Positions 1 through 64,000 of a stretch of DNA of 64,000 nt are shown piece after piece (position 1 is the stretch's first letter; every line of letters begins with the position of its first letter). The notes beneath the pieces were generated by a model that did not search any database, was not told where the DNA came from, and worked only from the letters and a program-made list of their open reading frames with translations. The translations under genes were made by a program, and so were the position numbers. The DNA comes from Acidovorax sp. A79. Its GTDB lineage: Bacteria; Pseudomonadota; Gammaproteobacteria; Burkholderiales; Burkholderiaceae_C. Location of the stretch: positions 2,498,001 through 2,562,000 of the forward strand of contig NZ_AP028672.1 in the NCBI RefSeq assembly GCF_041154505.1, given 5' to 3'.

Positions 1-158
1 CTGATTCTTCGGATTCACCCCGGAAGCAACAATGCAGCGCAGCCCCCAAAGCCCTCACGCCCGCCGCGCAAACCCTCCGGGCCCGGAAGAAACCTTCACA
101 CCGGGCAAGCCAGGCGCCCCGGATAATCCACGCACCCCCACCCACTCCGCGCCCCACC

Positions 159-860
159 ATGACCCGCATCGCCGTGATCGAAGACGACCTGCCCACCAGC
201 AACCAGCTGGCAGGCTGGATTGCGAGCGCGAAAAACGGCATCGTGATCGACCAGTGGTTCACGCGCGACGACGCCGAAGCCGCCCTGGCGCGCGAGCACT
301 ACGACGCCGTGGTGCTCGACATCGAACTGGGCCGCGAGCGCCATGCGGGCGTGGCGCTCATCAACGCCATCAACAAGCGCCGCCAGGGCACGCCGGTACT
401 GGTGGTGTCGGCCATGCCCGCCGCCATCTACCGCAGCATCATGAAGGCGCTGGACGCGTGGGACTACCTGCAGAAGACCACGTTCGAGGAGGCCGACTTC
501 ATCGAGACCTTCCTCGACATCCTGCGCACCACGCAGGCCCCGGCGAACGCCGCCACGTCCTTGTCCGCGCCGGCGCCGGATGCGCTGGTGCTGGACCCGC
601 TGTGGCAGCGCACCCCCACCTGGCGCGGCGAGCGCATCAACCTGCCGCTGACGGCCCAGCGCATCCTGGCCACGCTGCACCAGCGCAGCGGCGAGGTCGT
701 GTCGTACGACGAGCTGTTCGAGGTGGTCAAGAGCGGGCGCAACCGGGACAACGTGCGCAAGCATGTGAGCACCATCCGCGAAGCCCTGCGCGAGGTGGAC
801 CCCGCCTTCGAAGGCATTGAAAACGTGCCCATGCGGGGCTTTCGCTGGGTAGGCAAGTGA
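159..860 (+). CDS. OmpR-type response regulator (REC + winged helix)
   Basis: A 233-residue two-component response regulator. The receiver domain covers about residues 1-120, with the acidic pair E8-D9 and the probable phosphoacceptor D54 in LDIELG. The C-terminal part (about 140-233) looks like a winged-helix DNA-binding domain, with ERINLPLTAQRILATL and a closing ENVPMRGFRWVGK wing hairpin as in OmpR/PhoB proteins. The ATG at 159 follows a pyrimidine-rich leader without a strong ribosome site. A sensor kinase gene starts 133 bases downstream on the same strand and is the obvious partner. The signal and target genes cannot be told from sequence. Family is sure; the specific role is unknown. 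Confidence 0.9.
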   Translation: MTRIAVIEDDLPTSNQLAGWIASAKNGIVIDQWFTRDDAEAALAREHYDAVVLDIELGRERHAGVALINAINKRRQGTPVLVVSAMPAAIYRSIMKALDAWDYLQKTTFEEADFIETFLDILRTTQAPANAATSLSAPAPDALVLDPLWQRTPTWRGERINLPLTAQRILATLHQRSGEVVSYDELFEVVKSGRNRDNVRKHVSTIREALREVDPAFEGIENVPMRGFRWVGK

Positions 861-865
861 GGCAT

Positions 866-960
866 CCCCCTGCGCGTCTTCGCCGCTGCGCCATTCGGGA
901 AGGGGGACGCCGCCAGTGCGGCGGGGCGGCCCTGGCCTGGGCCGCGCCGGGTTCAGGCGC
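866..960 (+). repeat. GC-rich dispersed intergenic repeat, family B copy 1
   Basis: This spacer between the response regulator and kinase genes shares a pattern with 21238-21310 and 27514-27587: a C-run with CTG, a CTTCGC/CGCTGCGC stretch, GGGAAGGGGGACGC, then a GGCCTGG end. The match is loose and was judged by eye. Confidence 0.35.
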
Positions 961-993
961 CGTGTGCAGTGCTTTCACGCAGGGGGACCTGAA

Positions 994-3135
994 ATGAAAC
1001 GCCTGCTGCGCCCCACGCTCGACATCCCCAAGCTGGAAATGCCCCGCCTGGGCCTGCCCGCCTTCCGGCTGCGGATTCTGGTGCGCGGTGTGTTTGTGCT
1101 GCTGGCGCTGGCCACCGTCGCGCTGAGCGTGGTGCTGCTCAAGGAAGAAAAGGAGCGTGGCTGGCAAAGCTACCGGCACGGCTTCGCGCGCAGCCAGTCC
1201 GAGGTCATGGCCCGCCTGCGCCACCCCTCGGGGCAGCTGGCCCTGCTCAACGCGGGCAGCCGGGGTTCGGCCCCGGCACCGCTCGCACCCTTGCTGCTGC
1301 CCTATGCGGCGCTGGACTTCGACGACCAGAACAAGGCCCAGCAGGCGGTGGAGATGGCAGGCTGCGCGGTGCAGTACCCCGACGGCGCGTCGGTCTGCGC
1401 GGCCATCGGCAACAACCCGTATGCCGGGGGCTTCATCTATCTGGTGGGCAGCTTCTACGCGGGCGCGCTGGTGCCGCGCGAACGTGGTGCCCTGGACCTG
1501 CAGGCGGTGCACCGCGCCCGCGTCACGCTGGACATGCGCGGCGCCACATCCCGCTGGGTCGCGCCCTTTGAAGCACTGCCCCCCCAGGGCACGATCAGCA
1601 CCCGGGGCCGCCTGACGGGTTTCGTGGACGGTGGCGAGGAATCCCTGGACGCACGTGCCCGGCCGGTGCGGGATTTTCGCGGCTGGCTCTGGCAGAACGG
1701 CCAGTGCCGGGACCTCGCGGGCGCCGCGCCCGATTGCCTGCGCCGCACCTTCTACTCCATCCGCCTTCCCGTGGAGCTGTTCCGCGAAGCGCTGTTTGAC
1801 AAGCAGCGCCTGGTCTGGCCGCCACAGGATCTGGGCAGCATGCGCGTGCGCGTGGAAATGCTGGCGCCCGGTGCGGCTGCGCCCCTGTTCGACAGCAACG
1901 CCCCCGGAGCCCAGGCCGCCGCATCGCTGGCGGACGTGGCGCGCACCCTGCTGCCTGGCGAACAGGTACAGATCCGCAAACTGGGCACGAGCGACAGCGA
2001 AGCGATCACGCTCAAGGGCTCCGAGGTGCAGGCAGATCCGTCGGCGCCCTGGCTGCTGCGCCTCATCAGCTGGCTGCCGCTGGAGTGGCAGGCCGCTGGC
2101 GACAACAGGACGCAGCCCGTACCGGCGGGCCTCGACATTCTGGACACTCCGGCGGGCAACTATGCCGTGACCTTCACCGGCAACCTGCGCGGCGTGGAGC
2201 AGGGGCTTGCGGCCGTGGCCACCCGGGTGTCGTGGTACCTGGGCGCGATGCTCGCGGCCATCGCACTGGCCTGGCTGGTGGTGGAAGTGGGCCTCATCCG
2301 CCGCGTGACCGCCCTCACCCGCCGCGCGGCAGCGGTTTCGTACAACGTGCAGGAGGGGCACATCGGCCCGCGCCTGGGCGACCTCGACGTATCAGACCTG
2401 CGTGGGTCGGACGAACTGGGCATTCTGGCCGGAGGCCTGGCCGACCTTCTGCAGCGCGTGAAGGACGACATCCAGCGCGAACAGTTGCGCGCCCAGCAGG
2501 AGCGCGACATGTGGCATGCCGTGGGGCACGAGATCATGTCCCCCTTGCAGTCGCTCATGGTGCTGCACGGCGGCGCAAGCGACCCGGGCCACCGCTACAT
2601 CCAGCGCATGCAGCAGGCGGTGCACGTGCTCTATGGCACTGCATCCCCGGCGGAGGCCTTGCAGGCGGCGGACGTGCCGCAGGGGCGGCTGGACCTGGAC
2701 GCCTTCCTGCGCCATGTGGCCGGCAACGCGCACTTTGCCGGCATCGACCAGGTGGTCTATGAAGGCGGCGCGGGGCCTGTCATCGTGCGTGCGGACGAGT
2801 TTGCGCTGGAGGACGTGGTGACCCACATCCTGCGCAACGCCGACCGCTACCGCCCGGCGGGCACGGCGATCACGCTGGCGCTGGTGGCCTCCGAATCCAC
2901 CGCCAGCGCCACGCTGCACAACCAGGGCGCCACCATCGACGAGGATCTGCTGGGGCGCATTTTCGAGCTGGGCGTCGCCGACCCCAGCCTGCCCATGCCC
3001 GAGGGCGAGACCGGGCACCGGGGCCAGGGCCTGTTCGTGGCCAAGACCTACATGGCCAAGATGGGCGGCACCGTCAACGCGCGCAATACGACCGATGGCG
3101 TGGCCTTCGTCCTGACCTTTCAGCGCCTGGGCTGA
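994..3135 (+). CDS. membrane sensor histidine kinase
   Basis: A 713-residue sensor kinase, probably the partner of the response regulator just upstream. I start it at the ATG at 994, not an upstream in-frame start, because AGGGGG lies 8 bases before it and a plausible N-terminal membrane helix (about residues 27-50) follows. A large extracytoplasmic region runs to a second helix at about 415-435. The phosphoacceptor motif is HEIMSPLQ with H512. The ATPase domain shows an N-box-like ILRNADRYRPAG and a G-box GHRGQGLFVAKTYMAKMGG. The extracytoplasmic sensor region matches no domain I recognise. The H-box departs from the usual HELRTPL type but keeps H, E and P. Confidence 0.88.
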   Translation: MKRLLRPTLDIPKLEMPRLGLPAFRLRILVRGVFVLLALATVALSVVLLKEEKERGWQSYRHGFARSQSEVMARLRHPSGQLALLNAGSRGSAPAPLAPLLLPYAALDFDDQNKAQQAVEMAGCAVQYPDGASVCAAIGNNPYAGGFIYLVGSFYAGALVPRERGALDLQAVHRARVTLDMRGATSRWVAPFEALPPQGTISTRGRLTGFVDGGEESLDARARPVRDFRGWLWQNGQCRDLAGAAPDCLRRTFYSIRLPVELFREALFDKQRLVWPPQDLGSMRVRVEMLAPGAAAPLFDSNAPGAQAAASLADVARTLLPGEQVQIRKLGTSDSEAITLKGSEVQADPSAPWLLRLISWLPLEWQAAGDNRTQPVPAGLDILDTPAGNYAVTFTGNLRGVEQGLAAVATRVSWYLGAMLAAIALAWLVVEVGLIRRVTALTRRAAAVSYNVQEGHIGPRLGDLDVSDLRGSDELGILAGGLADLLQRVKDDIQREQLRAQQERDMWHAVGHEIMSPLQSLMVLHGGASDPGHRYIQRMQQAVHVLYGTASPAEALQAADVPQGRLDLDAFLRHVAGNAHFAGIDQVVYEGGAGPVIVRADEFALEDVVTHILRNADRYRPAGTAITLALVASESTASATLHNQGATIDEDLLGRIFELGVADPSLPMPEGETGHRGQGLFVAKTYMAKMGGTVNARNTTDGVAFVLTFQRLG

Positions 3136-3224
3136 CGCCTTCGCCCCACGCGCAACGGGGGGCAGCGGGGTTGCACCGGCCACCGCGCATCAGGTTCCCG
3201 CGGCTGCGCCACAGCGCGTTGCGA

Positions 3225-3263
3225 GATGCCTGCGCAGCACCCGGTCCGGGTGCTCCCAGGGCA

Positions 3264-3265
<2 letters not shown>
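3225..3265. terminator. nested hairpin between convergent genes
   Basis: GATGCC...GGCATC arms enclose a second perfect stem AGCACCC-ggtcc-GGGTGCT. It lies between the kinase stop and the end of the convergent DUF5666 gene and touches the latter's stop codon. There is no T tract, so a terminator role is only inferred. Confidence 0.4.
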
Positions 3266-5650
<2,385 letters not shown>

Positions 5651-5811
5651 GAATGTTCGGAATAACCCGCGATTTTCCGCGAATTTCGCGGCATTTGCCA
5701 TGCTGCCCAAGGCGCCACGGACTCACCTTCCAACGCGGTTGTCTGCTGTCGCTCCATCGACCACGACACCGCCTCCAGCCCACCTCCGTGCAACATTTTG
5801 CAATAGAATGA

Positions 5812-5828
5812 ATGTGATAATTTCACAT
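5812..5828. promoter_or_regulatory. inverted repeat ATGTGA-N5-TCACAT and possible pilE promoter
   Basis: A perfect 6-bp inverted repeat with a 5-base spacer lies between the divergent DUF6502 and pilE genes, 39 bases before the pilE ATG. TG-T-GATAAT at 5813-5821 within it resembles an extended -10 element pointing at pilE. Operator and promoter roles are inferred; the spacer is one base shorter than a CRP site. Confidence 0.45.
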
Positions 5829-5866
5829 TTCATCGCAACACCGCAGCTTGGCAGAGGAGAACCGAC

Positions 5867-6274
5867 ATGGATCGGAACAAGGGGTTTACCCTGATAGAGC
5901 TGATGATCACAGTGGCTGTGATCAGCATCCTGGCTGCCGTCGCCTATCCCTCTTACCAGGAGCACGTGCGCAAATCACGCCGTGCAGAAGCGCAATCGGT
6001 ACTCATGAACATCGGCACCCGGCAGCAACAAATGCTCCTGGACACGCGCAGTTACGCGGCGACGGCGGCCGCCCTGAACGTCGCGGTTCCTCCTCAGGTC
6101 ACCGCCAACTACACCATCACTGTCAGTGCACCGGCCAGCACCCCTCCTTCCTTCACCGCCACAGCGACACCCCAGGGCAGCCAATTGAACGACAAGTGCG
6201 GCACCCTGGGCGTGGACCACACGGGAGCAAAGACCGCCGTGAAAAACGGAAACGCCCAGACGGGCTGCTGGTAG
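5867..6274 (+). CDS. pilE: type IV pilin PilE-like
   Basis: A 135-residue type IV prepilin-like protein. The leader MDRNKG is cut by prepilin peptidase after G6; the mature protein begins F7-T-L-I-E with the assembly glutamate E11, followed by the usual hydrophobic helix [19 protein letters not shown]. Two cysteines near the end (in DKCGTLG and the final GCW) could form the D-loop disulfide. A good ribosome site, AGAGGAG, precedes the ATG. It is first in a tightly packed operon with fimT, pilV, pilW, pilX and pilY1, so it may be a minor or tip-associated pilin rather than the bulk subunit. The product would sit in the inner membrane until assembly. Confidence 0.92.
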
Positions 6275-6287
6275 GGGAAGACGCGCC

Positions 6288-6776
6288 ATGCATACCCTCA
6301 GACACCGCCCGGCCGCCGGGTTCACGCTCATTGAGCTGATGGTCACCGTAGCCCTGCTGGCGGTGGTGGTGTCCTTGGCGGCCCCTTCCTTTCGCAACTT
6401 GCTGGAAATGCAGCGCATGCGTGCCGCGGCCTTCGACCTCATGGCGGACCTGACACTGGCCCGCAACGAAGCCCTCAAGCGCGGCCAGCTTGCCACCCCG
6501 GTCACGCTTCGCCCCACTTCAGGCGATGCCTCCCACTGGGAGTCCGGCTGGAGCGTGATGGTGGGCACAGAGGTCGTGAGCCGCAAAAACCCCGTCGGCA
6601 ACGGCGTGACTTTCACCGGACCAGCGCTTGTCACATTCGATCGCAACGGTCGCGTCTCCAGTTCCACCACCGTGGCCCGGTTCGCCCTGATGAACAGTGA
6701 TGCCAATCGCAGCCGCTGCATTTCACTCGATCCCTCGGGTCGCCCCAAGAGCGCCACCACCGCTTGCCCGCCATGA
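6288..6776 (+). CDS. fimT: GspH/FimT family minor pseudopilin
   Basis: A 162-residue minor pilin. The leader ends at G11 and the mature start is F12-T-L-I-E with E16, followed by the conserved membrane helix. The segment RAAAFDLMADLTLARNEALKR is the usual FimT/GspH signature, and CISLDPSGRPKS near the end matches the family's C-terminal beta region. It starts 13 bases after pilE and its stop overlaps the pilV start (ATGA), indicating translational coupling. By family knowledge it is a low-abundance component of the initiating complex that primes pilus assembly. Confidence 0.92.
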   Translation: MHTLRHRPAAGFTLIELMVTVALLAVVVSLAAPSFRNLLEMQRMRAAAFDLMADLTLARNEALKRGQLATPVTLRPTSGDASHWESGWSVMVGTEVVSRKNPVGNGVTFTGPALVTFDRNGRVSSSTTVARFALMNSDANRSRCISLDPSGRPKSATTACPP

Positions 6777-7315
6777 AGTCCTCTTCCTCTCCCCAGCAAG
6801 GTGTCGCGTTGATCGAGGCGCTGATTGCCATGCTGATCGTGGCATTTGGCGTACTGGGTTTTGTTGGCCTGCAGGCCCGCACCACCGTGGCCAATCTCGA
6901 GGGATATCAGCGATCACAGGCACTCATCCTGGTCAATGACATGGCCGAGCGCATGAAATTGAACCGTGGTGATGCAGTGGCCTATGTAGGCAGCAGCATC
7001 GGCACGGCGGCGCCAGGCGATTGCACCAATGCGGCCCTCACGACCGCGCAGCGGGATATGTGTGAATGGGCCACGACCATCCAAGGGGCAGGGGAGGTGC
7101 AGGGCGGCACCAAGGTGGGCGCCATGCTGAACGCACGCGGCTGCATCACCAATCCGGCAACCAACCAGTACTTGATCTCCGTGGCATGGCAAGGCCTGCA
7201 GCCCAGCGGGGCTCCCGCAAACGCCTGTGGCCAGAACGCGTACAGCAGCGAGGACACCCGCCGCGTCGTTTCCGTCGTGATGCAAGTGGCCCAGCTCACG
7301 GATCCCGCACCCTGA
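6773..7315 (+). CDS. pilV: type IV pilus minor pilin PilV
   Basis: A 180-residue minor pilin. The start is the ATG that overlaps the fimT stop; an upstream TTG at 6764 is unlikely. The leader is cut after G10, giving V11-A-L-I-E with E15, then the PilV signature EALIAMLIVAFGVLGFVGLQ and the following MAERMKLNR motif. PilV acts with FimT, PilW and PilX in the initiation or tip complex below PilY1. It lies 7 bases before pilW in the operon. Confidence 0.93.
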   Translation: MKSSSSPQQGVALIEALIAMLIVAFGVLGFVGLQARTTVANLEGYQRSQALILVNDMAERMKLNRGDAVAYVGSSIGTAAPGDCTNAALTTAQRDMCEWATTIQGAGEVQGGTKVGAMLNARGCITNPATNQYLISVAWQGLQPSGAPANACGQNAYSSEDTRRVVSVVMQVAQLTDPAP

Positions 7316-7322
7316 ACCGCCC

Positions 7323-8411
7323 ATGAAACCTACATTCGCAGCCTCGCACACGCCGCCTGCACGCCAGCGCGGATTTTCGCTCGTGGAGCTGATGGTGGGC
7401 CTTGCCATCGGCCTGGTGCTGGTCGCGGGGCTGGCTCTGCTGTTCGCCAACAGCAGCCAGTCGGGGAACGAACTCGAAAAAAGCATCCGGCAGATTGAAA
7501 ACGGCCGCTATGCGGAGGAGCTGCTGCACGACGATCTCGCCCTTGCGGGCTTCTACGGCGAGGTGCCGGCGGACTTCCTGGGCTATACCACCCCCGACGT
7601 CTGCGCGACTGCGCTGCCCGACCTGGGCTGGGACAAAACCGTTCCATCAGACCCCAAGGTACCGCTGCCCCTCATGGGCCTGACAGCGGCACAGGCTCAA
7701 GCCTTGCCGGCGACATGCATCACAAACCACAAGGCTGGAACCATCGCGTTTGCAATCCATCGGCTGGGGGCCGATCTCGTGGCGCCCGCAGCCAAGGTTG
7801 CCAATGCGCCCTACGTGCAGACATCCCGATGTGTCACCGATCCTGTGGCCGACCCCTTCCTCGTGTCCGCAACCTCGGGGGATTTCACCCTCAGGAACTT
7901 GCAGTGCAATGGCATCAACCCGGTCCGGCAATACGTTTCCCGCATCTACTACATCGCCGACTGCAACGAGTGCGGTAGCGACACGACGCCCACACTCAAG
8001 ATGGCGGAGCTGCGTGGGACCCAGATGGTGACCGTGCCGCTGGCCGAGGGGATCGAGAATCTCGTCCTCGAGTATGGTTTCGACACCACCGATCCCGCCG
8101 ATGCGGACCCCGCAACCGACGCCAGCAAAGGCGGCCCTGATGTGTTTCGCCCCGGGCTGAGCGGGGTCGTGGGCGCCCGCGACAACGACTGGGCCAACGT
8201 CGTTGCCGTGCGTCTTCATCTGCTCTCCAGGACCACGGAAAAGTCTCCGGGCTACAGCGACAGCGGCAAGACCTATGTCATGGGCCCCTCCAGCATCTCC
8301 GGAGACGGCAGCGGCTTCAAGCGCCGCGTGTACACCACCACGGTGCGCCTTACCAACGTGGCAGGTCTGCGCGAGGTTTCTCCCCCCGCCACGCCAGCGT
8401 CATCACCATGA
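7323..8411 (+). CDS. pilW: type IV pilus minor pilin PilW
   Basis: A 362-residue PilW family protein. The prepilin leader ends at G17 and the mature N-terminus is F18-S-L-V-E with E22 followed by LMVGLAIGLVLVAGL. The large C-terminal domain contains cysteines (for example DCNECGS) and a closing KRRVYTTTVRLTN beta segment found in PilW proteins. Its stop overlaps the pilX ATG (ATGA), so translation is probably coupled. It is expected in the inner membrane and at the pilus tip complex. Confidence 0.92.
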   Translation: MKPTFAASHTPPARQRGFSLVELMVGLAIGLVLVAGLALLFANSSQSGNELEKSIRQIENGRYAEELLHDDLALAGFYGEVPADFLGYTTPDVCATALPDLGWDKTVPSDPKVPLPLMGLTAAQAQALPATCITNHKAGTIAFAIHRLGADLVAPAAKVANAPYVQTSRCVTDPVADPFLVSATSGDFTLRNLQCNGINPVRQYVSRIYYIADCNECGSDTTPTLKMAELRGTQMVTVPLAEGIENLVLEYGFDTTDPADADPATDASKGGPDVFRPGLSGVVGARDNDWANVVAVRLHLLSRTTEKSPGYSDSGKTYVMGPSSISGDGSGFKRRVYTTTVRLTNVAGLREVSPPATPASSP

Positions 8412-8986
8412 ACACCCATACCACCCAGCGTGGCGCCACCTTGGTGGTCGCCCTGATCTTCCTGGTGCTGATGAGCCTGTTTGCCATCAGCGCGTTCAAC
8501 AGTTCGTCCGGAAATTTGCGCATCATCGGCAATACGCAGGCGCGCCAGGAAGGGCTTTCCGCGGCACAGCTGGCGGTGGAGAAAACCATCAGCGCGTCCA
8601 CCTTCCATACCAACCCCGACGGGGTGGCTGCCTCGCCGGTTCTGGTCGACATGGATGGCAACGGGACAACGGACTACTCCGCGGTGCTTTCGCCAAGACC
8701 CCAGTGCACGCGCGCCAAACCCATCCTTGCCGGCGACCTTCCTCCGGCGCCGAAGACGCCAACCACCATCGATGTCTACGCGCCCTGCCGTGCCGCTCCC
8801 AAGCAGGGGGGAACGTTCGTGGACCTGGAAACACCGATCGCCGGCGCAGACCCTGAAAGCTGCGCCAACAGCGAGTGGAATGTCAGGGCGCAAGTCAGCG
8901 ATCCACAGACCCAAACCAAGGTCGCCGTCAACCAGGGCGTCGCCGTCGTGGTCTTCGGCAACGAAGTATCCAGTTTCTGCAAGTAG
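8408..8986 (+). CDS. pilX: type IV pilus minor pilin PilX
   Basis: A 192-residue PilX N-terminal family protein. It begins MNTHTTQRGATLVVALIFL, the PilX signature, in which the residue matching the usual E5 of pilins is not acidic, as is normal for PilX. The hydrophobic helix continues through MSLFAISAF and is followed by the NLRIIGNTQARQEGLSAAQ motif shared by this family. It lies between pilW (4-base overlap) and pilY1 (16 bases), consistent with a PilV-W-X-Y1 priming complex. Confidence 0.92.
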   Translation: MNTHTTQRGATLVVALIFLVLMSLFAISAFNSSSGNLRIIGNTQARQEGLSAAQLAVEKTISASTFHTNPDGVAASPVLVDMDGNGTTDYSAVLSPRPQCTRAKPILAGDLPPAPKTPTTIDVYAPCRAAPKQGGTFVDLETPIAGADPESCANSEWNVRAQVSDPQTQTKVAVNQGVAVVVFGNEVSSFCK

Positions 8987-9002
8987 CCACAGGAGTTTCA
9001 CC

Positions 9003-12000
9003 ATGCAAGGCTTCACAACCCGTCAACTGCGCCGGTGGACCGTCCTGGCGATGGGGCTGGCAGCCACCCTGCCCTGCCTCGCTCAGTACACCAGCGACAT
9101 CGATATCTACAGCGGCACATCCACCTCGGATCCCCCCAACGTACTCATCCTGCTGGACAACACGGCCAACTGGAACAATGCGTTTACCAACGAAATTGCC
9201 GCCATGGTGAGCACCATCAATGCCTTGCCGGCTGGCAAGTTTCGCGTAGGCCTGATGCTGTTCACGGAAACCGGCAACCCCAACAACAACGTCGATGGCG
9301 GCTATCTGCGCGCGGCCATCAGGCCATTGGACGCTGCCTACAAGACCACGTTCACCAACATGCTCGGCAGCCTGGACAAGCTGGGGGACAAATCCAATGG
9401 CGGGAAGGCCGGCAAGACGATGGCCGAGGCCTACTACTACTTCACGGGTGCTGCGCCCAACTCTGGGAACAACAAGGTCAAGGCGGACTACGCAGGCAAT
9501 GCTTCAGGCACGGCATTTTCCAATGCCATCTACGCACAGCCCAACAATGCCCTGCCGTCTTTCGCGGGATCCCCCTATCGCAGCCCGCTCGTTGACGCCT
9601 GCGCGCGCAACTACATCATCTACATCAGCAACGGCGCAGCGCAAGACAACAACAGCGACAACACCGATGCATCCACCCGCCTGTCTGCAGCCTACGCAGC
9701 AGCCGGCCTTGCCCGTCCAGCCGATATCACGGACCTGTCGCCGAACGGTTCACAAAGCAATTTTGCCGATGAGTGGGCGCGCTTCATGAAGAAGTCGCCC
9801 AGCAACATCACAACCTACACCATGGATGTGGACCGTGTCACGACCGGCCAGGGCCCGGGATGGAGCGCCTTGCTTGGAAGCATGGCGGTCAACAGCGGTG
9901 GGGAATACTTCGCCGTCAGCTCCGCGGGTACTGATATCGCTGAGAAGCTGGTATCCATATTCAACCAGCTCCAGGCGAGTGACAGCGTGTTTTCGTCCGC
10001 CAGCCTGCCCGTCAGCGTGAATGCCCGAGGCACCTACCAGAACCAGGTGTTCATGGGCATGTTCCGACCTGACCCTGACTCTCGTCCCCGCTGGCGCGGC
10101 AACCTCAAGCAGTACCAGTTCGGATACGACGTGCCCACGGACACCCTCTTCCTGGCGGGGGCGGATGGAAAGGCGGCGGTCAGCGGTGCGTCCGGCTTCA
10201 TCTCGCCCACAGCGATTTCCTTCTGGACATCACCCAGCACTTTCTGGGCCAAGGATCCCATGGGCACGCCTCCCAGCGCATCGGACTCACCGGATGGAGA
10301 GGTTGTCGAAAAAGGCGGCGTCGCACAACTGATCCGGAGCGCCTATGCCACCAACCAGGCTACACGGAACCTGTATACCTGTATCGGATGTGCCACAGGA
10401 ACCAACCTTGCAACCAGCACTTCCGCCCGGTTCAGCACTTCCAACTCGTCACTCACTTCCACACTGGACACCAGCACCATCAACTGGGTGCGTGGCACCA
10501 ACAACGCGGCGGAAGTGGGCCCCACCACCACGCCGGCAACGACGATCCGACCGAGCGTGCACGGCGATATCCTGCATTCACGTCCAGCCGTTGTGAACTA
10601 TGGAGGGAATACGGGTGTCGTGGTGTTCTATGGCTCGAACGACGGCATGCTGCGAGCCATCAACGGCAACCAGAGCGGCAATGATGCAGGCGCGGAACTC
10701 TGGGGATTCATCCCGCAAGAGCATTTCGGCAAGCTCCAACGGCTGCACGACAACACGCCGGATATCCGCTTGTCCACGACGCTCGTGATTGACGAGACCT
10801 CCGCCAGCAAGCCCCAGCCCCGCGACTACTTCGTTGATGGGCCGATCAGCGTCTATCAAAAAGTGAACGCGGACGGCTCCAATGCCAAGGTGTACCTGTA
10901 TGTGGGCATGCGTCGTGGCGGACGCTTCATCTATGCGCTGGACGTCACGGACCCAACACAACCGAAGTTCCTCTGGAGAAAATCCAATACCGACACGGAC
11001 TCTCGCTTGAGCGTGCTGGGGCAGACGTGGTCCGAACCCAGAGTGGCAAAGATCAAGGGGCATGCCGACCCCGTGCTGGTGATGGGCGGGGGCTACGATG
11101 CCGCTGCGGAAGACGCGGCCACACCTGGTAGCACCACGATGGGCAATGCGGTCTACGTGCTCGACGCATTCACGGGATCGGTTCTCAAGAGGTTTGACAC
11201 CGCGCGCAGCGTCCCCGCGGACGTCACCCTTGTCGACTCAGACTATGACGGCTACACCGACCGCGCCTACGCGGTGGACACCGGTGGCAACATCTACCGC
11301 ATCGATCTGGAGACCCCCTCCTCCTCGGCCGTCTCGGATTGGGGCATCTACAAGCTGGCGGCGCTGGCAGGAACGGACACCCGAAAGTTCTTCTACGCGC
11401 CTGACGTGGTACCGACAAAAACATTTACCGCTGTGCAAGTGGGATCTGGCGACCGGGAAAAGCCCTTGAAGGGCACAACAGCCGGCACCGACCGCTTTTT
11501 CACCGTGTTTGATGACCGGACCGCCAAGGGTACGGCGACATCCTTCACCCCGATCTTGCCGGGCTCTCTCGGTTTGTCCGGCAGCACCACCGACAACATG
11601 ACCAATGGCTGCTACTTTCCCATGACGGCGGGCGAAAAGGTGGTGAATGCGGCGACGACCTTCCGTGGCCAGACTTACTTCGGCACCAACAAGCCGACAC
11701 CGCCGGGCAATACATGCTCAGCCAACCTGGGAGAGGCACGCACCTACGCTGCGCCGCTCTTTTGCCGAGCTCCGGCAAGCCAGAAGCTCAATGGCGGCGG
11801 CCTGCCCCCCAGCCCCGTGGCGGGATTCGTGACCATCACCTACACCCAGACCAACGCAGATGGCACAACGTCGGAAGTGACCAAGCAGAAGGAATTCGTG
11901 ATCGGGGCACCGAACCCCAAGGAATCAGGGATTGAAGCAGGGAAATCCACGGCCACCTTGGGCATTCCTCGCAAGCGCCGCTTCTGGTACCAAGAGAACG

Positions 12001-12008
12001 CACGTTGA
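9003..12008 (+). CDS. pilY1: PilY1 family pilus tip adhesin and assembly factor
   Basis: A 1,001-residue PilY1-like protein. The ATG at 9003 follows AGGAG and starts a signal peptide ending near CLAQ. The N-terminal half resembles a von Willebrand A fold, with NVLILLDNTANW at the position of a metal-binding DxSxS motif but altered. The C-terminal half is the PilY1 beta-propeller, with VVFYGSNDGMLRAING and a calcium-loop-like DSDYDGYTD at residues 745-753. By family knowledge it is exported, sits at the pilus tip, supports pilus extension and can act in adhesion or surface sensing. It is the last gene of the operon; a strong terminator follows. Confidence 0.93.
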   Translation: MQGFTTRQLRRWTVLAMGLAATLPCLAQYTSDIDIYSGTSTSDPPNVLILLDNTANWNNAFTNEIAAMVSTINALPAGKFRVGLMLFTETGNPNNNVDGGYLRAAIRPLDAAYKTTFTNMLGSLDKLGDKSNGGKAGKTMAEAYYYFTGAAPNSGNNKVKADYAGNASGTAFSNAIYAQPNNALPSFAGSPYRSPLVDACARNYIIYISNGAAQDNNSDNTDASTRLSAAYAAAGLARPADITDLSPNGSQSNFADEWARFMKKSPSNITTYTMDVDRVTTGQGPGWSALLGSMAVNSGGEYFAVSSAGTDIAEKLVSIFNQLQASDSVFSSASLPVSVNARGTYQNQVFMGMFRPDPDSRPRWRGNLKQYQFGYDVPTDTLFLAGADGKAAVSGASGFISPTAISFWTSPSTFWAKDPMGTPPSASDSPDGEVVEKGGVAQLIRSAYATNQATRNLYTCIGCATGTNLATSTSARFSTSNSSLTSTLDTSTINWVRGTNNAAEVGPTTTPATTIRPSVHGDILHSRPAVVNYGGNTGVVVFYGSNDGMLRAINGNQSGNDAGAELWGFIPQEHFGKLQRLHDNTPDIRLSTTLVIDETSASKPQPRDYFVDGPISVYQKVNADGSNAKVYLYVGMRRGGRFIYALDVTDPTQPKFLWRKSNTDTDSRLSVLGQTWSEPRVAKIKGHADPVLVMGGGYDAAAEDAATPGSTTMGNAVYVLDAFTGSVLKRFDTARSVPADVTLVDSDYDGYTDRAYAVDTGGNIYRIDLETPSSSAVSDWGIYKLAALAGTDTRKFFYAPDVVPTKTFTAVQVGSGDREKPLKGTTAGTDRFFTVFDDRTAKGTATSFTPILPGSLGLSGSTTDNMTNGCYFPMTAGEKVVNAATTFRGQTYFGTNKPTPPGNTCSANLGEARTYAAPLFCRAPASQKLNGGGLPPSPVAGFVTITYTQTNADGTTSEVTKQKEFVIGAPNPKESGIEAGKSTATLGIPRKRRFWYQENAR

Positions 12009-12026
12009 GCCACGGTGTCCCAGGCC

Positions 12027-12057
12027 AAAAAGGCTGACATGAAGTCGGCCTTTTTTT
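12027..12057 (+). terminator. rho-independent terminator after pilY1
   Basis: AGGCTGAC-atga-aGTCGGCCT hairpin followed by seven T residues, about 20 bases after the pilY1 stop. It has the classic intrinsic terminator form. Confidence 0.88.
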
Positions 12058-12269
12058 GTTTGGCGCCGTGCCCATCCGCCGGGCGCGCCAAGGCATTCGC
12101 GCGGACACGTGAACGCTCCGCACGAACGAAGCGGCAGCATGCTCCATGAAAGAAGGAAGGCGCGAGGGCGCACGGAGGCGGGAGGCGGTGTCTGACAGGG
12201 TCGCAAGGCGCCCGGGGCTACGCTGAAGCCAGCCCGTTTGTGATTACCGAGATTGCCAGGAGCCCTTAC

Positions 12270-12653
12270 ATGACCCGCACCGCTTTTTTTGCCCCCGTCC
12301 TCACGGCGACCCTGTTCGCAGCCTGCGCAGGCGCCCTCGCCCAGACGCCGCCCCCGGATGCCCGTGCGCGCTACGAGCAGGAGCGCGAGAAGTGCATGAC
12401 CAACAACACCCAGGACAGCCTCGCGACCTGCCTGCGCGAGGCGAACAACGCGCTGGACGCGTCCCGCAAGGGGCAGCTGAGCAACCCGGGCGCCGCCGCC
12501 ACGGACAACGCCACGCAGCGCTGCGCGGCGTTCCCGACGGCGGCGGAGCAGACGGAATGCGTGCGCCGCATCCAGAACAGCCCGGCCAGCGGCTCGGTGC
12601 CCGGTGGCGGGGTGCTGCGTGAATCCACCACGACCACCGTCGTGCCGCAATAG
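12270..12653 (+). CDS. small secreted cysteine-containing protein
   Basis: A 127-residue predicted periplasmic protein of unknown function. The ATG at 12270 has AGGAG eight bases upstream and starts a signal peptide ending near GALA-Q. The mature part has two pairs of cysteines in similar contexts: EKCMTNNTQDSLATCLREA and RCAAFPTAAEQTECVRRIQ. This suggests two disulfide-linked helical hairpins. Similar short proteins are common in Comamonadaceae, but I know of no assigned role. It stands alone between the pilY1 terminator and the convergent rpe gene. Confidence 0.72.
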   Translation: MTRTAFFAPVLTATLFAACAGALAQTPPPDARARYEQEREKCMTNNTQDSLATCLREANNALDASRKGQLSNPGAAATDNATQRCAAFPTAAEQTECVRRIQNSPASGSVPGGGVLRESTTTTVVPQ

Positions 12654-12727
12654 GCAGTGGCAGTCCCGTATTGGTAATCGTGCCGCGGCAGGCCGCAGCG
12701 GCGCGGCCTGGCCAGCCGCCGTGGACG

Positions 12728-13408
12728 TCAGGCCAGCTGTACGCGCATGGCGTCGATCACGCCCTGGTAGTCTGGCTTGCCGAAGATGGCGCTGCCCGCC
12801 ACGAACGTATCGGCGCCCGCATCCGCCACACGGCGGATGTTGTCCGTCTTGATGCCGCCGTCCACCTCGAGGCGGATGTCCTTGCCCGTGGCATCGATGC
12901 GGCGGCGCACCTCCTCGATCTTGCGCAGCGCCGAGTCGATGAAGCTCTGGCCACCAAACCCTGGGTTCACGCTCATGATGAGGATCAGATCGATGTCGTC
13001 GATCACCCAGTCGAGCACATCCAGCGGCGCGGCCGGGTTGAACACCAGGCCGGGCTTCACGCCCTTGGCGCGGATGGCCTGGATGCTGCGGTGCGCATGG
13101 GCCGAAGCGTCCGGATGGAAGCTGATGTAGTCGGCCCCGGCGTCGGCGAACGCGGCGGCCAACGCATCCACGGGCTCGATCATCAGGTGCACGTCCACCG
13201 GAACGGGCACGCCGGCGGCGGTCCGGGCATGCGGCTTGAGTGCCTGGCAGACCATGGGGCCGAAGGTCAGGTTGGGCACGTAATGGTTGTCCATCACGTC
13301 GAAGTGGATCCAGTCCGCGCCAGCGGCGATGACATTGCGCACCTCTTCACCCAGGCGGGCGAAGTCGGCGGAGAGAATGGAGGGGGCGATGCGGAAAGAA
13401 CGGCTCAT
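12728..13408 (-). CDS. rpe: ribulose-phosphate 3-epimerase
   Basis: A 226-residue enzyme interconverting ribulose 5-phosphate and xylulose 5-phosphate in the pentose phosphate and Calvin pathways. The TIM-barrel signatures are complete: [15 protein letters not shown], the metal and catalytic segments [12 protein letters not shown] and DVHLMIE, the loop [12 protein letters not shown], and EVDGGIK with the closing [13 protein letters not shown]. The length is normal. It is transcribed away from apaG, which starts 147 bases to its right. Confidence 0.97.
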
Positions 13409-13555
13409 GGGGGCAATTGTCGCAGTTCAGCGGTTCCACAGGGCAAGCCTCGCCTATTGCGCTGCGTGCACGCGACGTGCCTCCGCCCGGGCGCCGCCGC
13501 GCACTCAGGCCCCGGGCACGCGGGGTTTCTGCACCATTGGCTTACCATTCGCCCC

Positions 13556-13963
13556 ATGCCAAAGTACCAGTTCGCCGTGGAGGTGCGCCCCGAATACCTG
13601 CCCGAGCAGTCCGCCCCGGACACCGGCGTGTTCAGCTTCGCCTACACGATCACCATCACCAATGCGGGGGAAGCGCCAGCACAGCTGATTTCGCGCCACT
13701 GGATCATCAGCGATTCCCGCGGCCACACCGAGGAGGTCAAGGGCCTGGGCGTGGTGGGCCACCAGCCGCTGCTCAAGCCCGGTGAATCGTTTCAGTACAC
13801 CAGCGGATGCCGGCTGCGCACCGCCAGCGGCACCATGCACGGGACGTTCCACTGCGTGGCGGAGGACGGGGAGCCTTTCAACACGCCCGTGCCGCTCTTC
13901 GTGCTGGAAGCGATCAACCACGGCCCGTCGGGTGAGCCGCTGAGCGGTCGGGTGCTGCATTGA
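13556..13963 (+). CDS. apaG: ApaG family protein
   Basis: A 135-residue ApaG/DUF525 protein, an FN3-like beta-sandwich found in most proteobacteria. The ATG at 13556 is chosen because the conserved domain starts at once (YQFAVEVRPEYLPEQS). Other signatures are FAYTITITNAGEAPAQL, SRHWIISD and the glycine-rich YTSGCRLRTASGTMHG. ApaG is genetically linked to Co2+ resistance and Ap4A metabolism in enterics, but its exact biochemistry is unclear. The stop codon overlaps the TTG start of the next gene, suggesting coupled translation. Confidence 0.95.
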   Translation: MPKYQFAVEVRPEYLPEQSAPDTGVFSFAYTITITNAGEAPAQLISRHWIISDSRGHTEEVKGLGVVGHQPLLKPGESFQYTSGCRLRTASGTMHGTFHCVAEDGEPFNTPVPLFVLEAINHGPSGEPLSGRVLH

Positions 13964-15957
13964 AGCGTGGCAAGACCACCCCGGACCTGGCCAGCCTGCT
14001 GTCGGCGCTGGATCCGGCAGCCGATCTCGCGCACCGCCACCTGTGGCTCATCCACCTGCTGGACTGGGTGCGGGGCGAGCGCGACTCCGTGGCCTCCGCC
14101 GTGGGCCGCGTGCAGCTCTTCCTGGATGCGGTGCAGGCACGGCCCGACATCCAGCTGCGGCTTCAGGCGTGGTGGGCCACGCTGGTCGACCAGGTGGACA
14201 TCACCACCCTGCTGGCGGATTTCGGCTTCGCGCCCCGCACCGCGCTGGTCAGCGAGCTGGCCGAACGCCTGCGCACCAAGCTGCTGCCGGGCAGCCCTGA
14301 AACCATCGACGCGTCCGAGCTGTTCATGCTGGCCCTGCCCGGGGAGTTCGACGCGCAGTGGCTGTCGGCCCTGGAAGAAGCCCAGCTCACCCGCCTTGTG
14401 GCGCTGCTGGCGCCCCCCAGCACCGAAGGCAACCCGGGCCCCTCGCGCTGGCAACGGGCCCTGCTGGATGCCATCACCTACTGCGCCGGACAGATTCTCT
14501 CCACGGGCTTCGCACCCGAGCTGCGCCTGCGCATGAGCGAATCCGCCCGCGAAGCCCAGCCCTTTCATGCCCTGATCCGCGACGTGGAAAGCCTGCGCGT
14601 GGAGGTGCTGCATGCGCTGCGCACGCCAGACCGGCTCAACGAGGCCGCGCAGCGCCTGCGCGAGCGGCTGGAGGCCTGCCGCGCCGCGGCCGCCACGGTC
14701 TACACCCATTTCGAGGACAACGGCATCTCCGTGGGCCTGGTCTTCCGCCTGCGGCAACTGCGCGAGCGCATCCTGCGCGTGCGCGAGCTGCTGGACTGCC
14801 TGCTGTCGCCCAAGCCGTCCGTCACCGCCGCCCGGCTCATGGCGCGCCTGGTGATGGTGGGCCAGGAACGGCGCAGCCTGCGCGCCCTGCTGGCGTCCAA
14901 CTCCTCGCTGCTGGCGGCCAAGGTGGTCGAGCGCAGCGCGGAAACCGGCGAACACTACATCACGCGCACCGCGGCCGAGTACCGGGCCATGGTCCGCAAG
15001 GCGGCAGGGGGCGGCGCGGTCATGGCCTTCACCACGCTGGCCAAGTTCGGCCTCTATGCGCTGGCGCTGTCGGCCTTCTGGGGCGGCTTCTGGGCGGGCG
15101 TGAACTACGCCGTCACGTTCGTGCTGATCCAGCTGCTGCACCTGACCGTGGCGACCAAGCAGCCCGCGATGACGGCGCCCGCCATGGCCGCAAAGCTCAA
15201 GGAGCTGGGCGCCAGCGACGCCATCGAGTCGTTCGTGGACGAGATCACACACCTGGTGCGCTCCCAGGTGGCCGCCGTGCTGGGCAATGTGTTCGTGGTG
15301 TTCCCGGCGGTGCTCGGGCTGGCCATGCTGATCGCGCTGGCCACCGGCAGCCCGGCCATCAGCGAGCGCGAGGCAGCGCACGTGTTCGAGTCCCTGCACC
15401 TGCTGGGCCCGTCGCTGCTCTTCGCGGCATTCACCGGGGTGCTGCTGTTCGCCTCCAGCATCATCGCGGGCTGGACCGAGAACTGGTTCGTGCTCAACCG
15501 CCTGGACTCGGCCATGCACTACAACCCGCGCATCACCCGCATGCTGGGCACGGAGCGGGCCGCCCGCTGGGCACGTTTCCTGCGTGAGAACCTCTCGGGC
15601 TTCGCGGCCAACATCTCGCTGGGCTTCATGCTGGGGCTCGTCCCGGCCTTTGCAGGGTTTTTCGGACTGGCCCTGGATGTGCGCCATGTCACACTGTCCA
15701 CAGGCCAGGTGGGCGCGGCCAGCGCCGCGCTGGGCCTGGGAGTGCTGCACATGCCCGCCTTCTGGTGGGCCGTGGCGTCGCTTCCCTTGCTGGGCGCGCT
15801 GAATGTCACCGTCAGTTTCTACCTGGCCTTCAGCCTCGCGCTGCGCGCGCAGAACGTGAGCGGCGTGGACCGGTCGCGCATCTACGCGGCGATCCGCGCG
15901 CGCATGCGTTCGGCGCCCCTGAGTTTTTTCATGCCCGAACGCCGCACCGCGCCCTGA
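13960..15957 (+). CDS. 'site-specific recombinase' family integral membrane protein
   Basis: A 665-residue protein of the family labelled site-specific recombinase (Gcr-like). The start is a TTG overlapping the apaG stop. The N-terminal 330 residues are helical and soluble-looking; the C-terminal half has several membrane helices (for example LYALALSAFWGGFWAG, FVVFPAVLGLAMLIALA and LLFAAFTGVLLFASSIIAGW). No tyrosine- or serine-recombinase active site is visible, so the family name is probably misleading. An inner-membrane protein of unknown role is a safer description. Downstream the antiporter gene starts after 166 bases. Confidence 0.8.
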   Translation: MKRGKTTPDLASLLSALDPAADLAHRHLWLIHLLDWVRGERDSVASAVGRVQLFLDAVQARPDIQLRLQAWWATLVDQVDITTLLADFGFAPRTALVSELAERLRTKLLPGSPETIDASELFMLALPGEFDAQWLSALEEAQLTRLVALLAPPSTEGNPGPSRWQRALLDAITYCAGQILSTGFAPELRLRMSESAREAQPFHALIRDVESLRVEVLHALRTPDRLNEAAQRLRERLEACRAAAATVYTHFEDNGISVGLVFRLRQLRERILRVRELLDCLLSPKPSVTAARLMARLVMVGQERRSLRALLASNSSLLAAKVVERSAETGEHYITRTAAEYRAMVRKAAGGGAVMAFTTLAKFGLYALALSAFWGGFWAGVNYAVTFVLIQLLHLTVATKQPAMTAPAMAAKLKELGASDAIESFVDEITHLVRSQVAAVLGNVFVVFPAVLGLAMLIALATGSPAISEREAAHVFESLHLLGPSLLFAAFTGVLLFASSIIAGWTENWFVLNRLDSAMHYNPRITRMLGTERAARWARFLRENLSGFAANISLGFMLGLVPAFAGFFGLALDVRHVTLSTGQVGAASAALGLGVLHMPAFWWAVASLPLLGALNVTVSFYLAFSLALRAQNVSGVDRSRIYAAIRARMRSAPLSFFMPERRTAP

Positions 15958-16123
15958 GGCGCAGCGGCGGGTGGAACCAAGCGCCGCCCCTGTCCTACAG
16001 AGACGTTTTGTTTCCGCCTGTAAATTCAGGCCACGCCAGGCGCACCCCTTCCCCCGCGGAGGCGGTGTGCGCCCGCTCCTTCACACCGACGGGCCAGCCC
16101 GTCTGACGCAGAGGTCCCGAAAC

Positions 16124-17380
16124 ATGAATGAAATCCTGAGCTTCTGGGCGCAATGGCTGCGCCCCTCGGCCGGGTTGCCCACGGTGCAATGGTCGCTGCT
16201 GCTCGCGGTGGCGGCCATGGTGGGCTATCTCACGCAGCGCCACACCGGCCTGCCCAAGGTGCTGGGCTACTCGCTGGTGGGCACCGCCGCCGGGCTCGCA
16301 GGCTTCAGCGGCGCCGTGTGGCCGCTGCAGGGTATCGGCCTGTTCCTGCTGGAGCTGGGGATCGCCCTGGTGCTCTTTGAATGCGGTGGCCGCATCCCGC
16401 TGCGCTGGTTCCGCCACAACCCCATGGTGCTGGTGCAGAGCATTGCTGAATCCGTGCTGACCTACTTTGCCGTGTACTGGGTGCTGGTGTGGCTGAACCT
16501 GCCCCCGCAGGTGGCCGGCCCGCTGGCGCTGGTGGCCCTGGCGGCATCGCCCGCCGTGCTCACGCGCGTGGTGGCGGACACCCGCGCGGCCGGCCCGGTG
16601 ACGGAGCGCGCCATCGTGCTCACCACCCTGTCCACCCTGTATGCGCTGACGCTGGGCAGCGCGAAGGCCGAGCTGATCAACCGCCAGAGCCTCACCGTGG
16701 TGGAGACCGTGTACCCGGTGATCGTGGTGCTGGGCGTTTCCATCGTGGTGGCGGCCGTGCTGGCGCTGGTCTTGCGCATGGCGCTGCGCTTCATGAGCCC
16801 CACGAGCGAGAACACCTCGATGCTGTTCCTCGCGCTGGTGGCGGCGGGCACCGCCGTGGCGGCGCACATGGGCGGTTCGGCGCCGCTGGCGGCGCTGCTG
16901 GGCGGCATGCTGCTCAAGCAGCTCAACCCGCGCCCCTGGGCATGGCCGCGCCAGCTGGGCAATGCGTCCTCGCTGCTGACCATGCTGATGTTCGTGCTGG
17001 TGTCCACCGTGGCCGCGCAGGCGGACTGGAGCGCGCCGGTGGCGGGCGTCGTGCTGGCACTGATCGCCGTGCGCCTGCTGGCCAAGGCCACGGGTGTCGC
17101 CCTGGGCAACGTGGGCAGCGGCGCCAGCTGGAAGCAGGCCCTGTGGGTGGGCTGCGCCATGACGCCGATGTCGTCCATCGCGCTGCTGATTGCCTCGCAG
17201 TTCGTGCTCGCCTCGCCCTCCACGGGCCACGTGATCGCCGGCGTGGCGCTGCCCGCCATCCTGCTCATGGAAGTGCTGGGCGCCGTGATCGCCACCGTGG
17301 CCATCTACCGCGCGGGCGAGAGCTCTAAACCCTGGGCGCCACTGACGACCCGTGGCCACAACGGAGACACCCCATCGTGA
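16124..17380 (+). CDS. CPA2-type cation/proton antiporter membrane domain
   Basis: A 418-residue polytopic protein of the monovalent cation:proton antiporter-2 group. The ATG at 16124, with GAGGTCC upstream, is chosen over an earlier in-frame start. About 11-12 hydrophobic helices are visible, with [16 protein letters not shown] near the start and [18 protein letters not shown] in the middle, matching KefB/NapA-like proteins. There is no RCK/TrkA-N domain at the C-terminus, so it is the short form. The stop overlaps the GTG start of ybdK, suggesting that the transporter and the ligase are made together. Confidence 0.85.
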
Positions 17381-18501
17381 GTCTTGAAGCCTTCAACCAT
17401 TCCGAACCGCTGACGCTGGGCGTCGAGCTGGAGCTGCAGCTCGTCAACACCAACGACTACGACCTGGCCCCCTATGCCGAGGACATGCTGCGCCTCATGA
17501 AGAAAACCCCGCTGCCCGGCAGCGTGGTGCCCGAGATGACGAACAGCATGATCGAGATCTCCACGGGCATCTGCCATTCCAGCAGCGAGGTGCTGGGCCA
17601 GCTCACGCCCATCCGCGACGCGCTGGTCAAGAGCGCCGACAAGCTCAACATCGCCGTGGTGGGCGGCGGCACGCACCCGTTCCAGCAATGGCACGAGCGG
17701 CGCATCTACGACAAGCCGCGCTTTCGCGAGCTGTCGGAGCTGTACGGCTACCTGTCCAAGCAGTTCACCATCTTCGGCCAGCACGTGCACATCGGCTGCC
17801 CCGACGCGAACGCCGCGCTGCTCATGCTGCACCGCATGTCGCGCTACATCCCGCACTTCATCGCGCTGTCGGCATCGAGCCCCTACGTGCAGGGACAGGA
17901 CACGGCGTTCGACTCGGCGCGCCTGAACTCGGTGTTCGCGTTTCCGCTCTCGGGCCGCGCCCCGCTGGCGCTCACGTGGGAGGACTTCACCGCCTACTTC
18001 GACAAGATGACGCGCACCGGCGTGGTCAAGAGCATGAAGGACTTCTACTGGGACATCCGCCCCAAGCCCGAGTTCGGCACCATCGAGATCCGCGTGTTCG
18101 ACACCCCGCTCACCATCGAGCGCGCCGCCGCGCTGGCGGGCTACGTGCAGTCGCTGGGCGCCTGGTTTCTGGCCGAGCAGCCCTTCATGCCCACCGAGGA
18201 CGACTACCTGGTCTACACCTACAACCGCTTCCAGGCCTGCCGCTTCGGCATGGACGCGGTGTACGTGGACCCGGCCACGGGCGACCACATGCCGCTGCGC
18301 GAGCACATCCTCAAGACCATGGACAAGATCGCCGGCCACGCCGCCGTGCAAGGCGCATCGAGCGCCATGCACATGCTGCGCACCGAGGTCGAAGCGGGCC
18401 AGAACGATGCGCGCTGGCTGCGCGAGCGCCAGCGCGAGGAGCAACTGCTGGCCGAGGTCAGCCGCCAGGCGGCGCAGCGCTTTCGCGGCGCCACGGCCTG
18501 A
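17377..18501 (+). CDS. ybdK: YbdK-type carboxylate-amine ligase (glutamate-cysteine ligase 2 family)
   Basis: A 374-residue member of the YbdK/GCS2 family, which forms gamma-glutamyl amide bonds with ATP; E. coli YbdK has weak glutamate-cysteine ligase activity. Family motifs are [11 protein letters not shown] at the start, [35 protein letters not shown] and the metal/ATP segment [12 protein letters not shown]. It begins at a GTG inside the antiporter stop codon, so it is translationally coupled to it. The length is normal. The real substrate here is unknown. Confidence 0.93.
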
Positions 18502-18519
18502 TCCTGCGCGGCCCCGCCG

Positions 18520-18889
18520 TCACGCCGGCAGCACCGCCAGCTGGCGCGAGCGCTGCGTGCGCCCGCCATGGCCCCAGTCGCTGGCGGGCAGCTCCCGCAC
18601 CACCACGTAGCTGGCGCTGCAGCTCCGCGAACGCCGCCTGGATGAAGGCGGCCTTCTCTTCCTGCGTGTTCGTGCCCTGCGTGATGCTGATCTCCAGCAA
18701 CGCCGTGGGCTGTTCGGCCGGCGCACCGCCGATGTGCCAGCGCGCGGCGGGCAGGTCGTCGATGACCACCGCCGTCACCCCGCGGCGCTTGCCCAGCAGG
18801 TCCACCGTGAGGTCCGTCAGCGCGCCGGCCAGTTGCCGGTAGCGTTCGGGGTTTTGCAGCGGGGCCAGTTTCAGAACGAGGGTTGGCAT
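18520..18889 (-). pseudogene. tautomerase family gene with frameshift
   Basis: A small tautomerase-superfamily gene that does not stay in one frame. From ATG 18889 it reads MPTLVLKLAPL... through ALLEISITQGTNTQEEKAAF and AFAELQRQ. The expected C-terminus ASYVVVRELPASDWGHGG then continues in another frame and stops at 18520-18522. The frame changes near 18610-18620, and a few residues normally found between these parts look to be missing, so a small deletion is likely. In the original frame translation would run on to 18458 with unrelated sequence. P2 at the N-terminus (the catalytic proline after Met) is kept. A sequencing error is possible, but the neighbouring LysR gene is also damaged. Confidence 0.75.
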
Positions 18890-19098
18890 GGTGCTGTCTT
18901 CCTTTCTTGCGGGGTGGGAGCAGCAGGGGACGGCGTGTTCAGCCCGGCGCTGCGCAAAACCCAAAGGCCCGCGCGCACCAGAGTGCGCGCCAGCCAGGCG
19001 TGGGCGTCACGAAGGGCCTGCTGGCGCAGCCGCAGCGCGTCGCGCCGGGCGCAATCGCGCAGCCTCTGGTACTCAGCGGGGTGCATGGGCTGGTGCAT
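18871..19098 (-). CDS. small conserved Arg-rich protein
   Basis: A 75-residue protein starting at ATG 19098, with AAAGGAA at good spacing. It is rich in Arg, Ala and Leu (MHQPMHPAEYQRLRDCARRD..., LRLRQQALRDAHAWLARTLVRA), forming one probable amphipathic helix. Short proteins of this look occur beside regulators in Burkholderiales, but I cannot name a function. Its end overlaps the tautomerase start by 19 bases, so both were probably in one operon divergent from the broken LysR gene. Confidence 0.6.
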   Translation of the reverse strand: MHQPMHPAEYQRLRDCARRDALRLRQQALRDAHAWLARTLVRAGLWVLRSAGLNTPSPAAPTPQERKTAPCQPSF

Positions 19099-19227
19099 GG
19101 CGGTTCCTTTCGAGGGCTGTTTTGCAGGGCTTGAAGCCACTGTAGGCAGCCCCGGGCGCGGCGGAAACGGCCCACGGCGCAAGACCGTTTTGCGCGGATT
19201 GCAAGGCCCCGCCGTTACCATCGCCCC

Positions 19228-19804
19228 ATGCGCGAGATCCGCTTTGAAGACATGCACCTGTTCGTACGCGTGGCCGACCTGGGCTCGCTCTCGGCGGTGG
19301 CGCGCGAGCGCGGCGCGCCGGTGAGCCAGGTCTCGCGCACCCTGTCGCGCATCGAGCAAGCCTGCGGCGCGCGGCTGCTGCACCGCTCCACGCATGGCCT
19401 CGCGCCCACACCCGAGGGACTGACCTTCCTGGACTACTGCCGCCGCATCACGGGCACGCTCGACGAGCTGGAAGGCGAATTCGCCCACCAGCGCGGTGGC
19501 TTTCCTGAACCATTGGCCCTTCCTCGTCGATGGAGAACCCCGCGTGCTGGTGGCCGAGGGCCACTGGCGCTCGGGCAGCACCGCCATCACGGCGCGCATG
19601 GCGCTGCAGGGCCTGGGCATTGCGCGCCTGGCCACGGTGGTGGCCGAGCCCCTCGTGCGCCAGGGCCTGCTGGCGCCCGTGCTCGCCGACTGCGTGGACC
19701 TGCAGCCCAGCCCCATCCATGCCATCACCCTCACCCGCAGGCACCGGCTGCCCAAGATCCAGGCCTGCATCGACCACTGGGCGCGGTGGTTTGACCCGCG
19801 CTAG
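19228..19804 (+). pseudogene. LysR-type regulator remnant with internal deletion
   Basis: The first part (19228 to about 19495) encodes a normal LysR helix-turn-helix: MREIRFEDMHLFVRVADLGS, VSQVSRTLSRIEQACGARL, RSTHGLAPTPEG. It then leaves frame after GEFAHQRGG. The last part (about 19496-19804) in another frame encodes a typical LysR C-terminus: FLNHWPFLVDGEPRVL, MALQGLGIARLATVVAEP, RHRLPKIQACIDHW. Together they give about 190 residues instead of about 300, so roughly 110 codons of the effector domain are gone and the frame is broken. It faces the frameshifted tautomerase gene, which it may once have controlled. Confidence 0.8.
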
Positions 19805-19913
19805 CGCACCACCATGCCACGCTCTTTTTTGCTGCCGCACATGTTTTCTGATTTTTGGCCCTCCCCGGCCCACCATCCACACCGCACACACCCCATGACC
19901 ACAAGGCCCTGCC

Positions 19914-20897
19914 ATGGGTGAGTTCGACCTGATCGCCCGCTACTTCACGCGCCCCGCGCGCCCCGGCGGCGCCGTGGCCCTGGGCGTGGGAGACGACTGC
20001 GCGCTGCTGGCGCCTGCGCCCGGCATGCAGCTGGCCATCTCCAGCGACATGCTGGTGGAGGGCCGCCACTTCTTTGCGGACGTGGACCCCGAGGCCCTGG
20101 GCCACAAGGCGCTGGCCGTGAACCTGTCGGACCTGGCGGCCTGTGGCGCGCGCCCGCTGGCGTTCACCCTCGCCCTGTCGTTGCCCCGGGTGGACGAGGC
20201 CTGGCTCGCGGGCTTCTCGCGCGGGCTGCTGGCGCTGGCCGACGCCCACGGCTGTGCGCTGGTGGGCGGCGACACCACGCAGGGCCCGCTCAATATCTGC
20301 ATCACGGTATTTGGCGAGGTCCCCCCGGGCCAGGCCCTGCTGCGCAGCGGCGCACGGACCGGCGACGACATCTATGTCAGCGGCACGCTGGGCGACGCCC
20401 GCCTGGCGCTGGAAGCCCTGCTGGGCCACGCCCCCCTGCCCGCCGGCGTGCTGGCCCGCGCGCGCCAGCGGCTGGAGCGCCCCACCCCGCGCGTGGCCCT
20501 GGGCCTGGCCCTGCGCGGGGTGGCCAGCAGCGCCATGGATGTGAGCGACGGGCTGCTGGGCGACCTGTCGCACATCCTCAAGGCCTCGGGCGTCGGGGCC
20601 CGCATCGACACGCACATTACTTCAAAAATGATAGCTTCCAGCGCTTATTCATCAAGCGCCGGCGGCCAATTTGACTTGGAATTGATCAACCAATGCACGC
20701 TGGCAGGCGGCGACGACTATGAGCTGGCCTTCACCGCCCCGCCCGCACGGCGTGACGCCGTAGCCGCCGCGTCGCAGGCCAGCGGCACGCCCGTCACCCG
20801 CATCGGCACCGTGCGGGCCGAGCCCGGACTGCAGCTGCTGGACGCGCAGGGCCAGCCCATGGACAACCGCTACGCCTCGTTCGACCATTTCCGGTAA
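19914..20897 (+). CDS. thiL: thiamine-monophosphate kinase
   Basis: A 327-residue ThiL, which phosphorylates thiamine phosphate to thiamine diphosphate with ATP, the last step of cofactor synthesis. Motifs are GEFDLIARYF, GVGDDCALL, SSDMLVEGRHFF, KALAVNLSDLAACGARP, GGDTTQG and DVSDGLLGDL. All metal and ATP ligand regions are present. Odd feature: residues about 236-256 (SKMIASSAYSSSAGGQFDL) are encoded by a copy of the AT-richer dispersed repeat, in frame, between DVSDGLLGDLSHIL and CTLAGGDDYEL. The conserved flanks are intact, so the enzyme is probably active. pgpA and pncC, which I recall as frequent neighbours of thiL, lie 7 kb away. Confidence 0.95.
   Translation: MGEFDLIARYFTRPARPGGAVALGVGDDCALLAPAPGMQLAISSDMLVEGRHFFADVDPEALGHKALAVNLSDLAACGARPLAFTLALSLPRVDEAWLAGFSRGLLALADAHGCALVGGDTTQGPLNICITVFGEVPPGQALLRSGARTGDDIYVSGTLGDARLALEALLGHAPLPAGVLARARQRLERPTPRVALGLALRGVASSAMDVSDGLLGDLSHILKASGVGARIDTHITSKMIASSAYSSSAGGQFDLELINQCTLAGGDDYELAFTAPPARRDAVAAASQASGTPVTRIGTVRAEPGLQLLDAQGQPMDNRYASFDHFR
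20621..20679 (+). repeat. dispersed palindromic repeat family A, copy 1 (inside thiL)
   Basis: Contains AAATGATAGCTTCCAGCGCTT, a 7-base loop, then AAGCGCCGGCGGCCAATTTG. The palindrome GCGCTT...AAGCGC with AT-rich ends is the family signature. It is read in frame by thiL. Confidence 0.85.
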
Positions 20898-20898
20898 C

Positions 20899-20928
20899 GG
20901 GCCCCGGCGGCCGGCGGCCACTTTTTTT
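20899..20928 (+). terminator. probable intrinsic terminator after thiL
   Basis: A GC stem (GGCC-CCGG, loop, CCGG-GGCC with one bulged C) directly after the thiL stop is followed by seven T residues. The form fits an intrinsic terminator. Confidence 0.6.
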
Positions 20929-21023
20929 CGCGGACCATGAATCCTTTGGCGAAACCAGCGGCTCTTGGTGGGGGAGGCGCCCTGTGCTGGCACCTCCTTC
21001 AACCGACCAAGGAACCAATTCCC

Positions 21024-21227
21024 ATGCTGTACCGCAAGAACATCACCCGCCCCGAAAGCCTGCTGCGCGTTGTGGGGGGCGTCGCCCTCATCGCTGCGGG
21101 GCTGTGGTGGCTGGCCGCATCCCCCTTGGGCCTGGCGCTGACCGCCGCGGGCGTCGGCAGCATCCTGAGCGGCGCGTTGGGCTACTGCCCCGCCTGCGCC
21201 ATGGTGGGCCGCAGGCCCGTGGAATGA
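21024..21227 (+). CDS. DUF2892 (YgaP-like) small membrane protein
   Basis: A 67-residue protein starting at ATG 21024, with AAGGA 10 bases before it. It begins MLYRKNITRPESLLRVVGG and has two short hydrophobic helices (GVALIAAGLWWLAAS and LTAAGVGSILSGALG), then CPACAMVG. This is the DUF2892 membrane hairpin found at the end of YgaP-like rhodaneses but here stand-alone. The two cysteines are kept. It precedes an ECF sigma factor gene by 135 bases on the same strand; a link is possible but unproven. Confidence 0.85.
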   Translation: MLYRKNITRPESLLRVVGGVALIAAGLWWLAASPLGLALTAAGVGSILSGALGYCPACAMVGRRPVE

Positions 21228-21237
21228 CATGAGACAT

Positions 21238-21310
21238 TCCCCCCTCGAGTCGCTTCGCGCCTTCACCCCCCGCTCTCACGCTGCGCGCGGGCAGGGAGGC
21301 GCAGCCAGCG
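21238..21310 (+). repeat. GC-rich dispersed intergenic repeat, family B copy 2
   Basis: CTTCGCGCCTTCACCCC, CTCTC, CGCTGCGCG and GGCAGGGAGGCGCA occur in the same order as at 27514-27587. It lies between the DUF2892 and sigma factor genes. Confidence 0.45.
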
Positions 21311-21362
21311 CGCCGGTCTCATGGGCTGCGGGTGGCGCAATGCACCGTGGAGAACTGAGAGG

Positions 21363-21914
21363 ATGAGCCCGACCCAACCACTACCCACGCTCGCCCAGCT
21401 GCTGCCCGCGGCGCGCAGCGGCGACGCCGTGGCGATGGAGCAGCTGCTGCGCCTGACCCGCCCCGACATCCGCCGCTATGCGCTGCGCCACTGCGCGGCC
21501 ACCACGGCCACCGACGACGTGGTGCAGGAGGCGCTCATCATCGTCTACCGCCGGGTGGGCGCGCTGCGCGAGGTGGCGGCGTTTGGCGGCTGGGTGGTGC
21601 GCATCGTGCAGCGGCTGTGCATGCGGCCCATGCTCGCGTGGCTCAAGGCCGAGCCCCTGGCGCAGGTGGAGGACACGCTGGCATGGTCGCACCGGCCCGA
21701 CCACGAACTGCGCCACGACCTGGCCCTGGCCATCGACTCGCTGCCCCCCCTCTACCGCGACGCGCTGCTCCTGCGCGACTTCGAGGAGCTGACCATCGAG
21801 GAGATGGCCCAGCGCCTGGGCGTGACGCGCGAAGCGGCCAAGAGCCGCCTGCACCGCGCGCGGACCCTGGTGCGGGAGTACCTTTCCGCGCCCGCCAGCA
21901 CCCCGGGGCCTTGA
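21363..21914 (+). CDS. ECF-type RNA polymerase sigma factor
   Basis: A 183-residue group-4 sigma factor. The ATG at 21363 has GAGAGG upstream. Region 2 is seen in ALRHCAATTATDDVVQEAL and IIVYRRVGALREVAAFGGW; region 4 in LPPLYRDALLLRDFEELTIE, MAQRLGVTREAAKSRLHRAR and the tail LVREYL. No anti-sigma gene is apparent next to it; the nearest same-strand gene is the DUF2892 membrane protein. Its regulon is unknown. Confidence 0.93.
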   Translation: MSPTQPLPTLAQLLPAARSGDAVAMEQLLRLTRPDIRRYALRHCAATTATDDVVQEALIIVYRRVGALREVAAFGGWVVRIVQRLCMRPMLAWLKAEPLAQVEDTLAWSHRPDHELRHDLALAIDSLPPLYRDALLLRDFEELTIEEMAQRLGVTREAAKSRLHRARTLVREYLSAPASTPGP

Positions 21915-22009
21915 GGCCAGGCGCCAAAGCGGCCGCGCTGCGCAATAGTTCACGCGGCGCCCTGCGGGCTTTTGCAACGCCAGGCCCGCAGCGTGCAACA
22001 TCACGCCCC

Positions 22010-22363
22010 ATGGCCTACACCTACCTGTTCTTTCAACCCGCCCGGCTGCCGCTGCGCACGGAGGACCTCTCGCCCGACACCGTGCTGGTGCTGCGCGACA
22101 TCGAGCACATCAAGGCATCGCTCGCCCAGGTGCTGCCGGGGCTGGAATGGGCCCTGCCCACCTGGGGCCATGCCACGGTGCTGGGCCACGGGGTGGAGTT
22201 CCACCTTCCCGAGAACGTCTCCGAAGGCCCGCTGGCCATGCATTGCTCGCTGCGCACCGACTACACCGCGTGGGTGCAGGCGCTGTGCGACACGCTGGGC
22301 TGGCTGGCCTTCGACGAAACGCCCATGTGCCTGCAGCCCCACGGGCCGCCCTTTCCCGCTTGA
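22010..22363 (+). CDS. conserved hypothetical protein
   Basis: A 117-residue soluble protein starting MAYTYLFFQPARLPLRTEDL at ATG 22010. It is acidic, has no signal peptide or membrane helix, and contains a well-formed alpha/beta pattern (TVLVLRDIEHIKASLAQVLPG, AMHCSLRTDYTAWVQALCD). Codon use matches neighbours, so it is very probably real. I recognise no domain. It follows the sigma factor gene by 95 bases on the same strand. Confidence 0.7.
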   Translation: MAYTYLFFQPARLPLRTEDLSPDTVLVLRDIEHIKASLAQVLPGLEWALPTWGHATVLGHGVEFHLPENVSEGPLAMHCSLRTDYTAWVQALCDTLGWLAFDETPMCLQPHGPPFPA

Positions 22364-22483
22364 CGCGCCGCGCGCGAAGCCCCGGTTCGACGCCGCCGCC
22401 CGGCGGGAACGGGAAGCCGCCCCGGCCCTCCAGCCAACCAGCCAGCCGGCAAACAGGCCTTCCTTGCGCGGCGACCGCCCCGC

Positions 22484-23662
22484 TCAGGCGCGCACGAACT
22501 GCGCCAGCGGCCGGCGCGGCGTGGCGGGCACCTCGCCCTGCGGGTAGCCGATGCGGCAGAACATCTGCACCGTGGCATCGTCCGCGCTGCGCGGCGCGGG
22601 CCGCCCCAGCACCAGCTGGTGCACGCGCTCGTAGTGCGGCGCCATCTCGGCGAACTCCTGCAGCGCCTGGCTCATGGGGTGCATACCCACGCCCAGCGCC
22701 GTGGCCCGCAGCTGCAGGCGCGCATAGGCCCGACCTGCCTGGACCTGGTCGGCGCGCGTGTTGCCGCCCGCGATCCACACAAAACCCATGGCCGTGCGGC
22801 TGTGGCCTTCGAAGCGGCCCATCGCGCTCTCGTAGGCCGCGCTGCCTTCGGCGGGCGGCGCCGTGCGGTCGAACATGCCCAGCGCCGCCACCGCCCGCAC
22901 GAAGGGCGAGTTCAGGGAGATGCCGTCGCGGTGGCGCAGGATTTCGGAGGGGCCCACGCGCGTGAGGTGGATGCTCTCCATCATCGTGCGCGGGGTGAGC
23001 AGCTCGACCTGTGCGGATTCCCAGCACAGCGCGCGCAGCGGCCCCAGGCGGGCATCGTCCACCGTTCCCCCGGCCTGCAGCGGCGCCCCGGGGCGCTGGC
23101 TGGCCAGCAGCGCGGCCAGCACCTCGGGCGCCACGGGGCGGGCCGTGTCGAAGTCGCTCTTGGGCGTGCGGCGCTGCAGCACCTGCGCAAACAGCGGATC
23201 GGGCTGGCCCGCGGGCTGGAGGGTGACACGCGCCACGGGCCGGTCGTCCCAGGCGGTCAGCGCCTCGGGCAGCGGGCCCTGCGGCCACAGCTGCACCTCG
23301 CTGCCCGCGCCTTGCTGCGCCAATGCCAGCACCAGCAGCTCCAGGAACGCCCCGTGGCCGATCAGGATCTGTCGGCCCAGCGGGTCGGTGTGCGGCAGCA
23401 CGCGCTCGCGGTCGGTGCGCAGGGTAATCACGCCGTCCTCGCGCAGGTCCACCACCCAGGGCTGCAGGTTGTGCGGGTTCGGCGCGGTGATGGCGTAGGC
23501 CACGGCGCGGCGGCGCACCTCGGTCTCGCCCACGGGGCCCTGCCAGGCCTCGACCGCCTCGGCGGGGTAGTGCGGGCCGGCCACGCCACACGCGGCCAGC
23601 GTGCCCGTGGCGGCGGCGATGGTGCCACCACCGGCCAATCGAATGAAGTTGCGGCGATGCAT
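22484..23662 (-). CDS. exported nitroreductase-family (Acg-like) oxidoreductase
   Basis: A 392-residue protein of the FMN nitroreductase superfamily. The ATG at 23662, with AAGGAG upstream, starts MHRRNFIRLAGGGTIAAATG, a twin-arginine signal that ends in a lipobox-like LAAC. It therefore seems to be exported folded, with bound cofactor, and lipid anchored. Matching motifs are AYAITAPNPHNLQPWVVDL near the start, QRRTPKSDFDTARPV in the middle and LQLRATALGVGMHPMSQALQ near the end, similar to Acg family proteins. The substrate is unknown. The epimerase gene lies 39 bases upstream on the same strand, so they likely form an operon controlled by the divergent LysR gene. Confidence 0.85.
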   Translation of the reverse strand: MHRRNFIRLAGGGTIAAATGTLAACGVAGPHYPAEAVEAWQGPVGETEVRRRAVAYAITAPNPHNLQPWVVDLREDGVITLRTDRERVLPHTDPLGRQILIGHGAFLELLVLALAQQGAGSEVQLWPQGPLPEALTAWDDRPVARVTLQPAGQPDPLFAQVLQRRTPKSDFDTARPVAPEVLAALLASQRPGAPLQAGGTVDDARLGPLRALCWESAQVELLTPRTMMESIHLTRVGPSEILRHRDGISLNSPFVRAVAALGMFDRTAPPAEGSAAYESAMGRFEGHSRTAMGFVWIAGGNTRADQVQAGRAYARLQLRATALGVGMHPMSQALQEFAEMAPHYERVHQLVLGRPAPRSADDATVQMFCRIGYPQGEVPATPRRPLAQFVRA

Positions 23663-23701
23663 GGAGACGCTCCTTGGAGGGGTGAGAAAGACAGACACGG
23701 G

Positions 23702-24742
23702 TCAGGCCAGCGCGGCACGGCGCGCCTGCGGGGCCAGCAGCCCCAGGTCGGCGAGCGCCTGGCGCACCGCCTGGTCGAAGGGCGTGTGGGGTTCATCGCC
23801 GATGAGCGCGCGCAGGCGCGTGTTGTCCAGCCGGTGCGGCGTGCTCCACAGGTAGCGCATGGCCGCCAGCGCGGCGAACGTGGGCGCCACGGCGCCCGCG
23901 ATGCGCAGCAGCGGCCAGGGCAGCCGCCCTACCCGCAGCGCGCCGGCATCGGGCAGCCAGCCCTGTTCCGCCGCAATGGCCGTGAAGCTGTGCAGCCATT
24001 GCCGGGCGCTGGCGTGGTGCCCCGCGAAATGCAGGCATTCAAAGGCGGCCAGGCGATGCCGCTCCTGGGCCACGCGCACGAAGGCACGCGCCAGGTCGGG
24101 CAGGTAGGCCCAGGGTGTGGCCACGTCCAGCGGGCCGGGCCAGGTGATGCGGCCCCGGGGCAGCTCCCTGGCGATGGCCTGGTCGAGCCAGCTGCCCGTG
24201 CCGCTGCCAAAGAAGTCGCCCGCGCGCACCACCACCGCCCGCAGTCCGCCGTCCCGCGTGGCGGCGGCCAGGCGCTGCTCGAGCTGCACGCGCAGGCGGC
24301 CCTTGAAACCGGTGGCGGCCTGGGGCGTGCCCTCGTGCAGCACGGCGGGCATGCCCTCGCCGAAGTTGTAGACGTTCCCGGGCAGCATGAGCGTGGCGCC
24401 CAGCGTGCGCGTGACGGCGACCGCCGCCTCCATGAGGGCGGGCGCCTCGTCGCGCCAGGCCTTGTGCGTGTAGGCCGGGTTGAGCGCATGCACCACCACC
24501 TGGGCGCCCCGGGCCTGCGCCGCCAGCGCGGGGGTGTCCTGCACCGCCGCGGGCAGCCACCACACGCCGGGGATGGCCGGCAGCGCCGCTCCCTGGGCGC
24601 CCGGCCGCACCTGCGCCAGCACCTGCCAGCCCGCCTGGGCGAAAGCGCGGGCGGCGGCCTGCCCCAGGCGGCCCCGGCCTCCAAGGATCAGCACGGTGGA
24701 AGCCGCCGGGGCGGCGGTGCTGGGCGTGGCGCTGGTGGTCAT
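23702..24742 (-). CDS. NAD(P)-dependent epimerase/dehydratase-like protein
   Basis: A 346-residue protein of the extended short-chain dehydrogenase fold. The nucleotide-binding motif is VLILGGRGRLGQAAARAFAQ (about residues 17-36). LMLPGNVYNFGEG and VVVRAGDFFGSGTGSW follow, as in NAD-dependent epimerases. The classical YxxxK is not clear; the nearest tyrosine is in GNVYNFGEG, so catalysis is uncertain. It heads a two-gene operon with the exported nitroreductase and is divergent from a LysR regulator. Confidence 0.82.
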   Translation of the reverse strand: MTTSATPSTAAPAASTVLILGGRGRLGQAAARAFAQAGWQVLAQVRPGAQGAALPAIPGVWWLPAAVQDTPALAAQARGAQVVVHALNPAYTHKAWRDEAPALMEAAVAVTRTLGATLMLPGNVYNFGEGMPAVLHEGTPQAATGFKGRLRVQLEQRLAAATRDGGLRAVVVRAGDFFGSGTGSWLDQAIARELPRGRITWPGPLDVATPWAYLPDLARAFVRVAQERHRLAAFECLHFAGHHASARQWLHSFTAIAAEQGWLPDAGALRVGRLPWPLLRIAGAVAPTFAALAAMRYLWSTPHRLDNTRLRALIGDEPHTPFDQAVRQALADLGLLAPQARRAALA

Positions 24743-24877
24743 TGGGGGCCTTTGTGAAAAGAAGGAATGGGGTGATTGTGGAAATGCGCGGCGAACTACA
24801 CAATTGCCTAACTTTTCATATCAGCAATTCATTTTTGAATAGCAAGGCCCGCAGAAACCGGAGCACGCCGCCGCCCC

Positions 24878-25762
24878 ATGAATCAGACCTTCGACTGGAG
24901 CCTGGTGCAGTCCTTCCTGGCCGCGCTCGACCAGGGCAGCCTGCTGGGCGCGGCGCGCGTGCTGAACGCGAGCCAGCCCACCATCGGCCGCCACATCGCC
25001 GAGCTGGAGACGCAGCTGGGCGTGGTGCTGTTCGAGCGCACCGGGCGCGGGCTGCTGCCCACGGCCACGGCGCTCCAGCTGGCCGAATCGGCGCGCGCGA
25101 TGGAGGCCGGCGCGCACCAGCTCGCGCGCAGCGTGTCGGGCGCGCAGGCCGGGGTGAGCGGCACCGTGCGCATCACCGCCAGCCAGCCCGTGGCCTGCGC
25201 GCTGCTGCCCCCCGTGCTCGCGCGCATGCGGCAGGCGCTGCCCGAGGTGCAGGTGGAGCTGGTGGCCAGCAACGAGGTCACCAACCTGCTGCGCCGCGAG
25301 GCCGACATCGCGCTGCGCATGGTGCGCCCCAGCCAGGCCAGCCTGGTGGCCAGGCGCATCGGGGCGGTGACCCTGGGCGCCTACGCCCACCGCGACTACC
25401 TGCGCCGCAAGGGCGTGCCGCGCCAGCCGGCCGACCTGCTGCAGCACGAGCTGATCGGCAACGACCGGCACGAGGACATTCCGCAGGGCTTCGCGGCCAT
25501 GGGCTACCCGGTGGAACGCCAGCATTTCGCCTTCCGCACCGACGATCTCATGGCCTACTGGGCGGCCGTGCGCGCGGGACTGGGCATCGGCTTCGTCGGC
25601 CGCTACCTGGCCCGCACCGATCCCGAGGTGGTGGCCGTGCTGCCCCTGCTGCCCCTGCCCGAGCTGCCCATCTGGCTCACGGTCCACCGCGAGATCCGCA
25701 CCAGCCGCAGAATCCGCGCCGTGTATGACTTCCTGGCGCACGAGGTCCCGGGGATGCTGTGA
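24878..25762 (+). CDS. LysR-family transcriptional regulator
   Basis: A 294-residue LysR regulator of normal length. The helix-turn-helix is at about residues 18-65 (SLLGAARVLNASQPTIGRHI, ELETQLGVVLFERTGRGLLP) and the effector domain follows (VSGTVRITASQPVACALLPP, YWAAVRAGLGIGFVGRYLA). It is transcribed away from the epimerase-nitroreductase operon with a 135-base gap that is AT-rich for this genome (about 24775-24845), the usual layout for a LysR regulator controlling its neighbours. The inducer is unknown. Confidence 0.93.
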   Translation: MNQTFDWSLVQSFLAALDQGSLLGAARVLNASQPTIGRHIAELETQLGVVLFERTGRGLLPTATALQLAESARAMEAGAHQLARSVSGAQAGVSGTVRITASQPVACALLPPVLARMRQALPEVQVELVASNEVTNLLRREADIALRMVRPSQASLVARRIGAVTLGAYAHRDYLRRKGVPRQPADLLQHELIGNDRHEDIPQGFAAMGYPVERQHFAFRTDDLMAYWAAVRAGLGIGFVGRYLARTDPEVVAVLPLLPLPELPIWLTVHREIRTSRRIRAVYDFLAHEVPGML

Positions 25763-25829
25763 GCATCCGGCAACGCCACACGGCTGCTAGCATCCCATTT
25801 CCGTTTGTCCACCGCGCCCGAGGAACCCC

Positions 25830-27506
25830 GTGATCCACTTCCCCATCGCCCTGCGCTTGCGCGCTCCACGCCCGCTGCGGCACGCGTGCCTGGCCGGCCT
25901 GGCCGTGCTGTGCAACGTGGCCCCGGCGGCCCTGGCCCAGGACACCTCGCGCATCACGCGCGTCACCGTCTATCCGGGCAGCGCCACCGTGGAGCGGGTG
26001 GCCAAGGTGCCCGCCGGCGCGCGCAGCCTCACGCTGGCCTGCCTGCCCGCGTCGCTGGATGCGCAAAGCCTGCAGATCAACGCTGACCCCGGCGTGCGGG
26101 TGGGCGAGTTCAATGTGCTCACCGAAGACCGCGATGTGGTGGCCGCCTGCGCCAGCCCCCTGGACGGCCGCATCCGCGAGCTGGAGGACCAGATCGCCGG
26201 CGTGAAGGCCGAGGCCTCGGCGCTGCAGCTGGTGGACAGCTACCTGCGCGGCGTGGCCCACGCGGGGCCCGCCCCCGGCGATGCGGCGGCGGCGGGCCGC
26301 ACCGGCGGCCTCGCCCCCGCACCCGCGCAGATCACCGCGACGGCCGAGGTGCTGCGCAAGTCCGGGCAGGACAGCTTTGCGCGCGCGCACCAGCTCCAGC
26401 GCAAGCAGGAATCGCTGGAACTGGCGCTCAAGCCCCTGGTGGCCGAGCGCGAGCGCGTGGCCAGCCAGCGCGCGCGGGTGGTGTCCGTCACCATCAACCT
26501 CGCCACCGAGCGCGAGGCCGAGCTGCGCCTGTCCTACCAGGTGCGCGGCCCGGGCTGGCAGCCCACCTACCGCGCCACGCTGGACGCCGGCCAAGCCAAG
26601 GTGCTGGTCGAGCGCCAGGCGCTGGTGGCGCAAAACAGCGGCGAGGACTGGGGCAACGTGCAGCTGACCCTTTCCACCGGCCAGCCCGGCCGCGCCACCC
26701 AGGGCCGCCTGCCGCGCGCCTGGACGCTGGACGTGGCACCGCCGCCGCAGCCCGTGGCCGCGGCGGCCCCCATGATGGCCATGGCCCCGCCCGCCCCCGC
26801 GCCCGCGGCCCGCGCGCGCAATGTGGCCGAGGAGGCCATGCCCACGTTCGACGTGAGCGCCACCGACAAGGGTTTCGCCACCGAATTCGCGGTGCCGCAG
26901 CGCATCACCGTGCCATCGAGCGGCCAGCGCGTGACGCTGGCGCTGGGCAGCCACGCCGCGCCCGCCACGCTGATCACCCGCACGGCCCCCGCCGTGGAAG
27001 AAGCCGCCTACCTGGTGGCCGACATCGCCCAGCCGCCCGGCGTGTGGCCCGCGGGCCCGGCGGGCCTGTACCGCGACGGCGCGTTCGTGGGCAGCGGGCG
27101 CATCGACTTCGGCACGCCCAGCCCGGGCGCTCCGGCGGGCAGCACCAGCCTGTCGTTCGGCCGCGATGAGCTGGTCACGGTGCGGGCCGAGCCCGCGCAG
27201 GACCTGACCGGCAGCACGGGCTTCACCGGCTCGCGCACCGAGCGCAAGACCCGCCGCGCCTACAGCGTGGAAAACCGCCACAAGACCGGCATCACGCTGC
27301 AGGTGCTGCATGCCGCGCCGGTCTCGCGCAACGAGAAGATCGAGGTCGAATCGCGCTACCAGCCCCAGCCCGCCGACATGGCCTGGAACCGCACGCCCGG
27401 CACCGTGGCCTGGCAGCAGGCCCTGGGCGCGGGCGCCACGGCGCAGTTCAGCGCCGAGCACACGATCCGGTATCCCAAGGATGTGGAGCTGCAAGAGCGC
27501 CAGTAA
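25830..27506 (+). CDS. DUF4139/MuiA-type exported protein
   Basis: A 558-residue protein related to 'mucoidy inhibitor A' proteins. It starts at a GTG with AGGAA five bases before it and has a signal peptide ending near ALA-Q. The N-terminal DUF4140-like part begins ITRVTVYPGSATVERVAKV and is followed by a coiled stretch at about 110-225. The DUF4139 part begins ELRLSYQVRGPGWQPTYRAT and ends ATAQFSAEHTIRYPKDVEL. A Pro/Ala linker with MMAMAPPAPAPAARAR lies at about 305-335. The molecular role of this family is not established. No operon partner is evident. Confidence 0.88.
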   Translation: MIHFPIALRLRAPRPLRHACLAGLAVLCNVAPAALAQDTSRITRVTVYPGSATVERVAKVPAGARSLTLACLPASLDAQSLQINADPGVRVGEFNVLTEDRDVVAACASPLDGRIRELEDQIAGVKAEASALQLVDSYLRGVAHAGPAPGDAAAAGRTGGLAPAPAQITATAEVLRKSGQDSFARAHQLQRKQESLELALKPLVAERERVASQRARVVSVTINLATEREAELRLSYQVRGPGWQPTYRATLDAGQAKVLVERQALVAQNSGEDWGNVQLTLSTGQPGRATQGRLPRAWTLDVAPPPQPVAAAAPMMAMAPPAPAPAARARNVAEEAMPTFDVSATDKGFATEFAVPQRITVPSSGQRVTLALGSHAAPATLITRTAPAVEEAAYLVADIAQPPGVWPAGPAGLYRDGAFVGSGRIDFGTPSPGAPAGSTSLSFGRDELVTVRAEPAQDLTGSTGFTGSRTERKTRRAYSVENRHKTGITLQVLHAAPVSRNEKIEVESRYQPQPADMAWNRTPGTVAWQQALGAGATAQFSAEHTIRYPKDVELQERQ

Positions 27507-27513
27507 ATGATGA

Positions 27514-27587
27514 GGCCCCCCCTGAGGCGCTTCGCGCCTTCACCCCTCTCTCGCTGCGCGGGAAGGGGACGCACCCGGTGGCCTGGC
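27514..27587 (+). repeat. GC-rich dispersed intergenic repeat, family B copy 3
   Basis: CCCCCCTGAGGCGCTTCGCG, CCTTCACCCCTCTCTCGCTG and GGGAAGGGGACGC between the DUF4139 and pgpA genes; best match to 21238-21310. It contains the short palindrome GGCGCttcGCGCC. Confidence 0.5.
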
Positions 27588-27670
27588 AAAGCCAGTTTCA
27601 CAGGTACGCTGGCCTTGTGCGCGCCAGCTCCATACGCCGTGGGTTGCACGAAGCACCGTTGATTGTTGAT

Positions 27671-28201
27671 ATGACCCCCAGCTCTCCTTCCGCCCACACA
27701 CCCGCCCCCCGGCGCCCCACCGTGGCGTTCATGTTTTCTCACCCGGCCCACTTCATCGCCCTGGGTTTTGGCGCCGGGCTGTCGCGCGTGGCGCCGGGCA
27801 CCGTGGGCACGCTGTGGGCCTGGCTGAGCTACCTGGTGCTGCAGCAATGGCTGTCGCCCCAGCACATGGGCCTGCTGATTGCAGGGAGCACCGTGGTGGG
27901 CTGGTGGGCCTGCACCGCCACCGCCCGCAACCTGCGGGTGGCCGACCCCGGCAGCATCGTGTGGGACGAGGTCGTGGCCTTCTGGCTGGTGCTCTGGCTG
28001 GCCATGCCCATGGGCTGGTGGGGGCAGCTCGCGGCGTTCGCGCTGTTCCGCTTCTTCGATGCCGCCAAGCCTGGCCCCGTGGGCTGGGCCGACAGCCTGT
28101 TCAAGGGCTTTGGCTGGCGCGGCGGCTGGGGTATCTTGTGGGACGACTTTGTGGCAGCCTTCTGCACGCTGCTGGCCATTGCACTGTGGAGGTTCCTATG
28201 A
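27671..28201 (+). CDS. pgpA: phosphatidylglycerophosphatase A
   Basis: A 176-residue integral membrane phosphatase that converts phosphatidylglycerophosphate to phosphatidylglycerol. Motifs are HFIALGFGAGLSRVAPGTVG, DPGSIVWDEVVAFWLVL and FRFFDAAKPGPVGWAD, containing the family's acidic residues. About four hydrophobic segments are present. The ATG at 27671 is chosen for a sensible N-terminus; the ribosome site is weak. Its stop overlaps the pncC start (ATGA), indicating coupling. Confidence 0.95.
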   Translation: MTPSSPSAHTPAPRRPTVAFMFSHPAHFIALGFGAGLSRVAPGTVGTLWAWLSYLVLQQWLSPQHMGLLIAGSTVVGWWACTATARNLRVADPGSIVWDEVVAFWLVLWLAMPMGWWGQLAAFALFRFFDAAKPGPVGWADSLFKGFGWRGGWGILWDDFVAAFCTLLAIALWRFL

Positions 28202-28725
28202 CAACCGCGTCGCTATCGAATGAAGAGCTGCTGGCGCTTGATACATCAGCGCTGGAGGCCAATTTGACGCAAATTTCCCTGCGGCTGCTGAAACACAGCC
28301 ACCTGCTGGCCACCGCCGAGAGCTGCTCGGGCGGCATGATCGCGGCGGCCTGCACCGACCTGGCGGGCTCCAGCCAGTGGTTCGAGCGTGGTTTTGTCAC
28401 CTACTCCAACACCGCCAAGGTCGACATGCTGGGTGTGCCCGCCGCCCTGATCGAACAGGACGGCGCCGTGAGCGAGTCCGTGGCCCGCGCCATGGCCGAC
28501 GGGGCGCTCACCCATTCCCAGGCGCAGGTCAGCCTGGCCGTGACCGGCGTGGCCGGCCCCACGGGCGGCAGCGATGCCAAGCCCGTGGGCACGGTGTGGT
28601 TTGCCTGGTGCGTGAATGGCGAAACCCACAGCGAGATGCAGCACTTTGCGGGCGACCGCGCCGCCATCCGCACGGCCACGGTGCGCTATGCGCTGCAGCG
28701 GCTGCTGGCCTGGTTGCCCGCCTGA
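28198..28725 (+). CDS. pncC: nicotinamide-nucleotide amidohydrolase (CinA C-terminal domain)
   Basis: A 175-residue stand-alone CinA C-terminal domain enzyme that deamidates NMN to NaMN in pyridine nucleotide salvage. Motifs are LLATAESCSGGMIAAACTDL, GSSQWFERGFVTYSN, LAVTGVAGPTGGS and KPVGTVWFAW. The N-terminal 8-24 (NEELLALDTSALEANLT) are encoded by a copy of the dispersed palindromic repeat, giving a short extension before the domain. It is translationally coupled to pgpA. Confidence 0.93.
   Translation: MTTASLSNEELLALDTSALEANLTQISLRLLKHSHLLATAESCSGGMIAAACTDLAGSSQWFERGFVTYSNTAKVDMLGVPAALIEQDGAVSESVARAMADGALTHSQAQVSLAVTGVAGPTGGSDAKPVGTVWFAWCVNGETHSEMQHFAGDRAAIRTATVRYALQRLLAWLPA
28221..28270 (+). 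repeat. dispersed palindromic repeat family A, copy 2 (inside pncC)
   Basis: GAGCTGCTGGCGCTTGATAC and ATCAGCGCTGGAGGCCAATT match the family right half closely. It is read in frame near the N-terminus of pncC. Confidence 0.75.
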
Positions 28726-28749
28726 GGCGGCGTTGCCTTGCGCCGCCTC
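28724..28749 (+). terminator. hairpin at the pncC stop
   Basis: GAGGCGGCG-N8-CGCCGCCTC, a perfect 9-bp stem starting in the stop codon. It has no T tract, so termination is only possible. Confidence 0.4.
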
Positions 28750-28865
28750 ACGTCGTCTCACGCCGTTGATTCGCGTTGCCGCGGTACCGCACTGCCTGCG
28801 GCTTCCGCTTGGGCTATACGGTTGAACGCACATCCGCATGAGACGGCGCCCGCAGGCGGGTCGGC

Positions 28866-30137
28866 CTATGCGCGGCCGCGAAAAACACCGCGCCGCCTTG
28901 CAGGGATCGCTGCCAGCCCGAGCAGACCTGCCAGCAGCACCAGCCCCCACGACGCAAGCGTGGGCACGGCCATGGCCGCCCCCAGAGCCACGGCAAACAC
29001 CCCCGACAGCAGGCCCAGGTTCTGCGGATTGCCGTGGGCGTCGCGCGCTCCCGTCACCTGCACGTCGACCGCCGGGAGCACCAGATTGCCCGCGCCCACG
29101 GTGAAGCTCTGCACGTAGTGCGTGCTGTCCGTCCAGCTGCCGCCCGTGGGCGTCAGTACGGCAGCCAGGCCCGGCTGGTTGGGGAAGCTCAACACCGGCG
29201 TGCTGGCGGTGTCCATGGGTTCGCTGAAAGTGATCGTCAGCGTGAAGAGCTCCCCGGCGCGCAGAATGCTGCCGCCCCGCTGCGTGGTCAGGTCGCTGCG
29301 CAATACGGCGGTGCTGGGCGCGACCGCCAGGACGCTGGGGTTCCTGGTGTCGATGCTGAACACGCCCGTGAGTTCGAAATCGGTGTTCTTGTTGTCGGGG
29401 TCGTCCTTGCGCCCCACGCCGCCGGCGATCAGCACGTTGATGCTGTCGAACTGCTCGTCGCCATCGGCAATCGTCCAGGTCACTATGTAACGGTTGCGGT
29501 TCGCCCATGTGGATGTGACATTGCCGAGCGTGAGCGGCGTGCCACCCGTGTTGGTGAACACCAGGTTCGTGCACAGATAGTTGAGCAGCACCCCATTGGG
29601 GCACCCGCCATAGTCGCTGGCAATGTCATACCGGATAACGAATGTGACGGTTTTCCCGATGTCGGCGTCGGTGAGGACATGGCCGCTGCCGGCCGGGTGC
29701 ACCAGGATGCCGCCATCGATGACACCCTTCATATCGACGACATGCGGGGGAGGGATGAAGACAATCTCGAACACGTCGGCCTGAAAGCCGGGGGACTGGA
29801 CCGCGCCCACGGTGTCCTTCGCGCCGCTGACCGCCACGTCCACCGGGCTGATGTTCACGACCATGCTGGCGGTGCCATAGTTCTGCCGGAACGTCGTGGC
29901 ATCGAGCCAGGTCGAGGTGGTGGGCACCAGAAACGCCCCGGGGTCTTCACCCACCGTGGGAAACGAGATGACCGGAGTGACGGCGGTGTCCATGGCGACG
30001 TCGTAGGTCACCGTCAAATGAAAGGCGTCACCGCCCGACACCGGGGAGTCGCTGGGCACGACCGATACCATCGCCGGAGCCGCCAGCACAAACGGTGCCG
30101 CCAGGCACAGGCACCACGGCAGCAGCAGCCGTGCCAT
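28866..30137 (-). CDS. exported protein with IPTL-like C-terminal sorting signal
   Basis: A predicted 423-residue secreted protein. The ATG at 30137 gives the signal peptide MARLLLPWCLCLAAPFVLA; earlier in-frame starts (to 30281) would add a charged tail with no signal character. Two copies of a beta module are visible (LTVTYDVAMDTAVTPVISFP and LTITFSEPMDTASTPVLSFP, each followed by W.D.T.. and a V.V.GA.D segment), flanking a middle part with aspartates. The C-terminus VPTLASWGLVLLAGLLGLA followed by ARRR is an IPTL-CTERM signal with V for I, so sorting by an exosortase-type enzyme is inferred. It is alone and lacks the palindrome seen at 51-57 kb. Confidence 0.8.
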   Translation of the reverse strand: MARLLLPWCLCLAAPFVLAAPAMVSVVPSDSPVSGGDAFHLTVTYDVAMDTAVTPVISFPTVGEDPGAFLVPTTSTWLDATTFRQNYGTASMVVNISPVDVAVSGAKDTVGAVQSPGFQADVFEIVFIPPPHVVDMKGVIDGGILVHPAGSGHVLTDADIGKTVTFVIRYDIASDYGGCPNGVLLNYLCTNLVFTNTGGTPLTLGNVTSTWANRNRYIVTWTIADGDEQFDSINVLIAGGVGRKDDPDNKNTDFELTGVFSIDTRNPSVLAVAPSTAVLRSDLTTQRGGSILRAGELFTLTITFSEPMDTASTPVLSFPNQPGLAAVLTPTGGSWTDSTHYVQSFTVGAGNLVLPAVDVQVTGARDAHGNPQNLGLLSGVFAVALGAAMAVPTLASWGLVLLAGLLGLAAIPARRRGVFRGRA

Positions 30138-30575
30138 CAGCCGGCCCCGCCCCCTTGAAATCACGCCCACCCCAAGCCCCGCCCCGCCTGTACAGGCCAT
30201 CTCTGTCGTACCCACAACCATTCCTTTTTCGGCCCACAGGGCCTGTTTCTTTTTTTCGCGCCGAGCACCTTGCCGAACCACCGGTGGAATTCAGAACCTG
30301 CGAGGGAAAACCCGGTGCCACGCGGGGCTGCCGCGCACCGCGCCCCAGGCTGCGGCCGGCTGCATGCGGACACCCCGGGGTGCCACCGCGCGCGCCGGCC
30401 GCCAGTGTAACTTTACGTAAGCAAAGACGATCCGGCGGCGGCCCGGGGCGCGAGGTGGGGCACCCGGTCGCCAACGCGCTCCTCGCGCGCACCCATCACC
30501 GCGGCCACCGTCAGCGCGCTCTTGCGCTGCAGCGCTGCGGTGTAGCATGGGCGCACCTCATTCGCGGCGCACACC
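30138..30575. other. 438-base intergenic region, no gene seen
   Basis: This region separates the divergent CTERM protein and hydrolase genes. I see no convincing coding frame, RNA gene or terminator. It holds a TTACGTAA palindrome at 30413-30420 and a T-rich stretch at 30246-30256. Promoters for both genes must lie here but are not clear. Confidence 0.6.
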
Positions 30576-31469
30576 ATGCACTGGTTCCAAGGATTCAACA
30601 CCCAACGTATCGCCACGGGCGGGGCAGATATCTTTGTGCGCACGGGCGGCAACGCCGAGGGGCCGCCGCTCTTGCTGCTGCACGGGTTTCCGCAAACGCA
30701 TGCGCTGTGGCACCGCGTGGCGCAGCAACTGCAGCACGACTACTTTTTGGTGATGCCCGATTTGCGCGGCTATGGCGACTCGTCGCACGCTCCCGGCCTG
30801 CCCGGCCACGCCAACTACAGCAAACGCGCGATGGCGCAGGACATGGCCGAGGTCATGACGGCGCTGGGCCATGAGGCGTTCTTCCTGTGCGGCCACGACC
30901 GGGGCGGCCGCGTGGCGCACCGCCTGGCGCTGGACCACGCGGCGCGCGTGCGCAGGCTGTGCGTGATCGACATCGCGCCCACGCTCGACATGTACGCCCG
31001 CACCGACATGGATTTCGCGCGGGCCTACTACCACTGGTTCCACCTGATCCAGCCCGCGCCGCTGCCCGAGACCATGATCGGCGGCAACGCGCGCGCCTAC
31101 CTGCACGCCAAGCTGGGCGGCTGGGGCAGCGCGGGCCTGGCCCACATCGAACCCCAGGCCCTGGCCGACTACGAGCGCTGCTTTTGCACGCCCGAGGCCA
31201 TCCACACCGCGTGCGAGGACTACCGCGCCAGCGCGGGCATCGACCTGGACCACGACCGCACGGGCCGCGCGCAGGGCGAGAAGATCGCCTGCGACACGCT
31301 GGTGCTGTGGGGCGAGCACGGCGTGGTGCACCGGCTGTTCGATCCGCTGGCGCTGTGGCAGGCGCAGTGCGCGGGCGCCGTGACCGGCCAGGCCGTGCCC
31401 GCCGGGCACTTCATCCCCGAGCAATTGCCCGAGGCCACGGCCGGCGCGCTGCGCGCCTTCATGCGCTGA
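30576..31469 (+). CDS. alpha/beta hydrolase of the fluoroacetate/haloacetate dehalogenase family
   Basis: A 297-residue cytoplasmic hydrolase. The pattern of catalytic and binding residues follows fluoroacetate dehalogenase: oxyanion motif LLLLHGFPQTH, nucleophile D108 in GHDRGGRVAHR with R109 and R112 placed to bind the carboxylate, acid D132 in VIDIAPT, halide-pocket H153-W154 in AYYHWF, and Y216 in CEDYRA, with H278 in AGHFIPEQ as the base. The length is normal. Dehalogenation of haloacetates by ester intermediate at Asp is the family reaction; the true substrate cannot be fixed from sequence, and related enzymes act on epoxides. It is monocistronic. Confidence 0.85.
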   Translation: MHWFQGFNTQRIATGGADIFVRTGGNAEGPPLLLLHGFPQTHALWHRVAQQLQHDYFLVMPDLRGYGDSSHAPGLPGHANYSKRAMAQDMAEVMTALGHEAFFLCGHDRGGRVAHRLALDHAARVRRLCVIDIAPTLDMYARTDMDFARAYYHWFHLIQPAPLPETMIGGNARAYLHAKLGGWGSAGLAHIEPQALADYERCFCTPEAIHTACEDYRASAGIDLDHDRTGRAQGEKIACDTLVLWGEHGVVHRLFDPLALWQAQCAGAVTGQAVPAGHFIPEQLPEATAGALRAFMR

Positions 31470-31688
31470 CGGCGCGGGCCCGGGCCGCGCACGGACCACA
31501 ATCGCCGCGGCAGGCGTGCATTTGTTCACGCAGGCCCCGGCCGGCGCCTGCCGCCGGGCACGCGCAGGGGCTCCGGCGTTCCTAGAATCCGCCGCTTCGC
31601 AGCTGCGGAATCCGTTGCGAAGGCCTGTGCGCAGGCACCCCGTTTTCCGCAGCGCCCCCCCAAAACAAGCCCTGCCGATTGCGCGACC

Positions 31689-33566
31689 ATGCCCCCTTTC
31701 ACCGCCACCCAGAACCAACTGCTCACCGAGCACCTGCGCAGCTTTCTGCACGGCATCGAGCCCGAGGCGCTGGAGCTGCTGCGGGCCCACCTGGAATGGG
31801 TGGAGGTGCCCGGCGGCAGCACGCTGATGGCGCAGGGCGAGCCGGGCGAATCGATGTACCTCACGGTGAGCGGCCGCCTGCGCGCCTATGTGCGTGGCGA
31901 CGACGGCCACCAGCGCCGCGTGGCCGACATGGGGCGCGGCCAGGTGATCGGCGAGATCAGCCTGTTCACCGATGCCCCCCGCGCCGCGACCGTGGTGGCC
32001 GTGCGCGACTCGGTGCTGGTGCGCCTGACCAAGGACGTGTTCAAGACCCTGCTGGCCAGCAGCGCGCAGGTGTCCATCGCGCTCACGCGCCAGATCATCC
32101 AGCGCCTGCAGTCCGGGACGGCCGCCAACGTGGCCGCGCTGGAGCGCCCCGTGGCCATGGGGCTGCTGCCGATCAGCGCCGGGGTGGACCTGCAGGGCTT
32201 CGGCCAGGGCATGGCACGCCAGCTGGGCCTCATCGGCCGTGTGCGCGTGGTGGATTCCACCACGGTGGACGCCGAACTGCGCGAGGCCGGCATCGCGCAG
32301 CGCGAGGGCGCCGACGCCACGGCCAACCGGCGCATCGCCATGCTGCTCGACGAGATCGAGGCGCGCAACGACTTCGTGCTGCTGGTGGCCGACCCCGAGC
32401 CCACGCCCTGGACCCGCCGCGTGAGCCGCCACTGCGACGAGCTGCTGCTGCTGGCCGACGCGCAGGCCGAGCCCGCCCTCCACGCCATCGAGGAGCAGTG
32501 CCTGCTGCGCCGCGCGCCGCTGGCCGAGGCCGCCGAGATCCTGGTGCTGCTGCACCCGGCCGGCACCCGGTGCCCGCAAGGCACCCAGCGCTGGCTGGAC
32601 CGCCGCCCCGTGGCCGACCATCTGCACGTGCGCCCCGCCCTCGACCGCGACATGGCGCGCCTGGCCCGCATCCAGAGCCGCACGGCCGTGGGCCTGGTGC
32701 TGGCCGGTGGCGGCGCGCGCGGCTTCGCGCACCTGGGCGTCTACCGCGCGCTGCAGGAAGAAGGCGTGGAGATCGATTGCGTGGGCGGCACCAGCATCGG
32801 TTCGGTGATGGCGGCGTACGTCGCCTCCGACCAGCCGCTGGAGGCCGTGATGGCCAATGCGCGCGAGGCCTTTCGCACCAACCCCACGGGCGACTTCAAC
32901 CTGCTGCCGCTGCTGTCGCTCATCAAGGGCCGGCGCCTGCGCCACATCCTGCACGCGGCCGTGGAGCGGCTGGTGGGCTTCCCCGCGCAGATCGAGGACC
33001 TGTGGAAGAACTACTACTGCGTGGCCACCAACTACTCCAAGGCAAGCGAGCAGGTCGTGCGCCGGGGCAGCCTGGTGAAGTCGCTGCTGGCCAGCATCTC
33101 CATCCCCGGCGCGCTGCCGCCCGTGGTGCACGAGGGCGACTTGCTGTGCGACGGCGGCACGTTCAACAACTTTCCGGTGGACGTGATGCGCGGCATGCGC
33201 GGCGTGGGCACGGTGATCGGCGTGGACCTGAACTTCAGGAAGCCCCGGCGCATCGACCTGGACGACGTGCCCACGAGCTGGGCCCTGCTGCGCGACAAGC
33301 TGCGGCCGCGCGCCAAGCGGCGCTACCGGCTGCCGTCGCTGGCGAGCTACCTGATGAACGTGACCATCCTGTACAGCATGTCGCGCCAGCGCCAGTCGCA
33401 GCAGCTCACCGACCTGTACTTCAACCCGCCCATGGACCGCGTGGGCATGCTGCAGTGGAACCGCTTCGAGCAGATCGTGCAGCAGGGCTATGCGCACGGT
33501 ACCGAGGTGCTCGACGCGCTGGATGCCGTGCGCCGCCAGCGCATCGGCGGGCTGCGGGCGGCCTGA
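31689..33566 (+). CDS. patatin-like phospholipase with cyclic-nucleotide-binding domain
   Basis: A 625-residue NTE-type protein. Residues about 15-135 form a cNMP-binding domain (GESMYLTVSGRLRAYVRG, GQVIGEISLFTDAPRAATV). A middle region follows (about 150-330). The patatin domain begins VGLVLAGGGARGFAHLGVY, has the nucleophile S369 in GGTSIGSV, and the dyad aspartate D488 in CDGGTFNNFPVDV. By family knowledge such proteins are lysophospholipases associated with membranes and may be regulated by the N-terminal domain. A repeat copy lies just after its stop. The ATG at 31689 has no strong ribosome site. Confidence 0.92.
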   Translation: MPPFTATQNQLLTEHLRSFLHGIEPEALELLRAHLEWVEVPGGSTLMAQGEPGESMYLTVSGRLRAYVRGDDGHQRRVADMGRGQVIGEISLFTDAPRAATVVAVRDSVLVRLTKDVFKTLLASSAQVSIALTRQIIQRLQSGTAANVAALERPVAMGLLPISAGVDLQGFGQGMARQLGLIGRVRVVDSTTVDAELREAGIAQREGADATANRRIAMLLDEIEARNDFVLLVADPEPTPWTRRVSRHCDELLLLADAQAEPALHAIEEQCLLRRAPLAEAAEILVLLHPAGTRCPQGTQRWLDRRPVADHLHVRPALDRDMARLARIQSRTAVGLVLAGGGARGFAHLGVYRALQEEGVEIDCVGGTSIGSVMAAYVASDQPLEAVMANAREAFRTNPTGDFNLLPLLSLIKGRRLRHILHAAVERLVGFPAQIEDLWKNYYCVATNYSKASEQVVRRGSLVKSLLASISIPGALPPVVHEGDLLCDGGTFNNFPVDVMRGMRGVGTVIGVDLNFRKPRRIDLDDVPTSWALLRDKLRPRAKRRYRLPSLASYLMNVTILYSMSRQRQSQQLTDLYFNPPMDRVGMLQWNRFEQIVQQGYAHGTEVLDALDAVRRQRIGGLRAA

Positions 33567-33590
33567 GAAGCAGCCCGCGCGGTGCGCGGG

Positions 33591-33655
33591 TTTCAAATCA
33601 AAAAAGGCCGTGGCGCTTGCTTGACAAGCGCCAATTGCTATTTATTTAATAGCAA
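33591..33655 (-). repeat. dispersed palindromic repeat family A, copy 3
   Basis: GGCGCTTGCTTGACAAGCGCC palindrome with AT-rich flanks (TTTCAAATCAAAAAAGGCC on one side, ATTGCTATTTATTTAATAGC on the other). It fills the gap between the convergent patatin and SEC-C genes and could also act as a bidirectional terminator. Confidence 0.8.
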
Positions 33656-33677
33656 ACCGACCGATAGAGACCGGGAC

Positions 33678-34502
<825 letters not shown>

Positions 34503-34659
34503 GGCAGGGCTCCGGTCAATCGCTCAGGGGCGAAGAAGAACAATTTTTTACTTCTATGATGCTGCGCAGGTCCGCCGCTTGCGGCCGGGCCTGCGAAAAG
34601 GCGGCCAGTGTAGCCCTCTCGCCGCCTGGCGCCCGGCATCCCGCAGAATCAGGACCCCC

Positions 34660-36402
34660 ATGATCCACCAACTCAACTCCCTGTACCCGGTGCGCTACAC
34701 GGCCTTTGCGCTGTGCGTTTTCGGGCTGCTGCTGTCGCTGTTCGCGCTGGTGGCCTTTAGCGTGGGACTGCCCGTGGTGCTGGTGTTCGCCGCCCTGGTG
34801 GCCGTGGGCGTGTACGACCTGCAGCAGTCGCGCCACGCCATCCTGCGCAACTACCCGGTCATCGGCCACATCCGCTTCATGCTCGAATACGTGCGGCCCG
34901 AGGTGCGCCAGTATTTCATCGAAAGCGACAGCGAGGCCGCGCCGTTCTCGCGCGCGCAGCGCTCGCTGGTGTACCAGCGCGCCAAGGGCGACCCGGACAA
35001 CCGCCCCTTCGGCACCCACCTGGACGTGGGCGCGCAGGGCTACGAATGGGTGAACCACTCGCTCGCGCCCACGCAGCTGCCGTCGCACGACTTTCGCGTG
35101 TGGATCGGCGGCAGCCCGGACGCGCCATCGCGGTCCGTCTCACCCTGTACCCAGCCCTACCACGCGAGCGTGTTCAACATCTCGGCCATGAGCTTTGGCG
35201 CGCTGTCGGCCAACGCCATCCTGGCGCTCAACCAGGGCGCCAGGAAGGGCGGCTTCGCGCACGACACGGGCGAGGGCAGCATCAGCCAGCACCACCGCGT
35301 GCACGGCGGCGACCTGATCTGGGAAATCGGCTCGGGCTACTTCGGCTGCCGCAATCCCGACGGCACGTTCAGCGAAGAGCGTTTTGCGGCCAACGCCACC
35401 GACCCGCAGGTCAAGATGATCGAGCTGAAGCTGAGCCAGGGCGCCAAGCCCGGCCACGGCGGCGTGCTGCCCGGGGCCAAGGTCACGGCCGAGATCGCGG
35501 CCGCGCGCGGCGTGAAGGAAGGCGAGGCCTGCATCTCTCCCGCCAGCCACAGCGCCTTCCGCAACCCGGTGGAGATGATGCAGTTCATCGCCAGGCTGCG
35601 CACGCTCTCGGGCGGCAAGCCCACGGGCTTCAAGTTCTGCCTGGGCCACCCGTGGGAGTGGTTCGCCATCGTCAAGGCCATGCTGGTCACCGGCATCACG
35701 CCCGACTTCATCGTGGTCGACGGCGCCGAGGGCGGCACCGGCGCGGCCCCGGTGGAGTTCAGCGACCACGTGGGCGCGCCGCTGCAGGAGGGCCTGCTGC
35801 TGGTGCACAACACGCTGGTGGGCGTGAACCTGCGCGACCGCGTGCGCATCGGCTGCGCGGGCAAGGTCATCAGCGCCTTCGACATCGCCCGCATGATGGC
35901 GCTGGGCGCCGACTGGTGCAACGCGGGGCGCGGCTTCATGATGGCGCTGGGCTGCATCCAGGCGCAAAGCTGCCACACCGGCCACTGCCCCACGGGCGTG
36001 ACCACGCAGGACCCGCTGCGCCAGCAGGCCCTGGTGGTGCCCGACAAGGCCACGCGCGTGGCGCAGTTCCACCGCAGCACGCTGCACGCGCTGCAGGAGC
36101 TGGTGCAGGCCGCCGGCCTCACCCACCCCAAGGACATCACGGCCCACCACATCGTGCGCCGCATCAGCGACACCGAGGTGCGCCTCTTGTCCAACCTCAT
36201 CACGCGCATGCTGCCCGGCGCGCTGCTGGGCCCGCTGGACGCGCAGCACAACGTGTTCCGCCTGTACTGGCCCCTGGCCAGCGCGCACAGCTTCCAGGCC
36301 AGCGAGCCCGCGCTGGAGCCCTCCATCCCGCACCATGTGGAGCTGGTCCATGCGGCGGCGGCAGGCACCGCCGCCGCGGTGGCAGGGGACGCGGCCGTAT
36401 GA
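34660..36402 (+). CDS. membrane-anchored FMN-dependent glutamate synthase-like oxidoreductase
   Basis: A 580-residue protein with the FMN/Fe-S core of glutamate synthase. The ATG at 34660 follows AGGA. Two N-terminal membrane helices (about residues 12-58) precede the barrel: FNISAMSFGALSANAILALN, DTGEGSISQHH, GHGGVLPGAKVTAEIA and VVDGAEGGTGAAPVEF. A cysteine cluster CNAGRGFMMALGCIQAQSCH with CPTGV is placed like the 3Fe-4S ligands. There is no amidotransferase domain, so it is not a complete glutamate synthase; the natural donor and product are unknown. Its stop overlaps the start of a kinase-like gene, suggesting joint function. Confidence 0.88.
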   Translation: MIHQLNSLYPVRYTAFALCVFGLLLSLFALVAFSVGLPVVLVFAALVAVGVYDLQQSRHAILRNYPVIGHIRFMLEYVRPEVRQYFIESDSEAAPFSRAQRSLVYQRAKGDPDNRPFGTHLDVGAQGYEWVNHSLAPTQLPSHDFRVWIGGSPDAPSRSVSPCTQPYHASVFNISAMSFGALSANAILALNQGARKGGFAHDTGEGSISQHHRVHGGDLIWEIGSGYFGCRNPDGTFSEERFAANATDPQVKMIELKLSQGAKPGHGGVLPGAKVTAEIAAARGVKEGEACISPASHSAFRNPVEMMQFIARLRTLSGGKPTGFKFCLGHPWEWFAIVKAMLVTGITPDFIVVDGAEGGTGAAPVEFSDHVGAPLQEGLLLVHNTLVGVNLRDRVRIGCAGKVISAFDIARMMALGADWCNAGRGFMMALGCIQAQSCHTGHCPTGVTTQDPLRQQALVVPDKATRVAQFHRSTLHALQELVQAAGLTHPKDITAHHIVRRISDTEVRLLSNLITRMLPGALLGPLDAQHNVFRLYWPLASAHSFQASEPALEPSIPHHVELVHAAAAGTAAAVAGDAAV

Positions 36403-37202
36403 CGATGGACACCCCCGACTACGGCGCCTTCCTGCAGCAGCACCTGGCCACGCAGCCCCACGCCGTGATGGCCCACGTGCTGGGCGGCGAACAGATCTGG
36501 ATCAAGCGCGCGGGCGCGCCCCACGGCAAGGGGCGCTACCGCGCCATGGCCGCGCTGGCCGGCCTGCTGCGGCTCCCGGTGCTGCGCCCCGTGCCCAACC
36601 CCGGCGGCACCGCCGCCATCGCCACCGAGGTGCGGCGCCTCACGGACCTGGCGGCGCGGGGTGTGCGCGTGCCCGTAGTGCTGGCCGCGCAGCGAGATGG
36701 CTTCGCGATGCGGCACCTGGGCCGCACGGGGGAGGAGACCCATTCGCTGGGCAACGAGATCGACCATGCCGTGCAGGCGGGCGACACGGCGGCCGTGCTG
36801 GCGCTGTGGCAACAGGGGCTGGACACACTCGCCCATGTACACCGCCAGGGCACGTGCCTGAGCCAGGCCTTTGCGCGCAACCTGGTGCGCTGCCCCGATG
36901 GCGAAGTGGCCTGCATCGACTTCGAGGACGATCCTGCGTCCGTGCTGCCGCTGCCGGTATGCCATGTGCGCGATGCGCTGTGCTATGCGCACTCCACGGC
37001 CATCTATCTGCACCAGAGCGGCACGCTGGGCGAGGGGCGCGAGCGCTGGGCGGCGTGGGTGGCGCGGGGGAGCACGGAGATGCGGGAGGTGCTGGCGACC
37101 AGCGTTCGCCGGATGGGGTGGATGCGGCAACTGCCTGCGAGCCGCAAGCTGGGGCGGGACTTGCAGCGGGTGCGGGCGGCGTATGACTTGCTGGCCCCCT
37201 GA
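36399..37202 (+). CDS. kinase-like protein (InaA/Bud32-related)
   Basis: A 267-residue protein with a weak protein-kinase-like fold. The putative ATP-lysine region is VLGGEQIWIKRAG (about residues 27-39). A catalytic-loop-like segment, HRQGTCLSQAFARNLVRC, is followed by ACIDFEDDP in the place of the DFG metal motif. The usual HxD aspartate is not obvious, so activity is uncertain. Similar proteins are annotated as lipopolysaccharide kinase InaA-like or Bud32-like. It overlaps the preceding oxidoreductase gene by 4 bases (ATGA), so it is probably co-translated. An alternative ATG is at 36405. Confidence 0.7.
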   Translation: MTMDTPDYGAFLQQHLATQPHAVMAHVLGGEQIWIKRAGAPHGKGRYRAMAALAGLLRLPVLRPVPNPGGTAAIATEVRRLTDLAARGVRVPVVLAAQRDGFAMRHLGRTGEETHSLGNEIDHAVQAGDTAAVLALWQQGLDTLAHVHRQGTCLSQAFARNLVRCPDGEVACIDFEDDPASVLPLPVCHVRDALCYAHSTAIYLHQSGTLGEGRERWAAWVARGSTEMREVLATSVRRMGWMRQLPASRKLGRDLQRVRAAYDLLAP

Positions 37203-37349
37203 GCCCCGCGCGAGCGGCCGGGTCGCCCAAGGGCGAGAGAAGAGGTCGCGCGGCCGTCCTTAATACGCCGTAGGCATTGGCTGACAGGGCCTTGCGGGCG
37301 GCGCACCTATCGTGCAGGCAGGTGCGCCGCACCCTTCAAGACCTCCGCA

Positions 37350-39209
37350 ATGCCCAACTCCTCTGCCGCCGCTGCCCTGCCTGAACCCCACCCCGCCGCG
37401 GCGCCGCCTCCCCCCACCAGGAAACCCCGCCGCAGGCGCCCGCCGACCCTTTCCCTGGCCGCCTGGAAACAGTTCATGGCCGTGGCCCGCCCGTACTGGA
37501 CGGGCGACCGGAAACGCACCGCCTGGGGTCTGCTCGCGCTCCTGGTGGGCCTCATGGTCTGCGAAACCCAGCTGGCCGTGATGCTCATCGACAAGACCGG
37601 GGAAATGACCTCGGCCCTGGCCGCGAGGCAGGCGGACCGGTTCTGGGCCGCCGTGCGCGCCTGCCTGGTGGTGCTGGCCTTCGCGGTGCCGGTGTACGCC
37701 TTCTACTACTACATGCGCGACGCCTTCTCCAACCACTGGCGCCGCTGGCTCACGCACCGGTTCCTGGACGGCTACCTGGGCGAGCGCCACTACTACGAGA
37801 TCGGCGCGGGCAACGACATCGACAACCCCGACCAGCGCATCAGCGAAGACATCAACACCTTCACCGGGCGTTCCACGCACTTCCTGCTGATCTTCCTGGG
37901 CTCGCTCATGCAGCTCGTGGCGTTCAGCGCCGTGCTGTGGTCCATCTCGCACACACTGGTGGCCTTCCTGGCGGTGTATGCGCTCATGGGCACCTTCGGG
38001 GCGCTGTACCTGTTCGGCGCGCCGCTGATCCGGCTGAACTTCTGGCAGATCCGGCGCGAAGCGGATTTCCGCTTCGGCCTGATGCGGCTGCGCGAGAACG
38101 CGGAATCCATCGCCTTCTACCGGGGCGAACCGCAGGAGCGTGCGCAGATCGACCACCGGTTCGAGGCCGCGTTCACCAACTATGCACGGCTCATCAAGAA
38201 GCAGCGCTCGCTCAATCTCTACCAGCGCTCGTTCAGCCAGCTCACGCTGGTGCTGCCCAGCATCATCCTGGCTGGCCAGGTGCTGTCGGGCGAACTGGAG
38301 GTCGGGCGCGCGATCCAGGCGGCGGGCGCATTCGCCGCGGTGCTCACGGCCGTCTCGCTGATCGTCGACAACTTCGAGAGCCTGAGCCGCTTCGTGGCGG
38401 GCATCGACCGGCTGCACGCCCTGTCGCAGGTGGTGCTCAAGACTCCCGCCACGCCCACGCCCTGGGCCGAACAACCGGCTGCCGCGCCCTCCACGCCCCC
38501 GGCCGCACTGCCAGAGACGGAGGCCGCGCCCCCGCCGCAGATCGCCCGGTGCGCGGGGGACGCGCTGGCGCTGGAAGCCCTCACGCTGTACACGCCGCAG
38601 TTCGGCCGCCTGCTGGTGCAGGACCTGTCGCTGCGGCTGCAGCCGGGCGATGCGCTGCTCATCACCGGGCCCAGCGGCTGCGGCAAGAGTTCGCTGCTGC
38701 GTGCCATCGCGGGCTTGTGGCGCACGGGCAGCGGCACGGTGCGGCACCCGCCGATGGAAGAGGTGTTCTTCCTGCCGCAGCGCCCCTATATGCAGGTCGA
38801 TACGCTGCGCAGCCAGATCATCTACCCCAGCAAGCAGACGGAACTGCCCGACGAACGCCTGCTGGAACTGCTGCAGGAGGTGCACCTGGAATCCCTGGCC
38901 GGGCGCGTGGGCGGGCTCGACGCCACGCATGACTGGGAAAAGCTGCTGTCCACCGGCGAACAGCAGCGCCTGGCCTTTGCGCGGGTGCTCGCGCATGCCC
39001 CGCGCATCGTGGTGCTGGACGAGGCCACGAGCGCGCTGGACAGCGCCAACGAAGCCGCGCTCTACGAGCGACTGCGCGCCAGCGGCACCACGCTGGTCAG
39101 CATCGCGCACCGCCCCGCCGTGCTCCGCCACCACACACACGTGCTGGAGCTGCGCGGTGAGGGGGCATGGCAGGTGCACGCGGCGGGCGAGTTCAGCTTC
39201 GAGCGCTGA
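37350..39209 (+). CDS. SbmA/YddA-type ABC transporter (membrane + ATPase fusion)
   Basis: A 619-residue half-transporter of the ABC_membrane_2 group (YddA, SbmA, ABCD-like). After a Pro/Ala/Arg-rich N-tail (1-30), membrane helices fill about 55-345, including FAVPVYAFYYYMRDAFSNHW and NPDQRISEDINTFT, the EAA-like segment of this group. The ATPase has Walker A GPSGCGKSSLLRAIAGLWR, signature LSTGEQQRLAFARVL and Walker B IVVLDEATSALD, with the switch H in SIAHRP. The LSTGE variant is normal for this group. The cargo is unknown; peptide or long-chain molecule transport is the family theme. It is convergent with the PIN gene. Confidence 0.9.
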   Translation: MPNSSAAAALPEPHPAAAPPPPTRKPRRRRPPTLSLAAWKQFMAVARPYWTGDRKRTAWGLLALLVGLMVCETQLAVMLIDKTGEMTSALAARQADRFWAAVRACLVVLAFAVPVYAFYYYMRDAFSNHWRRWLTHRFLDGYLGERHYYEIGAGNDIDNPDQRISEDINTFTGRSTHFLLIFLGSLMQLVAFSAVLWSISHTLVAFLAVYALMGTFGALYLFGAPLIRLNFWQIRREADFRFGLMRLRENAESIAFYRGEPQERAQIDHRFEAAFTNYARLIKKQRSLNLYQRSFSQLTLVLPSIILAGQVLSGELEVGRAIQAAGAFAAVLTAVSLIVDNFESLSRFVAGIDRLHALSQVVLKTPATPTPWAEQPAAAPSTPPAALPETEAAPPPQIARCAGDALALEALTLYTPQFGRLLVQDLSLRLQPGDALLITGPSGCGKSSLLRAIAGLWRTGSGTVRHPPMEEVFFLPQRPYMQVDTLRSQIIYPSKQTELPDERLLELLQEVHLESLAGRVGGLDATHDWEKLLSTGEQQRLAFARVLAHAPRIVVLDEATSALDSANEAALYERLRASGTTLVSIAHRPAVLRHHTHVLELRGEGAWQVHAAGEFSFER

Positions 39210-39260
39210 GCACCACCGCCGCGGGCCGGGGCCTGTGCGCCCCGCCGTGCGCGGCCTCCG

Positions 39261-39752
39261 TCAGGCCAGGGCAGGCGCTGGCTCGGCGGCGGGCTGCAGC
39301 ACCAGCGCCGTCGCCACGTGCGCATCCAGCGCGAGCAGCCGCTTGCGCATGCAGACCACGGCCTTGTCCTTGCTCAGCAAAATCGCCCGGTGCGCGGCGG
39401 CCAGGTCGATGAACTTCTGGTCGTCCGCGTCCTTGCACACATAGGCCACCTTGGGCGCAACATCCACCCGCTGCACCTGCACATCAAACGCGGACAGCAC
39501 CTGCGCCGCGTCCACGCGGTAGTAGTCCATGCGCTCTGCGATGTGCGGGTAGGCCAACACCCGCTCCAGCTCATCGCGCATGACCTGCGTGGCGATCCAT
39601 GACAGGCGCCCCTGGGCCAGCAGCGTGCGCAGCGGCGCGGTACGCGGGTCGCTGAAGATCAGCAGGTCCAGCGCCACGTTGGTGTCCACCACCACGGGGC
39701 GCGCGGGCTCGCCCTCAGCGGCCTCGGCGGGCAGCGAAAGCTCAACCCGCAT
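39261..39752 (-). CDS. PIN-domain ribonuclease-like protein
   Basis: A 163-residue PIN protein of the group annotated as putative toxin, PIN family. The metal-binding acidic residues are D in VVVDTNVALDLL, E in MRDELERVLAYP, and the DADDQKFIDLAAAH cluster. The ATG at 39752 overlaps the end of the THUMP methyltransferase gene by 11 bases, so it is probably the last gene of that operon. No antitoxin gene flanks it, so a toxin role is doubtful; RNA processing linked to the methyltransferase is equally possible. Confidence 0.85.
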   Translation of the reverse strand: MRVELSLPAEAAEGEPARPVVVDTNVALDLLIFSDPRTAPLRTLLAQGRLSWIATQVMRDELERVLAYPHIAERMDYYRVDAAQVLSAFDVQVQRVDVAPKVAYVCKDADDQKFIDLAAAHRAILLSKDKAVVCMRKRLLALDAHVATALVLQPAAEPAPALA

Positions 39753-41046
39753 CGCGCGGGCCGCCGGCATCGGGCGCCTGGGGCGGCGCCTTGGCACCGC
39801 GGTCGCGCACCGCGCCCTTGATCATGTCGAAGCGGAACATGCGGCATTCGATGGGGCCGTTCCACATCGGCACGCGGCGCGACTCCTTCAGGCGCATCTT
39901 GCCGGGCAGCTTGAGGTCGGGCGTGAGCATCCAGGCCGTCCAGCCGCTGTAGTTCTTCTTCCAGTGCGCGGCCAGCTGGCTGAAGAACTCGCCGCCATCG
40001 TCGGTATGGGCTTCTTCACGGCCCACGGCCAGGCCCTGGGCACGGTCGGCCGCGCGCTCGCTGGCATTGCGGCCCGCGGCACCGGCCGCGGCGATGCGTT
40101 CGCCGTACGGGGGGTTCAGGAGCATCACGCCGGGCTGCTCGCACGGCGGCATGCGCTGCAGCGCATCGCCTCCGCGCAGCTGCACGGCGCCCGCCACGCC
40201 GGCGCGCTCGGCATTGCGCTCGGCGAAATCCACCATCCGGAAGGCGACGTCACTGCCAAAAATAGGTACAACGCTTGTCTGTATTGCGCCTTCAGCTTCA
40301 TTTTTAATAGCAGACCAGACATGGGCCTGGTAGGGCAGCAGTTTCTCGAACGCAAAGCGGCGCAGCCTGCCCGCCGGAATGCGGCAGGCGATCTGCGCGG
40401 CCTCGATGGCGATGGTGCCGCTGCCGCAGCAGGGGTCGTACAGCGGCTGGGGGTTGTCACCGTGCGGGTCCCAGCCGCTGGCGGCGATCATCGCAGCGGC
40501 CAGGGTTTCCTTCAGCGGGGCGTCGCCCTTGTCCTCGCGCCAGCCGCGCTTGAACAGCGGCTCGCCCGAGGTGTCGATGTAGATGGTGGCTTCGTCGGTG
40601 GTCAGGTGCAGGTGGATGCGCACGTCGGGCCACTGCGTGTTCACGTCGGGGCGCACGCCGCTCTTGGCGCGAAAGCGGTCGGCCACCGCGTCCTTGACCT
40701 TGAGCCCCGCGAAATTGAGGCTCTGCAGCGGGCTGTGCTGGGCGGTCACCTCGACCTTGAAGGTCTGGCGCGTGGTGAACCAGATTTCCCAGGCCACGTC
40801 GCTGGCGGCGGCGTAGAGGTCGTTCTCGGAGCGGTACGGGCGGTGCGCCAGCTGCACCAGCACGCGCTGGGCCAGCCGGCTGTGCAGGTTCAGCAGCAGC
40901 GCGTCGCGCCACGAGGCGCGCAGCAGCACGCCGCCCCGGCCCACCAGCAGGTCCTGCCCCGTGAGGCCGGTGATGCCGTGCACTTCGTCGGCCAGGAAGC
41001 CCTCCACACCGGCGGCGCAGGGGAGAAAAAGTTGGAGTTGGTTCAT
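39742..41046 (-). CDS. THUMP-domain class I RNA methyltransferase (RlmL-like)
   Basis: A 434-residue SAM-dependent RNA methyltransferase. The N-terminal ferredoxin-like and THUMP domains cover about 1-160; the catalytic domain has DPCCGSGTIAIEAAQIAC as the SAM-binding motif and the guanine/adenine N-methyl motif LLNPPYGERIA. By similarity to RlmL it probably makes m2G in 23S rRNA, but Trm14-like tRNA activity cannot be excluded. Residues about 245-263 (AIKNEAEGAIQTSVVPIFG) come from an AT-richer patch resembling a decayed copy of the dispersed repeat. Its start overlaps the thioesterase stop by 4 bases. Confidence 0.92.
   Translation of the reverse strand: MNQLQLFLPCAAGVEGFLADEVHGITGLTGQDLLVGRGGVLLRASWRDALLLNLHSRLAQRVLVQLAHRPYRSENDLYAAASDVAWEIWFTTRQTFKVEVTAQHSPLQSLNFAGLKVKDAVADRFRAKSGVRPDVNTQWPDVRIHLHLTTDEATIYIDTSGEPLFKRGWREDKGDAPLKETLAAAMIAASGWDPHGDNPQPLYDPCCGSGTIAIEAAQIACRIPAGRLRRFAFEKLLPYQAHVWSAIKNEAEGAIQTSVVPIFGSDVAFRMVDFAERNAERAGVAGAVQLRGGDALQRMPPCEQPGVMLLNPPYGERIAAAGAAGRNASERAADRAQGLAVGREEAHTDDGGEFFSQLAAHWKKNYSGWTAWMLTPDLKLPGKMRLKESRRVPMWNGPIECRMFRFDMIKGAVRDRGAKAPPQAPDAGGPRDAG
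40257..40313 (-). repeat. degenerate copy of dispersed repeat family A, copy 4 (inside RNA methyltransferase gene)
   Basis: AT-rich patch CAAAAATAGGTACAACGCTT...CAGCTTCATTTTTAATAGC keeps the flanks and half of the palindrome. This is the weakest family member. Confidence 0.45.
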
Positions 41047-41525
41047 GACGATGGTGAGGATACGCGCTCGGAAAGTGCGTGTGAATCCGGCGTGCCGACA
41101 CGGGCCAGCAGCAACTGGCGGATGGAGTCCGGGATCGGCGCCACCTTGCGGCCGGCCTTGCCGATGAAAACGATGCCGATCTTGCCGCGCGCCACCTCGC
41201 GGCCCGAGGTCTTCTCGGTCATGCAAAAGACCAGGTCGAACCCATAGCGGTTGAAGTCCGCAGGCGCCATCTCCACGCGCATGGTCTCCCCGTGGAACCC
41301 CTCGGACTTGTACTGCGCCACGATGTCTCCGACCACGATGGACAGCCCGCCCACGTCGGCCTCGGGGTAGCCGAGTGACTGGAAAAACCGCACCCGGGCC
41401 TCGGACACGAGGCTCAGCAGCTGCGCGTTGTCCAGGTGCCCGCCCTGGTTGACGTGGCTGATGTAGATCTGCATTTCGGTGGCGAAACCGAAGTGCGCGG
41501 GAAGGTCGAAGACGATGCGGGCCAT
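41043..41525 (-). CDS. acyl-CoA thioesterase (hotdog fold)
   Basis: A 160-residue thioesterase of the 4-hydroxybenzoyl-CoA thioesterase/FadM group. Motifs are HVNQGGHLDNAQLLSLVSEA, which carries the catalytic-type aspartate region, ARVRFFQSLG and GDIVAQYKSEGFHGETMRVE. The ATG at 41525 begins MARIVFDLPAHFGF, a natural domain start. It overlaps the RNA methyltransferase gene by 4 bases, so they are probably in one transcript. The acyl substrate is unknown. Confidence 0.9.
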   Translation of the reverse strand: MARIVFDLPAHFGFATEMQIYISHVNQGGHLDNAQLLSLVSEARVRFFQSLGYPEADVGGLSIVVGDIVAQYKSEGFHGETMRVEMAPADFNRYGFDLVFCMTEKTSGREVARGKIGIVFIGKAGRKVAPIPDSIRQLLLARVGTPDSHALSERVSSPSS

Positions 41526-41616
41526 GGACGGGGTGGCGAAGTAAGAGGGAAAGACGGCAACGGAGCGGAAAAACGGGCCACCAGGCGCATGCGCCGTGCA
41601 CACGCCCACACGGCGC

Positions 41617-43206
41617 CTACAGCGCCTTGCGCAGATTCGCCGGCGCGATCTTGAGCGCCTCGCGGTACTTGGCGACGGTGCGGCGCGCGCACTCGATGCC
41701 CTGCTCCTTGAGCATCTCGGCGATCTGGCTGTCGGACAGCGGCTTGGTCGGGCTCTCGGCGGCCACGAATTGCTTGATGAGGGCGCGCACGGCGGTGCTC
41801 GACGCATTGCCGCCGGTCTCGGTGCCCAGGCCCGAGCCGAAGAAGTACTTGAGCTCGTAGGTGCCGATGGGCGTGGCCATGTACTTGGCCGTGGTCACGC
41901 GGCTGATGGTGGACTCGTGCAGGCCCAGCTCGTCGGCGATGTCGCGCAGCACCAGCGGGCGCATCGCGAGTTCGCCGTGGGTGAAGAAGTTCTTCTGCCG
42001 CTCCACGATGGCGCGCGAGACGCGCAGGATGGTGTCGAAGCGCTGCTGGATGTTCTTGATGAACCAGCGCGCCTCCTGCAGGCGCTGCTGCATGCCCTGG
42101 TGGCCCTCGCCGCCCTTGTGGCCGCGCAGGGCGCCGGCATAGATGTCGTGCACGCGCAGGCGCGGCATCACGTCGGGGTTGAGCTGCACGATGAAGTTGT
42201 GCTGCCCGTCGCGGCCATTGGCGCGCCCGGCCTTGCGCACGATCACGTCGGGGATGATGATGTTGCGCTCCACGTCGGCGAAGCGGCGCCCCGGGCGCGG
42301 CTCCAGCCGGGCGATCAGCGCCATGGCGGCGCGGGTGCGCTCCTCGCTGTCGCCGCAGGCCTGCGTGAGGCGGCGCACGTCGCGCCGCGCCAGCATCTCC
42401 AGCGGCTGCTGGCACACGCGCAGCGCGGTCTGCACGGTGTCGGGGTCGATGTCGCTGTCCTCGTCGGCGGCCAGCGCCTTGAGCTGCAGCGTCAGGCACT
42501 CGGCCAGGCCGCGCGCGCCCACGCCCACGGGCTCCAGGCTCTGGAGCAGCCGCTGTGCCACGGTGAAGCGGTGCACCAGCTCCTCGATCTGCTCCAGGTC
42601 GTCGGGCCCGGCCAGGCTGATGGCCAGCTCTTCGAGCGGATCCTCCAGGTAGCCGTCGTCGTTGAGCGATTCGATCAGGAAGCGCAGCGCGGCGCGGTCG
42701 ATCTCGGACAGGCGCAGCGCCAGCGCCTGTCGGTGCAAAAAGGCGGTCAGCGATTCGTGCGTGCGGGCCAGCTCGGTGGCGTCGGCCTCGTCGCCTTCGG
42801 CGTCGTTGCGGTTGCGGGCGGGGGCGTCGCCGCCCCACTCGGCGTCGTTGGGCGCCATCTCCACCGTGCCGTCGCCGCTCCAGTCGGGCTCGTCGGTGCC
42901 CGCGCTCGGTGTTTCAGCATCATTTTGAGCCTCAGCGCTGGTACTGCTTGCGCTGGTAGCTCCTGAAAAAATAGCATCATCCGCGCTGTAGTCGTCGGCC
43001 TGGGCCGGCGTATCGGCGGCTTCCAGGCCAAACTCCTCGCGCGGCGCCTCGTCGGCGTTGCGTTCGAGGAACGGGTTTTCGTCGAGCATCTGCTCGACTT
43101 CCTGCGAGAGTTCAAGCGTGGACAACTGCAGCAGCCGGATGGACTGCTGAAGCTGGGGGGTCAATGCAAGATGCTGCGAGACGCGCAGCGAGAGTCCAGG
43201 TTTCAT
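41617..43206 (-). CDS. rpoN: RNA polymerase sigma-54 factor
   Basis: A 529-residue sigma-54. Region I is MKPGLSLRVSQHLALTPQLQ with the Gln-rich activator-contact segment, the core-binding region follows, and the C-terminal RpoN box is ARRTVAKYREALKI. The acidic region II linker (about residues 55-130) is long and contains residues 77-95 (ATSASSTSAEAQNDA) encoded by a dispersed-repeat copy, an insert in a part that tolerates length change. It lies downstream of lptA and lptB on the same strand with an 88-base gap filled by repeat-like sequence. Confidence 0.97.
   Translation of the reverse strand: MKPGLSLRVSQHLALTPQLQQSIRLLQLSTLELSQEVEQMLDENPFLERNADEAPREEFGLEAADTPAQADDYSADDAIFSGATSASSTSAEAQNDAETPSAGTDEPDWSGDGTVEMAPNDAEWGGDAPARNRNDAEGDEADATELARTHESLTAFLHRQALALRLSEIDRAALRFLIESLNDDGYLEDPLEELAISLAGPDDLEQIEELVHRFTVAQRLLQSLEPVGVGARGLAECLTLQLKALAADEDSDIDPDTVQTALRVCQQPLEMLARRDVRRLTQACGDSEERTRAAMALIARLEPRPGRRFADVERNIIIPDVIVRKAGRANGRDGQHNFIVQLNPDVMPRLRVHDIYAGALRGHKGGEGHQGMQQRLQEARWFIKNIQQRFDTILRVSRAIVERQKNFFTHGELAMRPLVLRDIADELGLHESTISRVTTAKYMATPIGTYELKYFFGSGLGTETGGNASSTAVRALIKQFVAAESPTKPLSDSQIAEMLKEQGIECARRTVAKYREALKIAPANLRKAL
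42921..42976 (-). repeat. dispersed palindromic repeat family A, copy 5 (inside rpoN)
   Basis: CATTTTGAGCCTCAGCGCTG, a spacer, then CGCTGGTAGCTCCTGAAAAA and ATAGC. It is AT-rich against its surroundings and read in frame in the acidic linker of RpoN. Confidence 0.75.
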
Positions 43207-43275
43207 TGATTGAGCGCCGCCGGGCCGCCCCAAGGCGCGAAGGCCCCCTCGGGGGGCAGCGCAGTACACGAAATG
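43207..43275 (-). repeat. GC-rich intergenic repeat between lptB and rpoN (family B-like)
   Basis: GGGCCGCCCCAAGGCGCGAA, GGCCCCCTCGGGGGGC and a CAGTACACGAAATGAC end. It has an inverted C/G run and lies directly before rpoN. Relation to the other family B copies is tentative. Confidence 0.4.
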
Positions 43276-43294
43276 ACAAGCGTGGAGGCCATGT

Positions 43295-44080
43295 CTACAT
43301 GCGGAAATGTTCGCCCAGGTACACCCGGCGCACTTCGGCGTTGTCCACGATCTCGGACGGCGTGCCCTGGGCCAGCACCTGGCCATCGCTGATGATGAAG
43401 GCGTGGTCGCAGATGCCCAGCGTCTCGCGCACGTTGTGGTCGGTGATGAGCACGCCGATGCCGCGCGCCTTGAGGAAGCCAATGATGCGCTGTATCTCGA
43501 TCACGGCGATGGGGTCGATGCCCGCAAAGGGCTCGTCCAGCAGGATGAAGCGCGGCTGCGTGGCCAGCGCGCGGGCGATCTCGACGCGGCGGCGCTCGCC
43601 GCCCGACAGGGCCATGGCGGGCGAGGCCCGCAGATGGTCCACGCGCAGCTCCTGCAGCAAGGCCGTGAGACGCTCTTCGATGGCCTCGCGCGACAGCGGC
43701 TTGCCGTCGTCGTCCGCGCGCTGCAGCTCCAGCACCGCGCGCACGTTCTCTTCGACCGTGAGCTTGCGGAAGATGGAGGCTTCCTGCGGCAGGTAGGACA
43801 GCCCCAGCCGCGAGCGGCGGTGGATGGGCATGTGGGCCACCGAATGGCCGTCGATGCGGATGTCGCCCGCGTCGCTGCGCACCAGGCCCACGATCATGTA
43901 GAACGAGGTGGTCTTGCCCGCGCCGTTGGGGCCGAGCAGCCCGACGACCTCGCCCTTTTGCACGACCAGCGACACATCCTTGACGACCTTGCGGCTGCCA
44001 TACGACTTGGCCAGGTGCTGCACCTCCAGGCGGCTGCCCGCCTGGGTGTCAGGACCGGGGCTGACGGGCTGCGCGCTCAC
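43295..44080 (-). CDS. lptB: LPS export ABC transporter ATPase
   Basis: A 261-residue ATPase of the LptB2FGC complex that drives lipopolysaccharide from the inner membrane to the Lpt bridge. Walker A is [19 protein letters not shown]-loop YLPQEASIF, signature [15 protein letters not shown], Walker [14 protein letters not shown], and switch H in TDHNVRETL. It starts at a GTG overlapping the lptA stop (GTGA), the standard lptA-lptB coupling. An N-terminal extension of about 15 residues precedes the domain. Confidence 0.97.
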
Positions 44081-44733
44081 TTGGAGCCGCCGCCAAGGCT
44101 GTTGCTGGGGCGCAGCACCGGCGCCGATGCCGGGGGCGCGGCCTCCGGCGCGGCGGTACCGGCGGGCGGGTCCTTGGGCGCGAGCACCGCACGCACCCGG
44201 CTGCCGGGCGCGGGCGCATCGCCCGCCGCATTGGTCGCGGGGGTGCGCTTGCCGTCCACGGTGAACACATCGGTGAGGTTGTTGTAGACGATCACGGCGC
44301 CGGTGATCTCGTCGCTGAGGACCGCCCCGCGGTAGCGGCGCAGTTCGGCGCGGGTGATGAAGCGCACGTTGTCGGCCTTGCCGTCGTACTCGATGACTTC
44401 GCTCTCGCCTTCGATGAACTCGTCCGGCGCGCCGGCCACGGTATCGCGCTTCTGGCGGAAGAAGGCCCGCTTGCCCGCCTCGGCCGTGACCACGCCGTAC
44501 TGGTAGCCGTCGGCGTCCTGGCGCACGTCCAGCCGCGCGCCGCGCAGCACGATGGAGCCCTTGGTCATGACCACGCGGCCCGAGAACACGCTGGTCTGCT
44601 TGAGCTCATCGTGTCGCAAGGCGTCGGCCTCGATGTTCATGGGCTTGGCGCGGTCGGCCTTTTCGGCGTGCGCCGCGCCCAGATGGCAGGCCAGGGCGAC
44701 AAGCAGGAGGTGGGGGAGGATGCGGTAGTTCAT
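44077..44733 (-). CDS. lptA: lipopolysaccharide transport periplasmic protein LptA
   Basis: A 218-residue periplasmic LptA. The signal peptide ends near AHA-E. The beta-jellyroll core has [39 protein letters not shown] and the [18 protein letters not shown] pattern expected for the LPS-bridging protein. The C-terminal 60 residues are Pro/Ala-rich and extend beyond the core fold. It precedes lptB with overlapping codons. lptC is not next to it here; dsbA lies upstream behind a terminator. Confidence 0.93.
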
Positions 44734-44784
44734 AGGGCACGAATCTTGCAGGTCATTGTAGCCACCCCACGGCGCGCGCCATGA

Positions 44785-44812
44785 AAAAAGCCCGCATCCG
44801 CGGGCTTCTTCT
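44785..44812 (-). terminator. intrinsic terminator between dsbA and lptA
   Basis: AAGCCCGC-atcc-GCGGGCTT stem; on the minus strand it is followed by a run of T residues. It probably ends the dsbA transcript before lptA. Confidence 0.85.
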
Positions 44813-44943
44813 TGGGGCATCCGAGGCCGTCGGCGCTTGGAAGCCGCCGCCTGCACCCGTGGAGCCGGCGCTGCCGGGCCGCCGGGTGCGTTCCCCTGGG
44901 CAGGAAGGCGGCTCACGAGGGCCACGCTTCCTTCAAGGAGGCG

Positions 44944-45600
44944 TCACCCCTTTTTCGCCGTGGCGGCCAGGTGCTCCACCACCTGCAGCACGTTCTGCAT
45001 GTTGCCGGCCATGGTGCCATCGGTGTAGTACTTGCCGGCCACGCCCATGGAAGGCACGCCTTCCACGCCATACGCGTCCTGCAGTTGCGACGCACGGCGC
45101 ACCTGGTTGGACACGGTGAAGGAGCCGTAGACCTCCTTGAACTTGGCGGCATCGACCCCCTGCTGGGTCACCCAGGCCAGGATTTCGTCGTCCTTGGCCA
45201 GCTTCTGCTTTTCCACATGGATGGCGCGGAACACCTTGGCGTGCAGCGCGTCGAGCTTGCCCATGCCTTCGAGCGTGTAGTAGAGCTTTTGCTGCGGCAC
45301 GAAGCTGGCATTGAAGGCCACGGGCATGCGGCGGATGCTCATGTCCTTGGGGGCGCTCTTCACCCATGCGTCGAGCGTGGGCTCGAAGGCGTGGCAGTGA
45401 GGGCAGCTGTACCAGAAGAATTCGATCACATCGACCTTGCCGGCGGGCGCATCGGGCGCCACGGGCTTGTCCAGCCGCTTGAAGTCCTTGCCCTCCTTGA
45501 ACTGGCGGGCCTGGGCCAGCGCGGGGGTGGCCACTGGCAGCGTCAGGGCGGAAGCGGCAACCGCCGAGGCGGCGGACAAAGAAAACTCACGGCGTTTCAT
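44944..45600 (-). CDS. dsbA: periplasmic thiol:disulfide interchange protein DsbA
   Basis: A 218-residue DsbA that puts disulfide bonds into exported proteins. The ATG at 45600 has AGGAGAG upstream; the signal peptide MKRREFSLSA...ALA includes a KRRE start that might also use the Tat route. The active site is C66-P-H-C69 in FFWYSCPHCHAFEP and the cis-proline is in YGVEGVPSMGV. The length is normal. It is followed by a good terminator and lies 79 bases downstream of the SPOR gene. Confidence 0.95.
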   Translation of the reverse strand: MKRREFSLSAASAVAASALTLPVATPALAQARQFKEGKDFKRLDKPVAPDAPAGKVDVIEFFWYSCPHCHAFEPTLDAWVKSAPKDMSIRRMPVAFNASFVPQQKLYYTLEGMGKLDALHAKVFRAIHVEKQKLAKDDEILAWVTQQGVDAAKFKEVYGSFTVSNQVRRASQLQDAYGVEGVPSMGVAGKYYTDGTMAGNMQNVLQVVEHLAATAKKG

Positions 45601-45679
45601 GGCAAAGACTCTCCTGGTTCTGGTCTGGGGGATGTGAGCCATGCCCCCGCAAAAAGTTCAGCTCCCGCTGCGCGGCAGT

Positions 45680-46324
45680 TCAGCGCTGCACCCGCACCAG
45701 GGCCGATTCCACCCCGGCGCCGTCGAGCTTTTCCTTGAGCTGCTCGGCATCATCGCGCTTGGTGAACGGGCCCACGCGCACGCGGAACACGGCCCGCCCA
45801 TTTTGCTCGCGCTCGCTCACCCGGGCCTCCCAGCCCAGCATGGCCAGCTTGGCGCGCTGGGCATCCGCATCGGCCTGGGTACGGAATGCCCCGGCCTGCA
45901 CGAAGTAGTCGAACGGGTCCAGGTTGCCCTTGGCGGCGGCCTTGGCGACGGCCAGATCGCCCAGCGGGTCGGCGCCGGGCTTGCTTTCGGCCTTGGCCGC
46001 CTCGGGCTTGCTGGCAACCGGCTTGGGCGCGGAGGCGGCCGCCCGCACCTCGGGCGCCGCCACGGAGGCGGGCGCGGAAGCCGCCGCCACCGCCGGCGCG
46101 GGGGGACGCGCGGGGTTCTTGCCGTACAGCGGAGAGTTCGGGTCCCAGTTCTTGTTCTTCTGGGATTCGGCGGCATCCATGTCCACGCCCCGCCCGTTGC
46201 CCTTGTTGAGGAAAGGCACCGGCACCTTGGTCACGTACACGGCCACCGCCAGTGCGGCCCCCAGGCCCACGATGACCCCGACGATGAAGCCGATGATGGT
46301 CCCACCCGTCTGTTGTTTCTTCAT
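45680..46324 (-). CDS. SPOR-domain membrane protein (FtsN-like)
   Basis: A 214-residue bitopic protein: MKKQQTGG followed by one membrane helix (IIGFIVGVIVGLGAALAVAV), a Pro/Ala/Lys-rich linker at about 45-125, and a C-terminal SPOR domain (FDYFVQAGAFRTQADADAQR...GRAVFRVRVGPFTKRDDAE). SPOR domains bind denuded peptidoglycan at division sites, so a role in cell division is likely. It is just downstream of argS (9-base gap), an arrangement common in betaproteobacteria. Confidence 0.92.
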   Translation of the reverse strand: MKKQQTGGTIIGFIVGVIVGLGAALAVAVYVTKVPVPFLNKGNGRGVDMDAAESQKNKNWDPNSPLYGKNPARPPAPAVAAASAPASVAAPEVRAAASAPKPVASKPEAAKAESKPGADPLGDLAVAKAAAKGNLDPFDYFVQAGAFRTQADADAQRAKLAMLGWEARVSEREQNGRAVFRVRVGPFTKRDDAEQLKEKLDGAGVESALVRVQR

Positions 46325-46333
46325 AGTGACTGC

Positions 46334-48043
46334 TTACATTCTGGCCGGAGCCGACACGCCCAGCACGGCCAGGCCATTGTGCAATACCTGCGCGGTGGCG
46401 GCGACGAGGGCCAGCCGGGCCCGCTTGACGGTTTCATCGTCCACCAGGATGCGCTCGGCGTCGTAGTAGCTGTGGTAGCTGGCGGCCAGGTCGCGCAGGT
46501 AGAAGGTCACGTCGTGCGGCGCCTCGCCGTCGGCGGCGGCGGTGAGCATCTCGGGGTACTTGGCCAGCTGCAGCATCAGCGCCTGGGCCTGCGGGCCTTC
46601 GAGCGCCGACAGGTCCGCGCCCTGGAGCGAGGCCACATCGCCGCCGCCCTGCTCGGCCCAGCCGCGCAGCACCGACTGGATGCGCGCGTGGGCGTACTGC
46701 ACGTAGTACACCGGGTTGTCGTTGTTCTGTGCCACGGCCAGGTCCACGTCGAAGGTGTACTCGGTGTCGGGCTTGCGGCTCAAGAGGAAGAAGCGCACCG
46801 CGTCCTTGCTGGTCCATTCGATCAGGTCGCGCAGCGTGACGTAGCTGCCCGCGCGCTTGCTGATCTTGACCTCTTCGCCGCCCTTGACCACGCGCACCAT
46901 GGTGTGCAGCACGTAGTCGGGGTAGCCCTGCGGGATGCCCACGCCGGCTGCCTGCAGCCCGGCGCGCACGCGGGCGATGGTGCCGTGGTGGTCCGTGCCC
47001 TGGATGTTGACGACCTTGGTGAAGCCGCGCTCCCACTTGGCGATGTGGTAGGCCACGTCGGGCACGAAGTAGGTGTACGTGCCGTCCTTCTTGCGCATGA
47101 CCCGGTCCTTGTCGTCGCCGTAGTCCGTGCTCTTGAGCCACAGCGCGCCGTCCTGCTCGTAGGTCTTGCCGTTGGCCACGAGCTTGCCCACGGTGGCCTC
47201 GACGCGGCCGCTGGTGTACAGGCTCGACTCGAGGTAGTACTCGTCGAACTTCAGATTGAAGGCCTGCAGGTCCTTGTCCTGCTCGTTGCGCAGGTAGGCC
47301 ACGGCGAACTGGCGGATGGACTCCACATCGTCCACGTCGCCGCTGGCGGTGAACTCGCGGTCGTCGGCCTTGACGGTCTTCTTCGCGAGGAAGTCGTTGG
47401 CGATGTCCTGGATGTAGTCGCCGTTGTAGAACGCCTTGGACGCCGGGTTCTCGGGGTCGGTGGGCCAGCACTCGTCGCCGGGCTTGAAGCCCTTGGCGCG
47501 CAGCTGCGTGCTGGTGGTCAGCGTCTGGATCTGCACGCCCGCGTCGTTGTAATAGAACTCGCGGTGCACCTTCCAGCCCTGGGTGGCAAAGAGGTTGCAG
47601 ATCGCGTCGCCCAGCGCCGCCTGGCGGCCGTGGCCCACGTGCAGCGGGCCGGTGGGGTTGGCCGAGACGAACTCGACCAGCACGCGCTGGCCGTTGTCGG
47701 CCTGGTAGCCAAAGCGGTCTCCGGCACCCAGGACCTCGCGCACCACTTCCTGCTTGGCGGCGGGCTTGAGGCGGATGTTGAGAAACCCGGGGCCGGCGAT
47801 CTCGATGGCATCGACCCAGCGGGCAAACGCGGGCGTGGCCTCGAGCGCGGCCTTGAGCTGCTCGCCCAGCGCGCGCGGGTTGAGCTTGAGCGGCTTGGCC
47901 AGCTGCATGGCCGCCGTGCAGGCGAAGTCGCCGTGGGCGGCCACCTTGGGGGATTCGAACGCAGCGCGCCCGGCAGTGCCGGGCGACAATTTTTCCAGCT
48001 CGCCGGCGAGCGCCGCGAGCAATTCCTGTTTGACGGAGAGCAT
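46334..48043 (-). CDS. argS: arginyl-tRNA synthetase
   Basis: A 569-residue class Ia synthetase that charges tRNA-Arg. The HIGH-type motif is [19 protein letters not shown] and the KMSKS-equivalent is [18 protein letters not shown]. The anticodon-binding domain with DALR signature occupies the C-terminus ([18 protein letters not shown]). The length is normal for betaproteobacteria. It starts the argS-SPOR pair. Confidence 0.98.
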
Positions 48044-48154
48044 GCGGGGATTCTACGGGGGCGCCCCGTCATCCCATCCCGCCGCTGTGGCGTTATGCTG
48101 AATGGCCCGGTGTCCACCGGGCCGTCCATCCCCCCCTACCCGCAGGAGCATTAC

Positions 48155-48484
48155 ATGAAGAAACTGCTTTCCCTGATGACGGCCATCGGCCTGACCCTCT
48201 CCCTGGCCACGGCCCATGCCGCCGACGCGCCTGCCGCCGCTGCCTCCGCGCCGGCCAAGGCGCCCACCGCGCAACAGAGCAAGATGGCCACCTGCAATGC
48301 CGACGCCAAGGAAAAGAAGGGCGACGAGCGCAAGGCCTTCATGAAGGAATGCCTGTCTGCCAACAAGCAGGAAAAGCAGCAGACCAAGATGAAGACCTGC
48401 AACGCAGACCCCAAGGCCAAGACCCTCAAGGGCGACGAGCGCAAGGCCTTCATGAAGGAATGCCTGAGCAACAAGCCCGCCTGA
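48155..48484 (+). CDS. PsiF repeat periplasmic protein
   Basis: A 109-residue exported protein with two PsiF repeats, KMATCNADAKEKKGDERKAF and KMKTCNADPKAKTLKGDER, each followed by MKECLS. The ATG at 48155 follows CAGGAG; the signal peptide ends near AHA-A. E. coli PsiF is phosphate-starvation induced, but its function is unknown. The gene is followed by a strong terminator shared with the convergent DUF2214 gene. Confidence 0.93.
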   Translation: MKKLLSLMTAIGLTLSLATAHAADAPAAAASAPAKAPTAQQSKMATCNADAKEKKGDERKAFMKECLSANKQEKQQTKMKTCNADPKAKTLKGDERKAFMKECLSNKPA

Positions 48485-48501
48485 CACACCTTGGCCCCCA
48501 A

Positions 48502-48526
48502 ACAAAGCCCCGCACGCGGGGCTTTG
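48502..48526. terminator. bidirectional intrinsic terminator
   Basis: ACAAAGCCCCGC-a-CGCGGGGCTTTGT, a long perfect stem with A/T-rich ends, sits between the convergent psiF-like and DUF2214 genes. Confidence 0.88.
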
Positions 48527-48532
48527 TACTTT

Positions 48533-48988
48533 CTAGCGCGTGCCCACGCCCCGCGCCAGGAACACGGCCAGCAGCGGAATCACCACCAGCAGGTGCGCCT
48601 CGATCATCACCAGGCGGCGCGTGCCGCGCACCTCGGCCTCGGTGGGCAGCGCACCCGTGGCGCGCAGCTGCTTGCGCCAGCGCAGGAAGCGCACCGTGGG
48701 CACGATGGAGATCAGGCCGATGACCACGAACAGCGTGACCTTGGTGTGCAGCAGGGGCTGCGACCAGTACCACCCCGCGCCCTTCATGCCCCACCAGGTG
48801 CGCGCCAGGCCCGTGGCCAGCACGGCGATGGCGGAGATGCCATAGACCATGTCCACCCGCGCCAGGCGCTCCACCACCGCGGCGTTGAGCCACTCCTTGC
48901 GGCACAGGGCCGCCTCGCTGGCCAGGAAGACGGTCATGGTCAGGATGGCCAGAAAGTGGGCGTAGGCCAGCAGGGCTTCAGTGGTCAT
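48533..48988 (-). CDS. DUF2214 family membrane protein
   Basis: A 151-residue inner-membrane protein with four hydrophobic helices: LLAYAHFLAILTMTVFLAS, MVYGISAIAVLATGLART, LFVVIGLISIVPTVRFL and LVVIPLLAVFLARGV. The histidine in AYAHFLA and others suggest possible haem or metal ligands, as in related CopD-like small proteins, but this is only a guess. Function unknown. It is convergent with the PsiF gene. Confidence 0.88.
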   Translation of the reverse strand: MTTEALLAYAHFLAILTMTVFLASEAALCRKEWLNAAVVERLARVDMVYGISAIAVLATGLARTWWGMKGAGWYWSQPLLHTKVTLFVVIGLISIVPTVRFLRWRKQLRATGALPTEAEVRGTRRLVMIEAHLLVVIPLLAVFLARGVGTR

Positions 48989-49032
48989 GGGGCGCCTCGT
49001 GAGAATGGGACTGGCAATGCTAGCGCATCCGG

Positions 49033-49099
49033 CAAAAAACTCCTGATTTGATAGCTTTCAGCGCTTTCTCATCAAGCGCTGGAGGCCGATCCGGCTTGA
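49033..49099 (+). repeat. dispersed palindromic repeat family A, copy 6
   Basis: TTTGATAGCTTTCAGCGCTT, TCTCATC, AAGCGCTGGAGGCCGATCCG. This is the clearest family member. It supplies the stop codon and last residues of the anchor J protein gene on the minus strand. Confidence 0.9.
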
Positions 49100-51327
49100 A
49101 ACCTGCGCAGCGCTGCCAGCCCCAGCAGCGCCGCCAGCACGAGCAGGCCCCATTCGGACAGCGTAGGAATCGCCTGCGCGCCGGCGGCCAGCCGCAGCAT
49201 GGCGTGCGGGTCGGCGATCGCGCCGGAGGCGGGATCGTTGTCGCCCATGCCGTTGTCGGTGACGGCAAAGCTCACCGTGTCGCCGCTGACCGCGCCATGC
49301 GGGAACCAGAGCGCCGTGGCACCGGCCGTGGCGGGGCCGAACTTGCGCGGCACCAGCCCCGCCAGGCTGCCGCTGGGGTAGGTGACGGCCACCGCCAGCG
49401 TGGCATTCGCGCAGCCCGTGGCCGTGAAGCGCAGCACGCCCAGCGGGGCGGTGGCGCCTGCGGGCAGGTTGTCGCCCGGGGCGGCGGCGGTCAGCGCCAG
49501 GCTGCCCACGGTGCAGCCCGCCGGGCCGCCGGAGATGCTGGCCTGCGCCACGCCGCCGCCGGGCACCGCCAGGCTGGCCTGGCCCACCGTCAGCGCCAGA
49601 GGCCCGCCCGTGGCGCTGGTGTTGTTGGCATCGCCCGCATAGCTGGCGGTGATGGCGTGCGCGCCCACCAGCAGGCCGCTGACGGTGCAGGCGGCCACGC
49701 TGCCCGTGATGGCGGGCGGGGCCGCGCAGGCCAGCGGCAGGCCGTCCGCGCTGAAGCTCACCGTGCCCGTGGGGTTGCTGGCGCTGCCGAACGTGGCGGT
49801 GAGGGTGACGCTGGCCCCCAGTGCGCTGGGGTTGGCGTTGGCCGCCAGCGCCAGCGTGGGCGCCGCCATCACGGCAAAGGTACGCGCTACGGGCGCCGCC
49901 GCCGCCCAGGCCCCGCCGCCCGGCTGGCTGGCCGTCAGCGTGCACGAGCCCGCGCCGCTGAAGCTGGCCACGCTGCCCGCCACGCTGCACGCGCCCGTGG
50001 CGCTGTAGGTGATGGGCAGGTTCGACGTCGCCGTGGCGCCCAGGGTCAGCGTGGTGCCCGCAGCCTGCGCGGGGATGGTGGCGGGGAGGAAGGTGATGCT
50101 CTGCGCGCCCAGGGGCGTGACCGCGTTGGTCACGGCGGCGTCCGAATCGGGTTGCGTGGGGGATCCGTTGTGCGCCACCACGCGGAACGTGTAGCTTGTT
50201 CCATTGGCCAGGTTCGCCACGGTGCAGCTGTGCCCGGAGCCGGTCACGGTGCAGGATCTGGCGGGGTCTTGCACGGCGGTGGCGGTGTAGCTGGTGATGG
50301 GGGCCCCATAGGCGTCCGCCCACCGTTCCGGGCTCCAGTCCACCGTCGCCTCGGCGTCGCCCGCGGTGGCGGTGGCGCTGGCCGGCGGGGGCGGCTTGCC
50401 TGCCTGCACCGTGATGGAAGTGGGCAGCGACGCCGAGCAGTGGCGGCTGTCCGTCACCGTGGCCGTGAAGCTGAACGTGCCCGTGGCCGTGGGGGTGCCG
50501 GAAATGGCGCCTGCAGCCGACAGCACCAGACCCGGCGGCAACGCCCCCGCCGCGACCGCGAAGGACGACCCGCCCACCGCCCCGGCCTGCGCCAGCGTGT
50601 AGGCATAAGCGGCCCCGGCCGTGCCGTTGGCGGGCGTGCCGGTGGCCGTCATGGCGGGGGCGGGGCAGAGCGTCACGTCGTCGATGCCGATGTAGTCGCC
50701 GTTCGCGCCGAAGGTGCCGGCGCCGGTCACGAAGTAGCGGAACGCGACGCGGCCCGAGGTGGGGGCGGCCAGCCCGGACACGGTGATGCGGTACTGCGTC
50801 CAGGCGGCGGGGTAGCCGCCCGCCGCCAGGCCAGGGTTGATGCTCGTCAGCAGCGTGGTGAAGTCTCCCACGTCGGTGGCGGTGGTGCCCACGTCCGTGC
50901 TGGCGCCCTGCGTGCTCATGCGCACTTCCAGGCGATCGGGGTAGTCCGTTGGGTTGGGGACCGGCTTGCGCGTATAGAAGGTCAGCACGTCGCCATTGCT
51001 CAGTGTGCGGTTCGGCATGACCAGCCAGTTGCTGATGGTGCCGCTGCTGCCCGTGTTCCTGAAGTTGGCCGCTATGTAGGCATTGGCTGCGCCGCTGTAG
51101 GCGTCGAACGGGCCGGGGTCCGGCAAGGCAGAGATGGGGGTGCCCTGGAACCAGCCCATGGCGCCCACCGGGGCGCTGTTGTTCTGCATGACCCAGCCAT
51201 TGCCCGATAGCGTGAAGGTTTCGTCAAAGCCTTCGTACAGGACTTGCGCAGGGGCCGCGCCCGGCAGCGCAGCCGCGGCGGCCAGCAGCAGGCCCACAAG
51301 GCGGGCGGTGGTGGAGGGGAATGGCAT
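49072..51327 (-). CDS. IPTL-CTERM surface protein with choice-of-anchor J, FN3 and Ig-like domains
   Basis: A 751-residue exported protein. After a signal peptide ending near APA-Q comes a choice-of-anchor J-type domain (about 29-220: VLYEGFDETFTLSGNGW ... DYIGIDDVTLCP), a putative-Ig module (PPGLVLSAAGAISGTPTATG), an FN3-like module with SYTFRVVAHNGSP, an Ig repeat (VTLTATFGSASNPTGTVSF) and a choice-of-anchor U-type module (LVPRKFGPATAGATALWFP). The C-terminus QAIPTLSEWGLLVLAALLGL is a canonical IPTL-CTERM signal for exosortase H-type processing. The last ten residues are encoded by a dispersed repeat copy. A palindromic operator lies 57 bases upstream of the start. Confidence 0.9.
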   Translation of the reverse strand: MPFPSTTARLVGLLLAAAAALPGAAPAQVLYEGFDETFTLSGNGWVMQNNSAPVGAMGWFQGTPISALPDPGPFDAYSGAANAYIAANFRNTGSSGTISNWLVMPNRTLSNGDVLTFYTRKPVPNPTDYPDRLEVRMSTQGASTDVGTTATDVGDFTTLLTSINPGLAAGGYPAAWTQYRITVSGLAAPTSGRVAFRYFVTGAGTFGANGDYIGIDDVTLCPAPAMTATGTPANGTAGAAYAYTLAQAGAVGGSSFAVAAGALPPGLVLSAAGAISGTPTATGTFSFTATVTDSRHCSASLPTSITVQAGKPPPPASATATAGDAEATVDWSPERWADAYGAPITSYTATAVQDPARSCTVTGSGHSCTVANLANGTSYTFRVVAHNGSPTQPDSDAAVTNAVTPLGAQSITFLPATIPAQAAGTTLTLGATATSNLPITYSATGACSVAGSVASFSGAGSCTLTASQPGGGAWAAAAPVARTFAVMAAPTLALAANANPSALGASVTLTATFGSASNPTGTVSFSADGLPLACAAPPAITGSVAACTVSGLLVGAHAITASYAGDANNTSATGGPLALTVGQASLAVPGGGVAQASISGGPAGCTVGSLALTAAAPGDNLPAGATAPLGVLRFTATGCANATLAVAVTYPSGSLAGLVPRKFGPATAGATALWFPHGAVSGDTVSFAVTDNGMGDNDPASGAIADPHAMLRLAAGAQAIPTLSEWGLLVLAALLGLAALRRFQAGSASSA
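49191..49474. repeat. 284-bp direct repeat, copy 1 (anchor U module)
   Basis: Aligns without gaps to 51610-51893; I count about five mismatches. It encodes the choice-of-anchor U-type module of the anchor J protein. The near-identity implies recent duplication or gene conversion. Confidence 0.92.
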
Positions 51328-51383
51328 GGGTGGGCTGGTGGCGATGAAGATGCGCCATGTTGCCGTTGCCTGCCGCTTTTGTA

Positions 51384-51403
51384 TGTCCTCAGAACTGAGG
51401 ACA
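51384..51403. promoter_or_regulatory. palindromic operator, copy 1 (TGTCCTCAG-AA-CTGAGGACA)
   Basis: A perfect 9-bp inverted repeat with a 2-base spacer, 57 bases upstream of the anchor J protein gene. It lies in a 33-bp block repeated with one mismatch before the Kelch gene. It is probably bound by the local LuxR-type response regulator. Confidence 0.75.
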
Positions 51404-51423
51404 AGGCCCTGCCAGGGTTCTAT

Positions 51424-51476
51424 GCAAAAAATAGCCCCCAGCGCCCACCCATCAAGCGCCAGCAGCTACAAAAAGA
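51424..51476 (-). repeat. dispersed palindromic repeat family A, copy 7
   Basis: AAAAAATAGCCCCCAGCGCC...AAGCGCCAGCAGCTACAAAAA, between the Kelch gene end and the operator of the anchor J gene. Confidence 0.8.
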
Positions 51477-51484
51477 GAAGTGAT

Positions 51485-54400
51485 TCACACCACCCGCCTT
51501 CCCACGCGGCCCGCTGACAGCGCCACCAGGGCCAGCAGGGCCGACAGCAGCAGCAAGCCCCCTTCGGACAGCGCCGGAATCGCCTGCGCGCCGGCGGGCC
51601 CGGCGGCCAGCAGCAGCATGGCGTGCGGGTCGGCGATGGCGCCGGGGGCGGGATCGTTGTCGCCCGTGCCGTTGTCGGTGACGGCAAAGCTCACCGTGTC
51701 GCCGCTGACCGCGCCATGCGGGAACCAGAGCGCCGTGGCACCGGCCGTGGCGGGGCCGAACTTGCGCGGCACCAGCCCCGCCAGGCTGCCGCCGGGGTAG
51801 GTGACGGCCACCGCCAGCGTGGCATTCGCGCAGCCCGTGGCCGTGAAGCGCAGCACGCCCAGCGGGGCGGTGGCGCCTGCGGGCAGGTTGTCGGCGCCGG
51901 TGGCCGCGCTCAGGCCCAGGGTGTTCACGGTGCAGCCGGGCGGGCCGCCGGTGATGCCGACCTGCGCCGTGCTGCCGCCGCCGCCCGGCACGGGCACGGC
52001 AGCGGTGTTGACGGTGTGCGCCAGCGGGCTGGCGGTGGCGGGCGCGTTGTCGGCGTCGCCCGTGTAGCTGGCGGTGATGCTGTGCAGGCCCATGGCCAGG
52101 CTGCTGGTGGCGCAGGTGGCCACGCCGCCGCTGAAGGTGGCCGTGGTGCAGGCCAGCGGCGCGCCATCCACGCTGAACGCCACCTGGCCCGTGGGGCTGG
52201 CGGATGCGCCGTTCAGCGTGGCGGTGAAGGTGACGCTGGCGCCCACGGCGCTGGCGGACAGGGCCAGCGTGGGCTGGGCCTGCGTGCCCAGCAGCAGCGC
52301 GTTGGACGCCATGCCGTTCACGAACGCCCGCAGCGCATACCGGCCGCTGGGCAGCACGCCCGGCGCGGCCACGTCGATGCTGGCGGCGGTGGAGCCGGTG
52401 GGCGCGAGCCAGGTGTGCGCGCCGTTGTCCAGCCGCGTCAACTGCACCAGCGGCAAGGGGGTGGGCGATGCGCTGGTGCCGCCGCCGCTGGCCTCGCTGT
52501 CGCCACGCAGCCGCAAACCGGTGAGGGTGAAGGCCGCGCCGCTCAACCGGGCGGGGCCGCCGGTCAATGTGGGAATGCGGGCCGGGGGCACTGCGCCGCC
52601 GGCAGGGTCGTAGCGCTCGGCGGTGGCGATGCCGCTGGTGGCCGTGACGCCGTCGCGCCCCCCGGCGGCGAGCACCGTGCCATCGGGCAGCACGGTGGCG
52701 GTGTGGTAGGCGCGCACAGTGGCCAGCGCGCCGGTGGCGGCCCAGGCGCCCGTGGCGGGGTCGTACAGTTCGGCGCTGCCCAGGTAGCCGCCACCACCCC
52801 CCCCAGCGGCCAAAACCTTGCCGCCGGGCAGCAGGGTTGCGGTGTGGCCGGAGCGTCCGGTGTTGAGCGGGCCGGTGGGGCTCCATGCGTTCAGGGCGGG
52901 GTCGTAGAGTTCGGCGCTGCCGAGGTATGCGCCGCTGTACCCCCCCGCGACAAGCACCTTGCCCTGGGGCAGCAGGGTGGCGGTGTGTGTCCAGCGCGGG
53001 CTGGCCATCGCGCCGGCGCCGCTCCAGGTGCCCGAGGCGGGGTCGTACAGCTCGGCGCTGCCCAGGGGGCCGCCGCTGCCATTCCCCCCCGCGACGAGCA
53101 CCCTGCCGGTGGGCAGCAGGGTGGCCGTGGGCCCTTGGCGTGCGGCGCTCATCGCGCTCGTGGCGGACCAGAGGCCGGTGGCGGGGTCGTACAGCTCGGC
53201 GGTGGCGGTTTGGCTGTTGCTGATGTTGCTGCCCCAGCCCCCCACGACCAGCACCTGGCCGCTGGGCAGCAGGGCGGCGGCATGCCATAAGCGGGGGCTG
53301 GCCATCGCGCCGGTGCCGCTCCAGGTGCCCGTGGCGGGGTCGTAGAGTTCGGCGCTGGCGAGCGCTCCTGCGCTGCCGAGGCCGCCCACGACGAGCACCT
53401 TGCCGCCGGGCAGCAAGGTGGCGGTGTGGTAGGCGCGCGCGGCGGCCAGCGGGCCCGTGGCGGCCCAGGCGCCGGTGGCGGGGTTGTACAGCGCGGCAGC
53501 GCCGATGAGCTGCCCGGTGCCATAACCGGCGCCCCCGCCCGCGACGAGCACCTTGCCGTCCGGCAGCAGGGTGGCCGTGTGCTCCGTGCGCTGGCCTGGC
53601 AGCGCGCCGGTACCCTCCCAGGTGCCGATGGCGGGGTCGTAGAGCTCGGTGCTGGCGAGCAGCGCGCCAAGGTCGCTGGCGCCCCCGATGAAGAGCACCT
53701 TGCCCTGGGGCAGCAGGGTGGCGATGTGGCGCCAGCGCCCGTCGTTCAGGCCGCCGGCGGCGGTCCATTGGTTGGTGTCAGGGTCGTACAGTTCGGCGCT
53801 TTGGAGAGCGCTGCCGCTGCCGAAGCCTCCCGCCACGAGCACCTTGCCGCCGGGCAGCAGCGTGGCGGTGTGGAACAAGCGCTTGCTGTTCAGCGAGGCG
53901 GCAGGCGCCCAGGTATCGCCCTGGGGGTCATACAGCTCGGCGCTGGCAAGCTGCTCGCTGCCGCTGTTTCCGCCCACGGCAAGCACCCTGCCGTCGGGCA
54001 GCAAGGTGGCGGTGAAATCGCTGCGCGGCCCTTGCGGCAGCGGGGCGGCGGAGCCCCAGGTGTTGTCGCTCGGGCGGTACACCTCGGCGGTGGCGAGGTA
54101 TCCGGTGCCGTTGCCGCCGCCGACGACGAGCACCCTGCCGTCGGCCAGCAAGGTGGCGGTATGGCCCTGGCGCGCTTCGGCCAACTGCCCGGCGGGGGAC
54201 CAGGCGCCGGTGGCGGGGTCGTACAGTTCGGCCTGGGCCACCTGCCCCCCACTGGCGTGGCCGCCCGCGACGAGCACCCGGCCATCGGCCAGCAGGGTGG
54301 CGGTGTGTTCCGTGCGCGGCTGGGCCAGCGCGCTGGCACCGCTCCACAAGCCGGTGGCGGGGTCGTACAGCTCGACGCTGGCGATGAATGCGCTGCCGTC

Positions 54401-54733
54401 GTAGCCACCCGCCACGAGCACCTTGCCATGGGGCAGCAAGGTGGCGGTGTGGCCGCGGCGCGCGTGGGCGAGCGGGCCGGTGGCGGCCCACTGGCCGGCG
54501 GCGGGGTCGTACAGCTCGGCGCTGGCAAGGTGGCTGAGGCTGCCACCGCCATAGCCGCCCGCGACGAGCACCTTGCCGTTGGGCAGCTGGGTGCTGGTGT
54601 GCCATTGGCGCCCATCGCCCAGGCTGCCGCTGACCGCCCAGGTGCCCGCCTGGGCGTGGGCGGCCAGGCAGGCGATGGCGATGAACACGAGCTGGAGCAG
54701 CAGGGCGCGCAGGGCGCAGGGGCGGCGGGGCAT
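51485..54733 (-). CDS. 14-repeat Kelch surface protein with choice-of-anchor U and degenerate IPTL signal
   Basis: A 1,082-residue exported protein from ATG 54733 (signal peptide MPRRPCALRALLLQLVFIA...). It has 14 Kelch repeats of about 50 residues, each with a LP.GKVLVAGG core (for example LPNGKVLVAGGYGG, LPHGKVLVAGGYDG, LPSGQVLVVGGWGS), enough for two seven-bladed propellers. An Ig-like module (VTFTATLNGASASPTGQVAF) and a choice-of-anchor U-type module follow. The C-terminus QAIPALSEGGLLLLSALLAL then GRVGRRVV has lost the W of IPTLxxWG, so sorting may be altered. It lies under a copy of the palindromic operator and upstream of nothing else on its strand until the anchor J gene. Confidence 0.9.
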   Translation of the reverse strand: MPRRPCALRALLLQLVFIAIACLAAHAQAGTWAVSGSLGDGRQWHTSTQLPNGKVLVAGGYGGGSLSHLASAELYDPAAGQWAATGPLAHARRGHTATLLPHGKVLVAGGYDGSAFIASVELYDPATGLWSGASALAQPRTEHTATLLADGRVLVAGGHASGGQVAQAELYDPATGAWSPAGQLAEARQGHTATLLADGRVLVVGGGNGTGYLATAEVYRPSDNTWGSAAPLPQGPRSDFTATLLPDGRVLAVGGNSGSEQLASAELYDPQGDTWAPAASLNSKRLFHTATLLPGGKVLVAGGFGSGSALQSAELYDPDTNQWTAAGGLNDGRWRHIATLLPQGKVLFIGGASDLGALLASTELYDPAIGTWEGTGALPGQRTEHTATLLPDGKVLVAGGGAGYGTGQLIGAAALYNPATGAWAATGPLAAARAYHTATLLPGGKVLVVGGLGSAGALASAELYDPATGTWSGTGAMASPRLWHAAALLPSGQVLVVGGWGSNISNSQTATAELYDPATGLWSATSAMSAARQGPTATLLPTGRVLVAGGNGSGGPLGSAELYDPASGTWSGAGAMASPRWTHTATLLPQGKVLVAGGYSGAYLGSAELYDPALNAWSPTGPLNTGRSGHTATLLPGGKVLAAGGGGGGYLGSAELYDPATGAWAATGALATVRAYHTATVLPDGTVLAAGGRDGVTATSGIATAERYDPAGGAVPPARIPTLTGGPARLSGAAFTLTGLRLRGDSEASGGGTSASPTPLPLVQLTRLDNGAHTWLAPTGSTAASIDVAAPGVLPSGRYALRAFVNGMASNALLLGTQAQPTLALSASAVGASVTFTATLNGASASPTGQVAFSVDGAPLACTTATFSGGVATCATSSLAMGLHSITASYTGDADNAPATASPLAHTVNTAAVPVPGGGGSTAQVGITGGPPGCTVNTLGLSAATGADNLPAGATAPLGVLRFTATGCANATLAVAVTYPGGSLAGLVPRKFGPATAGATALWFPHGAVSGDTVSFAVTDNGTGDNDPAPGAIADPHAMLLLAAGPAGAQAIPALSEGGLLLLSALLALVALSAGRVGRRVV
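51610..51893. repeat. 284-bp direct repeat, copy 2 (anchor U module)
   Basis: Partner of 49191-49474, encoding the same module in the Kelch protein. The spacing of 2,419 bp and shared orientation make deletion or conversion between copies possible. Confidence 0.92.
52600..54620. repeat. tandem DNA repeats of the Kelch units
   Basis: About 14 units of roughly 140-165 bp, each containing TACAGCTCGGCGCTG-like and GCCACGAGCACCTTGCC-like blocks, recur through this stretch and encode the Kelch repeats. Unit boundaries are approximate. Confidence 0.85.
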
Positions 54734-54792
54734 GGCGGGGGCTTGGTGTGTGACGAACCGCCGGAATGTTAAGAAATTGCAACGCGCCTGTA

Positions 54793-54812
54793 TGTCCTCA
54801 GAACTGAGGACA
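54793..54812. promoter_or_regulatory. palindromic operator, copy 2 (TGTCCTCAG-AA-CTGAGGACA)
   Basis: A perfect copy 60 bases upstream of the Kelch gene start, in the same relative position as copy 1. The block 54790-54822 matches 51381-51413 with one mismatch. Confidence 0.75.
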
Positions 54813-54832
54813 AGGCCTTGCCGGAGTTTGAT

Positions 54833-54884
54833 GCCAAACAGGCCTCCAGCGCTTAGCAGGCAAGCGCCGGCAGCTATCAAAAGA
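54833..54884 (-). repeat. dispersed palindromic repeat family A, copy 8
   Basis: GCCAAACAGGCCTCCAGCGC, TTAGCAGG, CAAGCGCCGGCAGCTATCAA, between the kinase stop and the Kelch operator. Confidence 0.82.
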
Positions 54885-54892
54885 GTAGTACA

Positions 54893-56869
54893 TCAAGCCC
54901 CGCGCGCCAGCGGCAGCCACAGGGTGAATTCGCCCCCGCCCTCCCACGCCGCCCACTGGCAGCGCCCGCCCAGGGCCTGGGCGCGGTGGCGCACGTTGAG
55001 CAGGCCCTGCCCGGCCAGGGCGGCGGGCGGGCCTTCGGACAGCACGAAGGCGCCTGCGTTGTCGCGGATGCGCACCACCACGCCCGCGCCGCCCTGCCCG
55101 GCTTGCGCCTGCGGCGCGGTGGCCACGTCGATCAGGGTGGCCTGGGTGTGCTTGAGGATGTTGGCCAGCACTTCTTGCAGGATGCGCAGCACGTGCAGCG
55201 CGGACTGCGGGTCGAGCCAGGGCAGCGGGGGCAGGTCCTGCACGTTCCAGGCAAGGGTGATGCCCGCGGCCTTGAGCCGGGGCGCCAGGCGAAAGCGCAC
55301 GGCCGCCAGCAGCGCCAGCAGGTCGGCATCGGCGGGGTCCAGCGAGTCGATGGCGAGCTTGAGGTCGTCGATGCAGTCCTTGAGCACCTGGGCCGTGTCG
55401 GCCGTGCTGGCCTGGCCGCGCTCGACCATGCGCAGCGCGCTCATCAGCGACGAGCCGATGCCGTCGTGCATGTCCTGCATCATGCGCTGGCGCTCGGTGG
55501 CCAGGGTCTGCTGGCGCTCCAGCGCGCGCAGTTGCTCGTGGCTGGCGGTCAGTTCGCGCTCGCGGGCGGCGAGCTGGCTTTCCAGCCCGGCGTTGGCCAC
55601 CTCGACCGCGTGGATGGCGCCCACGTAGCGCCGCCAGACGATGGCCAGGAAGATGGCGAACAGGCCGATGGCGTTGTAGGGCGCCAGATAGACATGTTCC
55701 ATGTCGATGCGGTAGTTGACCATCAGCAGGTCGTGCGCGCCCGCGGGCACGTTCAGCGAGAACCAGGCGAACAGCACCAGCCCCTCGCGCGACCGCGCGC
55801 GCCACGAGGCCCACAGGCCCGACGCGGCCACCACCGCCGTCAGCACGGTGATGACGAGATAGACCAGCGGCAGCATGGCATCGAGGTACGGCAGCAGCGG
55901 CGGCAGCGGCAGGGTGAGCACGGTGCCCAGCGACACCAGCCCCGCGATGCCCAGCGCCAGCGCGGGCATGCGCCGCCCGTGCACGCGGAAGGCGAAGGCG
56001 AAGGTGCACACCATGGCCCAGCCCAGCGAATTGACGGTCATCCAGCCGAACCAGTCGTCGGGCACGGGCAGGGGCCGGTCGTCCACCACGTAGTGCAGGC
56101 TGCGCAGCAAGGTGGTGACGGAGATGGCGAAGAACAGCAGGTAGATGGGCTCGCGGCGGCGCACGCAGCCCACGGCCAGCGCGAACAGGCCAATGGCCAG
56201 AAAGGCGGCGCCGGTCAGGCTGATGAAGTCGTTCTGCACGAAGCGGCGCACGCTGTAGCGCCACAGCAGGTTCTGCTCGGTGCCCACCCAGGCGCTGGAG
56301 ACGGCCCCGCCCACGCCGCGCTGGCTGGCCATGCGCAGCCACACGGTGCGGGGCGGCTCGCCACCGGCGGCTTGGTTGCCCAGCGCCACCCACAGGGGCC
56401 GGTTGAAGCTGTTCCACACGCGGCTGCCGCGCGTGCGGTAGGCCATGCGGCCATCGACATAGACGGCGACGATGCCGATGGTCTGCCAGCGCGGCAGGTA
56501 CAGAAACAAGTCCTGGCCCGGCGCGCCCGATGCGCTGGGGGCACCGGGTGTACCGGGCGGGGGCAGGTCGAGCCGGTACCAGGCCACGTCGGGCGGGGCC
56601 CGCAGCGAGGCGCCGCCCTCGGCCAGGCTGCGCTCCCGCGCGTGGGGCAGCGGCACGCTGGCCCACGCGCCTTTCTCCTCCTCCCCTGCGAAGGGCGGCG
56701 CGGGCGGAGGTTCCCAGCCCGCGCCGGGCTCCATGCGGAAGGCGGCCTGCCGCAGGTGCGTGGGGTTATCGGTAGCGCTGCCGCCGCCGCAGGCCGCGAG
56801 CCAGGCGGCCAACAGCAGCGCGGCGCACCACCTACCCGTTCGCCAGAAGGCCTTGCCTGTGGGCGGCAT
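54893..56869 (-). CDS. NarL-class membrane sensor histidine kinase
   Basis: A 658-residue sensor kinase. The N-terminus has a signal with lipobox LAAC and an extracytoplasmic sensor domain (about 25-225). Seven or so membrane helices follow (about 235-425, from FISLTGAAFLAIGLFALAV onward), like 7TM-DISM receptors. A coiled coil leads to the HisKA_3 phosphoacceptor H468 in MMQDMHDGIGSSLMSALRM. The ATPase domain shows LQEVLANILKHTQAT and GQGLLNVRHRAQALGGRC. The gene overlaps the response regulator stop by 38 bases and is downstream of it, so both are one transcript. It is the expected partner of that LuxR-type regulator. Confidence 0.93.
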   Translation of the reverse strand: MPPTGKAFWRTGRWCAALLLAAWLAACGGGSATDNPTHLRQAAFRMEPGAGWEPPPAPPFAGEEEKGAWASVPLPHARERSLAEGGASLRAPPDVAWYRLDLPPPGTPGAPSASGAPGQDLFLYLPRWQTIGIVAVYVDGRMAYRTRGSRVWNSFNRPLWVALGNQAAGGEPPRTVWLRMASQRGVGGAVSSAWVGTEQNLLWRYSVRRFVQNDFISLTGAAFLAIGLFALAVGCVRRREPIYLLFFAISVTTLLRSLHYVVDDRPLPVPDDWFGWMTVNSLGWAMVCTFAFAFRVHGRRMPALALGIAGLVSLGTVLTLPLPPLLPYLDAMLPLVYLVITVLTAVVAASGLWASWRARSREGLVLFAWFSLNVPAGAHDLLMVNYRIDMEHVYLAPYNAIGLFAIFLAIVWRRYVGAIHAVEVANAGLESQLAARERELTASHEQLRALERQQTLATERQRMMQDMHDGIGSSLMSALRMVERGQASTADTAQVLKDCIDDLKLAIDSLDPADADLLALLAAVRFRLAPRLKAAGITLAWNVQDLPPLPWLDPQSALHVLRILQEVLANILKHTQATLIDVATAPQAQAGQGGAGVVVRIRDNAGAFVLSEGPPAALAGQGLLNVRHRAQALGGRCQWAAWEGGGEFTLWLPLARGA

Positions 56870-57536
56870 GGATGGCCTCGGCGCGCGTGTTGACCTGCAG
56901 CTTGGCGTAGATGCGCCGCACGAAGGTGAGCACCGTGGTGCGGGAGACGCCCATGGTGCGGGCCGTCTCCTCGGTGGTGAAGCCCTTGCTCACGCAGCGC
57001 AGCACCTCCTGCTCGCGCGCGGACAGCAGCGCGGCGGGCGGCTCGGTGGCGGGCGGCAGGCTGGCGGCGGCGCGCGCCAGGATCTTGCGCGCCACCATGG
57101 GGCTGATGGGGCTGCCGCCCGCGTGGATGCTGCGGATTTCCTCGGCCAGCTCGGCGGCGCTCACGTCCTTGAGCAGGTAGCCCATGGCCCCGGCCTCGAT
57201 GGAGCGCAGCACGTGCGTTTCATCGCCAAAGATGGTGCTCACCAGCACGCTGCAGCCGGGCCACTGCGCGCGCGCGGCGCGGATCACGTCCAGGCCCGAG
57301 CCGTCGGGCAGGCCCAGGTCCACCAGCAGCACATCCATGGGCGACTGGGGCAGCAGCGCCAGCGCCTCGGCCCGGCTGGCCGCCGCCATGGCCAGCGCCA
57401 GGTCGGGCTGCGCGCCGATCATGGCGATGAAGGTGTCGCGGCAGGCCGGGTCGTCCTCGACCACGCCCACCCGCAAAGGAGCCGGCAGGCGCGCGGGCCA
57501 GGGGGCGGGCAGGGGCGGGGCGGTGTCGGGGGCCAT
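56832..57536 (-). CDS. NarL/LuxR-type response regulator
   Basis: A 234-residue response regulator. The receiver has E27-D28-D29 and phosphoacceptor D73 in VLLVDLGLPDGSG, with the conserved K in GYLLKD. The LuxR helix-turn-helix is at about 170-230 (LSAREQEVLRCVSKGFTTEE, MGVSRTTVLTFVRRIYAKLQ). I use the ATG at 57536; a TTG at 57554 is possible. It heads the operon with the sensor kinase. The palindrome at 57574-57593, just upstream, may be its own binding site, giving autoregulation and control of the divergent beta-helix gene. Confidence 0.93.
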   Translation of the reverse strand: MAPDTAPPLPAPWPARLPAPLRVGVVEDDPACRDTFIAMIGAQPDLALAMAAASRAEALALLPQSPMDVLLVDLGLPDGSGLDVIRAARAQWPGCSVLVSTIFGDETHVLRSIEAGAMGYLLKDVSAAELAEEIRSIHAGGSPISPMVARKILARAAASLPPATEPPAALLSAREQEVLRCVSKGFTTEETARTMGVSRTTVLTFVRRIYAKLQVNTRAEAIHAAHRQGLLANG

Positions 57537-57573
57537 GGGCTGGATTATGGGCAAGCGCCGGGCAGCAGCGCCA

Positions 57574-57593
57574 TGTCATCAGTTCTGAGGACA
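57574..57593. promoter_or_regulatory. palindromic operator, copy 3 (TGTCATCAG-TT-CTGAGGACA)
   Basis: One mismatch from the perfect palindrome. It lies 38 bases before the response regulator start and 101 before the divergent beta-helix gene. The following bases ACAGGCGC also match the Kelch promoter, in the orientation facing the beta-helix gene. Confidence 0.7.
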
Positions 57594-57640
57594 GACAGGC
57601 GCATGGCCAATCCCTACCATCTGTGACTTCACGCCAATGC

Positions 57641-57693
57641 TTTCAATTTCATAGCTGCCTGCGCTTTCTGCGTGGGCGCTGGAAGCCTTTTTC
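57641..57693 (+). repeat. dispersed palindromic repeat family A, copy 9
   Basis: TTTCATAGCTGCCTGCGCTT, TCTGCGTG, GGCGCTGGAAGCCTTTTTC. It ends at the start codon of the beta-helix gene and provides the TGGAAG that may serve as its ribosome site. Confidence 0.82.
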
Positions 57694-58722
57694 ATGCCCA
57701 AACGAATCGCCCTCGCCGCCGCCTGCCTGCTGGCCGCCAGCCTGGCCCCCGCGGCCACCATCACCGTCAACACCACGACCGTCATGGGGGGCGACGGCCT
57801 GTGCAGCCTGACCGAGGCCCTCGGCAGCGCGGTGACGGATACCGTCTGGGACGCCGACTGCGCGCTGGGCAGCGGCGCCGACACCATCGCGTTCGACCCC
57901 GCCGCCTTTCCCGCAGGCAGCACCATCACGCTGGGCAGCGCGCTGGACATCTACCAGGCCTCGAACACCACCATCGACGGCGGCGGGCGCGTGACCCTGG
58001 ACGGCGGCGGCGCCACACCCCTGGTCACCGCCACGCTGGCGGGCACCACGCTCACGCTGCGCGGGCTGACGCTGGCCGGCGGCAATACCGCCGGCGGCGG
58101 CCCGACGGATGGCGGCGGCATCTACGCGGACGGCGTCACCCTGAACATCGACCACAGCGTCATCACCGGCAACACGGCCCTGGCCAACGGCGGCGGCCTC
58201 TTCAGCCGCGACAGCACGGTGACCATCACGGACAGCCAGTTCACCGCCAACACCGCCAGCCTGGGCGGCGCCGTCTACAGCACGGGCAGCGGCTCGCTGA
58301 CGGTGGCGAACAGCCGCTTCACGGGCAACATCGCCGGCCAGCAGGGCGGCGCCCTCTACAGCGGCGTGAACACGCTGGTCACCGGCAGCATCATTGCCAA
58401 CAACGCCAGCCCCGCCGCAGGCGGCGCGAACAGGGGCGCGGGCGTCCGGTTCAGTGCTCCGGCCGGGCACACGTTCACGCTGAACCACAACCAGATCACC
58501 GACAACACGCCCGGCGACAACTGCTATAGCGCCATCCCCTTCACCGGCACGGGCAACCAGTACTGGCCGGAGAGCGACACGAGCTGCCCCGCAGCCGCGG
58601 GCCGCTTCGCCAACCCCCTTGCGCCGCCCGCGGCCATCCCCGTGGATGCGCCCTGGGCGCTGGCGCTGCTGTCTGCGCTGGTGGCCGCGCTGGGCTTGCA
58701 CCGGCGGCGAGGCGGCGTTTAA
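57694..58722 (+). CDS. secreted right-handed beta-helix protein with IPTL-like tail
   Basis: A 342-residue exported protein. The signal peptide MPKRIALAAACLLAASLAPA is followed by a CSLREA-like start, TITVNTTTVMGGDGLCSLTEA, then parallel beta-helix coils with repeated TLTLRGLTLAGGNTAGGG- and SVITGNTALANGGGLFS-type units, as in polymorphic outer-membrane repeats. The C-terminus AIPVDAPWALALLSALVAAL then HRRRG has the length and layout of an IPTL-CTERM anchor, but the motif is degenerate. It is divergent from the response regulator, under operator copy 3. The ATG directly follows a dispersed repeat copy. Confidence 0.87.
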   Translation: MPKRIALAAACLLAASLAPAATITVNTTTVMGGDGLCSLTEALGSAVTDTVWDADCALGSGADTIAFDPAAFPAGSTITLGSALDIYQASNTTIDGGGRVTLDGGGATPLVTATLAGTTLTLRGLTLAGGNTAGGGPTDGGGIYADGVTLNIDHSVITGNTALANGGGLFSRDSTVTITDSQFTANTASLGGAVYSTGSGSLTVANSRFTGNIAGQQGGALYSGVNTLVTGSIIANNASPAAGGANRGAGVRFSAPAGHTFTLNHNQITDNTPGDNCYSAIPFTGTGNQYWPESDTSCPAAAGRFANPLAPPAAIPVDAPWALALLSALVAALGLHRRRGGV

Positions 58723-58778
58723 AGCCAAAACACCCTTCAACGCCCGCTCAGCAAGCGCAAACAGCTATCAAAACAAAA
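58720..58778 (-). repeat. dispersed palindromic repeat family A, copy 10
   Basis: AAAGCCAAAACACCCTTCAA...GCAAGCGCAAACAGCTATCA then AAACAAAAGC. It fills the gap between the two beta-helix genes and forms the leader of the second. Confidence 0.78.
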
Positions 58779-58789
58779 GCAAACAAACC

Positions 58790-61048
58790 ATGTTCCACAC
58801 CCCGTGCCCCCATCCCCTGCGCGGGCTGGCCTGCGCCGCCGCGCTGGTGGCCGCTGGCGCCGCCCAGGCGGCCAGCCTCACCGTGACCAACGGCAACGAC
58901 AGCGGCCCGGGCAGCCTGCGCCAGGCGCTCGCCGATGCCAACGCCAGCGGCGACACCATCGCCTTCGCGGGCGGCGTGTCCCGCGTGGCGCTGCTGGGCC
59001 AGCTCGTCATCGGCAAGAGCGTCACCATCGACGGCCCCGGCGTCACGCTGGACGGGCAGCTTCGGGGCCGCGTGCTGTGGGTCAACGCGGGCGCCACCGC
59101 CACCCTGCGCGGGCTGGTCATCACGCGCGGGCTGCTGGCAGGCAAGGGGATCGACGTGGGCGGCACGGCGCAGTCGGGCTCGTCCTGGGGCGCGGGCATC
59201 CGCAACGATGGCACGCTCACGCTCGACGGCGTGCAGGTGCAGGGCAACTACGCCACGGGCGGCGGGCAGAGCGGCATGGGCGGCGGCGGCGGGGGCAGCG
59301 GCGTGGGGCTGAACATCGGCCAGCCGGGCGAGATCAAGGGCGCGGGCGGCAGCGGAGGCAATGGCAGCAGCCTCAATGGAGGCGGTAGCGGCGCCATCGA
59401 TACACCAACGGGTGGGGAGGGTTTCAGCAATGGCGGCAGCGGCAGCCATGGCGGGGGCGCGGGGGGCGGTGGCGCCGGTGGTGGCGGTGCCGGCGGCGGT
59501 GGCTGGGCGGGCGGCGGTGGCGGTGGCGGATGGTACGGCGCGGGAGGTGGCGGCTATGGCGGCGGCGGCGGGAACACCGACGCCGGGAACGGCAGCAACG
59601 GCAGCAGCGGCGGCGCAGGCGCAACCCTTGCAGGAAACGGCGGCACCGGCAGCACGGGCTTTCCAGGAAATGCTGGTGACACGGGCGGCGGCGGGGGGTA
59701 TGCCACGCTCGGCGGCGTCTGGGTGGGCGGCGGCGGGGGCGGGGGATGGATTAGCGGCGGCGGAAATAGCGCCGGCGGCGCGGCGGCCGGCGGCATCTAC
59801 AACGCGCCGGGCGCGCAACTCACGGTGCAGGGCGCGGGCTGCGCCATCAGCGCCAACCTGGCCGCGGGCGGTGGCGGTAGTGGTCACCCTGCCAGCTTCG
59901 CTGGCGGCCAGGCCGTGGGCGGGCTGTGGAACGATGGCCAGCTGACCCTGGCGCCCGGCTGCGAACACAGCGTCAGCGGCAACGCGGCCGGCGCCGGGAT
60001 GCGGGGCCGGAACGCAGGCCCTGACCGCGCCGACGCCGACCTGCGCGACGACAAGCTGCTGCAACTGGCCGTGCTGTCCACGGGCGGCAGCGTGGGCGCC
60101 ACGGCCCCGCCCACCCCCACGGCAGGCCAGATCACCAACTGCATTGCGAGCAGCGGCACCTGCCAGGCCAGCTACCTCGCGGGCGGCGTGGTGACCCTCA
60201 CGGCCACGCCCGTCACCGACTGGCACGTGGTGTGGGGCGGCGACTGCGCCGGCAGCGCCACCACCTGCACCGTCACCCTGGACCAGGCGCGCAGCGTGAC
60301 GGCGAGCTTCGCCATCAACACCCATGCCCTCAGCGCCAGCGCATCGCCCGCCGGCGGCGGCATCGTCACCTGCCCGGCGAGCGTGAACCACGGCGGCGGC
60401 GCCACCTGCACCGCCAGCGCGCCCCACGCGGGCTTCACCTTCACCGGCTTTACCGGCTGCGACGGCGTGGACCTGCCCAGCCGCACCTGCACCCTCGCCA
60501 ACGTGCAGGCCCCGCGCAGCGTGCAGGCGCAGTACGCGGCCATCACCACCGCCACCGGCACCACCGTGCCGGCCGGCGGCGCGGGGGGCGCGGCCAGCGC
60601 CAGCTTCACCGGCGGGGGGGCGGGCTGCCGCTTCGACCCGGCGGCCACCGGGTTCATCGCGGCGGCCGCAACGCCGCCAGGCCACACCGCGCCGCAAGGC
60701 GCATTCCGCTTCAAGCTGGTGGGCTGCACCCCGGGCGCGACGGTGCGCGTCACCACCATCTGGCCGCAGGCGGTGGACGACTTCATCAAGCACAGCCATG
60801 GCAACTTCATCACGCCCGGCAACCTGCTCATCAACGGCAACACCGTGGGCTTTGACGTGACCGACGGCGGCGTGGGCGATGACGACGGCCTGCAGAACGG
60901 CGAGATCCTGGACCCGGCGATGCCCCTGGCCGCCGCACCCCCCAGCGCCCATGGCATCCCGGCACTGGGCGGATGGGGCTTGCTGCTGCTCACGCTGCTG
61001 GCGGGCACGGCAGGCATGGTGGCGCAGCGGCGCAAGGCATTCGCCTGA
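58790..61048 (+). CDS. secreted glycine-rich beta-helix protein with choice-of-anchor U and IPTL-like tail
   Basis: A 752-residue exported protein. After a signal peptide ending near AQA-A, a CSLREA-like segment (NDSGPGSLRQALADANASGD) starts a beta-helix. Residues about 150-345 are very Gly-rich, with runs such as GGGAGGGGAGGGGWAGGGG. Two Cys-containing repeats follow (WGGDCAGSATTCTVTLDQAR, GFTGCDGVDLPSRTCTLANV), then a choice-of-anchor U-like module (IWPQAVDDFIKHSHGNF). The tail HGIPALGGWGLLLLTLLAGT ends in QRRK, an IPTL-CTERM variant that keeps the W. The start ATG 58790 has no Shine-Dalgarno; its leader is A-rich repeat sequence, so it may depend on the upstream gene. Confidence 0.87.
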   Translation: MFHTPCPHPLRGLACAAALVAAGAAQAASLTVTNGNDSGPGSLRQALADANASGDTIAFAGGVSRVALLGQLVIGKSVTIDGPGVTLDGQLRGRVLWVNAGATATLRGLVITRGLLAGKGIDVGGTAQSGSSWGAGIRNDGTLTLDGVQVQGNYATGGGQSGMGGGGGGSGVGLNIGQPGEIKGAGGSGGNGSSLNGGGSGAIDTPTGGEGFSNGGSGSHGGGAGGGGAGGGGAGGGGWAGGGGGGGWYGAGGGGYGGGGGNTDAGNGSNGSSGGAGATLAGNGGTGSTGFPGNAGDTGGGGGYATLGGVWVGGGGGGGWISGGGNSAGGAAAGGIYNAPGAQLTVQGAGCAISANLAAGGGGSGHPASFAGGQAVGGLWNDGQLTLAPGCEHSVSGNAAGAGMRGRNAGPDRADADLRDDKLLQLAVLSTGGSVGATAPPTPTAGQITNCIASSGTCQASYLAGGVVTLTATPVTDWHVVWGGDCAGSATTCTVTLDQARSVTASFAINTHALSASASPAGGGIVTCPASVNHGGGATCTASAPHAGFTFTGFTGCDGVDLPSRTCTLANVQAPRSVQAQYAAITTATGTTVPAGGAGGAASASFTGGGAGCRFDPAATGFIAAAATPPGHTAPQGAFRFKLVGCTPGATVRVTTIWPQAVDDFIKHSHGNFITPGNLLINGNTVGFDVTDGGVGDDDGLQNGEILDPAMPLAAAPPSAHGIPALGGWGLLLLTLLAGTAGMVAQRRKAFA

Positions 61049-61056
61049 ACACAGAC

Positions 61057-61114
61057 GGGGGCCAGCGCTCGCCCAGCAAGCGCAAGCAGCTATTACATCA
61101 ATAGCAAAAAAAAC
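61057..61114 (-). repeat. dispersed palindromic repeat family A, copy 11
   Basis: GGCCAGCGCTCGCCCAGCAA, GCGCAAGCAGCTATTACATC then AATAGCAAAA. It abuts the dctA terminator. Confidence 0.8.
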
Positions 61115-61145
61115 AGCGGCGCAAGCCCCGGGGCCCGCGCCGCTG
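61106..61145 (-). terminator. intrinsic terminator after dctA
   Basis: On the minus strand CAGCGGCGC-N14-GCGCCGCTG is followed by eight T residues, about 20 bases after the dctA stop. This is a standard intrinsic terminator. Confidence 0.88.
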
Positions 61146-61165
61146 CGGCGGCGAGTGGCGGCGTA

Positions 61166-62521
61166 TCAGGCCGCGGAGCGGGCCACCGCGCCCAGGGGCA
61201 CCTCGGCGGCGGGCACCACCCCGGGGGCGGGCAGCGGATGGCCATTCAGCGCGGCGTCCAGGCGTTCGTGGTCCAGCGCGTTTTCCCAGCGCGAGACGAC
61301 CACGGTGGCCACCGCGTTGCCGATGAAGTTGGTCAGCGAGCGGCACTCGCTCATGAAGCGGTCCACGCCCAGGATCAGCGCCATGCCGGCCACCGGCACC
61401 TCGGGCACCACGGCCAGGGTGGCGGCCAGGGTGATGAAGCCCGCGCCGGTCACGCCCGCCGCGCCCTTGGACGACAGCATGGCCACCAGCAGCAGCGCCA
61501 CCTGGTGGCCCAGCGAGAGTTCGGTGTTGGTGGCCTGGGCGATGAACAGCGCGGCCAGCGTCATGTAGATGTTGGTGCCGTCCAGGTTGAACGAGTAGCC
61601 CGTGGGCACCACGAGGCCCACCACCGACTTGCTGCAGCCGGCCTTTTCCATCTTCTCCATCAGCGACGGCAGGGCCGATTCGGACGACGAGGTGCCCAGC
61701 ACCAGCATCAGCTCGGCCTTCAGGTAGCGGCACAGCTTGAGCACCGAGAAGCCGCACAGCCGGGCCACGAAGCCCAGGATGACCACCACGAACAGCAGCG
61801 AGGTGATGTAGAACGAGCCCACCAGCCAGGCCAGGTTGACGAGCGAACCCAGGCCGAACTTGCCGATGGTGAAGGCCATGGCGCCGAACGCGCCGATGGG
61901 CGCGGCCTTCATCACGATGCCCACCACCTTGAACACGGGCGTGGTCAGCGCTTCCAGAAAATTCTGCACCGGGCGGCCGGCCTCGCCCACCATGGCCAGC
62001 GCGATGCCGAACAGCACGGCCACCAGCAGCACCTGCAGGATGTTGTCGCCCACGAAGGGGCTGACCAGCGTCTTGGGGATGATGTCCATCGCGAAGCCGG
62101 CGAGCGACATCTCGTGCGACTTGGCCACGTAGGTCTTCACGGCCGTCTGGTCCAGGTCGGCGGGGTTGATGTTCATGCCCGCGCCGGGCTGCACCACGTT
62201 GGCCACCACCAGGCCGACGACCAGCGCCAGCGTGGAGAAGAACAGGAAGTACGCCATGGCCTTGCCGAACACCCGGCCCACGGTGGAGAGCTGCGACATG
62301 CCCGCGATGCCGGTCACGATGGTCAGGAAGATCACCGGGGCGATGATCATCTTCACCAGCTTGATGAACGCGTCGCCCAGCGGCTTGAGCGCCTCGCCGT
62401 AGGCCGGCTCGAAGTGGCCCAGCAGCACCCCGAGGACGATGGCGACCACCACCTGGAAGTACAGTTGCCGGTAAAAGGGAAGCCGCACGGGATGGGCGGT
62501 GGGGGCGGTAATGGCGTGCAT
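61166..62521 (-). CDS. dctA: C4-dicarboxylate transport protein DctA
   Basis: A 451-residue symporter of the DAACS family that imports succinate, fumarate and malate with cations across the inner membrane. The ATG at 62521 follows AGGAGA. Motifs are [20 protein letters not shown], the re-entrant loop [20 protein letters not shown], and [20 protein letters not shown]. The length is normal. It is divergent from a sensor kinase gene with a 234-base gap that holds an inverted repeat, suggesting regulation by that signalling system. Confidence 0.96.
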
Positions 62522-62660
62522 GGGGATGTCTCCTGAAATCACGGTGACTGCACCAGCGGGGTGCGTCGAGGGTGCCGTTTGTACCGCCGCCCCCGGATTC
62601 AGCCGATAACCTATTGGTATTAGTCGGTGGCACCGCCAGAGGGCGCCCCGTGCCCCAATA

Positions 62661-62675
62661 TAGGGAAAACCCCTA
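62661..62675. promoter_or_regulatory. inverted repeat TAGGG-N5-CCCTA
   Basis: A 5-bp inverted repeat with spacer AAAAC lies between dctA and the divergent sensor gene, 139 bases from dctA and 80 from the sensor start. A LuxR-type response regulator site is a guess from the motif's look and the kinase neighbour. Confidence 0.4.
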
Positions 62676-62755
62676 GGCGCCAGCGAGGTGAGGCACACTC
62701 GCTGCCCTCACCATCACAGCCCGGGGCACGCTCCCGGCCCCCTGATTTCTGCCCC

Positions 62756-64000
62756 ATGACGACGCCGCGCCTTCGCAAATTCTGGACCCTGCTGATCCTC
62801 CTCACCGGCATGGCGGGCAGCATGTTCGTGGCCGGGCAGTGGGCGTGGCAGCGTTCGCTGCACGAGGAGAGCGACAGCGTGCAGCAGCAGCTGACCCTGT
62901 ACGGCCAGACGCTGGCCCAGCGCATCGACCGCTACCGCACCCTGCCCGAGGTGCTGGCGCTGGACGCGCAGCTGCAGGATGCGCTGACCCGCGTCCTGAG
63001 CCCGGCGGAGGTGGAGCAGCTCAACCTCAAGCTGGAGCAGGCCAACGGCGCGAGCCAGTCGTCCACGCTCACCCTGCTCAACCGCGAAGGGCTGGCCGTG
63101 GCGGCCAGCAACTGGCGCACCACCACCAGCAACGTGGGGGTGGACTACAGCTTTCGCCCGTATGTGCAGGAGGCGCTGGCGCAGGGGCGCGGCAGCTTCT
63201 ACGGCATCGGCGTGACCACGGGCGAGCCGGGCTACTTCCTGTCGCAGGCCATCCGCGACGCCAGCGGCCACACGCTGGGCCTGGTGGCGATCAAGATCGC
63301 GCTGCAGGAGCTCGAGCGCGAGTGGCTGCAGACGCCGGACATCGTGCTGGCCTCCGACGCGCACGGCGTGGTGTTCCTGGCCAGCCAGGACGCGTGGCGC
63401 TACCGCCTGCTGGAGCCCCTGGGCGACGAGGAGCGCCGCGAGCTCAACGCCACGCGCCAGTATTCGAACCAGCCGCTGCGCCCGCTGGCCTGGCGCGTGG
63501 ACGACCACATGGACAACGGCGGCCGCCTGGTGCGCCTGTTGTCGCCCGACCTGCCGCCCCTGCCCGGCCGCGTGCTGTGGCAGACCCAGCCGCTGCCCGG
63601 CACGCCCTGGCAGCTGCACCTGGTGCACGACACGCACAGCAGCATCGCCGACAGCCGCTGGGCCGCGGCGGCCGGCGGCGGCGGGTGGCTGGCACTGGCC
63701 CTGCTGGTGCTGTTCGTGCGCCAGCGGCAGCGCCTGGCGAACCTGCGCCAGCGCAGCCGCCAGGAGCTGGAGACCGTGCTGCAGCAGCACGCGCAGGAGC
63801 TGCGCACCGCCCAGGACGGCATCGTGCAGGCGGCGCAGCAGGCCGCCCAGCAGACCGACACGGGCCTCTCGCGCAGCCTGGAGCACCTGCCCCAGGGCGT
63901 GGTCATCATCGATGCCGACCTGAACCTCGTGGCCTGGAACTCGCGCTACGTGCAGCTGTTTCGCTACCCCGCCGACCTGATGCGCGTGGGCCAGCCCATC
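62756..64000 (+). CDS. sensor histidine kinase N-terminus (dCache + PAS), cut by window end
   Basis: The first 415 residues of a sensor kinase. A membrane helix (about 8-27, FWTLLILLTGMAGSMFVAGQ) is followed by a DctB-like dCache domain (YGQTLAQRIDRYRTLPEVLA, SFRPYVQEALAQGRGSFYGI), a second helix (about 302-322), a coiled coil (325-375) and a PAS domain (VVIIDADLNLVAWNSRYVQL) at the edge. The kinase core is outside the window. The PAS resembles those of CrbS- and NahK-like hybrid kinases. Lying divergent to dctA, it probably senses a C4-dicarboxylate or related acid and controls its uptake. The ATG at 62756 has no strong ribosome site. Confidence 0.85.
   Translation, partial: MTTPRLRKFWTLLILLTGMAGSMFVAGQWAWQRSLHEESDSVQQQLTLYGQTLAQRIDRYRTLPEVLALDAQLQDALTRVLSPAEVEQLNLKLEQANGASQSSTLTLLNREGLAVAASNWRTTTSNVGVDYSFRPYVQEALAQGRGSFYGIGVTTGEPGYFLSQAIRDASGHTLGLVAIKIALQELEREWLQTPDIVLASDAHGVVFLASQDAWRYRLLEPLGDEERRELNATRQYSNQPLRPLAWRVDDHMDNGGRLVRLLSPDLPPLPGRVLWQTQPLPGTPWQLHLVHDTHSSIADSRWAAAAGGGGWLALALLVLFVRQRQRLANLRQRSRQELETVLQQHAQELRTAQDGIVQAAQQAAQQTDTGLSRSLEHLPQGVVIIDADLNLVAWNSRYVQLFRYPADLMRVGQPI

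Follow-up and report, generated by a model that had tools for sequence, protein, structure and literature searches.

Among the closest described systems is PrsK/PrsR, in which, as at the locus presented here, a two-component system and a common upstream motif go with one family of CTERM surface proteins (PEP-CTERM) in Proteobacteria; PrsR is an NtrC/Fis-type regulator, and of 167 PEP-CTERM genes in Proteobacteria 99 carry the motif, which includes a sigma-54 (-24/-12) site (PMC1569441, PMC9850573). A second point of reference is the NarL/FixJ regulators (DosR/DevR, VraR, NarL), which share with ours a receiver and a GerE domain; residues K179, K182 and N183 of DosR are described as base-contacting (PMC4082495, PMC5861037). 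In BvgA/BvgS, a NarL-type regulator governs a large two-partner-secretion adhesin, filamentous haemagglutinin. In the literature searched, covered partly through titles and the beginnings of abstracts, we found no description of the present system or of how IPTL-CTERM proteins are regulated. IPTL-CTERM was mentioned there in connection with a single S-layer protein, and papers on exosortase H/XrtH likewise offered nothing on such regulation, judged by title.

The window analysed here is a stretch of 64,000 nucleotides from Acidovorax sp. A79. It carries a 20-bp palindrome, TGTCCTCAG-N2-CTGAGGACA, in two perfect copies on the minus strand, at 51384-51403 (56 bp ahead of the start codon of a choice-of-anchor J protein) and 54793-54812 (59 bp ahead of that of a Kelch protein), and in one copy with a single mismatch at 57574-57593, between a response-regulator gene and a beta-helix gene. 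The initial annotation had seen these copies and no others in the window, which is borne out with up to three mismatches allowed: three matches were found against 0.02 expected, and none of 100 shuffles reached three. At the same tolerance the whole genome (5,872,218 bases) holds four sites and the reversed-pattern control none, confirming that the palindrome is real and occurs far above chance. All four sites are upstream of IPTL-CTERM genes, and the search did not return many copies far from CTERM genes, an outcome that the initial annotation had named as speaking against its proposal.

The gene assignments of the initial annotation also hold. Domain profiles identify, on the minus strand, a choice-of-anchor J protein with choice-of-anchor U, Big_3_5, fn3 and IPTL-CTERM regions (49072-51327) and a Kelch-repeat protein with Big_3_5, choice-of-anchor U and IPTL-CTERM (51485-54733), and, on the plus strand, a beta-helix protein with IPTL-CTERM (57694-58722). 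The latter is followed by a second plus-strand IPTL-CTERM gene (58790-61048; InlB-type repeat, choice-of-anchor U), which has no operator of its own and perhaps forms an operon with the beta-helix gene. PF18203, the IPTL motif (cut-off 20.8), scored 37.2, 26.8, 22.7 and 22.5 bits in the window, and the beta-helix protein reached 19.6 on TIGR04174 against 20.5 in one search and 24.1 in another. The response regulator (56832-57536, minus strand; recognition-helix residues T200, L203 and T204) is of the NarL/FixJ type by its domains, a PF00072 receiver (69.3 bits, cut-off 30.2) and a GerE/LuxR helix-turn-helix, PF00196 (54.7 bits, cut-off 23.5). Its Pfam matches do not include a sigma-54 interaction domain, the mark of a PrsR-type NtrC regulator.

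The gene of the sensor kinase (54893-56869, minus strand) overlaps that of the regulator by 38 bases. The protein has a predicted extracytoplasmic beta domain (about residues 37-197) followed in the structural model by membrane-type helices, and a HisKA_3-like core. Its scores fall below the curated cut-offs for HisKA_3 (18.9 against 24), HATPase_c (24.3 against 26.4) and 7TMR-DISM (28.2 against 29 bits). H468-D469, N570 and D603 are invariant among 29 aligned kinases, and the best Foldseek matches of the model are the DesK and VraS cores; the matches were to kinase cores and none to the sensor domain. The G1 box reads DNAGAF, so kinase activity is not assured.

The fourth genomic site lies some 1.67 Mb from the cluster, upstream of another Kelch/IPTL-CTERM gene, whose product scores 52.0 bits on PF18203; contrary to the initial proposal, the regulon is thus not strictly local. 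The genome encodes 50 IPTL-CTERM proteins and an exosortase H (TIGR04177, 212.9 bits, cut-off 86; C1:112513), which we take to be their sorting enzyme. For the other 46 genes the best palindrome match in the scanned stretch has at least five mismatches. A role of the palindrome as controller of the whole IPTL-CTERM set is therefore ruled out, and the idea of an IPTL-type regulon stands for four of 50 genes by site, plus one perhaps by operon.

The sites themselves are part of a composite promoter. Operator 1 is followed by TACA, 17 bases and the -10-like CAACAT at 51357-51362 (composite 51357-51403, minus strand, one mismatch to the pattern), operator 2 by TACA, 17 bases and TAACAT at 54766-54771 (54766-54812, minus strand, no mismatch), and operator 3, toward the beta-helix gene, by GACA, 17 bases and TACCAT at 57615-57620 (57574-57620, plus strand, no mismatch). 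Across 26 operators from this and related loci, mostly one per surface gene with the direction chosen by hand, TANNNT starts exactly 21 bases past the dyad in 19 and occurs at other offsets 0.09 times on average (maximum 1); [TG]AC[AG] adjoins the dyad in 24. This set includes L101 and L102, which have no clear surface gene, and leaves out further dyads. A general pattern, TGTCNCC-N6-GGNGACA, matched 26 places in the genome with up to one mismatch (control 6), among them the paralogue sites C1:3559382 and C2:97507, and was superseded by the composite promoter, which at the same tolerance has seven matches and no control match. All seven sit at three paralogous systems or at the distant Kelch gene. 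Over 399 family genomes, without mismatches, a hand count gave 56 composite matches against 6 in the control. Of the 21 genomes in which a regulator of the set was verified, 15 contain the promoter, as do 25 of the 378 others, also by hand count; the association is descriptive since the pattern derives partly from sites later recovered.

We infer that the membrane sensor kinase phosphorylates the response regulator, a dimer of which would bind the 20-bp dyad and act as activator. In the promoter it would switch on, a weak -35 region directly adjoins the dyad, and the -10 hexamer begins 21 bases past it. The dyad centre, at about -43.5, would then occupy the position of a class II activator. 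The predicted output is four IPTL-CTERM transcription units: those of the J, the Kelch and the beta-helix gene, the last perhaps including the gene that follows it, and that of the distant second Kelch gene. Judged on the sequence, this proposal as a whole has a high probability. Regulator and kinase would probably be autoregulated from the third site. This part of the initial annotation comes out weaker than proposed, since the side of operator 3 that faces the regulator does not have the exact spacing of its surface-gene side: a possible -10 element for the regulator gene, CATAAT (57544-57549, minus strand), is 24 bases from the operator, outside the usual spacing, and regulator-facing promoters in general do not keep the strict distance from dyad to -10.

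The same regulator could instead bind the palindrome to repress these promoters, with a signal lifting the repression. Lying right against the -35 region, the dyad could obstruct RNA polymerase there, and the direction of control is unreadable from sequence. Exact spacing is, however, typical of activators that touch polymerase, whereas a repressor needs no single fixed distance, and the 21-base spacing to the -10 is kept over IPTL and adhesin promoters alike. We therefore regard repression as unlikely, though it is the alternative that survives best.

Another DNA-binding protein, encoded elsewhere, might read the palindrome, its proximity to the regulator being coincidental. Dyads of such length suit many dimeric regulators. 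The evidence that bears on this comes from 34 regulators of the same helix type, a set defined by an [FY]VRR helix after dyads had been noticed there: 24 of them have the strict dyad TGTM-N12-KACA no more than 330 bp upstream, whereas among 34 NarL-type regulators of other kinds, L160 and L164 included, 3 do. The relatives' 20-bp dyads have the form of the palindrome with other bases. In the 33 loci, 43 strict dyads amount to 69.8 per Mb, counting two taken for chance and dropped from the later list (window 29660, L100 6313); five Markov simulations gave 1-8 per run. Three sets of other loci had 22.2, 13.3 and 20.9 per Mb. In this comparison the loci of other regulators omit L160 and L164 (dyads already seen), L155 and L156 (members of the set) and L188, which covers the region of L103, and keep L187 with its two strict dyads. 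A scan of genome contigs gave at least 80 loci, mostly distant regulators among the matches listed, from which L191-L193 were taken into the set. Ten of the 34 regulators are without a strict nearby dyad, which would suit a different reader. L103, L191 and L192 have a relaxed or 21-bp version and L088 and L090 a site at another gene only, while no strict, relaxed nearby or other-gene dyad was found for L155, L193, L301, L303 and L305; a relaxed dyad 6.8 kb from L155 was dismissed as its operator. Nine regulators joined the set at a later stage purely by their helix type, and three of these have a strict dyad, and L157, L160 and L164, of another helix type, have a dyad nonetheless.

In 19 of the 33 loci a dyad stands ahead of a gene for a surface or secretion protein, of the IPTL-CTERM, two-partner secretion, inverse autotransporter or Ig-repeat kind. 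In L088, the closest relative, whose regulator is 69% identical, the half-sites TGTCATC and TGTCCTC, both present in the window, form a dyad ahead of a Kelch/IPTL gene although the gene order differs. The other 14 loci comprise the five without a dyad named above and nine more: targets there encode an AAA protein (L090), a cytochrome c-like protein (L091), a beta-propeller (L306), a protein of no family (L101) or an adenine glycosylase/GNAT-like protein (L152 and L156, the latter judged by eye), and L102, L191 and L302 have no clear target. With relatives adjoining two-partner-secretion adhesins, the transporters of these, an inverse autotransporter and some non-surface genes, neither the regulator family nor this kind of system is IPTL-specific, which qualifies the IPTL-type regulon of the initial annotation.

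The dyad variant also tracks the residues of the recognition helix. Among 143 variable columns, residues 200, 204 and 203 rank 1, 4 and 8 for association with half-site bases 4-9, corrected for receiver-domain divergence in the 28 of 34 regulators with an assigned operator; residue 204 ranks first for base 4 and residue 203 first for bases 5 and 8. By our own count along the alignment residues 200, 203 and 204 correspond to DosR K179, K182 and N183, respectively; PMC3029386 yielded no DosR contact residues. Some receiver-domain columns rank high as well, so phylogenetic signal remains. Operator choice matters to part of the result: L092 has two dyads, of which the TGTAGCAC one was used, and the third dyad of L093 and those of L096 at 2998 and 3819 were omitted. 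When the test was repeated with mechanically chosen sites in place of hand choices, residue 203 came out lower, 22nd overall, fourth for base 5 and tenth for base 8. Exceptions to the trends are L152 and L156 (Leu203 with G5), L088 (Arg203 without G5) and L091 (Arg203 with A8). With variant dyads beside 24 of 34 regulators and helix residues covarying with their bases, a different reader appears improbable; the reader is very probably the cluster's own LuxR/NarL-type response regulator. The common operator and its IPTL-CTERM neighbours, as seen by the initial annotation, are supported as well.

That the sites are one promoter copied by recent duplication of surface genes, with no conserved function, is scarcely credible. 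Two targets are both Kelch proteins, and sites 1 and 2 have 25 of 45 upstream bases in common, but in the remaining five pairings of the four genomic sites agreement upstream is 9-18 of 45, downstream it is 19-30 of 70 in all six, and the operators are identical at 19-20 of 20 bases; recent duplication of whole promoters thus fails to explain the operator identity. The target proteins are moreover unlike (J, Kelch, beta-helix), and the geometry is kept in relatives with other dyad bases. An RNA hairpin or terminator, for which the perfect inverted repeat might be taken, is just as implausible: the conserved -10 hexamer comes after the palindrome, which therefore falls outside the predicted transcript, and the palindrome is not followed by a T-run.

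If activation by the cluster's own regulator is right, it would provide a precise promoter and regulator for IPTL-CTERM proteins, a specificity code by which three residues of the helix relate to the bases of the operator, and a means of identifying, among 50 similar surface proteins, those that share expression under one sensor. We further think it reasonably likely, with less assurance, that these loci belong to a family of portable sensor-surface-protein cassettes. Their architecture (20-bp dyad, KACR, 17 bases, -10) would be fixed and their operator bases set largely by three recognition-helix residues; copies would drift to operators of their own, several coexisting per genome (three here), and switch targets among IPTL-CTERM proteins, two-partner-secretion adhesins and inverse autotransporters.

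Set against the described systems, the locus differs from each in a definable way. Unlike PrsK/PrsR, it has a NarL-type regulator, a promoter with a -10 hexamer and a site at only four of 50 IPTL-CTERM genes. Compared with regulators such as DosR/DevR, VraR, NarL and GacA, the half-site is a different one (TGTM...) and occurs as a set of variants beside surface-protein genes. Other TGT...ACA promoters of Burkholderiales, in other genomes, show an equal composite geometry before further genes, some of them transporter-like or catabolic-type as judged by eye, but their targets are not surface proteins and some of the matches will be due to chance (6 in the control). Finally, BvgA/BvgS in Bordetella commands a broad virulence regulon, whereas the systems described here are small cassettes with differing operators, whose targets include proteins outside two-partner secretion.

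In the window, the 20-bp palindrome TGTCCTCAG-N2-CTGAGGACA occupies the three sites reported in the initial annotation, before the anchor J gene (51384-51403), before the Kelch gene (54793-54812) and between the response regulator and beta-helix genes (57574-57593), and a scan allowing up to three mismatches found no further copy there. At the same tolerance the whole source genome (G000) contained four sites, all before IPTL-CTERM genes, and a reversed-pattern control gave no match. The fourth site (C1:4220164) repeats the sequence of the third and precedes a satellite Kelch/IPTL-CTERM gene by 122 bp (locus L087); the regulon, proposed to be local, is thus local in three of its sites and extends to a distant gene in the fourth. 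The same four sites recur in another genome of this species (G085). Four further genomes in the genus were scanned: one (G262) gave a lone match, at two mismatches, and the remaining three gave none at up to two mismatches. Among the matches listed for 399 genomes of the family, perfect copies occurred only in G000 and G085.

G000 carries an exosortase H gene and 50 IPTL-CTERM matches above the family cut-off, four of which have a palindrome site; for the other 46, scanning one stretch per gene turned up nothing closer than five mismatches. The stretch for the gene at C1:3.56 Mb stopped short of its likely start, a region covered by the whole-genome scan. Located 67 bases past the beta-helix gene on the same strand, a fifth IPTL-CTERM gene in the cluster (58790-61048) may belong to the same operon. 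Extragenic copies of a short repeat, AAGCGCNNGCAGCTA, lie by cluster gene borders at 49052-49066, 51454-51468, 54862-54876, 57652-57666, 58753-58767 and 61078-61092 (12 window matches with up to two mismatches, 3.06 expected) and may represent a terminator-like or REP-like element.

The cluster's response regulator is of NarL type (56832-57536, reverse strand), and its gene is overlapped by that of the sensor kinase (54893-56869, reverse strand) by 38 bases. Regulator homologues were searched in the 399 family genomes and DNA was fetched around the better matches; matches from the order were added later, with three loci among the matches listed in a public scan, one of which comes from the gammaproteobacterium Dyella flagellata. 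The resulting set, comprising 34 regulators at 33 loci with an [FY]VRR recognition helix, was delimited after dyads had been seen with that helix. Among these 34, 24 have a strict dyad, TGTM-N12-KACA, in the 330 bp upstream, versus 3 of 34 other NarL-type regulators (L157, L160, L164). The remaining ten comprise three with a relaxed or 21-bp version (L103, L191, L192), two with a dyad at another gene of the locus and none strict near the regulator (L088, L090), and five with no dyad found (L155, L193, L301, L303, L305). Of nine regulators that joined once the set had been defined, only three have a strict dyad and two a relaxed one, so the rule holds less widely than the initial members imply. 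Counted over whole loci (616 kb), strict dyads number 43, a density of 69.8 per Mb; three other locus sets gave 22.2, 13.3 and 20.9 per Mb, and five Markov simulations gave 1–8 dyads per run. The architecture is common across loci and the bases differ, as in TGTCCCCAGAACTGGGGACA, TGTCGCCCGTTTGGGCGACA and TGTAGCCTCAAACGGCTACA. A tree built from 29 set members and three other regulators (32 in all) places the window member in an 11-member branch with support of 99/99; eight members of the branch are IPTL-linked. Genome G003 retains a dyad adjoining a broken member of the regulator family, with its receiver in two pieces and its recognition helix unmatched (L354, C1:282505).

In 19 of the 33 loci a dyad lies upstream of a surface or secretion gene, which sits either beyond the dyad as seen from the regulator or at another position in the locus. 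The targets are IPTL-CTERM genes (the window, L085, L086, L088, L089, L094, L098, L100, and L095 at 17.3 bits, under the 20.8 cut-off), TPS/ESPR exoproteins (L093, L096, L304), ShlB-type transporters (L092, L103, L151, L192), an inverse autotransporter (L104) and Ig-repeat proteins whose tails were judged by eye to be hydrophobic and arginine-rich (L097, L099).

Promoter geometry was counted at 26 hand-chosen operators in the surface-gene direction. The motif [TG]AC[AG] directly follows the dyad in 24; in 19, TANNNT begins precisely 21 bases past the dyad (mean 0.09 and maximum 1 at 53 other offsets). With the -10 element set at -12 to -7, the dyad spans approximately -53 to -34 and the adjoining KACA takes the -35 position with a 17-base spacer, a layout typical of activators that bind immediately upstream of the polymerase. 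Toward the regulator gene the spacing from dyad to -10 is loose, so the autoregulation originally predicted is less certain. The composite promoter (dyad, KACR, 17 bases, -10 hexamer) occurs with at most one mismatch at seven places in G000, all at its three systems or the satellite Kelch gene (control, 0). Without mismatches it occurs at 56 places in 40 of the 399 genomes, with six control matches, and 26 of these places fall in 15 of the 21 genomes with a verified set regulator (hand counts). G003 also has one before a glycine-rich, surface-like gene (L317, C1:4605072), away from its broken regulator.

Some of the other matches of the composite promoter, with TGTACGCCA or TGTCCTC dyads, precede genes that look transporter-like or catabolic-like by eye, so the geometry may be common to a wider group of NarL-type regulators. 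The promoter with a dyad resembling TGTACGCCA-NN-TGGCGTACA was seen in seven genomes: at L327, L333 and L334, where it is upstream of transporter substrate-binding-like genes (by eye), and at places in G089, G167, G191 and G210. TGTCCTC-like dyads in the same geometry (L187 at 4705 and 6642; L325, L329, L330, L335, L338, L339) precede genes judged by eye to be catabolic or secreted (Rieske-like, acyl-CoA ligase-like); those of L187 lie ~8–10 kb from a NarL-type regulator of a different subgroup.

Covariation between regulator residues and half-site bases was assessed in 28 pairs over 143 variable columns, corrected for receiver-domain divergence. For bases 4–9 jointly, residues 200, 204 and 203 ranked 1, 4 and 8; the chance of three given columns all reaching the top 8 is ~1e-4 assuming independent columns, which they are not. 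Base 4 was most strongly associated with residue 204, where Ser usually accompanies A and Thr usually accompanies C. Residue 203 took first place both for base 5, where Arg usually goes with G, and for base 8, where Leu/Gln usually go with A and Arg usually with C. Phe200 pairs with A at base 4, and Thr/Ser200 with T at base 6, the latter in two regulators only; L152, L156, L088 and L091 are exceptions to these trends. Across three reruns, residue 200 was always first overall and 204 always first for base 4; residue 203 led for bases 5 and 8 in two, and fell to 4th, 10th and 22nd overall, respectively, when only mechanically chosen sites were used (chance of three given columns in the top 22 of 141, 0.003, under the same independence assumption). 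The window pair (T200, L203, T204; operator TGTC[CA]TCAG) fits the trends, to which it itself contributes. The three residues align opposite DosR K179, K182 and N183, described as base-contacting in the accounts consulted (PMC4082495, PMC5861037).

G000 has three such systems, each adjoined by an IPTL-CTERM gene; two are chromosomal and the third is on the 166-kb second contig. The two paralogous systems have their own dyads (C2:97480-97553, L085 9481-9554; C1:3559382-3559428, L086 9383-9429). Their operators are closer to one another than to that of the window, and the two may therefore cross-talk. Elsewhere, for L092 and L093 (both of G099) and for L096 (G395), two family regulators of one genome have operator types that are intermixed before adhesin and transporter genes, which suggests cross-wiring of paralogues.

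The window kinase has three Pfam matches, all below cut-off. Its structural model (mean pLDDT 83.7, pTM 0.64) predicts a beta domain ahead of membrane helices, followed by a kinase core best matched by DesK and VraS. The G1 box reads DNAGAF, as against mostly D[ND]GxPF in same-branch relatives and DNGxGF in most others, which raises the question of lowered activity.

As far as sequence can tell, the initial reading of an operator shared by CTERM surface genes and served by its own two-component system was right in kind, and the system turns out more extensive and more clearly defined than first put forward. It is probably one member of a family of sensor–surface-protein cassettes in which the promoter architecture is shared and the operator is matched to the regulator. 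The literature searched held no description of IPTL-CTERM regulation. The precedent is PrsK/PrsR, which acts with a sigma-54 motif at PEP-CTERM genes (PMC1569441, PMC9850573); as far as those accounts describe it, the window system departs from it in the class of its regulator and of its promoter and in its breadth.
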